Source: Puniceicoccales bacterium
GTDB taxonomy: Bacteria; Verrucomicrobiota; Verrucomicrobiia; Opitutales; UBA953
Assembly: GCA_031273045.1 (NCBI GenBank)
Contig: JAISSQ010000058.1
Location: forward strand, 1-36,096
Length of the DNA stretch: 36,096 nucleotides
Direction: 5' to 3'
Shown: piece by piece, positions 1-36,096 of the stretch
Position numbering within the stretch: position 1 is the stretch's first letter
How the letters are laid out: each line of letters begins with the position of its first letter
Program-made: the position numbers and the translations under genes
Notes under the pieces: model-generated
Databases searched by the model: none
Told to the model about the DNA's origin: nothing
The model's input: only the letters and a program-made list of their open reading frames with translations

Positions 1-148
1 ATACAATGGCCCCACAACGGTCCTTCGGCGCCAAGGCGCCACCGTCAAGGGCCCGTTCGCCCCGCGGCAACACCCGCATGGTTTGGTAAGTTTTTTTTTG
101 TGAAGGCCGCTTTCTCCGAGTTTGAAGTCGAAAGCCCCGCACGTCCCT
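1..148. other. window edge, no gene identified
   Basis: No gene can be assigned here. An open frame from the window edge ends near position 102 with no family resemblance that I recognise, so it may or may not be the 3' end of an upstream gene. A run of nine T lies at 91-99 and could belong to a weak terminator for such a gene, but I see no convincing stem before it. The long minus-strand frame across 45-884 is Arg/His-rich and is a shadow of the gene on the other strand. Confidence 0.4.
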
Positions 149-167
149 CCCCCCCCCCCCCCCCCCC
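149..167. repeat. 19-base poly-C tract upstream of the Cna-B surface protein
   Basis: An uninterrupted run of 19 C residues starts 166 bases before the start codon of the Cna-B protein gene. It is the longest homopolymer I see in the window; other runs rarely exceed eight or nine. Long homopolymers change length by slipped-strand mispairing, and in other bacteria such tracts upstream of surface-protein genes cause phase variation. Whether it modulates this promoter is inference. The exact length in an assembly is unreliable. Confidence 0.85.
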
Positions 168-192
168 TCCAATAAGCACACAAATCGTGCTG

Positions 193-275
193 CCGCAATG
201 AGTTATTGCGGTGTTTTGCCCCAAATTTCCCACACCTGCAACGGCGTGGGGAAATCCCTGCGTCCGCAAGACGCA
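193..275 (+). promoter_or_regulatory. hairpin-rich leader before the Cna-B gene
   Basis: Three stem-loops follow one another between the C tract and the start codon. The first pairs 193-199 with 205-211 (7 bp, loop GAGTT) and is followed by GTGTTTT-like sequence, so it could terminate upstream transcription or attenuate. The second pairs 225-233 with 246-255 with one bulge. The third pairs 259-264 with 270-275 (6 bp, loop CGCAA). An A/C-rich unstructured stretch (about 279-314) leads to the ATG. Function is not known; no riboswitch class is recognised. Confidence 0.4.
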
Positions 276-314
276 TCCACCACAAAACAAAAAACACACA
301 CACGTAATACACAG

Positions 315-3300
315 ATGAAATCTGTTCAGCAAAAACTCGGCAGGACGCTCGCTCTGCTCGTCGCGACTGCGGCGGCGGCAAGCGTCCCGCTTTCCAACGC
401 GGAAGGTTGCACCACCTACGGCACGACCTTCTTCCCGACCTACGTGGCACCGGTGACAACGGCGCCCACGTTTAACTACACGGTGCCGACCTACACGCCG
501 ACACCGGTTTACACGACACCGGCATACACGGTGCCGGTGTGCACGACGCCCACCTACACGGTGCCGTCCTACACGGTGCCGTCCTACACCGTGCCGTCCT
601 ACACCGTGCCGACCTGCACCGTGCCGACATACACGACGCCCACTTACACGTGGCCGACGTGCACGACGCCCACCGTCACGGTGCCAACGTGCCCGACGAC
701 GCCGACGACGCCGACGGTGCCGACCTGCCCCGTCACGCCGGAGCCGGACCCGACGCCTGCCGCGCAGCCCGTCTCCGACTGCGGCAAGACCCCCTACAGC
801 AACTGGTGGAAGTGGCAACGCGCCAAGTCCAAGTGCTCCACGCCCTCGGTGCCCGTGCTGCCGGTGGCGTTTCCGTGCACACACACCAGCGAGAAAATCT
901 CAATCTGGGTCAAGAAGGAGTGGCCGGTTAACGACGACAACACTGTCGCGCGCGAACCCATCACCATCCAACTCTACCAGAACGGCACACTCTACCGGAG
1001 CAGTTCGACGCCGCTCATCTACGACGTCCAAGCGCTCACCTACACCTACGGCTACCCGACATTCGGCGCCTCGGTGAAAGGACGCGACCTCTACGAGTTC
1101 AAGGACCTTCCGCGCAAGGACGCGCAAGGCAACGCCTACACCTACACCATCAAGGAAGTCGTCACCTCCGGCAACGCCTACTCCATCGTCCCCAGCGAGA
1201 CAAACGAGCACGGCTACGACCCAGAGACGCAGACGTTCACCATCAACCCGGAGACAACGCCCGTCGAATACTACGGCGGTCACTACTACGTCCTGCTCTT
1301 CAAAAACCAGCGCACCACCGGTGCGGCAACACAGTCGGACGAGCCACTTCCTGTGACCATCACCGTCACCAAGACGTGGAACGACTACGACAACGCCGCC
1401 GGCGAACGCCCCGAATCGCTGCTCAACGTCCCCGTCGGCGACTCGGTGTCCAAGAGCGCGTTCGAACTCGTCGCCACCATTGACGGCGAATCGACTGTCC
1501 TCCCCGCCGACGCCTACGACGTCGTCGAGACCAAGAACGGCAACACGTGGACCTACACGTTCACCGGCGCCGCGCTGACGCGCACCACCGGCGAAGCCGA
1601 CGTCTCCGCGCGCAAGCAAATCTACTACTCCGTTCGCGAAGCACTCGTCCCCGCCAACTACACGGCGTCCGACGTCGAACCGGAAAGCGCGACCGCGAGC
1701 GGCTTCGGTCCCGTCTCGTTCTCGCTCACCAACTCGCACAACGCGAACTGGACGCGCGAGACCACCTCGCTCGCCGTCACCAAGAAATGGGAAGACGCCG
1801 GCAACGCCTACGGCAAGCGCCCCGCCACCCTGCTCGCCGTCGCCGCGCAAGAAGCCGTCGTTGACGATGCCGGAGAAGTCATCACGCCCGCCGTCACCGG
1901 CGTCGCCGCCCTGCTGAAGGTCGTCCGAGTCAACTCGGTCAACGACGACGGCACACAGGTCGTCACGGATGTCAGCAGCAGTGCCACCGTCACCGCCGTT
2001 GAGAACCCTGACAGCAACACGTGGACCTACACGTTCAGCGGTCTGCCCAAATACGACGGCGAAAGCGAAGCGGACAAGCAACTCATCGCTTACACCGTCA
2101 TCGAGACCGTCGCCACCGGTTCCGGCCTCGCCGGCTACAAGAGCGAAATCGTCCGCACCGACGCCGTCGGCACCTACGCCGCGACCGAGTTCGTTCCCGA
2201 CGAGGACGCCACCGACGAGGAGAACGCCGCCGCCGCCGCCGCGCACGAAGCCGAGCAGGAGGCCGCCTACGCCGCCGCCGAAGCCGAAGTCGCCGCCAAC
2301 GGTCAAAGCGTCACCGTCACCAACACCTACGAGGAAGTTGAGTTCGCCTTCACCAAAATCTGGGACACCAAGGGCAACTCCGCCTTCCTGCCGGAAACCC
2401 TGACCGTCACGCTCTACGCCAACGGCGTCCAAAGCGGCGAGTCGGTCGCGTTCACCACCGCCGGCTACACCACCGAAGGGCAACTCTTCGTGAACACGTT
2501 CAAGTTCACCAACCTGCCCAAATACGCCGACGGCGTTGAAATCGTTTACAGCGTCGCCGAAACCGTCCCCGAAAACTTCGCGGCCAGCGTGCTGACCGAC
2601 GACAGCTTCGTTGCCGGCAACACCGTCGCCACCGGCGGCACACTCAAAAACGTGTTCGTCATTGGCAGTATTCGCACCGAGGTCAGCGTCACCAAACAAT
2701 GGGTGAAACCCGAACTGCCGTCAGCAACGTCGTCCGAAAATATCAACGAATACACTGACCCTCACGGTACCAAAGTGACCGAGACCATCACGACGACCAC
2801 GGCGTGGTCATACGTCGCTGACGTGCCGGAAACGCTCGCCCCCTACCTCACGCTCAAAGCGAACGGAGTCGCCGTCGAAGGCGTCACCGCCGTCAAGAGC
2901 GTCACCGAGGACGGCGTCGAGACCTACACGTTCGCAGACCTTCCGAAATACGACAGCACGTTCACCGAAATCACCTACACCGTCGTCGAGAGCACGGTTG
3001 ACGGTTTCGAGATTACCGGTGACGCCGAAGTCGCCGCCGGCGGCGCACTCGTCAACACCGCGAAGATCGTTTCAACAACGAGCACATCGTCCAGCGTGGA
3101 CTACGTTGACGACCTGCCGGATATCGTTCCCACGCCCGACGGCGAGAAAGTGAACTTCTGGGTCAAGGTGGACTTTGAGGACGCCGGCTCCGACGCCAGC
3201 ACCGTTAAGTTCCGCATCTGGCGCCAAGCCGGCGAGAACGGAACCATCGAACCGGTGACCACCGGTGCGACCTATTCCGCCCACTCCATCGGCGATAGCG

Positions 3301-3701
3301 GCGCGCTTCAATACATCTACAACGAAGCCACCGGCGTCTGGACTGTCCAGTTCGGTGGTCCGCTTCCTAACAACGTTGGTTCCCGCTATCTCTGGCAGTG
3401 GAGCAACCTCGACCGCTACACGACCGTTAATGGCGAAAAAGTGGAATACATCTACTACATTGAGCAACTCCCGCTCGCTGGCTACACGACGACGCTTCCC
3501 GAAGCCGTTGACCAAGCCGCGCAAGTCACCATTGACAACATCACCACCGGCGTCGCCGTGAAGATTAACTTCGAAGACCGTCGCCGCATCGAGTGGACCA
3601 GCAACGCTGCCACCGCTGTCACCATCCCGACGAATCTCCAGTCGGACGACCCGAACTACTACTTCGTCGCCTTCTTCCACAACGAGAAGACAACGGAGTA
3701 A
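315..3701 (+). CDS. secreted multi-domain Cna-B (isopeptide) surface protein with Cys/Tyr pentapeptide stalk
   Basis: A 1128-residue exported protein. The start at 315 is chosen because it opens a signal peptide (MKSVQQKLGRTLALLVATAA, cleavage near SNA-E); the frame is open back to 198 but that adds a non-signal leader. Residues about 54-141 are a low-complexity stalk of (Y/C)TxP(T/S) pentapeptides. Six Cna-B-like beta modules follow. Each has the three residues that form intramolecular Lys-Asn isopeptide bonds in this family: Lys near 200, 353, 490, 681, 794 and 951; Glu in YTIKE, YSVRE, YTVIE, YSVAE, YTVVE and YYIEQ; Asn in the last strand (473, 670, 779, 914 and 1123 for modules 2-6). Module 3 carries an Ala/Glu-rich insertion. 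There is no LPxTG or membrane anchor, so attachment is unclear. A role as adhesin or surface stalk is inferred. Followed by its own terminator, so it is probably monocistronic. Confidence 0.88.
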   Translation: MKSVQQKLGRTLALLVATAAAASVPLSNAEGCTTYGTTFFPTYVAPVTTAPTFNYTVPTYTPTPVYTTPAYTVPVCTTPTYTVPSYTVPSYTVPSYTVPTCTVPTYTTPTYTWPTCTTPTVTVPTCPTTPTTPTVPTCPVTPEPDPTPAAQPVSDCGKTPYSNWWKWQRAKSKCSTPSVPVLPVAFPCTHTSEKISIWVKKEWPVNDDNTVAREPITIQLYQNGTLYRSSSTPLIYDVQALTYTYGYPTFGASVKGRDLYEFKDLPRKDAQGNAYTYTIKEVVTSGNAYSIVPSETNEHGYDPETQTFTINPETTPVEYYGGHYYVLLFKNQRTTGAATQSDEPLPVTITVTKTWNDYDNAAGERPESLLNVPVGDSVSKSAFELVATIDGESTVLPADAYDVVETKNGNTWTYTFTGAALTRTTGEADVSARKQIYYSVREALVPANYTASDVEPESATASGFGPVSFSLTNSHNANWTRETTSLAVTKKWEDAGNAYGKRPATLLAVAAQEAVVDDAGEVITPAVTGVAALLKVVRVNSVNDDGTQVVTDVSSSATVTAVENPDSNTWTYTFSGLPKYDGESEADKQLIAYTVIETVATGSGLAGYKSEIVRTDAVGTYAATEFVPDEDATDEENAAAAAAHEAEQEAAYAAAEAEVAANGQSVTVTNTYEEVEFAFTKIWDTKGNSAFLPETLTVTLYANGVQSGESVAFTTAGYTTEGQLFVNTFKFTNLPKYADGVEIVYSVAETVPENFAASVLTDDSFVAGNTVATGGTLKNVFVIGSIRTEVSVTKQWVKPELPSATSSENINEYTDPHGTKVTETITTTTAWSYVADVPETLAPYLTLKANGVAVEGVTAVKSVTEDGVETYTFADLPKYDSTFTEITYTVVESTVDGFEITGDAEVAAGGALVNTAKIVSTTSTSSSVDYVDDLPDIVPTPDGEKVNFWVKVDFEDAGSDASTVKFRIWRQAGENGTIEPVTTGATYSAHSIGDSGALQYIYNEATGVWTVQFGGPLPNNVGSRYLWQWSNLDRYTTVNGEKVEYIYYIEQLPLAGYTTTLPEAVDQAAQVTIDNITTGVAVKINFEDRRRIEWTSNAATAVTIPTNLQSDDPNYYFVAFFHNEKTTE
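474..735 (+). repeat. 15-bp coding repeats for (Y/C)TxP(T/S) pentapeptides
   Basis: Imperfect tandem 15-bp units, such as the three successive copies around 555-605, encode five-residue repeats with Tyr or Cys at the first position and Pro at the fourth. The Cys and Tyr periodicity suggests an extended polyproline-like rod that could be cross-linked by disulfides. Copy number probably varies between strains, as is typical for such tracts. Confidence 0.8.
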
Positions 3702-3730
3702 TAACCCCCGCGCGGCTTGCCCGCGCATAC

Positions 3731-3811
3731 GTCACCGGCGGCACGGAAACCCCCGCCGGTGACTCAACAACCCCCGCGACCCGTCGGCTCACCGCCGGCG
3801 GGTCGTTTTTT
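3731..3811 (+). terminator. rho-independent terminator region after the Cna-B gene
   Basis: Two hairpins follow the stop codon. The first pairs 3731-3741 with 3753-3763, a perfect 11-bp stem built from the CACCGGCGG-type repeat, without a T tract. The second pairs 3778-3784 with 3799-3805 (CGACCCG with CGGGTCG) and is followed directly by six T at 3806-3811, the classic intrinsic terminator arrangement. Confidence 0.75.
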
Positions 3812-3888
3812 GCGCGGCGCGCGACGACACCACCGGCAGCCAATTCACCGTTGCCGGTGGCGCGCCGCCGGCAACATTCGCCCGCGCT

Positions 3889-4458
3889 ATGAGCGACATG
3901 ACCATTGAGCAACGCCTCGAAAAATTCTCCACGCAGACGCCGGACATTGACCCGACCGCCGTCGTGCTCCCCGGCGCCACCATCATCGGCGCCGTCAAAC
4001 TCGGTCCGCAGGCGAGCGTCTTCCCCGGCGCCGTCCTGCGCGGCGACATCGAACGCATCGAAATCGGCGAGGGGTCGAACGTGCAGGACGGCGTGGTGAT
4101 TCACCTCGCCGACGACCTGCCGTGCGTCGTCGGCAAGCACGTCACCATCGGACACCGCGCGATGGTGCACGCCTGCACCGTCGGCGACGGCTGCCTGATT
4201 GGCATGAGCGCGACGGTTCTGGACGGCGCGGTCGTCGGCGCCGGCAGCATCGTCGGCGCGCACTCGCTCGTCACCAAGGGGACGCAAATCCCGCCCAACT
4301 CGCTCGTGATGGGCGTTCCGGCGCGCGTCGTGCGCGAGTTGAGCGAGACGGAAATCGGCTCCGGCGAGCGCATGGCGCGCAAATACACCGTCGTCTCCGC
4401 GACGCTCAAAAAGAAGATGGCGACCGCCTATGCCGAGAACCCGCCAATCATCGTCTGA
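3889..4458 (+). CDS. gamma-carbonic anhydrase-like hexapeptide-repeat protein
   Basis: A 189-residue left-handed beta-helix protein of the gamma-carbonic anhydrase/YrdA/PaaY group, expected to be a cytoplasmic trimer binding a metal between subunits. The key residues of archaeal Cam appear in order: Arg51 and Asp53 (RGD), Gln66 and Asp67 (QDG), and three metal-ligand histidines His72, His89 and His94. Hexapeptide repeats run through residues 22-145, with a C-terminal helix. It lacks the acidic loop of true Cam, so carbonic anhydrase activity cannot be assumed; the alternative is a CoA-thioesterase or acyl-transfer accessory role as in PaaY. ATG at 3898 is an equally possible start. It overlaps the next gene by 29 bp, suggesting co-transcription. 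Confidence 0.85.
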   Translation: MSDMTIEQRLEKFSTQTPDIDPTAVVLPGATIIGAVKLGPQASVFPGAVLRGDIERIEIGEGSNVQDGVVIHLADDLPCVVGKHVTIGHRAMVHACTVGDGCLIGMSATVLDGAVVGAGSIVGAHSLVTKGTQIPPNSLVMGVPARVVRELSETEIGSGERMARKYTVVSATLKKKMATAYAENPPIIV

Positions 4459-5089
4459 CGCCGGCGCGCCGGCGGTGGCGGTGCCGCTGACGCCGCCGCC
4501 GGTGCTCGTCGTGGGCTTTTCGGGAAAGCGCGAAATCCCCGACCCCGCGCGCGTCGCCGCCGGCATTGACGCCGCGCTCGAATGGATTTTGCGCGCCACC
4601 GGCAGTGCCGCCGGAGGTCGCCCGCTTGTCGCGCTTTCCGCCGTGGCGGAAGGCGCGGACACGCTTTTCGCCGAAGCCGTCCTCGCGCGCGGCATCCCGT
4701 GGCGCCTCATCCTCCCCTTCCCGCCGGCGGATTTCTTCGCCGCGTTCGCGTCACCGGCGGCGCGCGAACGCGCGGAAAAACTGGCGGCGCGCGCCGGCAG
4801 CATCGAGTTCCCCGAAACCGCGCCCGACGGACTGCCGGTGCGCCCGCTCGACCCCGACCCCGACGAAAAACGCTGCACCGACGCCGCCCACGCGCGCTGC
4901 GGCGTGCGCCTCGTGGACGCCGCCGACATGCTCGTCATCGTCACCGACGGTGCCCCCGCGCGCGGTCCCGGCGGCAGCAGTGAAATCCTGCAAAACGCCC
5001 GCGCGCGCGGAAAACCCTGCGTCGTCATCCACCGCGACACCGGCGAAATCGAATTCCCACCGACCACCGGCACTGACCACCGGCACTGA
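4430..5089 (+). CDS. SLOG-like Rossmann-fold protein, function unknown
   Basis: A 219-residue protein whose first strand VLVVGFSGKRE (residues 25-35) and the segment LSAVAEGADTLFAEAVLARG followed by LILPFPPADFF resemble SLOG/DprA-type nucleotide-binding Rossmann proteins. These typically start with a G-T/S-G-x-R loop and contain AEGAD and LPF motifs. A later strand, MLVIVTDGAPARGPGGSSE, fits the second nucleotide-contacting loop, and KPCVVIHRD the last strand. It overlaps the gamma-carbonic anhydrase gene, so translation may be coupled. The final residues (TTGTDHRH) lie in a tandem ACTGACC repeat, so the C-terminus has probably been altered by repeat expansion. The ligand is unknown; binding of a nucleotide or ADP-ribose derivative is inferred from the fold only. 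Confidence 0.65.
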   Translation: MPRTRQSSSDAGAPAVAVPLTPPPVLVVGFSGKREIPDPARVAAGIDAALEWILRATGSAAGGRPLVALSAVAEGADTLFAEAVLARGIPWRLILPFPPADFFAAFASPAARERAEKLAARAGSIEFPETAPDGLPVRPLDPDPDEKRCTDAAHARCGVRLVDAADMLVIVTDGAPARGPGGSSEILQNARARGKPCVVIHRDTGEIEFPPTTGTDHRH

Positions 5090-5109
5090 CCACTGACCAC
5101 TGACCACTG
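5061..5109. repeat. short tandem repeat (ACTGACC / CCACCGGCACTGA units)
   Basis: Two 13-base units containing CCGGCACTGACCA are followed by three 7-base ACTGACC units. The tract covers the end and stop codon of the SLOG-like gene and fills most of the gap to the convergent fabG stop at 5116. No terminator stem is evident between the two convergent genes. Confidence 0.75.
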
Positions 5110-5115
5110 CCGCCG

Positions 5116-5862
5116 CTACATCGCCATTCCGCCGTCCACGCCGAAGATTTGACCGGTGATGTAGCCGGCGTTTTCGGAGGCGAGGAAGTTGGCGAGCGCG
5201 GCGATGTCGGCGGGAGTTCCGAAGCGGCGCAGCGGCACGTTGCGCATGATGGCGTCCTTCTGCTCCGGCGTGAGTTTGTCGGTCATGTCGGTCGTCACGA
5301 ACCCCGGCGCGATGGTGTTGGCGGTGATGGTGCGCGAGGCGAGTTCGCGCGCGAGCGACATCGTGAACCCGTGCAGCCCCGCCTTGGCGGCGGCGTAGTT
5401 CGCCTGACCGGCGTTGCCCATGCGACCGACGACGGAGCCGATGTTGATGATGCGCCCCCAGCGTTTCTTGGTCATCGGGCGCACGAGGTTGCGCGTCCAG
5501 AAAAACGCCGCCGAAAGGTTGGTCGCGAGCACGTCGCCCCACTCCGCGTCGCTCATGCGCAACAGCAGGTTGTCGCGCGTGATGCCGGCGTTGTTGACGA
5601 GGATGTCCACGCCGCCGAACTCGGCGTTGACCGCCTCGCACACGGCGGCGGCGGCGGCGGGGTCGGAGACGTCGGCGGGGAATGCCCGCGCCTTGCCGCC
5701 GGCGGCGGTGATGGCGTCGGCGACGCCCCCGCAGGACGCGGGGTTTTTTGAGACGCACAGGACGGTGTGACCGTCGGCGGCGAAGGTTTCCGCAATGGCT
5801 TTTCCGATGCCGCGTCCGGCGCCGGTGACGAGTGCGATGCGAGGTTGGTGGGCGAGGAGCAT
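5116..5862 (-). CDS. fabG: 3-oxoacyl-[acyl-carrier-protein] reductase
   Basis: A 248-residue short-chain dehydrogenase of the FabG type, which reduces 3-oxoacyl-ACP with NADPH in type II fatty acid synthesis in the cytoplasm. It has the cofactor loop TGAGRGIG (13-20), the NNAG motif (90-93), and the catalytic tetrad Asn115, Ser143, Tyr156 and Lys160 (YAAAK). The ending GQIFGVDGGMAM is typical of FabG. Length is normal. It lies last in a minus-strand run behind the oppC-type gene with an 86-bp gap filled by CCGGTGG repeats. No other fab gene or acpP is adjacent, unlike the usual fabD-fabG-acpP-fabF cluster. Another SDR activity is possible but the match is close. Confidence 0.9.
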   Translation of the reverse strand: MLLAHQPRIALVTGAGRGIGKAIAETFAADGHTVLCVSKNPASCGGVADAITAAGGKARAFPADVSDPAAAAAVCEAVNAEFGGVDILVNNAGITRDNLLLRMSDAEWGDVLATNLSAAFFWTRNLVRPMTKKRWGRIINIGSVVGRMGNAGQANYAAAKAGLHGFTMSLARELASRTITANTIAPGFVTTDMTDKLTPEQKDAIMRNVPLRRFGTPADIAALANFLASENAGYITGQIFGVDGGMAM

Positions 5863-5925
5863 GTGAGCCGCGTTTGGGAACGGTTTTTGCGGGGAAGGTC
5901 AAGAAACGACATCGCCGCCGGTGGT

Positions 5926-5960
5926 GCTGCCGGTGGTGGTGCCGGTGGTCACGGTTTTGC
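5926..5960. repeat. CCGGTGGTG-type repeat cluster between fabG and oppC
   Basis: Four CCGGTGGT-like units lie in tandem with short spacers, one of many clusters of this repeat in the window. It lies in the gap and reaches the 3' end of the permease gene, whose last codons (AAKP) are just inside. Confidence 0.7.
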
Positions 5961-6800
5961 CGCGCGGGGGTCGAGCAGGTCGCGCAGGGCGTCGCCGAGG
6001 AAGTTCAGCGCGAGGAGCGTCGCCGAGAACGCCGCGCCGGGGAAGACCAGCAGCCACGGGCACTCCTCCATCGCGTCCGCGCCTTCCTTGATGAGCAGGC
6101 CCCACGAGGTCAGCGGCGGGCGCACACCAAGTCCGAGAAAACTCACGAACGCCTCCGTGAGCATCACCGACGGCACCGTGAGCGTGGCATAGACGGCGAC
6201 GAGGCCGGCGAGGTTCGGCAGGACGTGCCGCAGCAGGATGCGCGGCGTCGTCTGTCCGAGCGCCACCGCCGCCTCGATGAACGGGCGCGCGCGCAGCGAG
6301 CGGGTCTCGTTGCGCACGACGCGCGCCATCGTGAGCCACGAGACCGCGCCGACGGCGGCGTAGATGAGCAGCAGGTCCTGCCCGAAGACGACCGTGAGCA
6401 AAATCACCAGCAGCGTGAACGGCAGCGCGTTGAGCGCGTCGAGCGCGCTCGTCATCACCGCGTCCGCGCGCCCGCCCGCCCAGCCGGCGCCGACGCCGTA
6501 GGAGACGCCGATGAGCACCGACACGAGGGTCGCCACCAGCCCGACTTGCAGCGAGACGCGGCCGCCTTGCAGGAGGCGCGCGAGCAGGTCGCGGCCGAGG
6601 ACGTCGGTGCCCAGCCAGTGCGCCGCCGACGGTCCGGCGGGACCGAGCGCGCGGTCCTGCGCCACGGGGTCGAAGGGCAGCAGCGGTCCGGCGGCGCACG
6701 CGAGCGCGACGAGCAGCAGGAACGCCGCCGGAAGCGCGAACGCGGGGCGCGTCAGCCGCCGCGCGAAACCGGCATCGCGATCCGCGCCGGTGCCGCTCAC
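5949..6800 (-). CDS. oligopeptide/nickel-type ABC transporter permease (OppC/DppC family)
   Basis: A 283-residue inner-membrane permease. The start is GTG at 6800, which overlaps the TGA stop of the oppB-type gene (GTGA), so translation is coupled; the open frame upstream is a shadow of that gene. It has the OppC N-terminal pattern: one membrane helix, then PFDPVAQD and HWLGTDVLGRDLLARLLQGG, then five more helices. The EAA loop region is EAAVALGQTTPRILLRHVLPN, and the C-terminal signature is FLGLGVRPPLTSWGLLI. No ATPase or substrate-binding protein lies in the window, so the substrate (peptide, nickel or sugar) cannot be given. Confidence 0.9.
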   Translation of the reverse strand: MSGTGADRDAGFARRLTRPAFALPAAFLLLVALACAAGPLLPFDPVAQDRALGPAGPSAAHWLGTDVLGRDLLARLLQGGRVSLQVGLVATLVSVLIGVSYGVGAGWAGGRADAVMTSALDALNALPFTLLVILLTVVFGQDLLLIYAAVGAVSWLTMARVVRNETRSLRARPFIEAAVALGQTTPRILLRHVLPNLAGLVAVYATLTVPSVMLTEAFVSFLGLGVRPPLTSWGLLIKEGADAMEECPWLLVFPGAAFSATLLALNFLGDALRDLLDPRAAKP

Positions 6801-7759
6801 GCGCCGCCCCCTTCCGCGCCGCCGGTGCCGCCGCCGCCGGCAACGCTCCGGCGCAGGCGCGGGTTGAGCCAGACGACGGCGACTTCGACGGCGAGGTTGA
6901 GCGCCATCAGCGCCGCCGCGTAGAAGAGCACCGTGCCGCAAATCATCGTGTATTCGCGGTCGAAGGCGGAGGACACGAAGAGCCGCCCCAGTCCGGGGAT
7001 GTTGAAGACCGACTCGATGACGAACGAGCCGCTGAGCAGCCCCGCCGCCGCCGGTCCGAGGAACGTCACCACCGGCGTCAGCGCGTTGCGCAGCCCGTGC
7101 ACGAACCACACGCGCGCCTCGGACAGCCCCTTCGCGCGCGCCGTCCGCATGTAGTCCTGACCGGCGACTTCGAGCATCGAGGCGCGGGTGAGCCGCGCCA
7201 GCGGGGCGGCGACGGTCAGCCCCAGCGCGAGCGCCGGCAGAACGCGGTCGCCGGCGGTGTCCCAGCCCAGCGCGTTGAACACGCCCAATTTGAGCGCGAA
7301 CACGAGCGCGAGCAGCGGACCGAGCACGAACGCCGGCACGCACACACCGAGCGCCGCCGCCCCCGTGAGCGCGCGGTCGAGGCGCGAGCCGTGCCGCCGC
7401 GCCGCGAGCGCGCCCGCCGGAATTCCGGCGAGGATGGCGGCGAGCAACGCCCACGCGCCGAGTTCGGCGGAGACGCGCGCGCGCTGCGCGATGAGTTCGC
7501 CCACGCTCCAGCCGGGATACTTGTAGGACGGACCGAGGTCGCCGCGCGCGAGGTTCGCCATGTAGCGGACGTATTGCTCCGCGAGCGGCCGGTCCAAGCC
7601 GTAGTGGGCGTTCAGGCGCGCCTTCACGTGCTCCGGCAGCGGCCGCTCCATGTCGAACGGTCCGCCCGGCGCGAAGCGGGCGAGGAAGAACACCGCGGTG
7701 GCGACAATCCACAGCACCGGCAGCATCGCCAGCGCGCGCTTGAGCAGGAAGGAAAGCAT
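6797..7759 (-). CDS. oligopeptide/nickel-type ABC transporter permease (OppB/DppB family)
   Basis: A 320-residue inner-membrane permease pairing with the OppC-type product. The N-terminal helix LLKRALAMLPVLWIVATAVF, the segment APGGPFD and the phrase HYGLDRPLAEQYVRYM are diagnostic of OppB/DppB proteins. The EAA region reads QDYMRTARAKGLSEARVW, followed by SVFNIPGLGRLFVSSAFDRDY-like sequence. The C-terminal tail (AGGGGTGGAEGGGA) is low-complexity and coded by CCGGCGG repeats, so it is probably a late extension. It follows the lipoprotein gene by 15 bp and overlaps oppC by 3 bp, forming one operon. Confidence 0.9.
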   Translation of the reverse strand: MLSFLLKRALAMLPVLWIVATAVFFLARFAPGGPFDMERPLPEHVKARLNAHYGLDRPLAEQYVRYMANLARGDLGPSYKYPGWSVGELIAQRARVSAELGAWALLAAILAGIPAGALAARRHGSRLDRALTGAAALGVCVPAFVLGPLLALVFALKLGVFNALGWDTAGDRVLPALALGLTVAAPLARLTRASMLEVAGQDYMRTARAKGLSEARVWFVHGLRNALTPVVTFLGPAAAGLLSGSFVIESVFNIPGLGRLFVSSAFDREYTMICGTVLFYAAALMALNLAVEVAVVWLNPRLRRSVAGGGGTGGAEGGGA

Positions 7760-7774
7760 CGCCGGCGGCGCGGA

Positions 7775-8101
7775 TTATTTTTTCGCGGCGGCTTCGCGCT
7801 CGGCGGCGGCGCGCTCTTTCTCGACGCGCTCCTCAAGTTCTTCGAGCGAGGGGCGCGGCGGCAGGTTGTAGGGGTTGCCGCCGACGGCACCGTTGATGGC
7901 GTCCCGCTCGTAAGGGTTCAGATTGGGGTTGCGCTGCTGGCGGTCGCGCCGGCGCTCGTCGAGACGCTCCATTTCGCGGTCGAGGTCGCCGTCGAAATCG
8001 GCGTCGCTTCCGAAAAACGGGATGAACATGCAACCGCCGCAGACGAGCGCGGCGGTCAGGAGGGCGGCGCGAAGCGCGGCGGTGGCGGTGGCGCGAATCA
8101 T
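7775..8101 (-). CDS. small putative lipoprotein, charged C-terminus
   Basis: A 108-residue protein starting at MIRATATAAL. It has an N-terminal hydrophobic segment (ALRAALLTAALVCGGC) ending in a candidate lipobox cysteine. The residue three before that Cys is itself Cys, which is atypical, so lipidation is likely but not certain. The mature part is highly charged: a DLDREMERLDERRRDRQQ stretch, a NPYERDAINGAVGGNPYNLPPRP linker and an Arg/Glu/Ala-rich helix ending KK. I do not recognise a family. It is first in the permease operon, 15 bp ahead of oppB, but is far too small to be the solute-binding protein. Confidence 0.6.
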   Translation of the reverse strand: MIRATATAALRAALLTAALVCGGCMFIPFFGSDADFDGDLDREMERLDERRRDRQQRNPNLNPYERDAINGAVGGNPYNLPPRPSLEELEERVEKERAAAEREAAAKK

Positions 8102-8138
8102 GGGGCGGCAGGGTGGTGCCGCCGGTAGTGCCGGCAAC

Positions 8139-8230
8139 GCAAAAAAACTTCTCGACGGGGTGGGGCGTGTCGCCGGCGGTGCCGGTGCCGGCGCCGGCGG
8201 CGCGCTTGTCGTCGGCGGGTGTTGCCGGTA
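8139..8230. repeat. CCGGCGG/CCGGTGC repeat cluster in the lipoprotein-argS divergent gap
   Basis: The 140-bp gap between the divergently read lipoprotein and argS genes contains about eight CCGGNG-type units, in alternating orientation. Promoters for both genes should be here, but I cannot pick convincing -35/-10 boxes. Confidence 0.55.
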
Positions 8231-8241
8231 GGGTTCTGGAC

Positions 8242-10125
8242 ATGGACATTTGGTTCAATCCTGTGCGTGAACTCGACGCGCTTCTGCGCGCCGTCGCGCC
8301 GGCGGCGGGCTTCGGCGACGAGCCGTTCGACCCGGAAATCCGCCCCGCAGACCCGCGCTTCGGCGACTTTCAGGCAAACGGCGTTCTCGCCCGCGCGAAG
8401 GCGTTGAAGAAAAATCCGCGCGCACTCGCCACCGCGCTCGTCGAGAATATCACTGCCGGCGGCGCGTTGGACGGGGCGTTTGTCGCCGTCGAAATCGCGG
8501 GACCGGGGTTTATCAATTTTCGTCTGACGCCGGCGTTCCTCGATGCGTGGCTGGCGCGCTACGCCGACGCCGACGCGTTCTCCGCCGGCGCCGCCGCACT
8601 CTACGCCGGCAGGCGCGTCGTGATTGACTATCCGTCGCCGAACACCGCGAAGCAAATGCACGTCGGGCACCTGCGCCCGATGGTCATCGGCGAGGCGATT
8701 GCGCGGCTGCTGCAGTTCTGCGGCGCCGACCTTATCCGCGACAACCACATCGGCGACTGGGGCACGAACTTCGGCGTCCTCATCTGGGCGATTAAAAACC
8801 TGCATACCGGCGGCACCGGTGCTGCCGGCACGCTCACGCTCGAAGCCCTCGAAGACCTCTACAAACGCGGCAGCGCGGCGACAAAGGCCGACCCCGCCGC
8901 GCTCGACGCCGCCCGCGCCGAACTCGTCAAACTCCAGACCGGCGACCCCGAAAACCTCGCGCTCTGGGAGCGCATCGTCGCCACCTCGAACAGCGCGTTT
9001 CAAGAGATGTATGACCTGCTCGGCGTCCACCCCGACGTGACGCTCGGCGAGTCGTTTTATCGCGACAAAGTCGGGCGCGTCTATGAGGAGTTGCTGCGCG
9101 ACGGGCTGGCGGAGGAGAGCGACGGCGCACTCGTCGTCTGGCACGACGAGCACCCGCGTTTCTCGCGCAACGCCGAGCCGTCGCAGCCCTTCATCGTCCG
9201 CAAAAAAGACGGCGGCTCCAACTACGCCGGCACCGACCTCGCCACGCTGCTCTACCGCGTCGAGCACTACCACGCGGACGAGTGCGTCTATGTCACCGAC
9301 GGCCGTCAGCAAGACCACTTCCAGCAACTTTTCCTGACCGCCGAAAAATGGTTCCGCGCCGAGAAACGCCCGCTGCCGGTGCTGCGCCACGTGTGGTTCG
9401 GAACGATTCTGGGCGAGGACGGCCGCGCGATTAAGACCAAGTCCGGCGACCCCGTGCGGTTGAAGACGCTGCTCGACGAGGCCGTCGAACGCGCCGCCGC
9501 GCTCACCGCCGAGAAGAACCCCGACCTGCCGGCGGCGGAGCGCGAGCACGTCGCGCGCACCGTCGGCATCGCCGCCGTCCGCTACGCCGACCTCTCTCAA
9601 AACCGCACACTCGACTACACGTTCTCGTGGAAAAAACTGCTCGCCTTCGACGGCAACACCGCGCCCTACCTGCTCTACGCCGTGGCGCGGATTCGGAGCA
9701 TTTTTAGAAAGGCAGGGGAGCAGGGCGCGGGGAGCGGGGAGCAGGAAGGAAGTGCCGGTGAAGAAGGGCAAAGGGATAAAGGCAAAGGGCAAAAGGCAGC
9801 CACCGGTGGTGCCGCCGATGCGGATTCTCTCCCCGCTCCCTGTTCCCCGTCCGCCTTGGAGACGCCGGCGGAACTCGCGCTTGCGCGGAAACTCGTCGCG
9901 TTTCCGGCGGCGTTGGCGCAGGCCTGCGAGGAACTGCGTCCGCATCACTTGTGCGCCTACCTCTTCGACCTCGCCGGTGCCTACAGCACCTTCAACAACG
10001 CCGACAAGGTGCTCGTTGACGACGCGCCCGTCCGCGCCCGCCGCCTGCGCCTGTGCGACCGCACCGCCACCGCACTCACCATCGGTCTGCGGCTGCTCGG
10101 CATTGAGCCGTTGGAGCGAATGTAA
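8242..10125 (+). CDS. argS: arginyl-tRNA synthetase with in-frame repeat insertion
   Basis: A 627-residue class Ia synthetase charging tRNA-Arg. The start MDIWFNPVRELDAL at 8242, with TAGGG before it, gives a normal N-terminal tRNA D-loop (Add) domain; the frame is open back to 8113 but that part is repeat-derived. The HIGH box is HVGH (140-143) in the ArgRS-specific context, followed by IRDNHIGDWGTNFG. A KTKSGDPVRLKTLLDEA segment replaces KMSK, as in many ArgRS. The anticodon-binding domain is split: after IFRKAGE, residues about 492-536 are a Gly/Glu/Lys-rich insert (EGQRDKGKGQ) from the composite repeat described separately, before the normal LETPAELALARKL and the C-terminal domain. The insert falls between helices, so the enzyme is probably functional. 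It is the only argS in the window. Confidence 0.95.
   Translation: MDIWFNPVRELDALLRAVAPAAGFGDEPFDPEIRPADPRFGDFQANGVLARAKALKKNPRALATALVENITAGGALDGAFVAVEIAGPGFINFRLTPAFLDAWLARYADADAFSAGAAALYAGRRVVIDYPSPNTAKQMHVGHLRPMVIGEAIARLLQFCGADLIRDNHIGDWGTNFGVLIWAIKNLHTGGTGAAGTLTLEALEDLYKRGSAATKADPAALDAARAELVKLQTGDPENLALWERIVATSNSAFQEMYDLLGVHPDVTLGESFYRDKVGRVYEELLRDGLAEESDGALVVWHDEHPRFSRNAEPSQPFIVRKKDGGSNYAGTDLATLLYRVEHYHADECVYVTDGRQQDHFQQLFLTAEKWFRAEKRPLPVLRHVWFGTILGEDGRAIKTKSGDPVRLKTLLDEAVERAAALTAEKNPDLPAAEREHVARTVGIAAVRYADLSQNRTLDYTFSWKKLLAFDGNTAPYLLYAVARIRSIFRKAGEQGAGSGEQEGSAGEEGQRDKGKGQKAATGGAADADSLPAPCSPSALETPAELALARKLVAFPAALAQACEELRPHHLCAYLFDLAGAYSTFNNADKVLVDDAPVRARRLRLCDRTATALTIGLRLLGIEPLERM
9715..9848 (+). 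repeat. composite intragenic repeat inside argS (copy A)
   Basis: An in-frame element. The left arm (9715-9732) is a G-rich 18-mer and the right arm (9831-9848) is its inverted repeat, matching at 16 of 18 positions. Between them lie a 34-bp purine core at 9763-9796, rich in GGCAAAGGG, and a CCACCGGTGG palindrome. Copy B in the HzsA-like gene (22712-22900) shares the left arm, the core (32 of 34) and the right-arm region (16 of 18) in the same order, orientation and reading frame. Confidence 0.85.
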
Positions 10126-10139
10126 CAATGGCGTGAAAA

Positions 10140-11066
10140 TTATCCCTTCGCGCGCGCCGAACTGATAACCGCAATCCCAGCTCCATTTTCCACAATTTTG
10201 ATAGCAAGAGAGTTCGCAAACGTATGCATGTAACAATGGTGCACGCTTAAAACTGCATCTTGTAGTTTCTGGTCGTTCTCGAACCGTTCAATTTTCAGAC
10301 CGATTTCTTCGGCTTTCTCAACGCTGATATGCCGATCATGGGCTTTATTCTCTAAATTGTGTTCATTCAAAGAGTTGATGATTCTATCGATTTTCTTTTT
10401 TGCGTTCTTCTCACCAGAAAACATCACTTCCCCCAAATACTTCTCAACAATTTCATTTGCTATCATTATCGCATTACGGCACTCCCCTATAAAAGTCGGA
10501 TGGTATTTCCCAATAATTGTTTGCCATAGCGGAATGGAGGCGGGGTCCTTCTTTATTGCCGCAAGCGCATCGTCGAATTCCTTGATTACACCGTATGCGG
10601 GGATTCCACCAAATTGAGGGTCTATGGGACCAATGGAGGACTGTTTTCCCATGTAAATCTGCCGACAAGAACAGGCAATCATGGTTCCGGCGGACATGGC
10701 AATTTGAGGAATGAACGCTTCAATGTCTCCGTTGAACATCTTGTGCAAATAGTCAATCAGTGACTCTGTTGCGGACATGCCGCCACCCGGCGTGTGCAAA
10801 AGGAGGTCAAGCCCTCGTTTTCTGTCCATGCCGTTGATGACAGACATGAAGGCATTCTTGTCATCGTCGTTGATGGATGTTCCGACTTCCGCACTGCTCC
10901 TCTGTAACCACCCAGAGTAATACGCGATGACGTTGCGCCCCCGAAACTTGGCAAACTCTGAAAGATACTTCCGCCGGATTTGGTCAAGGGGGGACTGTGC
11001 TTGCTGAAAGTTTTTTTCCAATTGTGCCTGACTGATTTCGTTCAGGATATTCGTCCAGTTAGGCAT
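10140..11066 (-). CDS. SDH-family Clp-fold serine protease
   Basis: A 308-residue protein of the serine dehydrogenase proteinase (SDH/SppA-ClpP-fold) family, predicted cytosolic. The oxyanion/substrate motif is HTPGGGMS (91-98), the nucleophile Ser125 lies in AMSAGT, and GPIDPQ is at 146-151, all characteristic. There is no signal peptide. GC content is clearly lower than in the flanking genes (about 45% by eye), and codon use is more relaxed, so it was probably acquired by transfer. Its ATG lies inside the stop region of the upstream 82-aa gene (8-bp overlap), which indicates coupled translation. It converges on argS with a 14-bp gap. Proteases of this family often sit in accessory or defence contexts, but no substrate is indicated here. 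Confidence 0.88.
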   Translation of the reverse strand: MPNWTNILNEISQAQLEKNFQQAQSPLDQIRRKYLSEFAKFRGRNVIAYYSGWLQRSSAEVGTSINDDDKNAFMSVINGMDRKRGLDLLLHTPGGGMSATESLIDYLHKMFNGDIEAFIPQIAMSAGTMIACSCRQIYMGKQSSIGPIDPQFGGIPAYGVIKEFDDALAAIKKDPASIPLWQTIIGKYHPTFIGECRNAIMIANEIVEKYLGEVMFSGEKNAKKKIDRIINSLNEHNLENKAHDRHISVEKAEEIGLKIERFENDQKLQDAVLSVHHCYMHTFANSLAIKIVENGAGIAVISSARAKG

Positions 11067-11307
11067 CCGTGACCTCCATTTGAGTGTGTCGAGAGTAGAA
11101 GAACGGGGTGTCCTTGAGGATGGTCACCCGCTCATACGGACGCGGGGGGGACGGCGGCATGTGCGGCGCAGGTGGCGCGGAGAAGTGTCGGCCAAAGATG
11201 TGTTGATAGGCGGCGAGAATCTCCTCGTCCTTCATGTCGAGGGCACGCTTTTTGGACGGGAAAGCATGAGGAGTGGGACGTGGGCGGGAAGGCGTGCGTG
11301 TGCTCAT
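11059..11307 (-). CDS. 82-aa protein overlapping the SDH protease gene, unknown function
   Basis: A small protein of 82 residues starting MSTRTPSRPRPTPHAFPSKK. It has an Arg/Pro-rich basic N-terminus, a helical middle (MKDEEILAAYQHIFGRHF), a Pro-rich linker and a beta-like C-terminus (YERVTILKDTPFFYSRHTQM). Its stop codon overlaps the protease start in ATGCCTAA, so the two are translationally coupled. I do not recognise the family. A role as partner, adaptor or substrate of the protease is inferred from the overlap. The upstream sequence is pyrimidine-rich without a Shine-Dalgarno motif. MKDEE could be an internal alternative start. Confidence 0.6.
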   Translation of the reverse strand: MSTRTPSRPRPTPHAFPSKKRALDMKDEEILAAYQHIFGRHFSAPPAPHMPPSPPRPYERVTILKDTPFFYSRHTQMEVTDA

Positions 11308-11475
11308 GGGAAGAGGATTGGGAGAGAGGGCGCGCACTGTCCGTGCGGGAAAAGATTTGTCAAGACCCGCAACCGAATTTCCGCCACGCCCCCCGCCGGC
11401 ACTGCCACTCGCGCGCTGGAGGCAGAGCGAACACGTTCCTTGCCAAAAGGCGCGGGGGCGCAAGCATGGCGCGCA

Positions 11476-12396
11476 ATGCCGAAGGGACTTCGAGAAATCA
11501 GCAACCGCATCAAGTCGGTGCGCAGCACCGCGCAAATCACGCGGGCGATGCAGTTGGTGGCGTCCTCGAAGATGCGGCGCGCGCAGGAGACCGCGCTGGC
11601 TGGGCGCGATTACACGCGACTGTTGTCGGACGTGCTCGACAGCGCGCTGGCGGGGCTTGCCGCCGGTGAGGGCGCGCATCCGCTGACCGAACCGCGCGCC
11701 GGCGGCGTCCGTGGCGTTCTGCTCGTGACCACGGACAAGGGGCTTTGCGGCGCGCTCAACGCGAACCTTTTCCGCCGCCTCGTGGAAATCCCCGCCAGCG
11801 CGAAATTCGTCACCGTCGGGCGCAAAGGGTCGCAGCACCTCTCGCGCGCCGGACGCACGCTGCTCGCCGAGTTTCCGGTGTCGGACAAGTTGAGTTTCGC
11901 CGAGACGCGCCGCGCGTCCGAATACCTGCTCAAACTCTATCTGGACGGCGTGGTTGACACCGTCGAGGTGCTCTATCCGCGCTTCAAGAACACGCTCGTT
12001 CAGGAGGCGGTCTTGGAGACCCTGTTGCCCATCGCGGACATGCGGGCGGCGGCGGCGGCGGCGCGGGCGCGACTTGGCGTCGGCGACGCGAACGCGAATG
12101 CGAACGCGCCAGCGGATGCTACCGGTGCCGCTACCGGCGCGGTGCCGATGAACTTTGAGCCGTCGGCGGGCGCGGTTCTCGCCGAACTGCCGGCGCTGTT
12201 CGTCAAGAACGCCGTCTATCACGCCATCATCGAGGCGCGGGCTTCGGAGCACTCCGCGCGCATGGTCGCGATGAAGGCGGCGACCGACAACGCCGGCAAA
12301 ATCACGGACGCGCTGACGCTCGACTTCAACAAGGCGCGGCAGGCCGCCATCACGCAGGAGATTAACGAAATCACGGCGGCGGCGCTCGCGGCGTAG
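11476..12396 (+). CDS. atpG: F1F0 ATP synthase gamma subunit
   Basis: A 306-residue gamma subunit, the central rotor stalk of F1. The start MPKGLREISNRIKSVRSTAQ and the segment ITRAMQLVASSKMRRAQ are conserved; the C-terminal helix ASEHSARMVAMKAATDNAGK with LTLDFNKARQAAITQEINEI is diagnostic. A low-complexity stretch (GDANANANAPADATGAATGA, about residues 206-225) sits in the variable Rossmann-like region and is coded partly by CCGGTGCC repeats. Neither atpA nor atpD flanks it: upstream is the divergent 82-aa gene and downstream a secreted unknown, so this gene is separated from the usual atpHAGDC order. The start 396 bases into a longer open frame is set by homology. Confidence 0.95.
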   Translation: MPKGLREISNRIKSVRSTAQITRAMQLVASSKMRRAQETALAGRDYTRLLSDVLDSALAGLAAGEGAHPLTEPRAGGVRGVLLVTTDKGLCGALNANLFRRLVEIPASAKFVTVGRKGSQHLSRAGRTLLAEFPVSDKLSFAETRRASEYLLKLYLDGVVDTVEVLYPRFKNTLVQEAVLETLLPIADMRAAAAAARARLGVGDANANANAPADATGAATGAVPMNFEPSAGAVLAELPALFVKNAVYHAIIEARASEHSARMVAMKAATDNAGKITDALTLDFNKARQAAITQEINEITAAALAA

Positions 12397-12485
12397 GCGG
12401 CACCGGCGCGGACGGACGCGCCGCCGGCGGCGGAGGTCACCGGTGGCGGAAGTCGCCGCCGGCGGCACTGCCGGTGCTGGCGGGG
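12397..12485. repeat. CCGGCG/CCGGTG repeat cluster after atpG
   Basis: About six CCGGNG units, including CACCGGTG at 12437-12444 and CGGCGGCACTGCCGGTGC-like sequence, fill most of the gap between atpG and the secreted unknown. No intrinsic terminator with a T tract is seen. Confidence 0.6.
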
Positions 12486-12529
12486 AATGCGCGCTTTTCT
12501 TTTCGGCGGTGCTCGTCACGCTCGCGGGC

Positions 12530-13612
12530 ATGAGAAAGCACTTTTTCGGAGACGCCGCCGGCGGGCTTTCCGCGCTTTTTGCCAGCGTTTTGACCTGCGT
12601 TCTCGCCGGTGCGTTCACCGGCGTTTCCGGCGCGGCTCCGCTCGACCCGAAAGGCATTCCGGCGTCGGCGCGGGGCGTGGTGCATCTCGACCTCGATGCC
12701 GCCGGTGCCGGCGCGCTGCTCGCGGACGCTGCCGGTGTTCCCGGCGCGGACGCCGCCGCGCTTCCCGCCGCGCTGGGCATTCCGGCATCGGCGGTGCGCG
12801 GCGTCACCGCCGGTTTCATCCCCACGGGCGAGAGCAACGCGCTGGTCGCGCTCGTTCGCGGCGATTTCACGGCGGAACAAGTCCGCGCGCGGGCGCGGGC
12901 GGCGAAGGCGCGCGAGAGCACGCTCGGCGGCGCGCTCTTTTTCGACGCGCCCGCGTTGCTCGCCGGCACCGGCACCACCGGCGGGACGGCGGACACCGGC
13001 CTCGCGGACGAGGGCAGTGTTTTCCACGCGCGCGACGGCGTGCTCATCGTCGCGCAGAAGGCGGGCGGTTTCGCGGCGGACGTGGTGGCGGCGTTCGACG
13101 GACGCGCGCCCTCGTTCGCGACCCCGCCGGCGTTGGCGACCTTCGTTTCGGGAGCGGCACCGGCGGCGGGAAAAAATCGTCCGCCGGCGGTGGTCGCGGT
13201 TTTCGGCGACGCCGTGTTTCCCGGACGTGGCGGCATCGGGGCGGCGACGCCGGCGGCACTGCTCGTGGCGGTTTCCGCCGACGGGGCGCGGCTGCGGGCG
13301 CGGGCGGTCGGCTCTTACGCGGACGCGCGTTCGGCGGAGCGGGCGCGCGACGTTCTGGCGACCATGCTCGGCTTTCTGCAACTCTCGGCGGCGAACGCCG
13401 CCAACGCCGCCGGTGGCGCCAAGCCGGACCCGGAGAAGGTCGCCCGCGCGGCGCGGCAGAACCAACTGCTGAACCGCTTGAAGATGGACGTTCGCGGCGA
13501 GACCCTGAACCTCGCGCTCGAATGTCCGGCGGCGGAATTCTCCGCGTGGCTGCGCGACCTGCGGGCGGCGAAGACGTCCCCGCCGGCACCGGCGGCACTG
13601 CCGGCGCGCTGA
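12530..13612 (+). CDS. secreted Ala-rich protein of unknown function
   Basis: A 360-residue protein with a probable signal peptide. The start MRKHFFGDAAGGLSALFASV at 12530 is preferred over 12443 because it opens a basic-hydrophobic signal with cleavage near VSGAAP. The mature part begins LDPKGIPASARGVVHLDLDA and continues in alternating alpha/beta pattern with segments such as GVTAGFIPTGESNALVALVRGDF, GVLIVAQKAG and RLRARAVGSYADARSAERARDVLATMLGFLQL. This resembles in outline periplasmic DUF-type proteins that measure residual variables, but no named family is recognised. The C-terminal tail (SPPAPAALPAR) is repeat-derived. It lies between atpG and rplL on the same strand, without evident functional link. 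Confidence 0.65.
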   Translation: MRKHFFGDAAGGLSALFASVLTCVLAGAFTGVSGAAPLDPKGIPASARGVVHLDLDAAGAGALLADAAGVPGADAAALPAALGIPASAVRGVTAGFIPTGESNALVALVRGDFTAEQVRARARAAKARESTLGGALFFDAPALLAGTGTTGGTADTGLADEGSVFHARDGVLIVAQKAGGFAADVVAAFDGRAPSFATPPALATFVSGAAPAAGKNRPPAVVAVFGDAVFPGRGGIGAATPAALLVAVSADGARLRARAVGSYADARSAERARDVLATMLGFLQLSAANAANAAGGAKPDPEKVARAARQNQLLNRLKMDVRGETLNLALECPAAEFSAWLRDLRAAKTSPPAPAALPAR

Positions 13613-13642
13613 AAAAAAATGCGCGCGTCCCGAAAAAACCGC

Positions 13643-13670
13643 TTGACGCCGCGTGGCGTGTTCCCATTTT
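13643..13670 (+). promoter_or_regulatory. candidate sigma70-type promoter for rplL-rpoB
   Basis: TTGACG at 13643-13648 is a good -35 box, followed at 16 bases by CATTTT (13665-13670) as a poor -10. An A-rich stretch (GAAAAAACC) precedes the -35 box. This would give an untranslated leader of about 160 bases before rplL. Confidence 0.4.
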
Positions 13671-13770
13671 CCCCCCTTCCTCTTTTTCGCGGAACCGCAC
13701 CGGCGGCGCGTGAGCGCGACCGGCGGCGGCGAGGCGGGGAGGGGGAAATCACCATCCAACGAACCACGTT

Positions 13771-13788
13771 GGGGAGCGGAGACGCCCC
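13771..13788 (+). promoter_or_regulatory. leader hairpin before rplL (GNRA loop)
   Basis: In the rplL leader, GCG (13776-13778) pairs with CGC (13783-13785) closing a GAGA tetraloop, and the stem continues with GGGG/CCCC and one bulge. It lies 47 bases before the start codon. Leaders of rplJL operons bind the L10-L12 complex in other bacteria; this one is too short to assign to that class. Confidence 0.3.
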
Positions 13789-13834
13789 TTAAACGCCCGC
13801 AAGGGTGCCAACACTTCAAGGAGAAACTCAACAC

Positions 13835-14215
<381 letters not shown>

Positions 14216-14273
14216 GACCCTTCGCCGGATACTCCATCCGACCCTTGCGCGCCCTCACGCGCCCCGCGTTCCG

Positions 14274-14312
14274 CAGCGTTGCGCACCGGTTTTCAATCTG
14301 GTCGCAACGCTG
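14274..14312 (+). promoter_or_regulatory. rplL-rpoB intergenic hairpin, possible processing or attenuation site
   Basis: CAGCGTTGCG (14274-14283) pairs perfectly with CGCAACGCTG (14303-14312); inside, ACC pairs with GGT after a bulged C. The stem is not followed by a T tract, so it is less likely to be a simple terminator. In Escherichia coli the rplL-rpoB gap holds an attenuator and an RNase III site; equivalence here is inference. The remaining sequence to rpoB is pyrimidine-rich (14332-14353) without a Shine-Dalgarno motif. Confidence 0.5.
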
Positions 14313-14370
14313 TGTTGTCCCCTGAAACAGACCTTTTCCCTTTTTCTCACACCAACCATTCACACCATCC

Positions 14371-18246
<3,876 letters not shown>

Positions 18247-18270
18247 CCACCGCCGCCGGCGGGCAAAACC

Positions 18271-18834
18271 ATGAAAGCGCGAACCCGACGCCGTCTGCGC
18301 TGGGGCGCGCTTTTTTGCGCGCTGCCGGTGCTCGCTTTCGCCGCGGGACGCCTCGCTCCGCGCGACGACGAGCGCGCCCGGACGCTCCTCGTCACCGCCT
18401 ACTGCAACTGCGAAAAATGTTGCGAGTGGACGCGTGACGCCGACGGCGAGCCGGTCTTCGCCAGCGGTCCGCTCAAGGGCAAACGCAAGGTCGTCGGCAA
18501 GACCGCCTCCGGTTTGATGACGCGACCGGGGACGGCGGCGTCGGCGGTGCTGCCGTTCGGAACGCTGCTCGTCGTCGAAGGTGCAGGCGTCTTCCAAGTC
18601 GAGGACCGCGGCCGGCTGCGCTCCGACCAGATTGACCTTTGGTTCCCGACCCACGCCGAGGCGCTGCGCTGGGGAAGGCAGCGGCGCAAAGTCATCATCG
18701 TCACCGGCAACGGAACCGCCGCCGGCGGCAGCACCGGCACTGCCGCCGGAACCGCCGGAGACGACACTACCGGCGGCACCGGCACCGGTGCCACCGCCGC
18801 CGGTAGCGCAACCTTGGGGGTCTTCGCGCGATGA
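18271..18834 (+). CDS. 3D-domain protein (secreted, double-psi barrel fold)
   Basis: A 187-residue protein with a basic N-terminus and one hydrophobic segment (WGALFCALPVLAFAAG), either signal peptide or anchor. TLLVTAYCNCEKCCEW, the segment GTAASAVLPFGTLLVVEGAG and VEDRGRLRSDQIDLWFPTHAEALRWGRQ match the 3D domain, named for conserved aspartates (here D in VEDRG, D in SDQ and D in IDLW), a fold related to MltA/RlpA lytic transglycosylases acting on peptidoglycan. The Cys-rich N-terminal motif is common in this group. The C-terminal 40 residues are Gly/Thr/Ala repeats encoded by CCGGNG units. It lies 24 bp behind rpoB, in the place where rpoC normally lies. Confidence 0.8.
   Translation: MKARTRRRLRWGALFCALPVLAFAAGRLAPRDDERARTLLVTAYCNCEKCCEWTRDADGEPVFASGPLKGKRKVVGKTASGLMTRPGTAASAVLPFGTLLVVEGAGVFQVEDRGRLRSDQIDLWFPTHAEALRWGRQRRKVIIVTGNGTAAGGSTGTAAGTAGDDTTGGTGTGATAAGSATLGVFAR
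18711..18815. repeat. dense CCGGCGGCACCGGTG-type repeat tract in the 3D gene
   Basis: About ten CCGGNG units in 105 bases encode an in-frame GTAAGGSTGTAAGTAGDDTTGG-like tail, among the densest clusters of this repeat in the window. The tract keeps the frame open and ends shortly before the stop. Confidence 0.75.
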
Positions 18835-19142
18835 ACTTCGCGGCGTTCGACATCAAGACCGCCGACGCCCTCGCCGTCGGTGCCGCAATCGTCCTCGCCG
18901 CCGGCGCGCTCGGCTGGCGCGTCATCGGCGCGCTCCGGCGGCACCGAGGCGACGCTCCCCGCTGCCGGTGCGGATGCTGTCCGGCGAGCGCGTCAAAGCG
19001 GACTGACCTGCCGGCGGCTCTGTCCGCGCTGAAAAAAGACGCCGCCGGCGGCACTGACGGTGACGCCTCCGCCGCCGCTATCCCGCCGCGCGGTCCTCGA
19101 ACAAAAACGCCAGACCGGGATACGGCTCCTTCTTCGGATTGA
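18831..19142 (+). CDS. small Cys-rich single-pass membrane protein, FeoB-associated-like
   Basis: A 103-residue protein whose ATG overlaps the TGA of the 3D gene (ATGA), so translation is likely coupled. Residues 12-35 form one membrane helix (ADALAVGAAIVLAAGALGWRVIGAL), followed by basic residues and a CRCGCCPAS cluster. This order (short N-terminus, helix, Arg/Lys, C-x-C-G-C-C-P) is that of FeoB-associated Cys-rich membrane proteins, but no feoA/feoB is in the window. The C-terminal third is low-complexity and overlaps the 3' end of the convergent gene by 65 bp, so the true functional part is probably the first 60 residues. Confidence 0.45.
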   Translation: MNFAAFDIKTADALAVGAAIVLAAGALGWRVIGALRRHRGDAPRCRCGCCPASASKRTDLPAALSALKKDAAGGTDGDASAAAIPPRGPRTKTPDRDTAPSSD

Positions 19143-19707
19143 ACCACAGGCGCGCCGAGAACGCGCGCCCCGACTTCTTCGACACAAAGCCCTCGAACGG
19201 CGCGCCCTGCTCGCCGGCGGCGAGGATTTGCTTGAGGTCGTCCGGCGAAAGGTCGCGCCCCGCGACCTGCTTGTAGAAGCGCACCGGCCAGCCGTCCGCC
19301 TTCTTCACGCACTCGACGGTGTAGTAATCGCCGGCGTCGGTGATTTCCCCGCTGGCACCGTCGGGAAGCGTCGCGGTGACGCCGGTCGGTCCGCCGCCGG
19401 TGGTTTTGCCGGTGTCGCCGGTGCCGGTGCGCGGCGAGTCGGGGAACGTCAGCACGACCTTCGGGCGCGGTTGCGCGTTGGGGTCCCAGCGCGCCGTCGG
19501 CGCGGAGCGGAACGGCCGCCCATCGCGCGTTTTTCCGTCGGTGATGGTGATTTCGCCGCCGCTCATCAAGGTCGCCGCCTCGTCGGGCGTGAGCGTGTGT
19601 CCGCCGACGCTTTTGTATATCCGGCCGGTGAAACCGGCGGAGGTGAAGTAGTCGCCGTTGTCTATGACATCCGGCGTGCCGCCGGCGGTGTGTTCGTGAG
19701 TGCTCAT
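19078..19707 (-). CDS. stand-alone protein with two topoisomerase C-terminal repeats
   Basis: A 209-residue protein without signal peptide, made of two copies of the module found at the C-terminus of some type IA topoisomerases (topoisomerase C-terminal repeat). Copy one (about 20-90) has GRIYKSVGGHTLTPDEAATL followed by GGEITITDGKTRDGRPF. Copy two (about 125-205) has VRFYKQVAGRDLSPDDLKQI, then GAPFEGFVSKKSGRAFSARL and a final strand. Each has the aromatic-Lys, L-T/S-P-D-E/D and G-K/R-x-F positions of the family. The linker (GTGDTGKTTGGGPTG) is coded by CCGGNG repeats. There is no catalytic Tyr domain here. A role in DNA or protein binding is inferred. Convergent with the Cys-rich membrane protein. 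Confidence 0.7.
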   Translation of the reverse strand: MSTHEHTAGGTPDVIDNGDYFTSAGFTGRIYKSVGGHTLTPDEAATLMSGGEITITDGKTRDGRPFRSAPTARWDPNAQPRPKVVLTFPDSPRTGTGDTGKTTGGGPTGVTATLPDGASGEITDAGDYYTVECVKKADGWPVRFYKQVAGRDLSPDDLKQILAAGEQGAPFEGFVSKKSGRAFSARLWFNPKKEPYPGLAFLFEDRAAG

Positions 19708-19787
19708 TCGGCGCGGACGATAAAACCCGCGCGCGCCGGTGGAAGGAGAATGTGCCGCCGGTGGTGCCGTCCCGTCGCACCGGCGTT

Positions 19788-20366
19788 CTACGCGCCGCCG
19801 CGCGAGCCGAAAACCGCCGCGCCGAGGTTGAGGTCAAAGTTCGTCCACGCCCAAGTGGAGTCGGGTTTGAGCGGTCCGCCGTGCAGTTTCAGCCCTTCGC
19901 TCCACTGGCGGCCGCCGGCGGGCTGGCGGACGACAAATTGTTTCGACGCGCTGCCGCCGCTACCGGCGGCGTCCTCCACGCGCAGGGTTTCGAGCGGCGC
20001 GAACGTGCAAAGCAGTTCGGTGTGGCGGCCGGTCTTGCCGTGAATGCGCAGCAGGCGGCTGAAAATCAGCGCACCGGTGGCGGTGTCCGCCGCCTCCTCC
20101 GCGAACTGCTCGAAGACGGGCATGCGCGCCGGCGCGCCCTCCGTGTTCGGCGGCAGTCCGGCGAGCGCGAGCAGGTCGTTCTCTTCGAGCACCCACGGCG
20201 CGGTCAGGTCGTTGACGGGGAGCGTCTGCGTGAAACGGGCAATCAGCCCCGCCGGTCCCGAAAGGCGCAGCGGCACCGGCGAGCAGAGCGTGAAAACTTT
20301 TTCCGCGAGTGCCGCCGCCGGTGCCGGTGAGCCGCCGCAGGAGCAGGAATAAATCTTGAAGGCCAT
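19788..20366 (-). CDS. hypothetical protein, unknown function
   Basis: A 192-residue protein with start MAFKIYSCSCGGSPAPAAAL at 20366; an extension to 20582 would run into the divergent gene and is low-complexity. Visible traits are an N-terminal CSC motif followed by Gly/Ser/Pro/Ala repeats, and a central globular part (TLPVNDLTAPWVLEENDLLALAG and FEQFAEEAADTATGALIFSR). It ends WTNFDLNLGAAVFGSRGGA, with several aromatic residues. It has no signal peptide and no membrane helix. I do not recognise a family. It is divergent from the HzsA-like gene (75 bp apart) and 80 bp upstream of the topoisomerase-repeat gene on the same strand, with which it may form an operon. Confidence 0.55.
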   Translation of the reverse strand: MAFKIYSCSCGGSPAPAAALAEKVFTLCSPVPLRLSGPAGLIARFTQTLPVNDLTAPWVLEENDLLALAGLPPNTEGAPARMPVFEQFAEEAADTATGALIFSRLLRIHGKTGRHTELLCTFAPLETLRVEDAAGSGGSASKQFVVRQPAGGRQWSEGLKLHGGPLKPDSTWAWTNFDLNLGAAVFGSRGGA

Positions 20367-20440
20367 TGCCCTCGTTGAAGCAAGAAATGTGCCGCCGGTG
20401 GTGCCACAAATGCGGCGGGGACGTGTCTGAACGGGGCGAG

Positions 20441-23359
20441 ATGAAGAATTTCGCGACGATGATTGGCGCCGCCGCGCTCGCGCTGGCGGCAGGGATTTCC
20501 ACGCCGGCGGCGATGAATGCGGCACCGGCGGCGAAGGCAAAGGCGGCACCGGCAACGGCGAAGGCGGTTCCACCGGCGGCACCGGTGGTGCCGGAGCCGG
20601 CGGAGAAATGCGTGGCGTTCGTCGCCGAGGTGCTGGGGCGCGAACTCGCGCCGGCGGAACGCGCTTCCGATGCGGCGTTGTGGGCGGCGCTCGAAGCGGG
20701 CGACGAGTTGCTCGCGGATTGGCTGCGGCAGGATTTGAAGTCGCCGTTCGGGAAGGCGTTGTTCGCCGACGGCGAGCCGTGGGTCGCGCTGGACGCGGCG
20801 CTTCGTTCCGCGAAGGCGCGGGGAGGCAGTGCGGCGGCGTCGCCGCAGGGGGCGAAAGGCGTCACCGGCGGCGCGACCACCACCGGCAGCGTCCGTTTTT
20901 GCGCGGAGCATTTGCCGTCGCTCGCCGAATACCGCGCTGTCTGCGCGAAGCGGCGCGCCGCGCGCATTGCCGATGTCGTCCGGCAGACGCCGCGCCTCGT
21001 CTATGCGCGGCACTTCGTGATGGGCGGTTCGCATTACGCTTACACGGAGGCGGTGACGGACGCGCAGTCCGAGCGCTACATCCGCGTCGGCGCGCGGCTG
21101 TGTCTCGCCGAGTTCGACGCCGCCGGTGGTCTCTGGCGCGAGACGGTGCTGCTCGACTCGCCGGAGGGAGTCATTCGCGACGTGGATGTTGATTTCGACG
21201 CGCGGCGCATTCTCTTCTCGTGGCGGAAGAGCAATCGCGGCGACGACTACCATCTCTACGAAATGCCCGTCTCCGCCGACGGTGTGCCGCAGCCCGCCGC
21301 GCTCCGCCAACTCACGTCCGAGCCGCGTGTCGCCGACTACGAGGGTTGCTACCTGCCCGACGGCTCAATCCTGTTCAACTCCACGCGCTGCCAGCAAATC
21401 GTGGACTGCTGGTGGACGGAGGTCTCGAACCTCTACCGGTGCGACGCCGACGGCGGCAACATCCTGCGCGTCTCTTTCGACCAAGTGCACGACAACTACC
21501 CGACCGTCTCGTGGGACAACCGCGTGCTCTACACGCGCTGGGAATACAACGACCGCTCCCAGATGTATCCGCAGCCGCTTTTCTCAATGGCGCCAGACGG
21601 CACGAACCAGACCGCCGTCTATGGCGAGAACTCGTGGTTCCCGACGACCATCGCGCACGCCCGCGCCGTGCCGAACTCGTCCGCGATTTTCGCCGTCGCC
21701 ACCGGTCACCACAGCGCGCAGCCCGGCGAACTCATCCTCATTGAGCCGAAGCGCGGGCGGCAGGAGACGAGCGGCGTCACGCGCGTCGCGCCGGTGCGTC
21801 CGCACGTCAAGCCCGACCCCATCATCATCGACCAATACGGACAGGGCGCGGAGTTGTTCGCCTACCCGTGGCCGCTCGACGAGCGGCAGTTGCTCGTCTC
21901 CCACAACCCGACGGGCTGGCGCGGCATCAAGAGTCAGGGGAACCCGGGCACCGGCGCCCACGCGCCGTTCGGCATCTATTGGTTCAACGTTGCCGGCGAG
22001 CGCGAATTGCTCGTGTCGCGCACCGGCGGCGTCGGCATCGGATGCGGACGCCCCGTTCCGCTCGCGCCGCGCCGGCGCCCGCCCGCCCGCCCGTCGTTCG
22101 TGGACTACGCGAAAGACCACGGCACGTTCAACATCGTGGACGTCTATCAGGGCGCGGCGATGCGCGGTGTCGAGCGCGGCACGGTGAAAACGTTGCGCGT
22201 CATCGGGCTGGATTTCCGCGTCGCCGGCATCGGCAGTAACCGCAACGGCGGCCGCGGCGGTCACGCGATGGTCTGCACACCCGTCGCCTGCAACAACGGC
22301 GCGTGGGACGTCAAAATCCCGCTCGGCGATGTGCCCGTGCACCCCGACGGCAGCGTGTTCTTCAAGGCACCGGCGCGCCGTCCGTTCTACTTTCAACTGC
22401 TCGATGAGCGCGGCCGCGTTGTCCAGACAATGCGCAGTTGGACAGTGCTCCAGCCCGGCGAGGACGCCTCGTGCGTCGGCTGCCACGAGAGCAAGGACAG
22501 TGCGCCGCCGCCGAGCGTCCGCCCGCCCAAGGCGATGCAAAGCGCACCGGCGACGCTTGCGAATTTTTGGCGCGCCGTCGGCCGCCCCGAAGTCGCTGCC
22601 GGCGCCGCCGCCGACCCCCGCACCACCAAGCGCGGCATCAGTTTCCCGCAGGACATCCAACCGATTTTGGACAAGCACTGCGTGGGCTGCCACGGGGGTG
22701 GTGTGGGGAGCGGGGAGCAGGGAGCGGGGAGTGGGGAGATAGTGCGAGGGAAAGAAGGGCAAAGGGATAAGGGCAAAGGGCAAAGGGTAGTCACCGGTGA
22801 CGTTGGCGAAGCGCAGCGGAGCCAGTCAGCGGCGGCACCGGCGGCACCGGTGGCGTCTTCGCCCGCACGCGGCGCAGCCACCGGATTATCGCCCCGCTCC
22901 ACAGACAATCCCGCCCCAGACCTCCGCGCTGTGCCGGCGCCCGACGGCGGCTCCAAGCGCGTCTGGCTGCGCTCTTACCTGAACCTCGTCCACAACGGAA
23001 ACGCCGGTCATCCGGTTCTGAATTGGATAAGTGCCGCCAGCGAGCCGACCATTCTTGCGCCGCGCAATGCCGGTGCCGCCCGCAGCAAACTCTTTGCCCT
23101 GCTCGACGCCAACCACGGTAAGACCCGCATCACCCGCGAGGAAATCGCCCTCCTCGCCGCATGGGTGGATATGGGCGTCCCCTTCTGCGGCGACTACACC
23201 GAAGCCGCCGCTTGGTCCGAGCGCGACCGCGCCAAGCACGACCATTACCAGCGCAAGCGCACTGCCGCCGACGCCGCCGACGCCGCCACTCTCGCCCGTC
23301 TCCGCGCCGCCTCATGGAGCGCCGGCTATCAAGACGGCCCGCCGGTGGTGCGGCGGTAG
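20441..23359 (+). CDS. HzsA-like secreted di-heme cytochrome c protein
   Basis: A 972-residue exported protein. The start MKNFATMIGAAALALAAGIS opens a signal peptide and follows CGGGGCG. The central part (about 180-560) is a beta-propeller-like region with WRKSNRGDDYHLYEMPV, DYEGCYLPDGSILFNSTRCQ and DNRVLYTRWEYNDRSQMYP, matching the hydrazine-synthase-alpha-related family common in Planctomycetes and Verrucomicrobia. Two heme c motifs are present, CVGCH at Cys678 and CVGCH at Cys747, the second in the IQPILDKHCVGCHGG context. Immediately after it lies the composite repeat (residues about 758-820), then the C-terminal domain. hzsB/C are not here, so hydrazine synthesis is not implied; periplasmic electron transfer or redox sensing is more likely. 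The last residues (WSAGYQDGPPVVRR) lie inside a repeat element. Confidence 0.8.
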   Translation: MKNFATMIGAAALALAAGISTPAAMNAAPAAKAKAAPATAKAVPPAAPVVPEPAEKCVAFVAEVLGRELAPAERASDAALWAALEAGDELLADWLRQDLKSPFGKALFADGEPWVALDAALRSAKARGGSAAASPQGAKGVTGGATTTGSVRFCAEHLPSLAEYRAVCAKRRAARIADVVRQTPRLVYARHFVMGGSHYAYTEAVTDAQSERYIRVGARLCLAEFDAAGGLWRETVLLDSPEGVIRDVDVDFDARRILFSWRKSNRGDDYHLYEMPVSADGVPQPAALRQLTSEPRVADYEGCYLPDGSILFNSTRCQQIVDCWWTEVSNLYRCDADGGNILRVSFDQVHDNYPTVSWDNRVLYTRWEYNDRSQMYPQPLFSMAPDGTNQTAVYGENSWFPTTIAHARAVPNSSAIFAVATGHHSAQPGELILIEPKRGRQETSGVTRVAPVRPHVKPDPIIIDQYGQGAELFAYPWPLDERQLLVSHNPTGWRGIKSQGNPGTGAHAPFGIYWFNVAGERELLVSRTGGVGIGCGRPVPLAPRRRPPARPSFVDYAKDHGTFNIVDVYQGAAMRGVERGTVKTLRVIGLDFRVAGIGSNRNGGRGGHAMVCTPVACNNGAWDVKIPLGDVPVHPDGSVFFKAPARRPFYFQLLDERGRVVQTMRSWTVLQPGEDASCVGCHESKDSAPPPSVRPPKAMQSAPATLANFWRAVGRPEVAAGAAADPRTTKRGISFPQDIQPILDKHCVGCHGGGVGSGEQGAGSGEIVRGKEGQRDKGKGQRVVTGDVGEAQRSQSAAAPAAPVASSPARGAATGLSPRSTDNPAPDLRAVPAPDGGSKRVWLRSYLNLVHNGNAGHPVLNWISAASEPTILAPRNAGAARSKLFALLDANHGKTRITREEIALLAAWVDMGVPFCGDYTEAAAWSERDRAKHDHYQRKRTAADAADAATLARLRAASWSAGYQDGPPVVRR
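22712..22900 (+). repeat. composite intragenic repeat inside the HzsA-like gene (copy B)
   Basis: Left arm GGGGAGCAGGGAGCGGGG at 22712-22729, 34-bp GGCAAAGGG-rich core at 22754-22787, and a right-arm region at 22883-22900 correspond in order, orientation and reading frame to copy A in argS. The middle part is about 70 bp longer than in argS, containing CCGGCGGCACCGGTGG units. It encodes EGQRDKGKGQ directly after the second heme motif. Confidence 0.85.
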
Positions 23360-23432
23360 CCGCCATTCTTTTTTAGAGAAGCAAGGCGGCTGCGCCGCAT
23401 CTCCCCCAAGCCGACTTGAAAGTCGGCGCTCC
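23316..23432. mobile_element. MITE-like element, copy 1
   Basis: A roughly 117-bp palindromic element. The left end lies in the last codons of the HzsA-like gene and resembles a GGAGCGCCGACTTTCAAG terminus with a few changes; the right end is the conserved AGCCGACTTGAAAGTCGGC followed by GCTCC. The centre is a hairpin: stem 23349-23364 with 23385-23399, with a 20-base loop holding TTTTTTAGAGA. The loop is 18 of 20 identical to the reverse complement of that in copy 2. It may also act as a terminator between the two convergent genes. Confidence 0.8.
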
Positions 23433-23454
23433 CAGTGCGGCGCTCCCAGTGCGG
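23427..23454. repeat. 14-bp direct tandem duplication
   Basis: CGCTCCCAGTGCGG occurs twice in a row, at 23427-23440 and 23441-23454, starting inside the right end of the MITE-like element. It looks like a duplication made by slippage or by the element's insertion. Confidence 0.85.
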
Positions 23455-23490
23455 CGTGTCCGGTGGCGGGGAGCGCGGTGGCGGGAGCGG

Positions 23491-24747
23491 TCATTCCGTT
23501 TTTTCGGCGAGGACGCGGAAGCGGCGGTGTTTTTGCGGGAGGCGGACGGTTACGGTGGTGCCGTGTCCGGGGGTGCTCTCGACGGCGATGTCGCCGCCGT
23601 GGGCGTGCAGGATTCGCGAGACGACGAACATGCCCAGTCCGTGTCCGCCGCTCTTGGTCGTGAAGAACGGGTCGAAAATGCGGCTCACCGCTTCGCGTTC
23701 AATTCCCGCGCCGCAGTCGCGCACGCTGACGGTGACGAACTCGTCGTCGGACTCGGCGGCGATGTCAATGACGCCGCCCTTGTCCATCGCCTCCATCGCG
23801 TTTTTGAGCAGGTTGAAGAAGACCTGTTTGAGTTGGTCGTGGTCGCCGCTGACCACCGGCAGGTCGTGGCGGACGTTCACGGCGACGCGCACGCCGAGGT
23901 CCTCGCACTGTTTTTTGAGGAGCGCGAGCACTTCGGCGATGACGTCGAGGAGGCGGATTTCGGCGCTTGCCGGCGAGACGGGGCGGATGGCACCGAGGAA
24001 GTTGTGGATGAGCGCGTCGAGCCGCTCGACTTCCTCGGAGCACACGCGCGCGGAGTCCGCGATGCGTTCGCCCTGCGGGGACGGGTCGAGTTTGGCGAGT
24101 TGCCGGCGGATGACTTGCAGGTGGAGGTTGATGGAGTTGAGCGGGTTGCCGAGTTCGTGGGCGAGACCGGCGGCGAGCGGCGAGAGGGCGGCGGCGCGCT
24201 CGCTCTCGACGAGTTCCTCGGTGCGCCGGCGCTCGGCGGTGACGTCGCGCAGGATGACGACGAAGCGCGGTCCGCGTCCGGCACTCTGCGTGTGCAGCCG
24301 GCTCATGTGGAGGCGCACGAAGCGGCGTTCGGGATAGGTGACTTCGATTTCCTGCGTGAGCGCGGGCGCGACGGTCTCCACCGGCGGGGGTGCCGATTTC
24401 GCCGACGCCGGCGCGCCGTTCGCGTTCACGACGGGTCCGGTGCCGGTGTCCGCTCCGAAGAGCGCGCCGACGGAGCGCGCGAGGCACGGCACGAGGCGCC
24501 ACAGGACGACTTTGCCCCAGTCCTCGGCGCGCAACCCGATGATGACGGCAGCGGCGTCGTTCGCGTATTCGACAACGCCGGTGGCGTCCATGAGCAGGAC
24601 GCCTTCCTGAATGGTGTTGAAGACGGTTTCGAGCAGGTCGCGCTCGCCGGCGAGGCGTTGCGCGAGAATGGCGAGCGAGGCGGAGTCCAAGTTGTCGGCG
24701 CGTCCGAGCAGACGGTCGAGCGGACTTTGGCGTTTGAGCGGAGGCAT
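23491..24747 (-). CDS. soluble PAS-domain sensor histidine kinase
   Basis: A 418-residue kinase without membrane helices. Residues about 36-172 form a PAS domain (FNTIQEGVLLMDATGVVEYA) with a Pro/Gly/Ala-rich, repeat-coded insertion at 99-130. The phosphoacceptor is His197 in LAAGLAHELGNPLNSI, a NtrB-type HisKA. The ATP-binding domain has the N box FNLLKNAMEAM (311-321), G1 DCGAGIE (344-350), F box FDPFFTTKSGG and G2 GHGLGM, plus GHGTTVTVRLP at the end. All catalytic residues are present. No response regulator is adjacent. It lies 36 bp downstream of the GH51 gene on the same strand, so it is probably co-transcribed. Confidence 0.9.
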   Translation of the reverse strand: MPPLKRQSPLDRLLGRADNLDSASLAILAQRLAGERDLLETVFNTIQEGVLLMDATGVVEYANDAAAVIIGLRAEDWGKVVLWRLVPCLARSVGALFGADTGTGPVVNANGAPASAKSAPPPVETVAPALTQEIEVTYPERRFVRLHMSRLHTQSAGRGPRFVVILRDVTAERRRTEELVESERAAALSPLAAGLAHELGNPLNSINLHLQVIRRQLAKLDPSPQGERIADSARVCSEEVERLDALIHNFLGAIRPVSPASAEIRLLDVIAEVLALLKKQCEDLGVRVAVNVRHDLPVVSGDHDQLKQVFFNLLKNAMEAMDKGGVIDIAAESDDEFVTVSVRDCGAGIEREAVSRIFDPFFTTKSGGHGLGMFVVSRILHAHGGDIAVESTPGHGTTVTVRLPQKHRRFRVLAEKTE

Positions 24748-24783
24748 GGGAGGAGCGGTGGGAGCGGGGAGCGTGCCGCGCGC

Positions 24784-26889
24784 TCACTTGACGGTCATCT
24801 GCACGACGCTGCGCGGCGGGATGCTCACCGGTAGCGGGCTGCCGGCAGCGGCGGTGGTGCCGGTGCCGGTGGGGATTTCGGAGCGTTTCTCGCGGAAGCG
24901 CGCGCCGGGGGTGATGGTCAGGTTCGAGCCGTCCAGAAGGGTGTAGGTGCCGCTGCCGGTGGCACCGGTGCCAAATCCGCTCACCGACACGCTCACCGCC
25001 GTGTCGTAGTTTTTGTTAACGAGTGTCAGAACGCGCTCGCCGGTGGTCGGGTTGATGCTCGCGGTGGCGCGGAGGTCGGGGTGCCTTTTCGCGCCGGCGG
25101 CATTACCGGCGGCGTTGCCGCCAATTGTCACCGGCAGCACCTTGTTGCCGGTGTGCTTTTTGAAGAGGGAGAAGACCTGTCCGGTCGCGGTCAGGTAACT
25201 TGTCAGGAGCGGTTGGACGATGATTGCGCCTTCGTTGATTGGTTCGAAGAACATGAACGCGCCCAGCCCCAATTCGTCGGCGCCAGCGATGGCGTTGCCG
25301 AGCATCAGCGCCGCCATGACGCCTTCGATGATGCTCGGTTCGTGGTGGAGCGCGTGGACGGTGTTCCACTCGTCAAACGAGAGCGAGACGTGCTTGAACG
25401 CGGCGTCCTTGCTCATCGCGGCGCGGACGCCCCGCAGGTTGTTGAAGACGCCGTCGGCGTGGCGCGCGACGTCCTCGTAGGCGCGGCGCAACGCGCGTTC
25501 GCGGATGAAGTCGAGGTTTCCGTTCGAGTGGAAACTGCCTTGGTAGGAGTGGAACGAGGCGAACGCGAGTTCCTTGGCGAGCGGCGCCATCGCGCGGCGC
25601 CAGCCGGCGTTCCCGATGAAGCCGGAGCAGCACAGTTGGAGGTCGGGGGTGACGCGCCGCATCGCGCCGGCGGTCTGCAACGCCTTCTTCGCGTATTCGG
25701 CGGGCGAGTTAAGTCCTTCCATGTGCCCGTAGCCGAGTTCGTTGCCGAGCGACCAATACTTCACGTTGTAGGGTTCCTTGTGACCGCGCTCGATGCGCTT
25801 GCGCCCCCACTCGGTCGTCGCGTCGCCGTTGCAATACTCGACCCACTGCGCGGACTCGTGCGACGGCTCCCACGAGAGGTTGAGCGTGAGCGACGGCTCG
25901 GCACCGACTTCGCGGCACAGCGCGATGAACTCGTCAATGCCGATTTCGTGAAAGTCGAAACCGTCGGAATGCGTCTGCGTCTCGACGGGCATGTAAGAGT
26001 AGAGCGGCGCGCGCTGGTCCACCGGCAGCAGCCCGTCCTTCCAATAATACTCGCCGGCGAAGTTGCCGCCGGGCCAGCGCAGTTGACGCGCGCCGATGTC
26101 TTTGAGCCGTTCGACGACGTCGCGGCGCATCCCGTGAAAATTGTCCGCCGGCAGCAGCGACACCGCGCCGATTCGCAACTCCGCCCGCGCGTCAATGGAG
26201 AGTTGGAGCGTGGCGTTGAGTTCGTCCGCCGCCGGCGTGAACGCGAACTCGTATGCGGCGTATTTCTCGCCGTTGATGGCGAACGTCCGCTCGGCGAGCA
26301 CCGCGCCGGCGCGGTCAACAAAGCGCGCCAGCAGCGGCACCGGCACCGGTGACGGTGTGTTCGCGATGACTTTGAAAACGTATTTCGCGCCGCCCTTCAG
26401 CGGCAGGTTGTCCTGCTGGATGCCGCCGCGCTCGCCGGCGATTGGGTTTTGGAGCGAGACGGCGTTGATTTCCGCGCCGCGATTTCCGCGCACACGGCAA
26501 TTGTGCTTCGTGTAGGCGAGCGTCGGCGTGATGTTGATGAACGCGCGCGGCGTGCCGTAACGCTTCCACTGCACCGGTCCGCCGAAGTAGCCCGTCGGCT
26601 TGCCGGCGAACTTGCGATTGCGCAGCACCTGCGCCGACAAGCCCTGATAAACGCACGAGCGCGTGTGCTCGATGTTGTGCCCGAACAACAGCGGCGAAAC
26701 CGTGCCCGTGCCCGCCGGTGCTCCCGCCGGCACCTCGCCAACGACGATTTTAACGGCGTCCGCCGGCGACGCCGGCGCGGACGGTGCCACTGCCGGCGAC
26801 GCTGCCGGTGCGGCATTTTGCGCGGCGGCACCGGTGACGCCGGCGGCGAGCGCGAGAAGGGAGAAAGCGAGGGAAGCGTGAAGGTTCAT
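24784..26889 (-). CDS. secreted alpha-L-arabinofuranosidase (GH51)
   Basis: A 701-residue exported glycosidase that removes terminal arabinofuranose from arabinan, arabinoxylan or pectin side chains. The start at 26889 (MNLHASLAFSLLALAAGVTG) gives a signal peptide cleaved near AAA-Q; the open frame continues to 26991 but without a signal. The N-terminal beta domain (SPLLFGHNIEHTRSCVYQGL) is followed by the TIM barrel with ARQLRWPGGNFAGEYYWKDG. The acid/base Glu384 lies in YWSLGNELGYG and the nucleophile Glu507 in SFDEWNTV. The C-terminal beta-sandwich holds two repeat-coded Gly/Thr/Ala segments (GTGATGSGT, TGTGTTAAAGS). It is followed by the PAS kinase gene after 36 bp and divergent from the P-loop kinase gene. 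Confidence 0.9.
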   Translation of the reverse strand: MNLHASLAFSLLALAAGVTGAAAQNAAPAASPAVAPSAPASPADAVKIVVGEVPAGAPAGTGTVSPLLFGHNIEHTRSCVYQGLSAQVLRNRKFAGKPTGYFGGPVQWKRYGTPRAFINITPTLAYTKHNCRVRGNRGAEINAVSLQNPIAGERGGIQQDNLPLKGGAKYVFKVIANTPSPVPVPLLARFVDRAGAVLAERTFAINGEKYAAYEFAFTPAADELNATLQLSIDARAELRIGAVSLLPADNFHGMRRDVVERLKDIGARQLRWPGGNFAGEYYWKDGLLPVDQRAPLYSYMPVETQTHSDGFDFHEIGIDEFIALCREVGAEPSLTLNLSWEPSHESAQWVEYCNGDATTEWGRKRIERGHKEPYNVKYWSLGNELGYGHMEGLNSPAEYAKKALQTAGAMRRVTPDLQLCCSGFIGNAGWRRAMAPLAKELAFASFHSYQGSFHSNGNLDFIRERALRRAYEDVARHADGVFNNLRGVRAAMSKDAAFKHVSLSFDEWNTVHALHHEPSIIEGVMAALMLGNAIAGADELGLGAFMFFEPINEGAIIVQPLLTSYLTATGQVFSLFKKHTGNKVLPVTIGGNAAGNAAGAKRHPDLRATASINPTTGERVLTLVNKNYDTAVSVSVSGFGTGATGSGTYTLLDGSNLTITPGARFREKRSEIPTGTGTTAAAGSPLPVSIPPRSVVQMTVK

Positions 26890-26937
26890 GCGAGGGGAAA
26901 CGAGGTTTACACGACGTTGTGCGCACGGGCAGACACA

Positions 26938-27005
26938 CACCACCGGCAGCGGTTCCGGCGGCACCGGCGGTGGCGGCGCGGGCAACGGCACCGGCGGTGG
27001 CGGGC
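26938..27005. repeat. CCGGCGGCACCGGCGG repeat cluster in a divergent gap
   Basis: The 203-bp region between the divergently read GH51 and P-loop kinase genes holds five CACCGGCnG-type units. It should contain promoters in both directions. No clear -35/-10 pair is visible. Confidence 0.55.
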
Positions 27006-27092
27006 TTGCGGAGCGTTTTTCCGCTCGCTGCCGGTGGACGATTGCGGCAGAAGGGCGGCGGCAACGAAACGGTCAACAAGCGCACTTTTCCC

Positions 27093-27527
27093 ATGCAACT
27101 CCTCATCTTTATCGGCATGCCGGCGGCGGGAAAATCGTCGTTCTGGCGCGAACGTTTCTCGGACACGCACTTGCGCATCAACCTCGACATGCTCAAAACG
27201 CGCCACCGCGAAAAACTGCTTTTTGAGGCGTGCCTCGCCTCGAAAACGCCCCTCGCCATAGACAACACAAACCTCACCCGCGCCGAGCGCGCCCGCTACA
27301 TCGCGCCCGCCCGCGCCGCGAAATTCGCCGTCCACGGCTATTTCTTTGAGAGTTCCTACGAGGACGCCCGCCGGCGAAACGAAAACCGCCCGTTCGCGCA
27401 GCGCGTCCCCGAAGTCGCCCTGAAAAACGCGCTCGCCCACCTCGAACCCCCCGATGTCTCCGAAGGTTTCGACACGCTCACGCGCGTCCGCCTCACCGCC
27501 GCCGGCACCTTCGAGACCGAAGCGTGA
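27093..27527 (+). CDS. P-loop kinase, polynucleotide-kinase-like (AAA_33-type)
   Basis: A 144-residue protein consisting of one P-loop domain. The start MQLLIFIGMPAAGKSSFWRE at 27093 puts the Walker A motif GMPAAGKS at residues 8-15; the longer frame to 26919 is repeat sequence. INLDMLKTRHR supplies the substrate-binding Asp, IDNTNLTRAERARYI (about 57-71) is the characteristic Walker-B-region/DNTN motif of T4 Pnk-like kinases, and RRRNENRPF an Arg-rich lid. The small size suggests a kinase for nucleic acid ends or a small molecule; no phosphatase domain is fused. The sequence before the ATG is pyrimidine-rich without a Shine-Dalgarno motif. Confidence 0.8.
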   Translation: MQLLIFIGMPAAGKSSFWRERFSDTHLRINLDMLKTRHREKLLFEACLASKTPLAIDNTNLTRAERARYIAPARAAKFAVHGYFFESSYEDARRRNENRPFAQRVPEVALKNALAHLEPPDVSEGFDTLTRVRLTAAGTFETEA

Positions 27528-27583
27528 GGTTCGGCAGAACCAAAACCCTCTGCGAATAAAACACTTGCGACGCTCGGAAAGTT

Positions 27584-27614
27584 GACTTTAAAAATACGCC
27601 GTAAATTTAAAGTC
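27584..27614. promoter_or_regulatory. 9-bp palindrome overlapping a candidate promoter of the AAA/DUF4143 gene
   Basis: GACTTTAAA (27584-27592) and TTTAAAGTC (27606-27614) form a perfect inverted repeat with a 13-base spacer, just before the ATG at 27620. It overlaps TTGACT (27582-27587), a good -35 box, with ATTTAA about 17 bases on as a weak -10. The AT-rich sequence stands out from its surroundings. It could be an operator for a repressor, or a leader hairpin that hides the start codon. Confidence 0.55.
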
Positions 27615-27619
27615 CACTT

Positions 27620-28912
27620 ATGAATGCCCCTAACTCTTTCCAAGACAGGTGGTTGAGTGCCGGACTTGCCGGACAACTTGCCACGCCCTACGTCCACATC
27701 CTCTTCGGCGCGCGCCAGACGGGCAAGTCCACGCTGCTGAAACACCTGCTGCCGGCGGACACATTCTTCGTCAATCTTGCCGACCCTGCCGAGCGGAATC
27801 GGCACCTCGCGGACGCGGGCTTGTTCGCCATGCAATGCCGCGCCCTGCCGCGCGGCGAGACACCGGCAACGGTGTTTGTTGACGAGGCGCAGACGGTGCC
27901 GTCGGTCTTCGACTCGGTGCAGGCGCTTTACGACGAGGACAAAACCCGTTGGCGTTTTGTGCTGTGCGGGAGTTCGGCGCGGAAGTTGCGTCGGAGCGGC
28001 GCGAACCTGTTGCCCGGTCGCGCCCTTCTGCACCATCTCGAACCGCTGACACTCGCCGAGCAACCCTCTCCGCACGAGATGTTGCATTTTTCCCTCTCGC
28101 CGTTGCCCTTTACTTGGGATGGCACCGGCACCGGTGGCACTGCCGGCGCGACCGGCGGCGGCGGGCGAAATTTGTTTCCCCAATGGGATATCGGGGAGCG
28201 TTTGGCGTTTGGCGCGTTGCCGGGCATTGTGAACGCCGACGAGGACAACCGCGCAGCCCTGTTGGAAACCTACACCTCCGTTTTCCTTGAAGAGGAAATC
28301 CGGCGCGAGGGGTTGGTGAAGGACATCGGCAGTTTTCTTCGCTTTCTGCAACTCGCCGCGAACGAAGCCGGCGGACTGGTTAACTTTGCCTCCATTAGTC
28401 GCGAGGCGGGCATTTCCGTTCCGACCGTCAAATCGCACTACCAACTCTTGGAGGACATGTTTGTCGGTTTCTCGGTGCCGGCACTCACCGGCAGCGCGCG
28501 CAAACGGCTACTCTCCACGCCGCGCTTTTTCTTCTTCGACTTGGGCGTGCGCAACGCCGCCGCCGGTTTGGCACCGAGCATTGACACCGCACGTGCGCAA
28601 GCCGGCGCGCTCTTTGAGCAATGGGTCGGCATCGAACTTTGGAAGCGGCTCCGCTACTTGCGCGGGGGGCGGTTGCATTACTGGCGCACGGCGGACGGCG
28701 CCGAGATTGACTTCGTCATCGAACGGCAGGGCAAATGGACGCCGGTGGAGGTCAAGTGGACGGAGAACCCCAGCACCGGTGACGCCCGCCACCTCGCGGC
28801 GTTCCTGCGCGACAACTCCGGCAAAGCAGAGCGCGGTTGGATTGTCAGCCGCTGTTCCGCCCCGCTGGCACTGGCGGACAATATCACCGCAATTCCGTGG
28901 TGGATGTTATGA
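27620..28912 (+). CDS. AAA_14/DUF4143 family ATPase
   Basis: A 430-residue member of the widespread AAA_14-DUF4143 family. Walker A is GARQTGKS (30-37), Walker B VFVDEAQ (84-90), and FVLCGSSARKL the sensor region. A winged-helix-like part (NFASISREAGISVPTVKSHY) is followed by the C-terminal DUF4143 domain with GAEIDFVIERQGKWTPVEVK, a PD-(D/E)xK nuclease-like arrangement (D, then E-x-K). A GTGTGGTAGATGGGG segment (about residue 170-185) coded by CCGGNG repeats interrupts the link between the domains. These proteins are often scattered in genomes and may be selfish or defence-related; their role is not settled. The gene has its own palindromic promoter region. Confidence 0.85.
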   Translation: MNAPNSFQDRWLSAGLAGQLATPYVHILFGARQTGKSTLLKHLLPADTFFVNLADPAERNRHLADAGLFAMQCRALPRGETPATVFVDEAQTVPSVFDSVQALYDEDKTRWRFVLCGSSARKLRRSGANLLPGRALLHHLEPLTLAEQPSPHEMLHFSLSPLPFTWDGTGTGGTAGATGGGGRNLFPQWDIGERLAFGALPGIVNADEDNRAALLETYTSVFLEEEIRREGLVKDIGSFLRFLQLAANEAGGLVNFASISREAGISVPTVKSHYQLLEDMFVGFSVPALTGSARKRLLSTPRFFFFDLGVRNAAAGLAPSIDTARAQAGALFEQWVGIELWKRLRYLRGGRLHYWRTADGAEIDFVIERQGKWTPVEVKWTENPSTGDARHLAAFLRDNSGKAERGWIVSRCSAPLALADNITAIPWWML

Positions 28913-28981
28913 GGTAACGTCAAAAATCCCGTTGACGCCACCGGTGGCGCGGTTAGAACCACCGGCAACACCACCGGCAAC

Positions 28982-29042
28982 GCCTCCGAAAAACGTCACG
29001 CCTCCGAACCGTTCTTCGTCACGCCTCCGAACCGCCTCCGAA
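28982..29042. repeat. four copies of GCCTCCGAA before the UbiA gene
   Basis: GCCTCCGAA occurs at 28982-28990, 29000-29008, 29023-29031 and 29034-29042; two are preceded by CGTCAC. They fill the last part of the 150-bp gap before the UbiA start at 29063. Nothing else recognisable lies in this gap other than CCACCGGCAACA units at 28949-28980. Confidence 0.8.
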
Positions 29043-29062
29043 CCGCCCTTTCTCCCGTTGAC

Positions 29063-29974
29063 ATGAAACCCTATTTTGAACTCCTGCGCGTTCATCATTA
29101 CGTCAAGAACCTGCTCATTTTCATCCCCGTATTTTTCAGCCAGAATTTCCTCGACCCGCACTTTTTTCTCGCCGCGTTCACCGGCTTCGTCTGCTTCTCG
29201 CTGACCGCCTCAATCGTCTATATTCTCAACGATATTCGCGACATCGAGAAAGACCGCGCGCACTCGAAAAAGCGCAACCGCCCGTTGCCGTCGGGGCGCG
29301 TCACGAAGCGCGCCGCAATCCTCCTCGCCGGCGGACTCGCGCTCGCCATCGCCGCAATCATCGCGTTCTGGAGCACACGCTCGCCCGCGTTCCACCCCGC
29401 CGGTTGGACGGAACCGCTCCTGCTCGCGACCTACATGACCATCAACATCGGCTACTCGCTCGCGTGGAAAAACGTCCCCATTCTCGACGTCGCCATCCTC
29501 GCCGCCGGCTTCGTCCTGCGCGTCATTTTCGGCGCAATCATCATTGACGTCGCCATCTCCCCGTGGCTCTACCTCACCATCATCGTCGGCTCGTTTTACA
29601 TGGGCTTCGGCAAACGCCGTAACGAAATCCAAAAAGAAACCGGCAAGACCCGCGAAGTGAACCGCCGCTATTCGCACAACTTTCTCGACAAAAACATGTA
29701 TCTTTGCATGGCACTCTCCGTCGTTTTTTACTCCCTGTGGACAATTTCCGACGAAACAGTCGCCCGCTTCGGCTCAAAAGCGTTCCTCTACACCGTCCCG
29801 CTCTTCATCATAATCCTGATGAAATACAGTTTGAACATCGAACGCGCCTCCGACGGCGACCCCACCAGCGTCATCCTCAAAGACAAATACCTCGTCGGAC
29901 TCGTCCTGCTCTTCGGCGCACTCGTGTTCCTCATTGCGAACTCTCGCCTCATTGCGGAGTTTTTGCCCAAGTAA
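29063..29974 (+). CDS. UbiA-family prenyltransferase, polyprenyl-phosphate phosphoribosyltransferase-like
   Basis: A 303-residue integral membrane enzyme with about eight to nine helices. The first Asp-rich motif NDIRDIEKDRAHSKKRNRPL with PSG (56-78) is close to decaprenyl-phosphate phosphoribosyltransferase (DPPR synthase), which joins phosphoribosyl pyrophosphate to polyprenyl phosphate, rather than to quinone or heme prenyltransferases. A second polar loop carries YMGFGKRRNEIQKETGKTRE and NRRYSHNFLDKNM. It is followed after 7 bp by a HAD phosphatase-GtrA fusion, which supplies the next two steps of such a pathway. The substrate assignment is inferred from motif and context; other UbiA reactions remain possible. 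Confidence 0.82.
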   Translation: MKPYFELLRVHHYVKNLLIFIPVFFSQNFLDPHFFLAAFTGFVCFSLTASIVYILNDIRDIEKDRAHSKKRNRPLPSGRVTKRAAILLAGGLALAIAAIIAFWSTRSPAFHPAGWTEPLLLATYMTINIGYSLAWKNVPILDVAILAAGFVLRVIFGAIIIDVAISPWLYLTIIVGSFYMGFGKRRNEIQKETGKTREVNRRYSHNFLDKNMYLCMALSVVFYSLWTISDETVARFGSKAFLYTVPLFIIILMKYSLNIERASDGDPTSVILKDKYLVGLVLLFGALVFLIANSRLIAEFLPK

Positions 29975-29981
29975 CTATCAA

Positions 29982-31118
29982 ATGAACATTTACGACTTCG
30001 ACGACACCATTTACGCCGGCGACAGTTCCGTCAAATTTTTCCTCTTTGCCCTCCGCCGGCACCCCCGCCTCGCCCTCGGACTACCCGCGCAATTCTGGGC
30101 GATTTTGCGCTACAACCTCGGACTCGGCACACGCGAAGAAATGAAAGAACGCTACTTCGCGTTTATCAAAAAAATCCCCTTGGACGCCGAAATAGCCGCG
30201 TTTTGGAACGAAAACCGCGCAAAAATCAAATCATGGTATCTCGCCCAGAAACGCCCCGACGACCTCATCGTCTCCGCCTCGCCGGAGTTCCTGCTCGCGG
30301 ACATCGTCCAAAAACACCTCGGCGTCCACCTCATCGCCTCCAAACTCTCACCGGTAACGCTCAAATACGACGGACTGAACTGCCGCGGCGACGAAAAAGT
30401 CCGCCGCATCCGCGAAGTTTTTCACAACCTCTACCCCGACAAGGACTTACCCGACGCCAAAAACGCCGCCAACGTCCCCGGCGCCCCCGCCCCCGAAAAT
30501 CCCGTCGAAGCGTGCTATTCCGACTCCCTCTCCGACGCCCCCCTTGTCAACCTCGCCCCGCCCCACGGACGCTACATGGTTCGCGGCGACCGCCGCCTCT
30601 TGTGGCACGACTACCGCCCATCCCTGCTTTCCCGCCTAAAATCCACCTTTTTGACCCCGAAATTCATCCTTTTTGTGTTTTGCGGCGGCACCGGCACCGC
30701 CGTCAACATCCTCTGCTCCACCCTCTTCCTCCTCCTCCTCGGCGGCAACGCCACGCGCGGACAAGTCAGCACCGGCGGCGAATTCTCATTCACCCTCGCC
30801 CAAACCGCCTACGCATTTGGTTACGCCGCAAGCATTTTTGCCACCTACACCCTCAACGCGAAATTGGTCTTTCACGCGAAACTCGCCCTCCTCGACTTCC
30901 TTAAATTTGTCGCCTCCTACATCCCGAACTTCCTCATCTTGTTCGCCTTTGTCTCCCTCTTGCTGAACACCGCCGGCTGGCCGCCGGTGCTGGTCTATAC
31001 CCTCGCCGCCTTCGTCGCCATCCCCATCACCTACCTCCTCGTGAAACTCCTTGTCTTCGGCGGCATTGACAAACGCGCCGCCACCACTGGTGCCGGTGGC
31101 CGTGCTATGCGGAAATGA
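29982..31118 (+). CDS. HAD phosphatase fused to GtrA-like membrane domain
   Basis: A 378-residue fusion. The N-terminal part is a HAD-family phosphatase, with nucleophile Asp5 and acid Asp7 (DFDDTI), Ser98 in IVSASPEF, a Lys near 139 (GDEKVRR) and the metal-binding acidic pair Asp181/Asp185 (YSDSLSDAPL). From about residue 225 a GtrA-type domain with four membrane helices follows, beginning FILFVFCGGTGTAVNIL and containing YTLNAKLVFHAK. GtrA proteins are proposed flippases of polyprenyl-linked sugars. The start at 29982 is set by the HAD motif. Together with UbiA next to it, the fusion would dephosphorylate and flip a polyprenyl-phospho-pentose. It overlaps the convergent ABC gene at the 3' end by 14 bp. 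Confidence 0.88.
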   Translation: MNIYDFDDTIYAGDSSVKFFLFALRRHPRLALGLPAQFWAILRYNLGLGTREEMKERYFAFIKKIPLDAEIAAFWNENRAKIKSWYLAQKRPDDLIVSASPEFLLADIVQKHLGVHLIASKLSPVTLKYDGLNCRGDEKVRRIREVFHNLYPDKDLPDAKNAANVPGAPAPENPVEACYSDSLSDAPLVNLAPPHGRYMVRGDRRLLWHDYRPSLLSRLKSTFLTPKFILFVFCGGTGTAVNILCSTLFLLLLGGNATRGQVSTGGEFSFTLAQTAYAFGYAASIFATYTLNAKLVFHAKLALLDFLKFVASYIPNFLILFAFVSLLLNTAGWPPVLVYTLAAFVAIPITYLLVKLLVFGGIDKRAATTGAGGRAMRK

Positions 31119-32253
31119 CCTCGACGCCGGTGACGTCTTCCGGCGCGACCCATGCGAACATCTGCCCCGCGCTGACGCCGCCGCCGGCAACGCGCGGATT
31201 TAACTCCTTCACGCGCAAGGTGATGCCGCCGCGCGTTTTGAAGAGAACCAGCCCCGTCGCGCCGCCGAATCCCGTCGCGCTCGGCGGAACCGCCGGTGCC
31301 GCCGGTGCCGCCGCCGGTGGTGCTTCTCCCGCGCCGAGCACGCTGCCGGCGAAGGCGTTTTCGTCCGGCGCGAAGGCGTCAATGTGCAGCGACTCCGGTC
31401 GAATTAGAATGTCGAGCGGCGCGCCGACGGCGGGCGTCTTCGCGGCGTTCGCCAGCGTCCCGCGCACCTCGCCGAGCGGCGTTTTCGCGATGAATTCGCC
31501 GGCACCGGCGAAGAGCACCTTGCCGGCGACGCAGTTGGCGTCGGAGAAAAACTCGCCCGCAAAGCGCGAAAACGGCCGCCGGTAGAGCGTGAGCGGCGGC
31601 ACCGGTGGCGCGAGAACACCGGCGTCGAGCAACGCGATGCGGTCGGCGAACGCCAGCACGTCCGCGGTGATTTGCGAAACGCACACGGCGGCGATTTTGC
31701 GCTCGGCGCAGATTTTTCGGACGTTTTCCCACGCGGCGCGTCGCGCCCGCTCGTCGAGGAACGCGAACGGTTCGTCGAGCAGCAGAACGGACGGGTTTTG
31801 CGCGAGCGCGCGGGCAAGCGCGGCGCGCCGCCGCTCGGAGGCGCACATCTCGGACGGCTTTCGCCCGCCGAGCATGTCCAAGCCGAGTGCCGCCAGCGCG
31901 TCGCCGACCCGTTCGCGCACCTCCTCCGGTTCCAGCCCGCGCTGGCGCAGCGCGAACGCGACGTTTTCGCGAATGTTCAGGTGCGGCCAGAGCGCGTTTT
32001 CCTGCGTGACGAACACCACGCGCCCCGCCGGTGCCGCGCATTCCCGCCCTTCGAGCAGGACGCCACCGGCGGTGGGCGCGAGCGCACCGGCAATGACGCG
32101 CAGGAGCGTCGTTTTCCCCGCACCGGAACGCCCCGCGACAAAGAGCATTTCGCCGCCCCGAACGGTCAAATTCACGCCGTCGAGCACCACGGCATCGTTG
32201 AATTTCAGCGTCACGGATTTCAGGGCAAGGAGCGGCGGTTCGGCATGCGGCAT
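31105..32253 (-). CDS. ABC transporter ATP-binding protein (PotA/FbpC-type) with degenerate signature and H-loop
   Basis: A 382-residue ATPase with an N-terminal nucleotide-binding domain and a C-terminal OB/TOBE-like domain, as in importers for polyamine, iron or molybdate. The start MPHAEPPLLALKSV at 32253 is chosen by homology. Walker A GRSGAGKT (41-48), Q-loop Gln84 and Walker B LLLDEP with Glu161 are normal. However, the LSGGQ signature reads MCASE (136-140), and the H-loop His is replaced by Gln194 (VCVSQIT). Both changes would weaken ATP hydrolysis. The C-terminal domain contains a repeat-coded Pro/Ala linker (GEAPPAAAPAAPAVPPSATG). No permease or binding protein is next to it, so the transported substrate is unknown. 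Divergent from the SGNH gene. Confidence 0.85.
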   Translation of the reverse strand: MPHAEPPLLALKSVTLKFNDAVVLDGVNLTVRGGEMLFVAGRSGAGKTTLLRVIAGALAPTAGGVLLEGRECAAPAGRVVFVTQENALWPHLNIRENVAFALRQRGLEPEEVRERVGDALAALGLDMLGGRKPSEMCASERRRAALARALAQNPSVLLLDEPFAFLDERARRAAWENVRKICAERKIAAVCVSQITADVLAFADRIALLDAGVLAPPVPPLTLYRRPFSRFAGEFFSDANCVAGKVLFAGAGEFIAKTPLGEVRGTLANAAKTPAVGAPLDILIRPESLHIDAFAPDENAFAGSVLGAGEAPPAAAPAAPAVPPSATGFGGATGLVLFKTRGGITLRVKELNPRVAGGGVSAGQMFAWVAPEDVTGVEVISA

Positions 32254-32329
32254 GGAGTGCCGACAAAAACGAATGCCCCTGCCAATGACGAGCAACAAAC
32301 CACCGCCGGTGGTGTCGCACGCGCGCCGT

Positions 32330-33139
32330 ATGTCCAATCGCACGCCCAATCACACGCTCAACCGCACGCTCCGCCTGCTTTCCCGCTCACTCGCGTCGCT
32401 GACGCTCACCGTCGCAATCGCGCTTTTCGCCGCCGGCAACGCTTTCGCCGCCGGTGCCGCGAAGCCCGCCGCCGGTGCTGTCGCCGCATCGCCCGCGCCC
32501 GCCGACCCCGCCGCCTACCTTGCCGCGCTCAAGCGCGAAATGCAGGTCAAGTGGCCGCGCAACCGCATCATCAACCTCCACTACCACGGGCACAGCGTCC
32601 CCGCCGGCTACTTCAAGACGCCCGTCATCAACACCCTCGACGCCTACCCGCTCGCCTCGCTGCGCCTCATCAAAACGCGCTACCCGTTCGCGCAAATCAA
32701 CGTCATCAACACCAGCATCGGCGGCGAGCATTCCGTCTCCGGCGCCGCCCGTTTCAAGCGCGACGTGCTGCCGCACCGCCCCGATGTCGTGTTTTTCGAC
32801 TACGCGCTCAACGACCGAGGACTCGGTCTCGCCCGCGCCCGCGCCGCGTGGACGACGCTCATCACCGAGGCGAAGGCCGCGAAAATCAAAGTCATCCTGC
32901 TGACGCCGACGCCCGACTGGACGGTCAACCTCGCCGACCCGAACAACATCCTCGAACAGCACGCCCGCCAGATTCGCGCCCTCGCCGCCGAGCACGGCGT
33001 CGGACTGGTGGACAGTTTGGCGGCGTTCACCGAGCGCGTGAAACGCGGCGAGAACGTCCGCGACTACTTGAGCCAAATCAACCATCCGAACACGCGCGGT
33101 CACGCCGTCGTCGCCGAACTGATTGCGAAGTGGTTTTGA
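32330..33139 (+). CDS. secreted SGNH/GDSL-family hydrolase
   Basis: A 269-residue exported esterase-type protein. The start MSNRTPNHTLNRTLRLLSRS at 32330 gives a signal peptide (LTLTVAIALFAAGNAFA, cleavage near residue 40); the longer frame upstream is a shadow of the ABC gene. The SGNH blocks are recognisable: Ser89 in YHGHSVPAGY, Gly in SIGGEHS (129-135), Asn161 in YALNDRG, and His252 in QINHPNTRGHAVVAEL. The acidic residue expected three positions before His252 is Gln, so the triad is atypical, as in some environmental SGNH groups. It may deacetylate polysaccharides together with the GH51 and GH78 enzymes encoded in the window; this is inference. Confidence 0.85.
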   Translation: MSNRTPNHTLNRTLRLLSRSLASLTLTVAIALFAAGNAFAAGAAKPAAGAVAASPAPADPAAYLAALKREMQVKWPRNRIINLHYHGHSVPAGYFKTPVINTLDAYPLASLRLIKTRYPFAQINVINTSIGGEHSVSGAARFKRDVLPHRPDVVFFDYALNDRGLGLARARAAWTTLITEAKAAKIKVILLTPTPDWTVNLADPNNILEQHARQIRALAAEHGVGLVDSLAAFTERVKRGENVRDYLSQINHPNTRGHAVVAELIAKWF

Positions 33140-33190
33140 GGCACCGGCGGCGGGGAAAGGCGGGTCAGGAGCGCGAGGAGCACCGCATAC

Positions 33191-33220
33191 ATGGAGCGCC
33201 GCACATGGAGCGCCACACAT
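33191..33220. repeat. tandem ACATGGAGCGCC units before MITE-like copy 2
   Basis: ATGGAGCGCC is repeated at 33191 and 33205, and again at 33219 where it begins the left end of the element, with a period of 14 bases. They look like repeated copies of the terminal bases of the element, comparable to the 14-bp duplication beside copy 1. Confidence 0.8.
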
Positions 33221-33340
33221 GGAGCGCCGACTTTCAAGTCGGCTCGGCGGTGTTGCGGCGATAGCCGCCTTGCGTCTCTAAAAAAGAGTGGCGGCTACCG
33301 CCGCACGGAGGGGGCGAGCCGACTTGAAAGTCGGCGCTCC
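33221..33340. mobile_element. MITE-like element, copy 2 (complete)
   Basis: A 120-bp element with perfect 24-bp terminal inverted repeats at 33221-33244 and 33317-33340; each contains the inner palindrome GCCGACTT-AAGTCGGC. The centre is a hairpin with 16-bp stems (33254-33269 with 33290-33305, one mismatch) and a 20-base loop holding TCTCTAAAAAAGAG. The central loop is inverted relative to copy 1. It contains no gene, so any transposition would need an enzyme in trans. It occupies the gap between the convergent SGNH and GH78 genes. Confidence 0.88.
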
Positions 33341-33354
33341 CACCGACGGTGCGC

Positions 33355-36096
33355 TCAAAATTCCCAGACGCCGGAGCCGACGGTCTTCTTCGCGCCGTCA
33401 GGCAGCACAACTTCGGCGGTGGTGTTCGGCGGGATGCGGACGCGGAGGTGGAATTTTTTGCCGCCGGCAGTTTTGTCACCGGTGCCGGTGGTGGTGCTTT
33501 TGCCGCCGGCGGTGCTTTTTTCGCCACCGGTGCCGCCGGTGATTTCCCACGCGCTTTCGACGGTGCCGTAGGGGGTCTCGTAGGTGGCGCGGGCGGAGGT
33601 GAGGTCGCCGACGGGTTGCGGGGCGATGAGGAGGTCGCGGAAGCCGACGGAGGTGGGTTTTTGACGGATGCCGGCGAGGCCGCTATAGAACCACTCGAAG
33701 AGGTGACCGAGCATGAAGTGGTTGTTCGAGACGTGGCCGTAGGCCTGCCACGATTCGGTGAGGGCGGTGGCGCCGCTGCGCAGGATCCAGCCGTAGCCGG
33801 GGACGTCGGAGCGGGTGTTCATGTCGTAGAGGACGTCGGAGCGGCCGTTTTCCTCCAAGGCGCGGACGACGTAGCGGTAGCCGACGTCGCCGGCGGTGAG
33901 GGCGTTTTTGCGGCGGCGGATGTCGGCGACGAGGTTGGCGAGGACGCGCGGTTTGTCGGCGTCGGCGACGAGTCCGACGTGCAGCGCCATGGCGTTGGCG
34001 GTCTGGCTGCCGCGTTCGATTTGGGCGGTGTCGGGGTTGAAGAATTTGGTGTTGAAGGCGTGTTTGATTTTGTCGGCGAGGGCGGCGTAGCGGGCGGCGT
34101 CGGCGGGTTTGCCGAGGAGGGTGGCGGCGTCGCGCAGGATGGTGGTGTTGTAGTAGTAGATTGCGGTGGCGGTGACGCCGTTGGCGGTGAGTTGGGCGCG
34201 TCCCGGGTGGCGGGGTCCGATGTCATACCAGTCGCCGAGGCCGTAGGCGACGATGTGGTTTTTCGCGCGTGAGGAGAGGTAGTCGAGGTAGCGTTGCATC
34301 GCCGGGTAGTGGCGTTCGAGGAGGCGGCGGTCGGCGAAGAAGCGGTAGTGGAACCACGGGGAGATGATGAAGGCGCTGCCCCATTCGGGGGTGTCTTCGA
34401 AGCCGCCGTTGAAGCGGACGTATTCGGGGGCGATTGTGGGGACGCAGCCGTTGGGGAGTTGGGAGGCGGCGATGTCGTTCATGATTTTTCCGTAGAGGCG
34501 GGCGAGGTTGTAGCGGTAGAGGAGGGAGGGTTGCATGAGGTGGGCTTCTTCGAGCCAGCCGAGTTTCTCGCGGTGGGGGCAGTCGGTGAGGACGCTCGCC
34601 ATGTTGCTGCGCAGCGCCCAGTCGATGAGTTTGTGGGTGTCGTTGAAGATGGGTTTGGAGCAGGTGAAGTCGCCGGTCTGTGCGGCGGAGTTGGCGGTGT
34701 GCAGGCCTTCGAGGGCGACGATTTCGGGGAGGCCGGCGGGGTTCGGCTCGCCGGCGGGGACGGCGCCTTCGACCTGCACGTAGCGGAAGCCGTAGTAGGT
34801 GAACTGCGGTTGCCACGTCTGCGCGCCGGCGCCGGCGCGGGGGGTGAACGCGAGGATATACGGCGAGCCGCAACTGCCCTGCGAGACGGTGACGTCGCTC
34901 TTGTCGTCCTTGGCGGTGCGGAGGAGTTCGCCCGGGCGGAAGGTGATTTTCTGCGCCGCCGGCGGTTTTGTTTTTGATGCTGCCGGTGGCGTCGCCGGCG
35001 GTGCTGCCGGCGGTCGCGCGGTGACGCGGATGATGCCGGAGGCGTTTTGACCGAGGTCGTAAATCCACGCGCCGCGTTTGTTCTTGAAGACCTTCTTGGG
35101 CGGGAGGACGGCGCGGACGGCGAGCGGCGTGGCGCGCATTGAGCGGAGTTTGCCTTCGTAGGAGACGCGCAGCGCCGGCGCCCACGCGGAGTCGTCGAAG
35201 CCGGCGGACTTCCAACCGCGCTGCTCAAGGTTGGCGTCGAAATCCTCGCCGCCGTAGATGCTGCAAAACGTGATTGCGCTGGGTGCGGCGCGCCACGAGG
35301 TGTCGGAGACGACGTTCTCGACGGAGCCGTCGGTGTATTCGAGCCGCAGCAGGAGGCGCATTTTCGGGGCGCCGTGCGAGATGAGGACTTTGAGATAGCG
35401 TTCGGCAGGCGTGTCATAGAAACCGCCGCCGAGCATGACACCGGCGGCGTTGGCGGCACCGGCGCGGAGTTGGCGCGTGACGTCGAAGGTCACGTAGAGC
35501 GCCTCCTTGTCGAACTTCGTCCAACCGGCGTCGAGGAAGCGCGAGCCGACCTTCTCGCCGTTGAGAAAGAACTCGAAGTGGCCGAGACCGGCGACGTAGG
35601 CGGTGGCGCGGGCGAGGTCGGCGCGCACGGCGAACTCCTTGCGGAACTGCGGCATCTTGTAGTGCGGCGCGGTGCGGAGTTTGCGGCCTTGGCGGACGTT
35701 CCCCGGACCGGAGAGACCGGGCACGATGCGCTCCTTCGGGTTGTCCTTTTCGAGCGCGAGCCAGTCCGCGCCGCGCCAGTCGGACTCGCCGAGCAGCCCG
35801 ACGGAGAACCGTTGCGGGTCGCTCCACGGGAGCGCGTTGCCGGCGGCGTCCCACGCGCGCGCCTTCCAGAAGTAGAGACCGTTTGCGACGAGTTTGCGCG
35901 CATCGCCGGCGAACGGGACGAGCACGGAGTCGCGGGAGGCGACGCGCCCGCTGTCCCAGATGTCGCCGGTGTTCGCCGCGAGTTTTTCCGGCGAGGACGC
36001 GACGATGATTTGGTATCCGCCCTGAATGAAATTGGGCGCGCCGGTGGCGGTCTTCCAACTGAAGCGCGGCGGATTGAGCACCGGCGTCGTGCCCGC
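33355..36096 (-). CDS. alpha-L-rhamnosidase, GH78 family (5' end beyond the window)
   Basis: At least 913 residues; the frame is open to the window edge, with GTTPVLNPPRFSWK near the beginning, so the true N-terminus (probably a signal peptide) lies outside. It has the GH78 order: an N-terminal Fn3-like domain (YQIIVASSPEKL), carbohydrate-binding beta domains (RKEFAVRADLARATAYVAG and LGHFEFFLNGEKVG), then the (alpha/alpha)6 barrel with SVLTDCPHREKLGWLEEAHL holding the catalytic acid region. A C-terminal beta domain follows with two repeat-coded segments: PPAAPPATPPAASKTKPPAA and a Gly/Thr/Lys tract near the end. It removes rhamnose from plant or algal polysaccharides such as rhamnogalacturonan. 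The stop lies 14 bp from the MITE-like element. Confidence 0.92.
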   Translation of the reverse strand, partial: AGTTPVLNPPRFSWKTATGAPNFIQGGYQIIVASSPEKLAANTGDIWDSGRVASRDSVLVPFAGDARKLVANGLYFWKARAWDAAGNALPWSDPQRFSVGLLGESDWRGADWLALEKDNPKERIVPGLSGPGNVRQGRKLRTAPHYKMPQFRKEFAVRADLARATAYVAGLGHFEFFLNGEKVGSRFLDAGWTKFDKEALYVTFDVTRQLRAGAANAAGVMLGGGFYDTPAERYLKVLISHGAPKMRLLLRLEYTDGSVENVVSDTSWRAAPSAITFCSIYGGEDFDANLEQRGWKSAGFDDSAWAPALRVSYEGKLRSMRATPLAVRAVLPPKKVFKNKRGAWIYDLGQNASGIIRVTARPPAAPPATPPAASKTKPPAAQKITFRPGELLRTAKDDKSDVTVSQGSCGSPYILAFTPRAGAGAQTWQPQFTYYGFRYVQVEGAVPAGEPNPAGLPEIVALEGLHTANSAAQTGDFTCSKPIFNDTHKLIDWALRSNMASVLTDCPHREKLGWLEEAHLMQPSLLYRYNLARLYGKIMNDIAASQLPNGCVPTIAPEYVRFNGGFEDTPEWGSAFIISPWFHYRFFADRRLLERHYPAMQRYLDYLSSRAKNHIVAYGLGDWYDIGPRHPGRAQLTANGVTATAIYYYNTTILRDAATLLGKPADAARYAALADKIKHAFNTKFFNPDTAQIERGSQTANAMALHVGLVADADKPRVLANLVADIRRRKNALTAGDVGYRYVVRALEENGRSDVLYDMNTRSDVPGYGWILRSGATALTESWQAYGHVSNNHFMLGHLFEWFYSGLAGIRQKPTSVGFRDLLIAPQPVGDLTSARATYETPYGTVESAWEITGGTGGEKSTAGGKSTTTGTGDKTAGGKKFHLRVRIPPNTTAEVVLPDGAKKTVGSGVWEF

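Follow-up and report, generated by a model that had tools for sequence, protein, structure and literature searches.

A species-specific family of dispersed heptad repeats, one copy lying in frame in argS of a Puniceicoccales bacterium

To our knowledge, most described cases of short repeats that invade essential genes in frame come from Rickettsia and Wolbachia, and no mobiliser is known. The Rickettsia palindromic elements (RPEs) are about 150 bp long, with 44 copies in R. conorii and in-frame insertions in 19 protein genes (PMC10969869; PMC2229807), and one RPE-bearing guanylate kinase is translated and active (PMC2229807). A second group of described repeats, the GGGNATC repeats of Xanthomonas and Nostoc, is heptameric, quadruplex-spaced and dispersed, and its members occur singly or as inverted pairs; those of xanthomonads comprise 2–26 units and are 89–93% intergenic (PMC4692102). 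Heptad repeats in general are abundant in scattered lineages (PMC4679880). For the Verrucomicrobiota, no description of such elements was found in the open-access literature.

The DNA analysed here (the window, 36,096 nucleotides) is one whole contig (C180) of a 3.12-Mb, 247-contig, 84% complete genome (G000). From its sequence, an initial annotation had reported an element of about 134 bp with inverted arms inside argS. Such an element is indeed present, with arms of 20 nt (9715–9734 and 9829–9848) that are 90% complementary and lie 94 nt apart. The whole segment, 9715–9848, is in frame, with GGGGAGC heptads on the left and AAGGGCA/AAGGGAT heptads in the core. The gene and the parts of its insert are as follows.

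8206..10125, + strand: argS, the host gene, encoding arginyl-tRNA synthetase (ORF list; Pfam tRNA-synt_1d, DALR_1 and Arg_tRNA_synt_N)
9716..9757, + strand: module A in the G-sense orientation, GGGAGC-type heptads with the end GGAAGGAAGTGC (sharp borders, tandem repeats)
9764..9798, + strand: module C, five AAGGGCA/AAGGGAT heptads, read as EGQRDKGKGQKA
9799..9828, no strand assigned: spacer with the palindrome CCACCGGTGG (sequence and comparison of composites)
9829..9848, - strand: degenerate right arm, an inverted A module (inverted repeat, 90% complementary)

The insert encodes the peptide stretch GEQGAGSGEQEGSAGEEGQR, and a peptide across its right border ends in SPSALETPAELALAR. Full copies have a second, inverted C module, which comparison with other composites shows to be absent from argS. 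The argS copy folds weakly as a hairpin (z -1.8); a full copy on contig C132 folds as a single hairpin of 197 nt (-127 kcal/mol, z -9.3). In a search of the 84% complete assembly, argS was found in one place only and every other match was a copy of the element.

Relatives carry the empty site. In the window's ArgS, 47 residues separate SIFRKA from LETPAEL, whereas in 109 other ArgS rows this gap is 11–17 residues in all but four, and 11–16 in the five congeners among them. The four longer loops (20, 20, 25 and 43 residues) do not resemble the element. These short loops rule out that the segment is ordinary conserved ArgS sequence carried by all orthologues, and the insert occupies a naturally variable loop. 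The longest of the four, in an Opitutia groundwater MAG (L138), is an expansion of the same loop by unrelated sequence, so this part of ArgS tolerates expansion. An AlphaFold model of the window's protein (mean pLDDT 86.8, pTM 0.87) places the insert, at roughly residues 504–550, between intact helices at 486–503 and 554–564, with pLDDT below 50 at residues 513–543; ArgS with its insert is thus predicted to keep an otherwise normal fold.

The window holds a second copy, in an unrelated gene.

20366..23359, + strand: HzsA-like gene (hydrazine synthase alpha domain type), the second host (ORF; Pfam match of its paralogue)
22706..22747, + strand: module A, G-sense, in a codon phase different from that in argS (SGEIVR)
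22755..22789, + strand: module C, in the same reading frame as in argS
22796..22828, + strand: further repeat GGTGACGTTGGCGAAGCGCAGCGGAGCCAGTCA, also within the composite of a UvrA-like gene (G000:C159)
22883..22900, - strand: degenerate inverted A module closing the composite (GGATTATCGCCCCGCTCC; 4 mismatches to the A landmark)

The paralogue of this gene on contig C65 gives the Pfam match HZS_alpha and carries module A after the same CHGG motif. Between the two copies in the window, 33 of 36 core bases are identical (9763–9798 and 22754–22789), and both proteins carry EGQRDKGKGQ, read in the same orientation, as had been claimed. Two further claims stand in part. A common reading frame is found for the core alone; the A arm is read as GEQEGSA in argS and as SGEIVR in the HzsA-like gene, because the spacing from A to C differs by one base. 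Similarly, the left arm recurs in the copy at 22705–22900, and the right arm there is merely degenerate (GGATTATCGCCCCGCTCC).

The element is not confined to these two genes; dozens of further copies lie in the genome. The arm pattern has 8 matches in the window against 0.21 expected and 250 in the genome against 8 for a reversed control, and the core pattern has 34 against 1. In 440 kb of fetched stretches, chosen mostly around pattern matches and complemented by genome searches, there are at least 81 clusters with 28 nt or more of heptad array. An assembly or chance artefact is ruled out by the module borders that dozens of independent loci share and by reversed-pattern controls near zero. 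Across 59 aligned copies, module A is 40–42 nt long with sharp conservation borders and a nearly fixed number of heptads, its consensus being GGGAGC-(GGGGAGC)3-GGGGAGRWAGTGC(GG). Its arrays are mostly 35 nt, and the GGGGAGC heptads end in a non-repeated tail, RWAGTGC. Module C, of AAGGGCA/AAGGGAT heptads, is usually 35 nt. The two occur singly or as nested inverted pairs, A-C-C'-A', so that the ends of composites are inverted A modules; single A modules contain no palindrome and no terminal inverted repeat. Of nine measured A...A' composites, seven have lengths divisible by three (114, 180, 186, 189, 201, 210 and 210), the exceptions being argS with its degenerate right arm and a copy on contig C110. 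In sequence, the canonical quadruplex motif is matched by 56 of 66 A arrays and by 34 of 44 C arrays, with a spacing of GGGGN3 in module A and GGGN4 in module C, and elements hold 112 of the 158 quadruplex motifs in the sample. The window gave no Rfam match to a known RNA family.

Could these be ordinary simple-sequence heptads, quadruplex-forming like those of Xanthomonas and Nostoc, that slippage generated where they now stand and that are found in genes incidentally? Unit length, spacing of the G-runs and the single or inverted-pair layout all match the GGGNATC repeats (PMC4692102), and related GGGGAGC arrays of variable length occur in two genomes of the same family (G024 and G012). However, slippage would not produce an identical tail at unrelated loci, nor does it suit the fixed borders, the mostly 35-nt arrays or the joining of module A to module C and to loop sequences found again at many loci. 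The xanthomonad repeats are, moreover, largely intergenic (PMC4692102), whereas 78% of the clusters here with module A only lie in ORFs. We regard this origin as improbable.

Other repeats and insertions are present in the same genome. Short repeats with a period of 7 or 14 lie at 23424–23456, 33177–33229 and 5057–5109 of the window (CGGCGCTCCCAGTG; GGAGCGCCGCAACAT; CCACTGACCACCGG), and at positions 476–685 a large predicted ORF contains tandem repeats of 15 and 30 bases (CTACACGGTGCCGAC), which encode a T/P/V-rich peptide. The sequence AGCGCCGACTT occurs 37 times in the 440 kb; further dispersed families therefore exist. The LPD3 domain (PF18798, about 110 residues) was found inside UvrA-like, MetH and ValRS proteins, with seven matches in all, among them these loci:

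G000:C124, 10513–10869: LPD3 match (L336)
C238, 5134–5490: LPD3 match (L339)
C229, 4688–5002: LPD3 match (L345)

In the UvrA-like protein, the domain has a G-sense A module on one side and a P-sense one on the other, as though the two bounded an in-frame insertion of 290 residues, and an LPD3-like segment is also found in congener G003 (L337). LigA (G000:C132, L323) has 49 residues between REKLLEI and FAAKSADNL where all eight congeners have exactly two; this insertion contains SSCSGGVHAA, apparently from another repeat, and neither an A nor a C module.

To place the clusters relative to genes, a Markov coding model was trained on the fetched sequence, and each cluster was classified from the best frame of each of its two flanks. 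Counted in this way, the two flanks of 54 of the 81 clusters code in a common frame and the ORF is open throughout, and both orientations are represented. Of the 58 clusters whose two flanks code on the same strand, these 54 keep the frame, where one third would be expected (p 1e-21), and four have flanks in different frames; in none of the 81 was the frame kept despite a stop inside the cluster. Residence in ORFs depends on the module: 35 of 45 A-only clusters and 16 of 19 with A and C lie in ORFs, but only 3 of 17 C-only clusters do (A-only against C-only, p 2e-5). Since 77% of random sites in long stretches fall in ORFs by the same classifier, A-bearing clusters sit in ORFs as often as random sites, and C-only clusters are mostly intergenic. 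Identified by Pfam and conserved motifs, the hosts include ArgS, ValRS, LigA (with the element at two sites and an insertion of a different type at a third), LysA, NuoCD, MetH, two UvrA-like proteins, a MurC-MurB fusion that carries module A three times, other Mur ligases, a RimO-like methylthiotransferase, an HrpB-like helicase, a nitrogenase-type oxidoreductase and glycosidases. For ArgS, LigA and MurC-MurB, orthologues were identified in congeners. Within their hosts, the inserts are located in loops and domain linkers.

The arithmetic of the unit accounts for these open frames. Because seven leaves a remainder of one when divided by three, a shift of frame does not change the peptide read from a stop-free heptad array: for pure GGGGAGC it is GERGAGS in each of the three frames, and APRSPLP on the opposite strand. 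For this reason, A arrays are open in five to six frames. An AAGGGCA array similarly encodes KGKGQRA, and CPLPFAL on the other strand, but AAGGGAT places a stop in every frame once three units adjoin. On average, A-only clusters have 5.3 of six frames open, C-only clusters 5.0 in genes and 2.9 between genes, and the open-frame count tracks which module occurs in genes.

The initial annotation had taken the open frame in an essential enzyme to imply that a tolerated peptide is selected or that some mechanism targets protein loops, and some observations do lean that way. The codon phase of insertion is biased, the inserts lie in loops and linkers, module A lies at one site, but in opposite orientations, in two paralogues (C87:3136 and C8:5196), and the two HzsA-like genes (C65:4590 and window 22705) also share a site. 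A further pair of paralogues, C181:11258 and C26:7124, likewise has module A at a common site. A shared site may reflect either a hot spot or an inversion after duplication. Neither process is required, however. With a period of one modulo three, frames stay open without peptide selection; A-only clusters reach ORFs at the random rate; and both orientations are found in genes (10 sense-G and 22 sense-P among the A-only clusters), which means that GERGAGS and APRSPLP, peptides unrelated to each other, are both tolerated. Residence in loops fares no better as evidence of targeting, as harmless insertions also survive there. We hold selection or loop targeting to be very improbable, and neutral survival of coding-compatible repeats explains gene residence better.

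The family is species-specific among the genomes searched. This genome has 51 copies of the A landmark and eight congeners have none, while elsewhere in the order single one-mismatch matches occur in 5 of 372 other genomes, about the control level. From these counts, the A family appears to be a recent burst in this species. Arrays of other kinds were seen in relatives. A genome of the same order, G029, has AAGGGCT heptad arrays (56 matches, control 0), and the GGGGAGC/GGGGAGT arrays of G024 and G012 lack the A tail, have other borders and apparently lie mostly between or antisense to genes (19 loci, by inspection). The relatives of its ArgS place the organism among Opitutia, the nearest named record being that of the Puniceicoccales MAG Pc512_bin4; its ArgS loop and that of congener G004 are identical. 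A paper on termite gut symbionts (PMC11707648) uses the sample code Pc512 too, which makes a termite-gut habitat likely for the group.

Our preferred explanation, to which we give a probability of about 0.72, is a dispersed, species-specific heptad-repeat family that spread recently with little regard for genes and survives in frame near-neutrally. The argS element would be one copy of it. A stop-free array keeps an ORF open if its net length is divisible by three; gene-breaking copies would be lost, leaving the in-frame ones, and those in surface loops and linkers would stay, even in essential enzymes, as disordered low-complexity peptides in host proteins that presumably remain active. The process itself is probably mobile, and quadruplexes or hairpins may take part in it.

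Several observations fit this explanation less well. No excess of matching flanks (k 4–9) indicative of target-site duplication was found at 59 A copies, and no Y1 (RAYT) transposase (PF01797) in this 84% complete assembly; together these leave the mobility without an agent. Mobilisation by RAYT was rejected on this ground; PF01797 transposases are present in congeners G003 and G006. A phage origin was rejected because a viral collection contains no exact core or A landmark, and a plasmid origin because the full copy has no plasmid match (BLAST with the low-complexity filter on). Nor does simple insertion describe the sites, since net gains over congeners are smaller than the element and the native loop seems partly lost: +34 in ArgS for about 45 residues inserted, +49 in LigA for 63, and +6, -1 and +8 at the MurC-MurB sites. 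Replacement of the native loop at the five sites compared, where loops vary in length among congeners, is suggestive. The codon phases of solo P-sense A modules, 15:9:0 (about 15:4:0 with intact landmarks), are not predicted by a neutral model, and stops do not explain them, as no frame of the P-sense strand has one; G-sense modules would share the corresponding phase, that following the first base of a codon, provided that the unit is 42 nt. Such a bias might arise from a target preference acting together with codon bias in a GC-rich genome. Finally, 80% of A-bearing clusters lie in ORFs against an estimated 57% or so if two thirds of genic insertions were lost, a difference that calls for an inserted length that is frame-neutral, or else for a preference for genes.

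A bolder reading may be entertained, tentatively: that the module is a recently active mobile quadruplex heptad unit of 42 nt (14 codons), open in nearly all six frames, which replaces short surface loops in essential enzymes and could insert itself into any gene, whichever way round, with the frame preserved. For the spreading step only, another possibility is that arrays which form quadruplexes or hairpins pass on copies by template switching or gene conversion, so that a short part of the target would be replaced and no transposase would do the inserting. This route agrees with the remainder of the preferred explanation and would suit the missing target duplication and RAYT, the partial loss of native loops, the nested inverted modules, the long near-perfect hairpins and the strong quadruplex pattern. 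Yet replacement is deduced from variable loops in congeners that are 60–80% identical, and fixed module borders suit a defined mobile unit equally well; we consider this route somewhat unlikely.

Comparison with known systems brings the dispersed heptad-repeat family closest to the RPEs, a likeness already proposed by the initial annotation and one that the wider survey upholds. As with RPEs and the protein-coding palindromes of Wolbachia, these are small repeats with inverted arms (about 100–150 bp in those systems), restricted to one lineage, dispersed and lying in frame in unrelated and essential genes. The long hairpin of RPEs is seen in a full copy, is weak in argS and has no counterpart in single A modules. 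Unlike RPEs, the present family is built of heptad arrays with quadruplex spacing and is modular (A of 40–42 nt; composites of 114–210 nt), GC-rich, coding in both orientations and found in the Verrucomicrobiota. The seven-base period and dispersed copies recall the GGGNATC repeats, the heptad STRRs of cyanobacteria and the TAACTGA repeats of Beggiatoaceae, and the seven-base unit with four or more G-runs that marks heptameric quadruplex repeats is found here as a sequence pattern. The non-coding excess of those repeats is seen in C-only clusters (3 of 17 in ORFs) but absent from A-only clusters (35 of 45), and module A differs further in its nearly fixed unit number and conserved non-repeat tail. 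Bacterial MITEs (Correia, ERIC, RU-2) and REP/RAYT systems are likewise small and non-autonomous, with inverted arms and some in-frame fusions (PMC2229807), but here neither target duplication at the 59 A copies nor a cognate transposase in the assembly was found, and single A modules lack terminal inverted repeats.

By analogy, the comparison supports the view that this Verrucomicrobiota family works like RPEs in its outcome, through a different DNA design. For annotation, it is a warning that low-complexity inserts in proteins of this genome are recent repeats and not domains. With the family absent from eight congeners, empty and filled sites are directly comparable. The design itself suggests a rule: where the period is not a multiple of three, the frames are equivalent, and a single stop-free unit would be coding-compatible everywhere, a rule that is open to test through the comparison of modules A and C.

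Follow-up and report, generated by a model that had tools for sequence, protein, structure and literature searches.

A putative two-gene cassette for a lipid-linked ribose donor, with a HAD phosphatase domain fused to a GtrA domain, in a Puniceicoccales bacterium

A UbiA gene and a HAD-GtrA gene side by side

The window, by which we mean the whole 36,096-nucleotide stretch of DNA analysed here, comes from a Puniceicoccales bacterium whose genome is a 3.1-Mb draft that is 84% complete. Open reading frame calling places two adjacent genes on its + strand, at positions 29063-29974 and 29982-31118, the first encoding a UbiA protein and the second a protein in which a HAD domain is joined to a GtrA domain. 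The features of this cassette are:

29063..29974, + strand: PPPRS-like UbiA, a putative PRPP-using polyprenyl-phosphate phosphoribosyltransferase (303 aa, ATG start)
29228..29254, + strand: NDIRDIEKD motif, residues 56-64, equivalent to Asn73, Asp77 and Asp81 of Rv3806c (alignment)
29975..29981, + strand: intergenic gap of 7 bp
29982..31118, + strand: HAD-GtrA fusion protein (378 aa)
29982..30620, + strand: HAD-IB phosphatase domain, approximately residues 1-213 (Pfam, alignment, predicted structure)
30423..30491, + strand: insertion of about 23 residues in the HAD domain, approximately residues 148-170 (alignment)
30672..31058, + strand: GtrA/DPMS-type transmembrane domain, residues 231-359 (Pfam, predicted structure)

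The GC contents of the two genes are 0.560 and 0.589, versus 0.656 for the window. By Pfam, the upstream neighbour is a DUF4143 ATPase gene and the downstream, convergent neighbour an ABC ATPase gene, and neither hints at a glycan locus. The stretch ahead of the UbiA gene (window 28913-29062) holds short, imperfect repeats of the ACGCCTCCGAACCG type. Among the stretches of this genome that were compared, an interspersed repeat about 110-180 bp long, in either orientation and with pieces 73-88% identical, was seen three times (window 33150-33330, window 23313-23456 and L104:2451-2595). Elsewhere the window encodes a 1167-aa protein with four Cna_B domains that is a possible surface protein (198-3701), a 997-aa protein with a match to the hydrazine synthase alpha middle domain (20366-23359; PF18582, 8.1e-31) and a glycosidase (24784-26991). 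The preliminary description of this DNA had called the last of these a secreted arabinofuranosidase whose presence might be coincidental, and with only an L-arabinofuranosidase-type domain it is indeed probably unrelated; the 7-bp spacing reported there was likewise borne out.

The UbiA protein matches Pfam PF01040 (1.7e-20, over its curated cut-off), and its top NCBIfam model is the decaprenyl-phosphate phosphoribosyltransferase NF008977 (5.5e-62, 209.8 bits), whose cut-off of 234 bits it does not reach, so that it is not filed as an NF008977 equivalog; it falls under the cut-offs of both nearest NCBIfam equivalogs. The quinone-type model ubiA_proteo gives it just 37.8 bits, and its best PDB match is Rv3806c (8j8j, 5.7e-27). 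The available portion of PMC10994848 names twelve PRPP-site residues of M. tuberculosis Rv3806c and describes the roles of Asn73 and Asp77. Nine of the twelve are identical in the UbiA protein (R22, K28, Y70, N73, D77, K87, R90, Y138 and K143), and the differing positions are Q135->N, Y157->F and K208->E, the first two of these changes being common to most PRPP-type rows of our alignment. This alignment holds 29 proteins, namely 25 PRPP-type rows and four quinone/heme-type rows (E. coli UbiA, MenA and CyoE together with a second, MenA-like UbiA from the same genome as the cassette). All 25 PRPP-type rows keep R22, K28, Y70, N73, D77, K87, R90 and Y138, and 24 of them keep K143, which is R in Legionella; K28, Y70 and K87 are missing in all four quinone/heme-type rows. 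On these PRPP-site residues and the NCBIfam scores, a quinone or heme prenyltransferase identity was rejected.

A tree of the UbiA proteins was used for local grouping only, as its deep branches are unreliable. Locally, the UbiA protein groups with those of Treponema L034 and L036 (96/92), sharing 52% identity with the latter. At depth, the E. coli rows sit on branches of 3 to 9.5, and MenA and the MenA-like protein of the same genome fall inside the PRPP group with a branch length of 10, a placement that probably reflects long-branch attraction; by itself the tree leaves quinone classes possible. A phylogenetic check of the UbiA class, as put forward in the preliminary description, is thus usable for the Treponema grouping and unreliable for the deep placement, while its assignment of the protein to the DPPR-synthase-like class of Rv3806c agrees with the NCBIfam scores, the 8j8j match and the PRPP-site residues. 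Most likely, as judged from these sequence comparisons, the UbiA protein transfers phosphoribose from PRPP to polyprenyl phosphate.

The second reading frame is open from 29934 to 31118, and its start is set by homology at ATG 29982, as every relative begins [MVLI]N[VI]YDFD. Its HAD domain is recognised by PF12710 over residues 3-162 (2.3e-14, 54.7 bits, cut-off 27) and scores under the cut-offs of the narrower NCBIfam models TIGR01490 and TIGR01488. D5, D7, S98, K139, D181 and D185, which we take to be the HAD motif residues by role, are invariant in a 32-row HAD alignment, and the insertion of about 23 residues is absent from every other row and is modelled with low confidence. The GtrA domain matches PF04138 (9.7e-8, 32.7 bits, cut-off 26.1), and its LNAKLVF motif resembles ANAKFTF of YfdG. 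In an AlphaFold model of the whole protein built from the 32-row alignment (mean pLDDT 87.6), the first 213 residues resemble HAD-IB enzymes, with 3fvv at Z 18.3 and SerB-like proteins at Z 11-15, and the phosphatase domain of the ribofuranosyl transferase structure 7shg follows at Z 8.3 and rank 46; as modelled, the HAD fold is nearer to the SerB-like phosphatases than to the 7shg phosphatase domain. Residues 214-361 resemble the membrane domain of dolichyl-phosphate mannose synthase (5mm1, Z 9.0). PDB sequence searches returned no match for the fusion protein, only 3fvv for the HAD profile and no match for a profile of the PRP-type HAD, and a search of phages gave two partial HAD matches only. 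The join between the two domains is not a frame artefact, because the same fusion recurs in other loci. Both the Pfam domains and this recurrence agree with the earlier proposal that phosphatase and GtrA lie in one chain, and the phosphatase does belong, as had been claimed, to another family than the PAP2-type enzyme found beside the actinobacterial gene.

Recurrence and rearrangement of the modules

Contigs were scanned with the HAD-GtrA alignment and the best 80 of 574 relatives were kept, a sample that is not random. The HAD-GtrA fusion occurs in 20 of these 80 loci and also in G167 and G134, the latter apparently being the same record as L040 given their identical scores. A PRPP-type UbiA is found in 17 of the best 80 loci, adjacent to the HAD gene in 16 of them and parted from it by a GtrA gene in the other (L068, from Treponema, with the order UbiA, GtrA, HAD). 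The neighbourhood of UbiA and HAD is therefore more than chance, and it takes several forms. The order GT-C-like gene, UbiA, HAD-GtrA fusion is seen in G167, G134/L040 and L031; G211 has GT-C-like, UbiA and HAD without GtrA; a Lactococcus EPS plasmid has GT-C-like, UbiA, HAD and GtrA as separate genes beside polysaccharide genes; Treponema L034 and L036 have UbiA, HAD, an SMR/EamA-like gene and a GT-C-like gene; and the archaeon Methanomicrobium mobile has UbiA and HAD (L072). Across Bacillota, Spirochaetota, Lentisphaerae and this one archaeon, then, HAD and GtrA are separate or fused, or an SMR-like protein stands instead of GtrA. At L087:4839-8078 a HAD of the same type is fused to a DUF6080 membrane protein in a chain of 1080 aa that is followed by UbiA, which constitutes a second kind of fusion for the HAD module.

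In a phylogeny of 42 HAD domains, the label 'fused' has to change nine times, and well-supported branches force at least two of these changes, suggesting that the HAD-GtrA fusion was probably gained or lost more than once; the HAD of the window branches with an unfused one from Treponema, though not with strong support (93/73). Eleven of 19 genomes with the fusion, many of them drafts, have no PRPP-type UbiA at E<=1e-5, and the fusion is therefore not always part of a pentose pathway. In Clostridia without UbiA, fused HAD-GtrA genes follow CarD, IspD and IspF type genes at eight loci (L018, L022, L023, L026, L027, L029, L030 and L035, with Pfam confirmation for L018), and these eight fusions form a clade of their own (97/96) with the window protein outside it. 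They must either act on another lipid or have a UbiA that is missing from the drafts, and the identity of their lipid substrate may be the more novel question.

These contexts bear on a second account of the window gene, in which HAD-GtrA is a general phosphatase and exporter for other lipid head groups, such as phosphatidylinositol phosphate, phosphatidylglycerophosphate or another polyprenyl product, and its adjacency to UbiA is mere arrangement. Besides the CarD-IspD-IspF clade in genomes without PRPP-type UbiA, such an account draws on the fusion that follows a CDP-alcohol phosphatidyltransferase gene in L032, on the one that precedes a GT2 gene in L024, and on B. thetaiotaomicron, which groups a GtrA-like protein with genes for PIP synthase and PIP phosphatase. 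For the window gene itself we nonetheless consider it quite unlikely, as a PRPP-type UbiA is the direct neighbour both there and at six of the 20 fused loci, and the window protein lies outside the IspD-IspF clade. Taken across genomes, the CarD-IspD-IspF clade and the L032 and L024 contexts are the reason why HAD-GtrA may be a general lipid-head-group module that is not specific to pentose. We tentatively suggest, as an idea that could well prove wrong, that it is a reusable module that would first dephosphorylate and then export lipid-linked phospho-head groups whose phosphate would otherwise block flipping, its two parts having been repeatedly joined and split, with an SMR-type protein swapped in for GtrA in some cassettes and another lipid served in the Clostridia that have no UbiA.

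Probable donor sugar, candidate glycosyltransferase partners and the forms in related organisms

The preliminary description left the donor as polyprenyl-phospho-ribose or -arabinose, and pointed to a genome search for DprE1. PF04030 proved a poor marker, as the DprE1-like neighbours found in relatives fall under its cut-off or are unmatched, and the search was redone for this reason with an alignment of seven DprE1-like proteins. By neither route was a DprE1 found in the 84%-complete genome, where the sole match of the seven-protein alignment is the FAD domain of an FAD-oxidase_C protein. Ribose is favoured over arabinose because no DprE1 was found, so that only the first half of the earlier alternative is supported. 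Polyprenyl-phospho-D-arabinofuranose made in the mycobacterial style would be in keeping with the DprE1-like and DprE2-like genes that adjoin the PPPRS gene in several relatives and in Rhizobium; given the result of the seven-protein search in the genome carrying the window, we regard it as very unlikely here.

No GT-C gene is adjacent to the window cassette. Candidates elsewhere in the same genome comprise eight PMT_2 matches and six regions with homology to the GT-C encoded next to the HAD-UbiA gene of G008, none of which is tied to the cassette. A stand-alone GtrA protein adjoins a PMT_2-type GT-C at L105:3097-3756 of this genome, a possible second pair for export and transfer. In the other cassettes, the GT-C-like neighbours from Lentisphaerae, Lactococcus, Treponema and Clostridia form a single family, a grouping that rests on profile scores as identities go down to 17-27% among the first four members. 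The members located are:

L034:6924-8606, L036:6929-8629, L031:3368-5032, L011:5522-7279, L010:7490-9088 and L149:3037-4776: GT-C-like family members

These proteins have about 530-630 aa and 10-15 predicted helices, and the members tested have no Pfam match over cut-off. A further member lies beside the HAD-UbiA fusion of G082 (E 2e-32), and a search of the genome carrying the window, run without a positive control, returned no match to the family. Probably, these proteins make up a so far undescribed GT-C family that uses lipid-linked pentose, the label 'GT-C' deriving from topology, from position and, for some members, from a weak resemblance to DUF6080; the AlphaFold model of a Treponema member has a pLDDT of 46.5.

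Among related organisms the window layout stands apart. A search at E<=1e-5 found no HAD-GtrA in 94 other relatives, and across the phylum five of 387 genomes give matches, the present one included; of these, G117 has only a decayed piece of GtrA, interrupted by a stop codon, and G211 the HAD part only. PRPP-type UbiA is present in 14 of 90 relatives, again counting this genome, and in nine of the other 13 it lies in open frames of 433-527 aa. An N-terminal HAD domain was aligned in all six long frames that were fetched and confirmed by Pfam in both of the two tested, which makes these the one-chain HAD-UbiA form described by Kelly et al. (PMC11127046). In a genome of the same genus (G008) the HAD-UbiA gene stands beside two PMT_2-type GT-Cs, and in one of the same family (G036) HAD-UbiA occurs with DprE1-like, SDR and GtrA genes. 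The window-type HAD profile fails to reach 1e-3 on all six HAD-UbiA proteins of relatives, and the window-type and HAD-UbiA-type HAD groups align to each other with an hhalign probability of 97.8. The organism thus has a layout unlike that of these relatives, with a HAD that, judging from the profile comparisons, is apparently of another subfamily.

This isolation, together with the lower GC content of the cassette, the decayed GtrA copy in G117 and the missing GT-C neighbour, could be read as a cassette that was acquired and is now orphaned or decaying, having no working glycan target. Both frames are intact, however, and the PRPP-site and HAD motif residues are kept, and we find this reading scarcely credible.

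A proposed pathway and its relation to known systems

We consider it reasonably likely that the two genes form a cassette for the synthesis and export of polyprenyl-phospho-ribofuranose. The UbiA protein would join PRPP and polyprenyl phosphate to give polyprenyl-phospho-ribose-5-phosphate, and the HAD domain would then take off the 5'-phosphate, as its recurrent linkage to UbiA and its intact motifs suggest. The tethered GtrA domain may carry the resulting polyprenyl-phospho-ribofuranose to the outer face or hold it for the next enzyme, and a GT-C encoded elsewhere would put the ribofuranose on a surface glycan. With the two domains in one chain, the fusion would hand the neutralised head group straight to the exporter. 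The PRPP-type UbiA step is strongly supported by the sequence comparisons and gene context and the HAD 5'-dephosphorylation step moderately so, while the export step and the end product are inferred. Citrobacter ORF15 gives a precedent for the UbiA and HAD steps: in the portion of PMC11127046 available, farnesyl-P-Ribf is obtained in vitro from a PPPRS together with a HAD phosphatase, and with D18A, a mutant of the HAD, the product keeps its 5-phosphate apart from a little farnesyl-P-Ribf.

Whether GtrA proteins act as flippases or anchors is disputed, according to the available portion of PMC7389260, which cites Kolly 2015 and Brecik 2015 for the proposal that Rv3789 is an anchor and not a flippase. 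By extension, the GtrA domain of the window protein might serve as an anchor or recruiter that holds the phosphatase by UbiA or a GT-C, with another protein responsible for export. GtrA-like domains do form the membrane part of DPM synthase, and the fusion of HAD elsewhere to UbiA or to a DUF6080 membrane protein would fit simple membrane tethering. The Treponema cassettes, where an SMR/EamA-like protein takes the place of GtrA and the GT-C-like neighbour belongs to the same family, instead favour transport, and we consider an anchoring role unlikely.

A lipid-linked pentose pathway outside actinobacteria, with HAD and UbiA in one chain and a separate flippase, was described by Kelly et al. 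in 2024 (PMC11127046, as far as the available text extends). The suggestion in the preliminary description of a pentose donor outside actinobacteria holds as to the pathway, but such a donor is not new, being already published (PMC11127046) and common in the records searched, where 99 plasmid records match the UbiA protein, with the class checked in part of them. In that paper's account of Citrobacter youngae O1, as given in the text available, ORF15 is a PRP-PPPRS, ORF14 a MATE/SMR-type protein and ORF12 a GT136. This locus and the window cassette share a PRPP-type UbiA and a HAD, and have polyprenyl-phospho-ribofuranose as predicted product. In Citrobacter, however, the HAD is joined to UbiA, the separate flippase comes from a different family and the locus includes the GT-C, whereas in the window a HAD apparently of another subfamily is joined to GtrA, a GtrA domain is present and no MATE/SMR-type protein, and the flanking genes encode DUF4143 and ABC ATPases. 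We therefore describe the window cassette as working like the three-component system of Kelly et al. without filing it as a member.

Other systems share some of the same parts. The mycobacterial DPA pathway (Rv3806c, Rv3807c, DprE1/2, Rv3789) has an Rv3806c-type UbiA and a GtrA protein in common with the window, which differs in having a HAD phosphatase and not Rv3807c/PAP2, in the fusion of HAD to GtrA and in that searches of the 84%-complete genome gave no DprE1. Rhizobium plasmid pSK02 (L117) encodes a HAD-UbiA fusion, GtrA, an FAD oxidoreductase, an SDR and a hypothetical protein, and thus the same three modules, but with the HAD on UbiA and epimerase genes present. The Lactococcus EPS plasmid pLLF27D (L010) has UbiA, HAD-IB and GtrA in the same order as the window, differing in that HAD and GtrA are separate (the annotated GtrA has only 83 aa) and the three are preceded by a GT-C-like gene. 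The yfdG-yfdH-yfdI Gtr glucosylation genes of E. coli share the GtrA-type domain; in Gtr cassettes, GtrB makes the sugar lipid from a nucleotide sugar, whereas in the window UbiA would make it from PRPP. In the literature searched, which covered few subscription papers, we found no description of a HAD-GtrA fusion; the words 'fusion' and 'fused' are absent from the main text of PMC11127046, where GtrA appears once, in connection with Shigella. What is new, then, is the domain arrangement, with HAD on GtrA, and apparently the phosphatase subfamily, within a known pathway.

A natural fusion of GtrA to an enzyme that would ready a lipid for export offers a compact test of the flippase and anchor models, and the SMR-type swap for GtrA in sister cassettes adds to this test system; if HAD-GtrA is a reusable module, transport by GtrA could be tested in one chain. 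The pentofuranose pathway would gain a further phosphatase type, and Bacillota of the gut and rumen, Treponema, Lentisphaerae and Methanomicrobium mobile, an archaeon, join the organisms with a predicted lipid-linked ribose donor.
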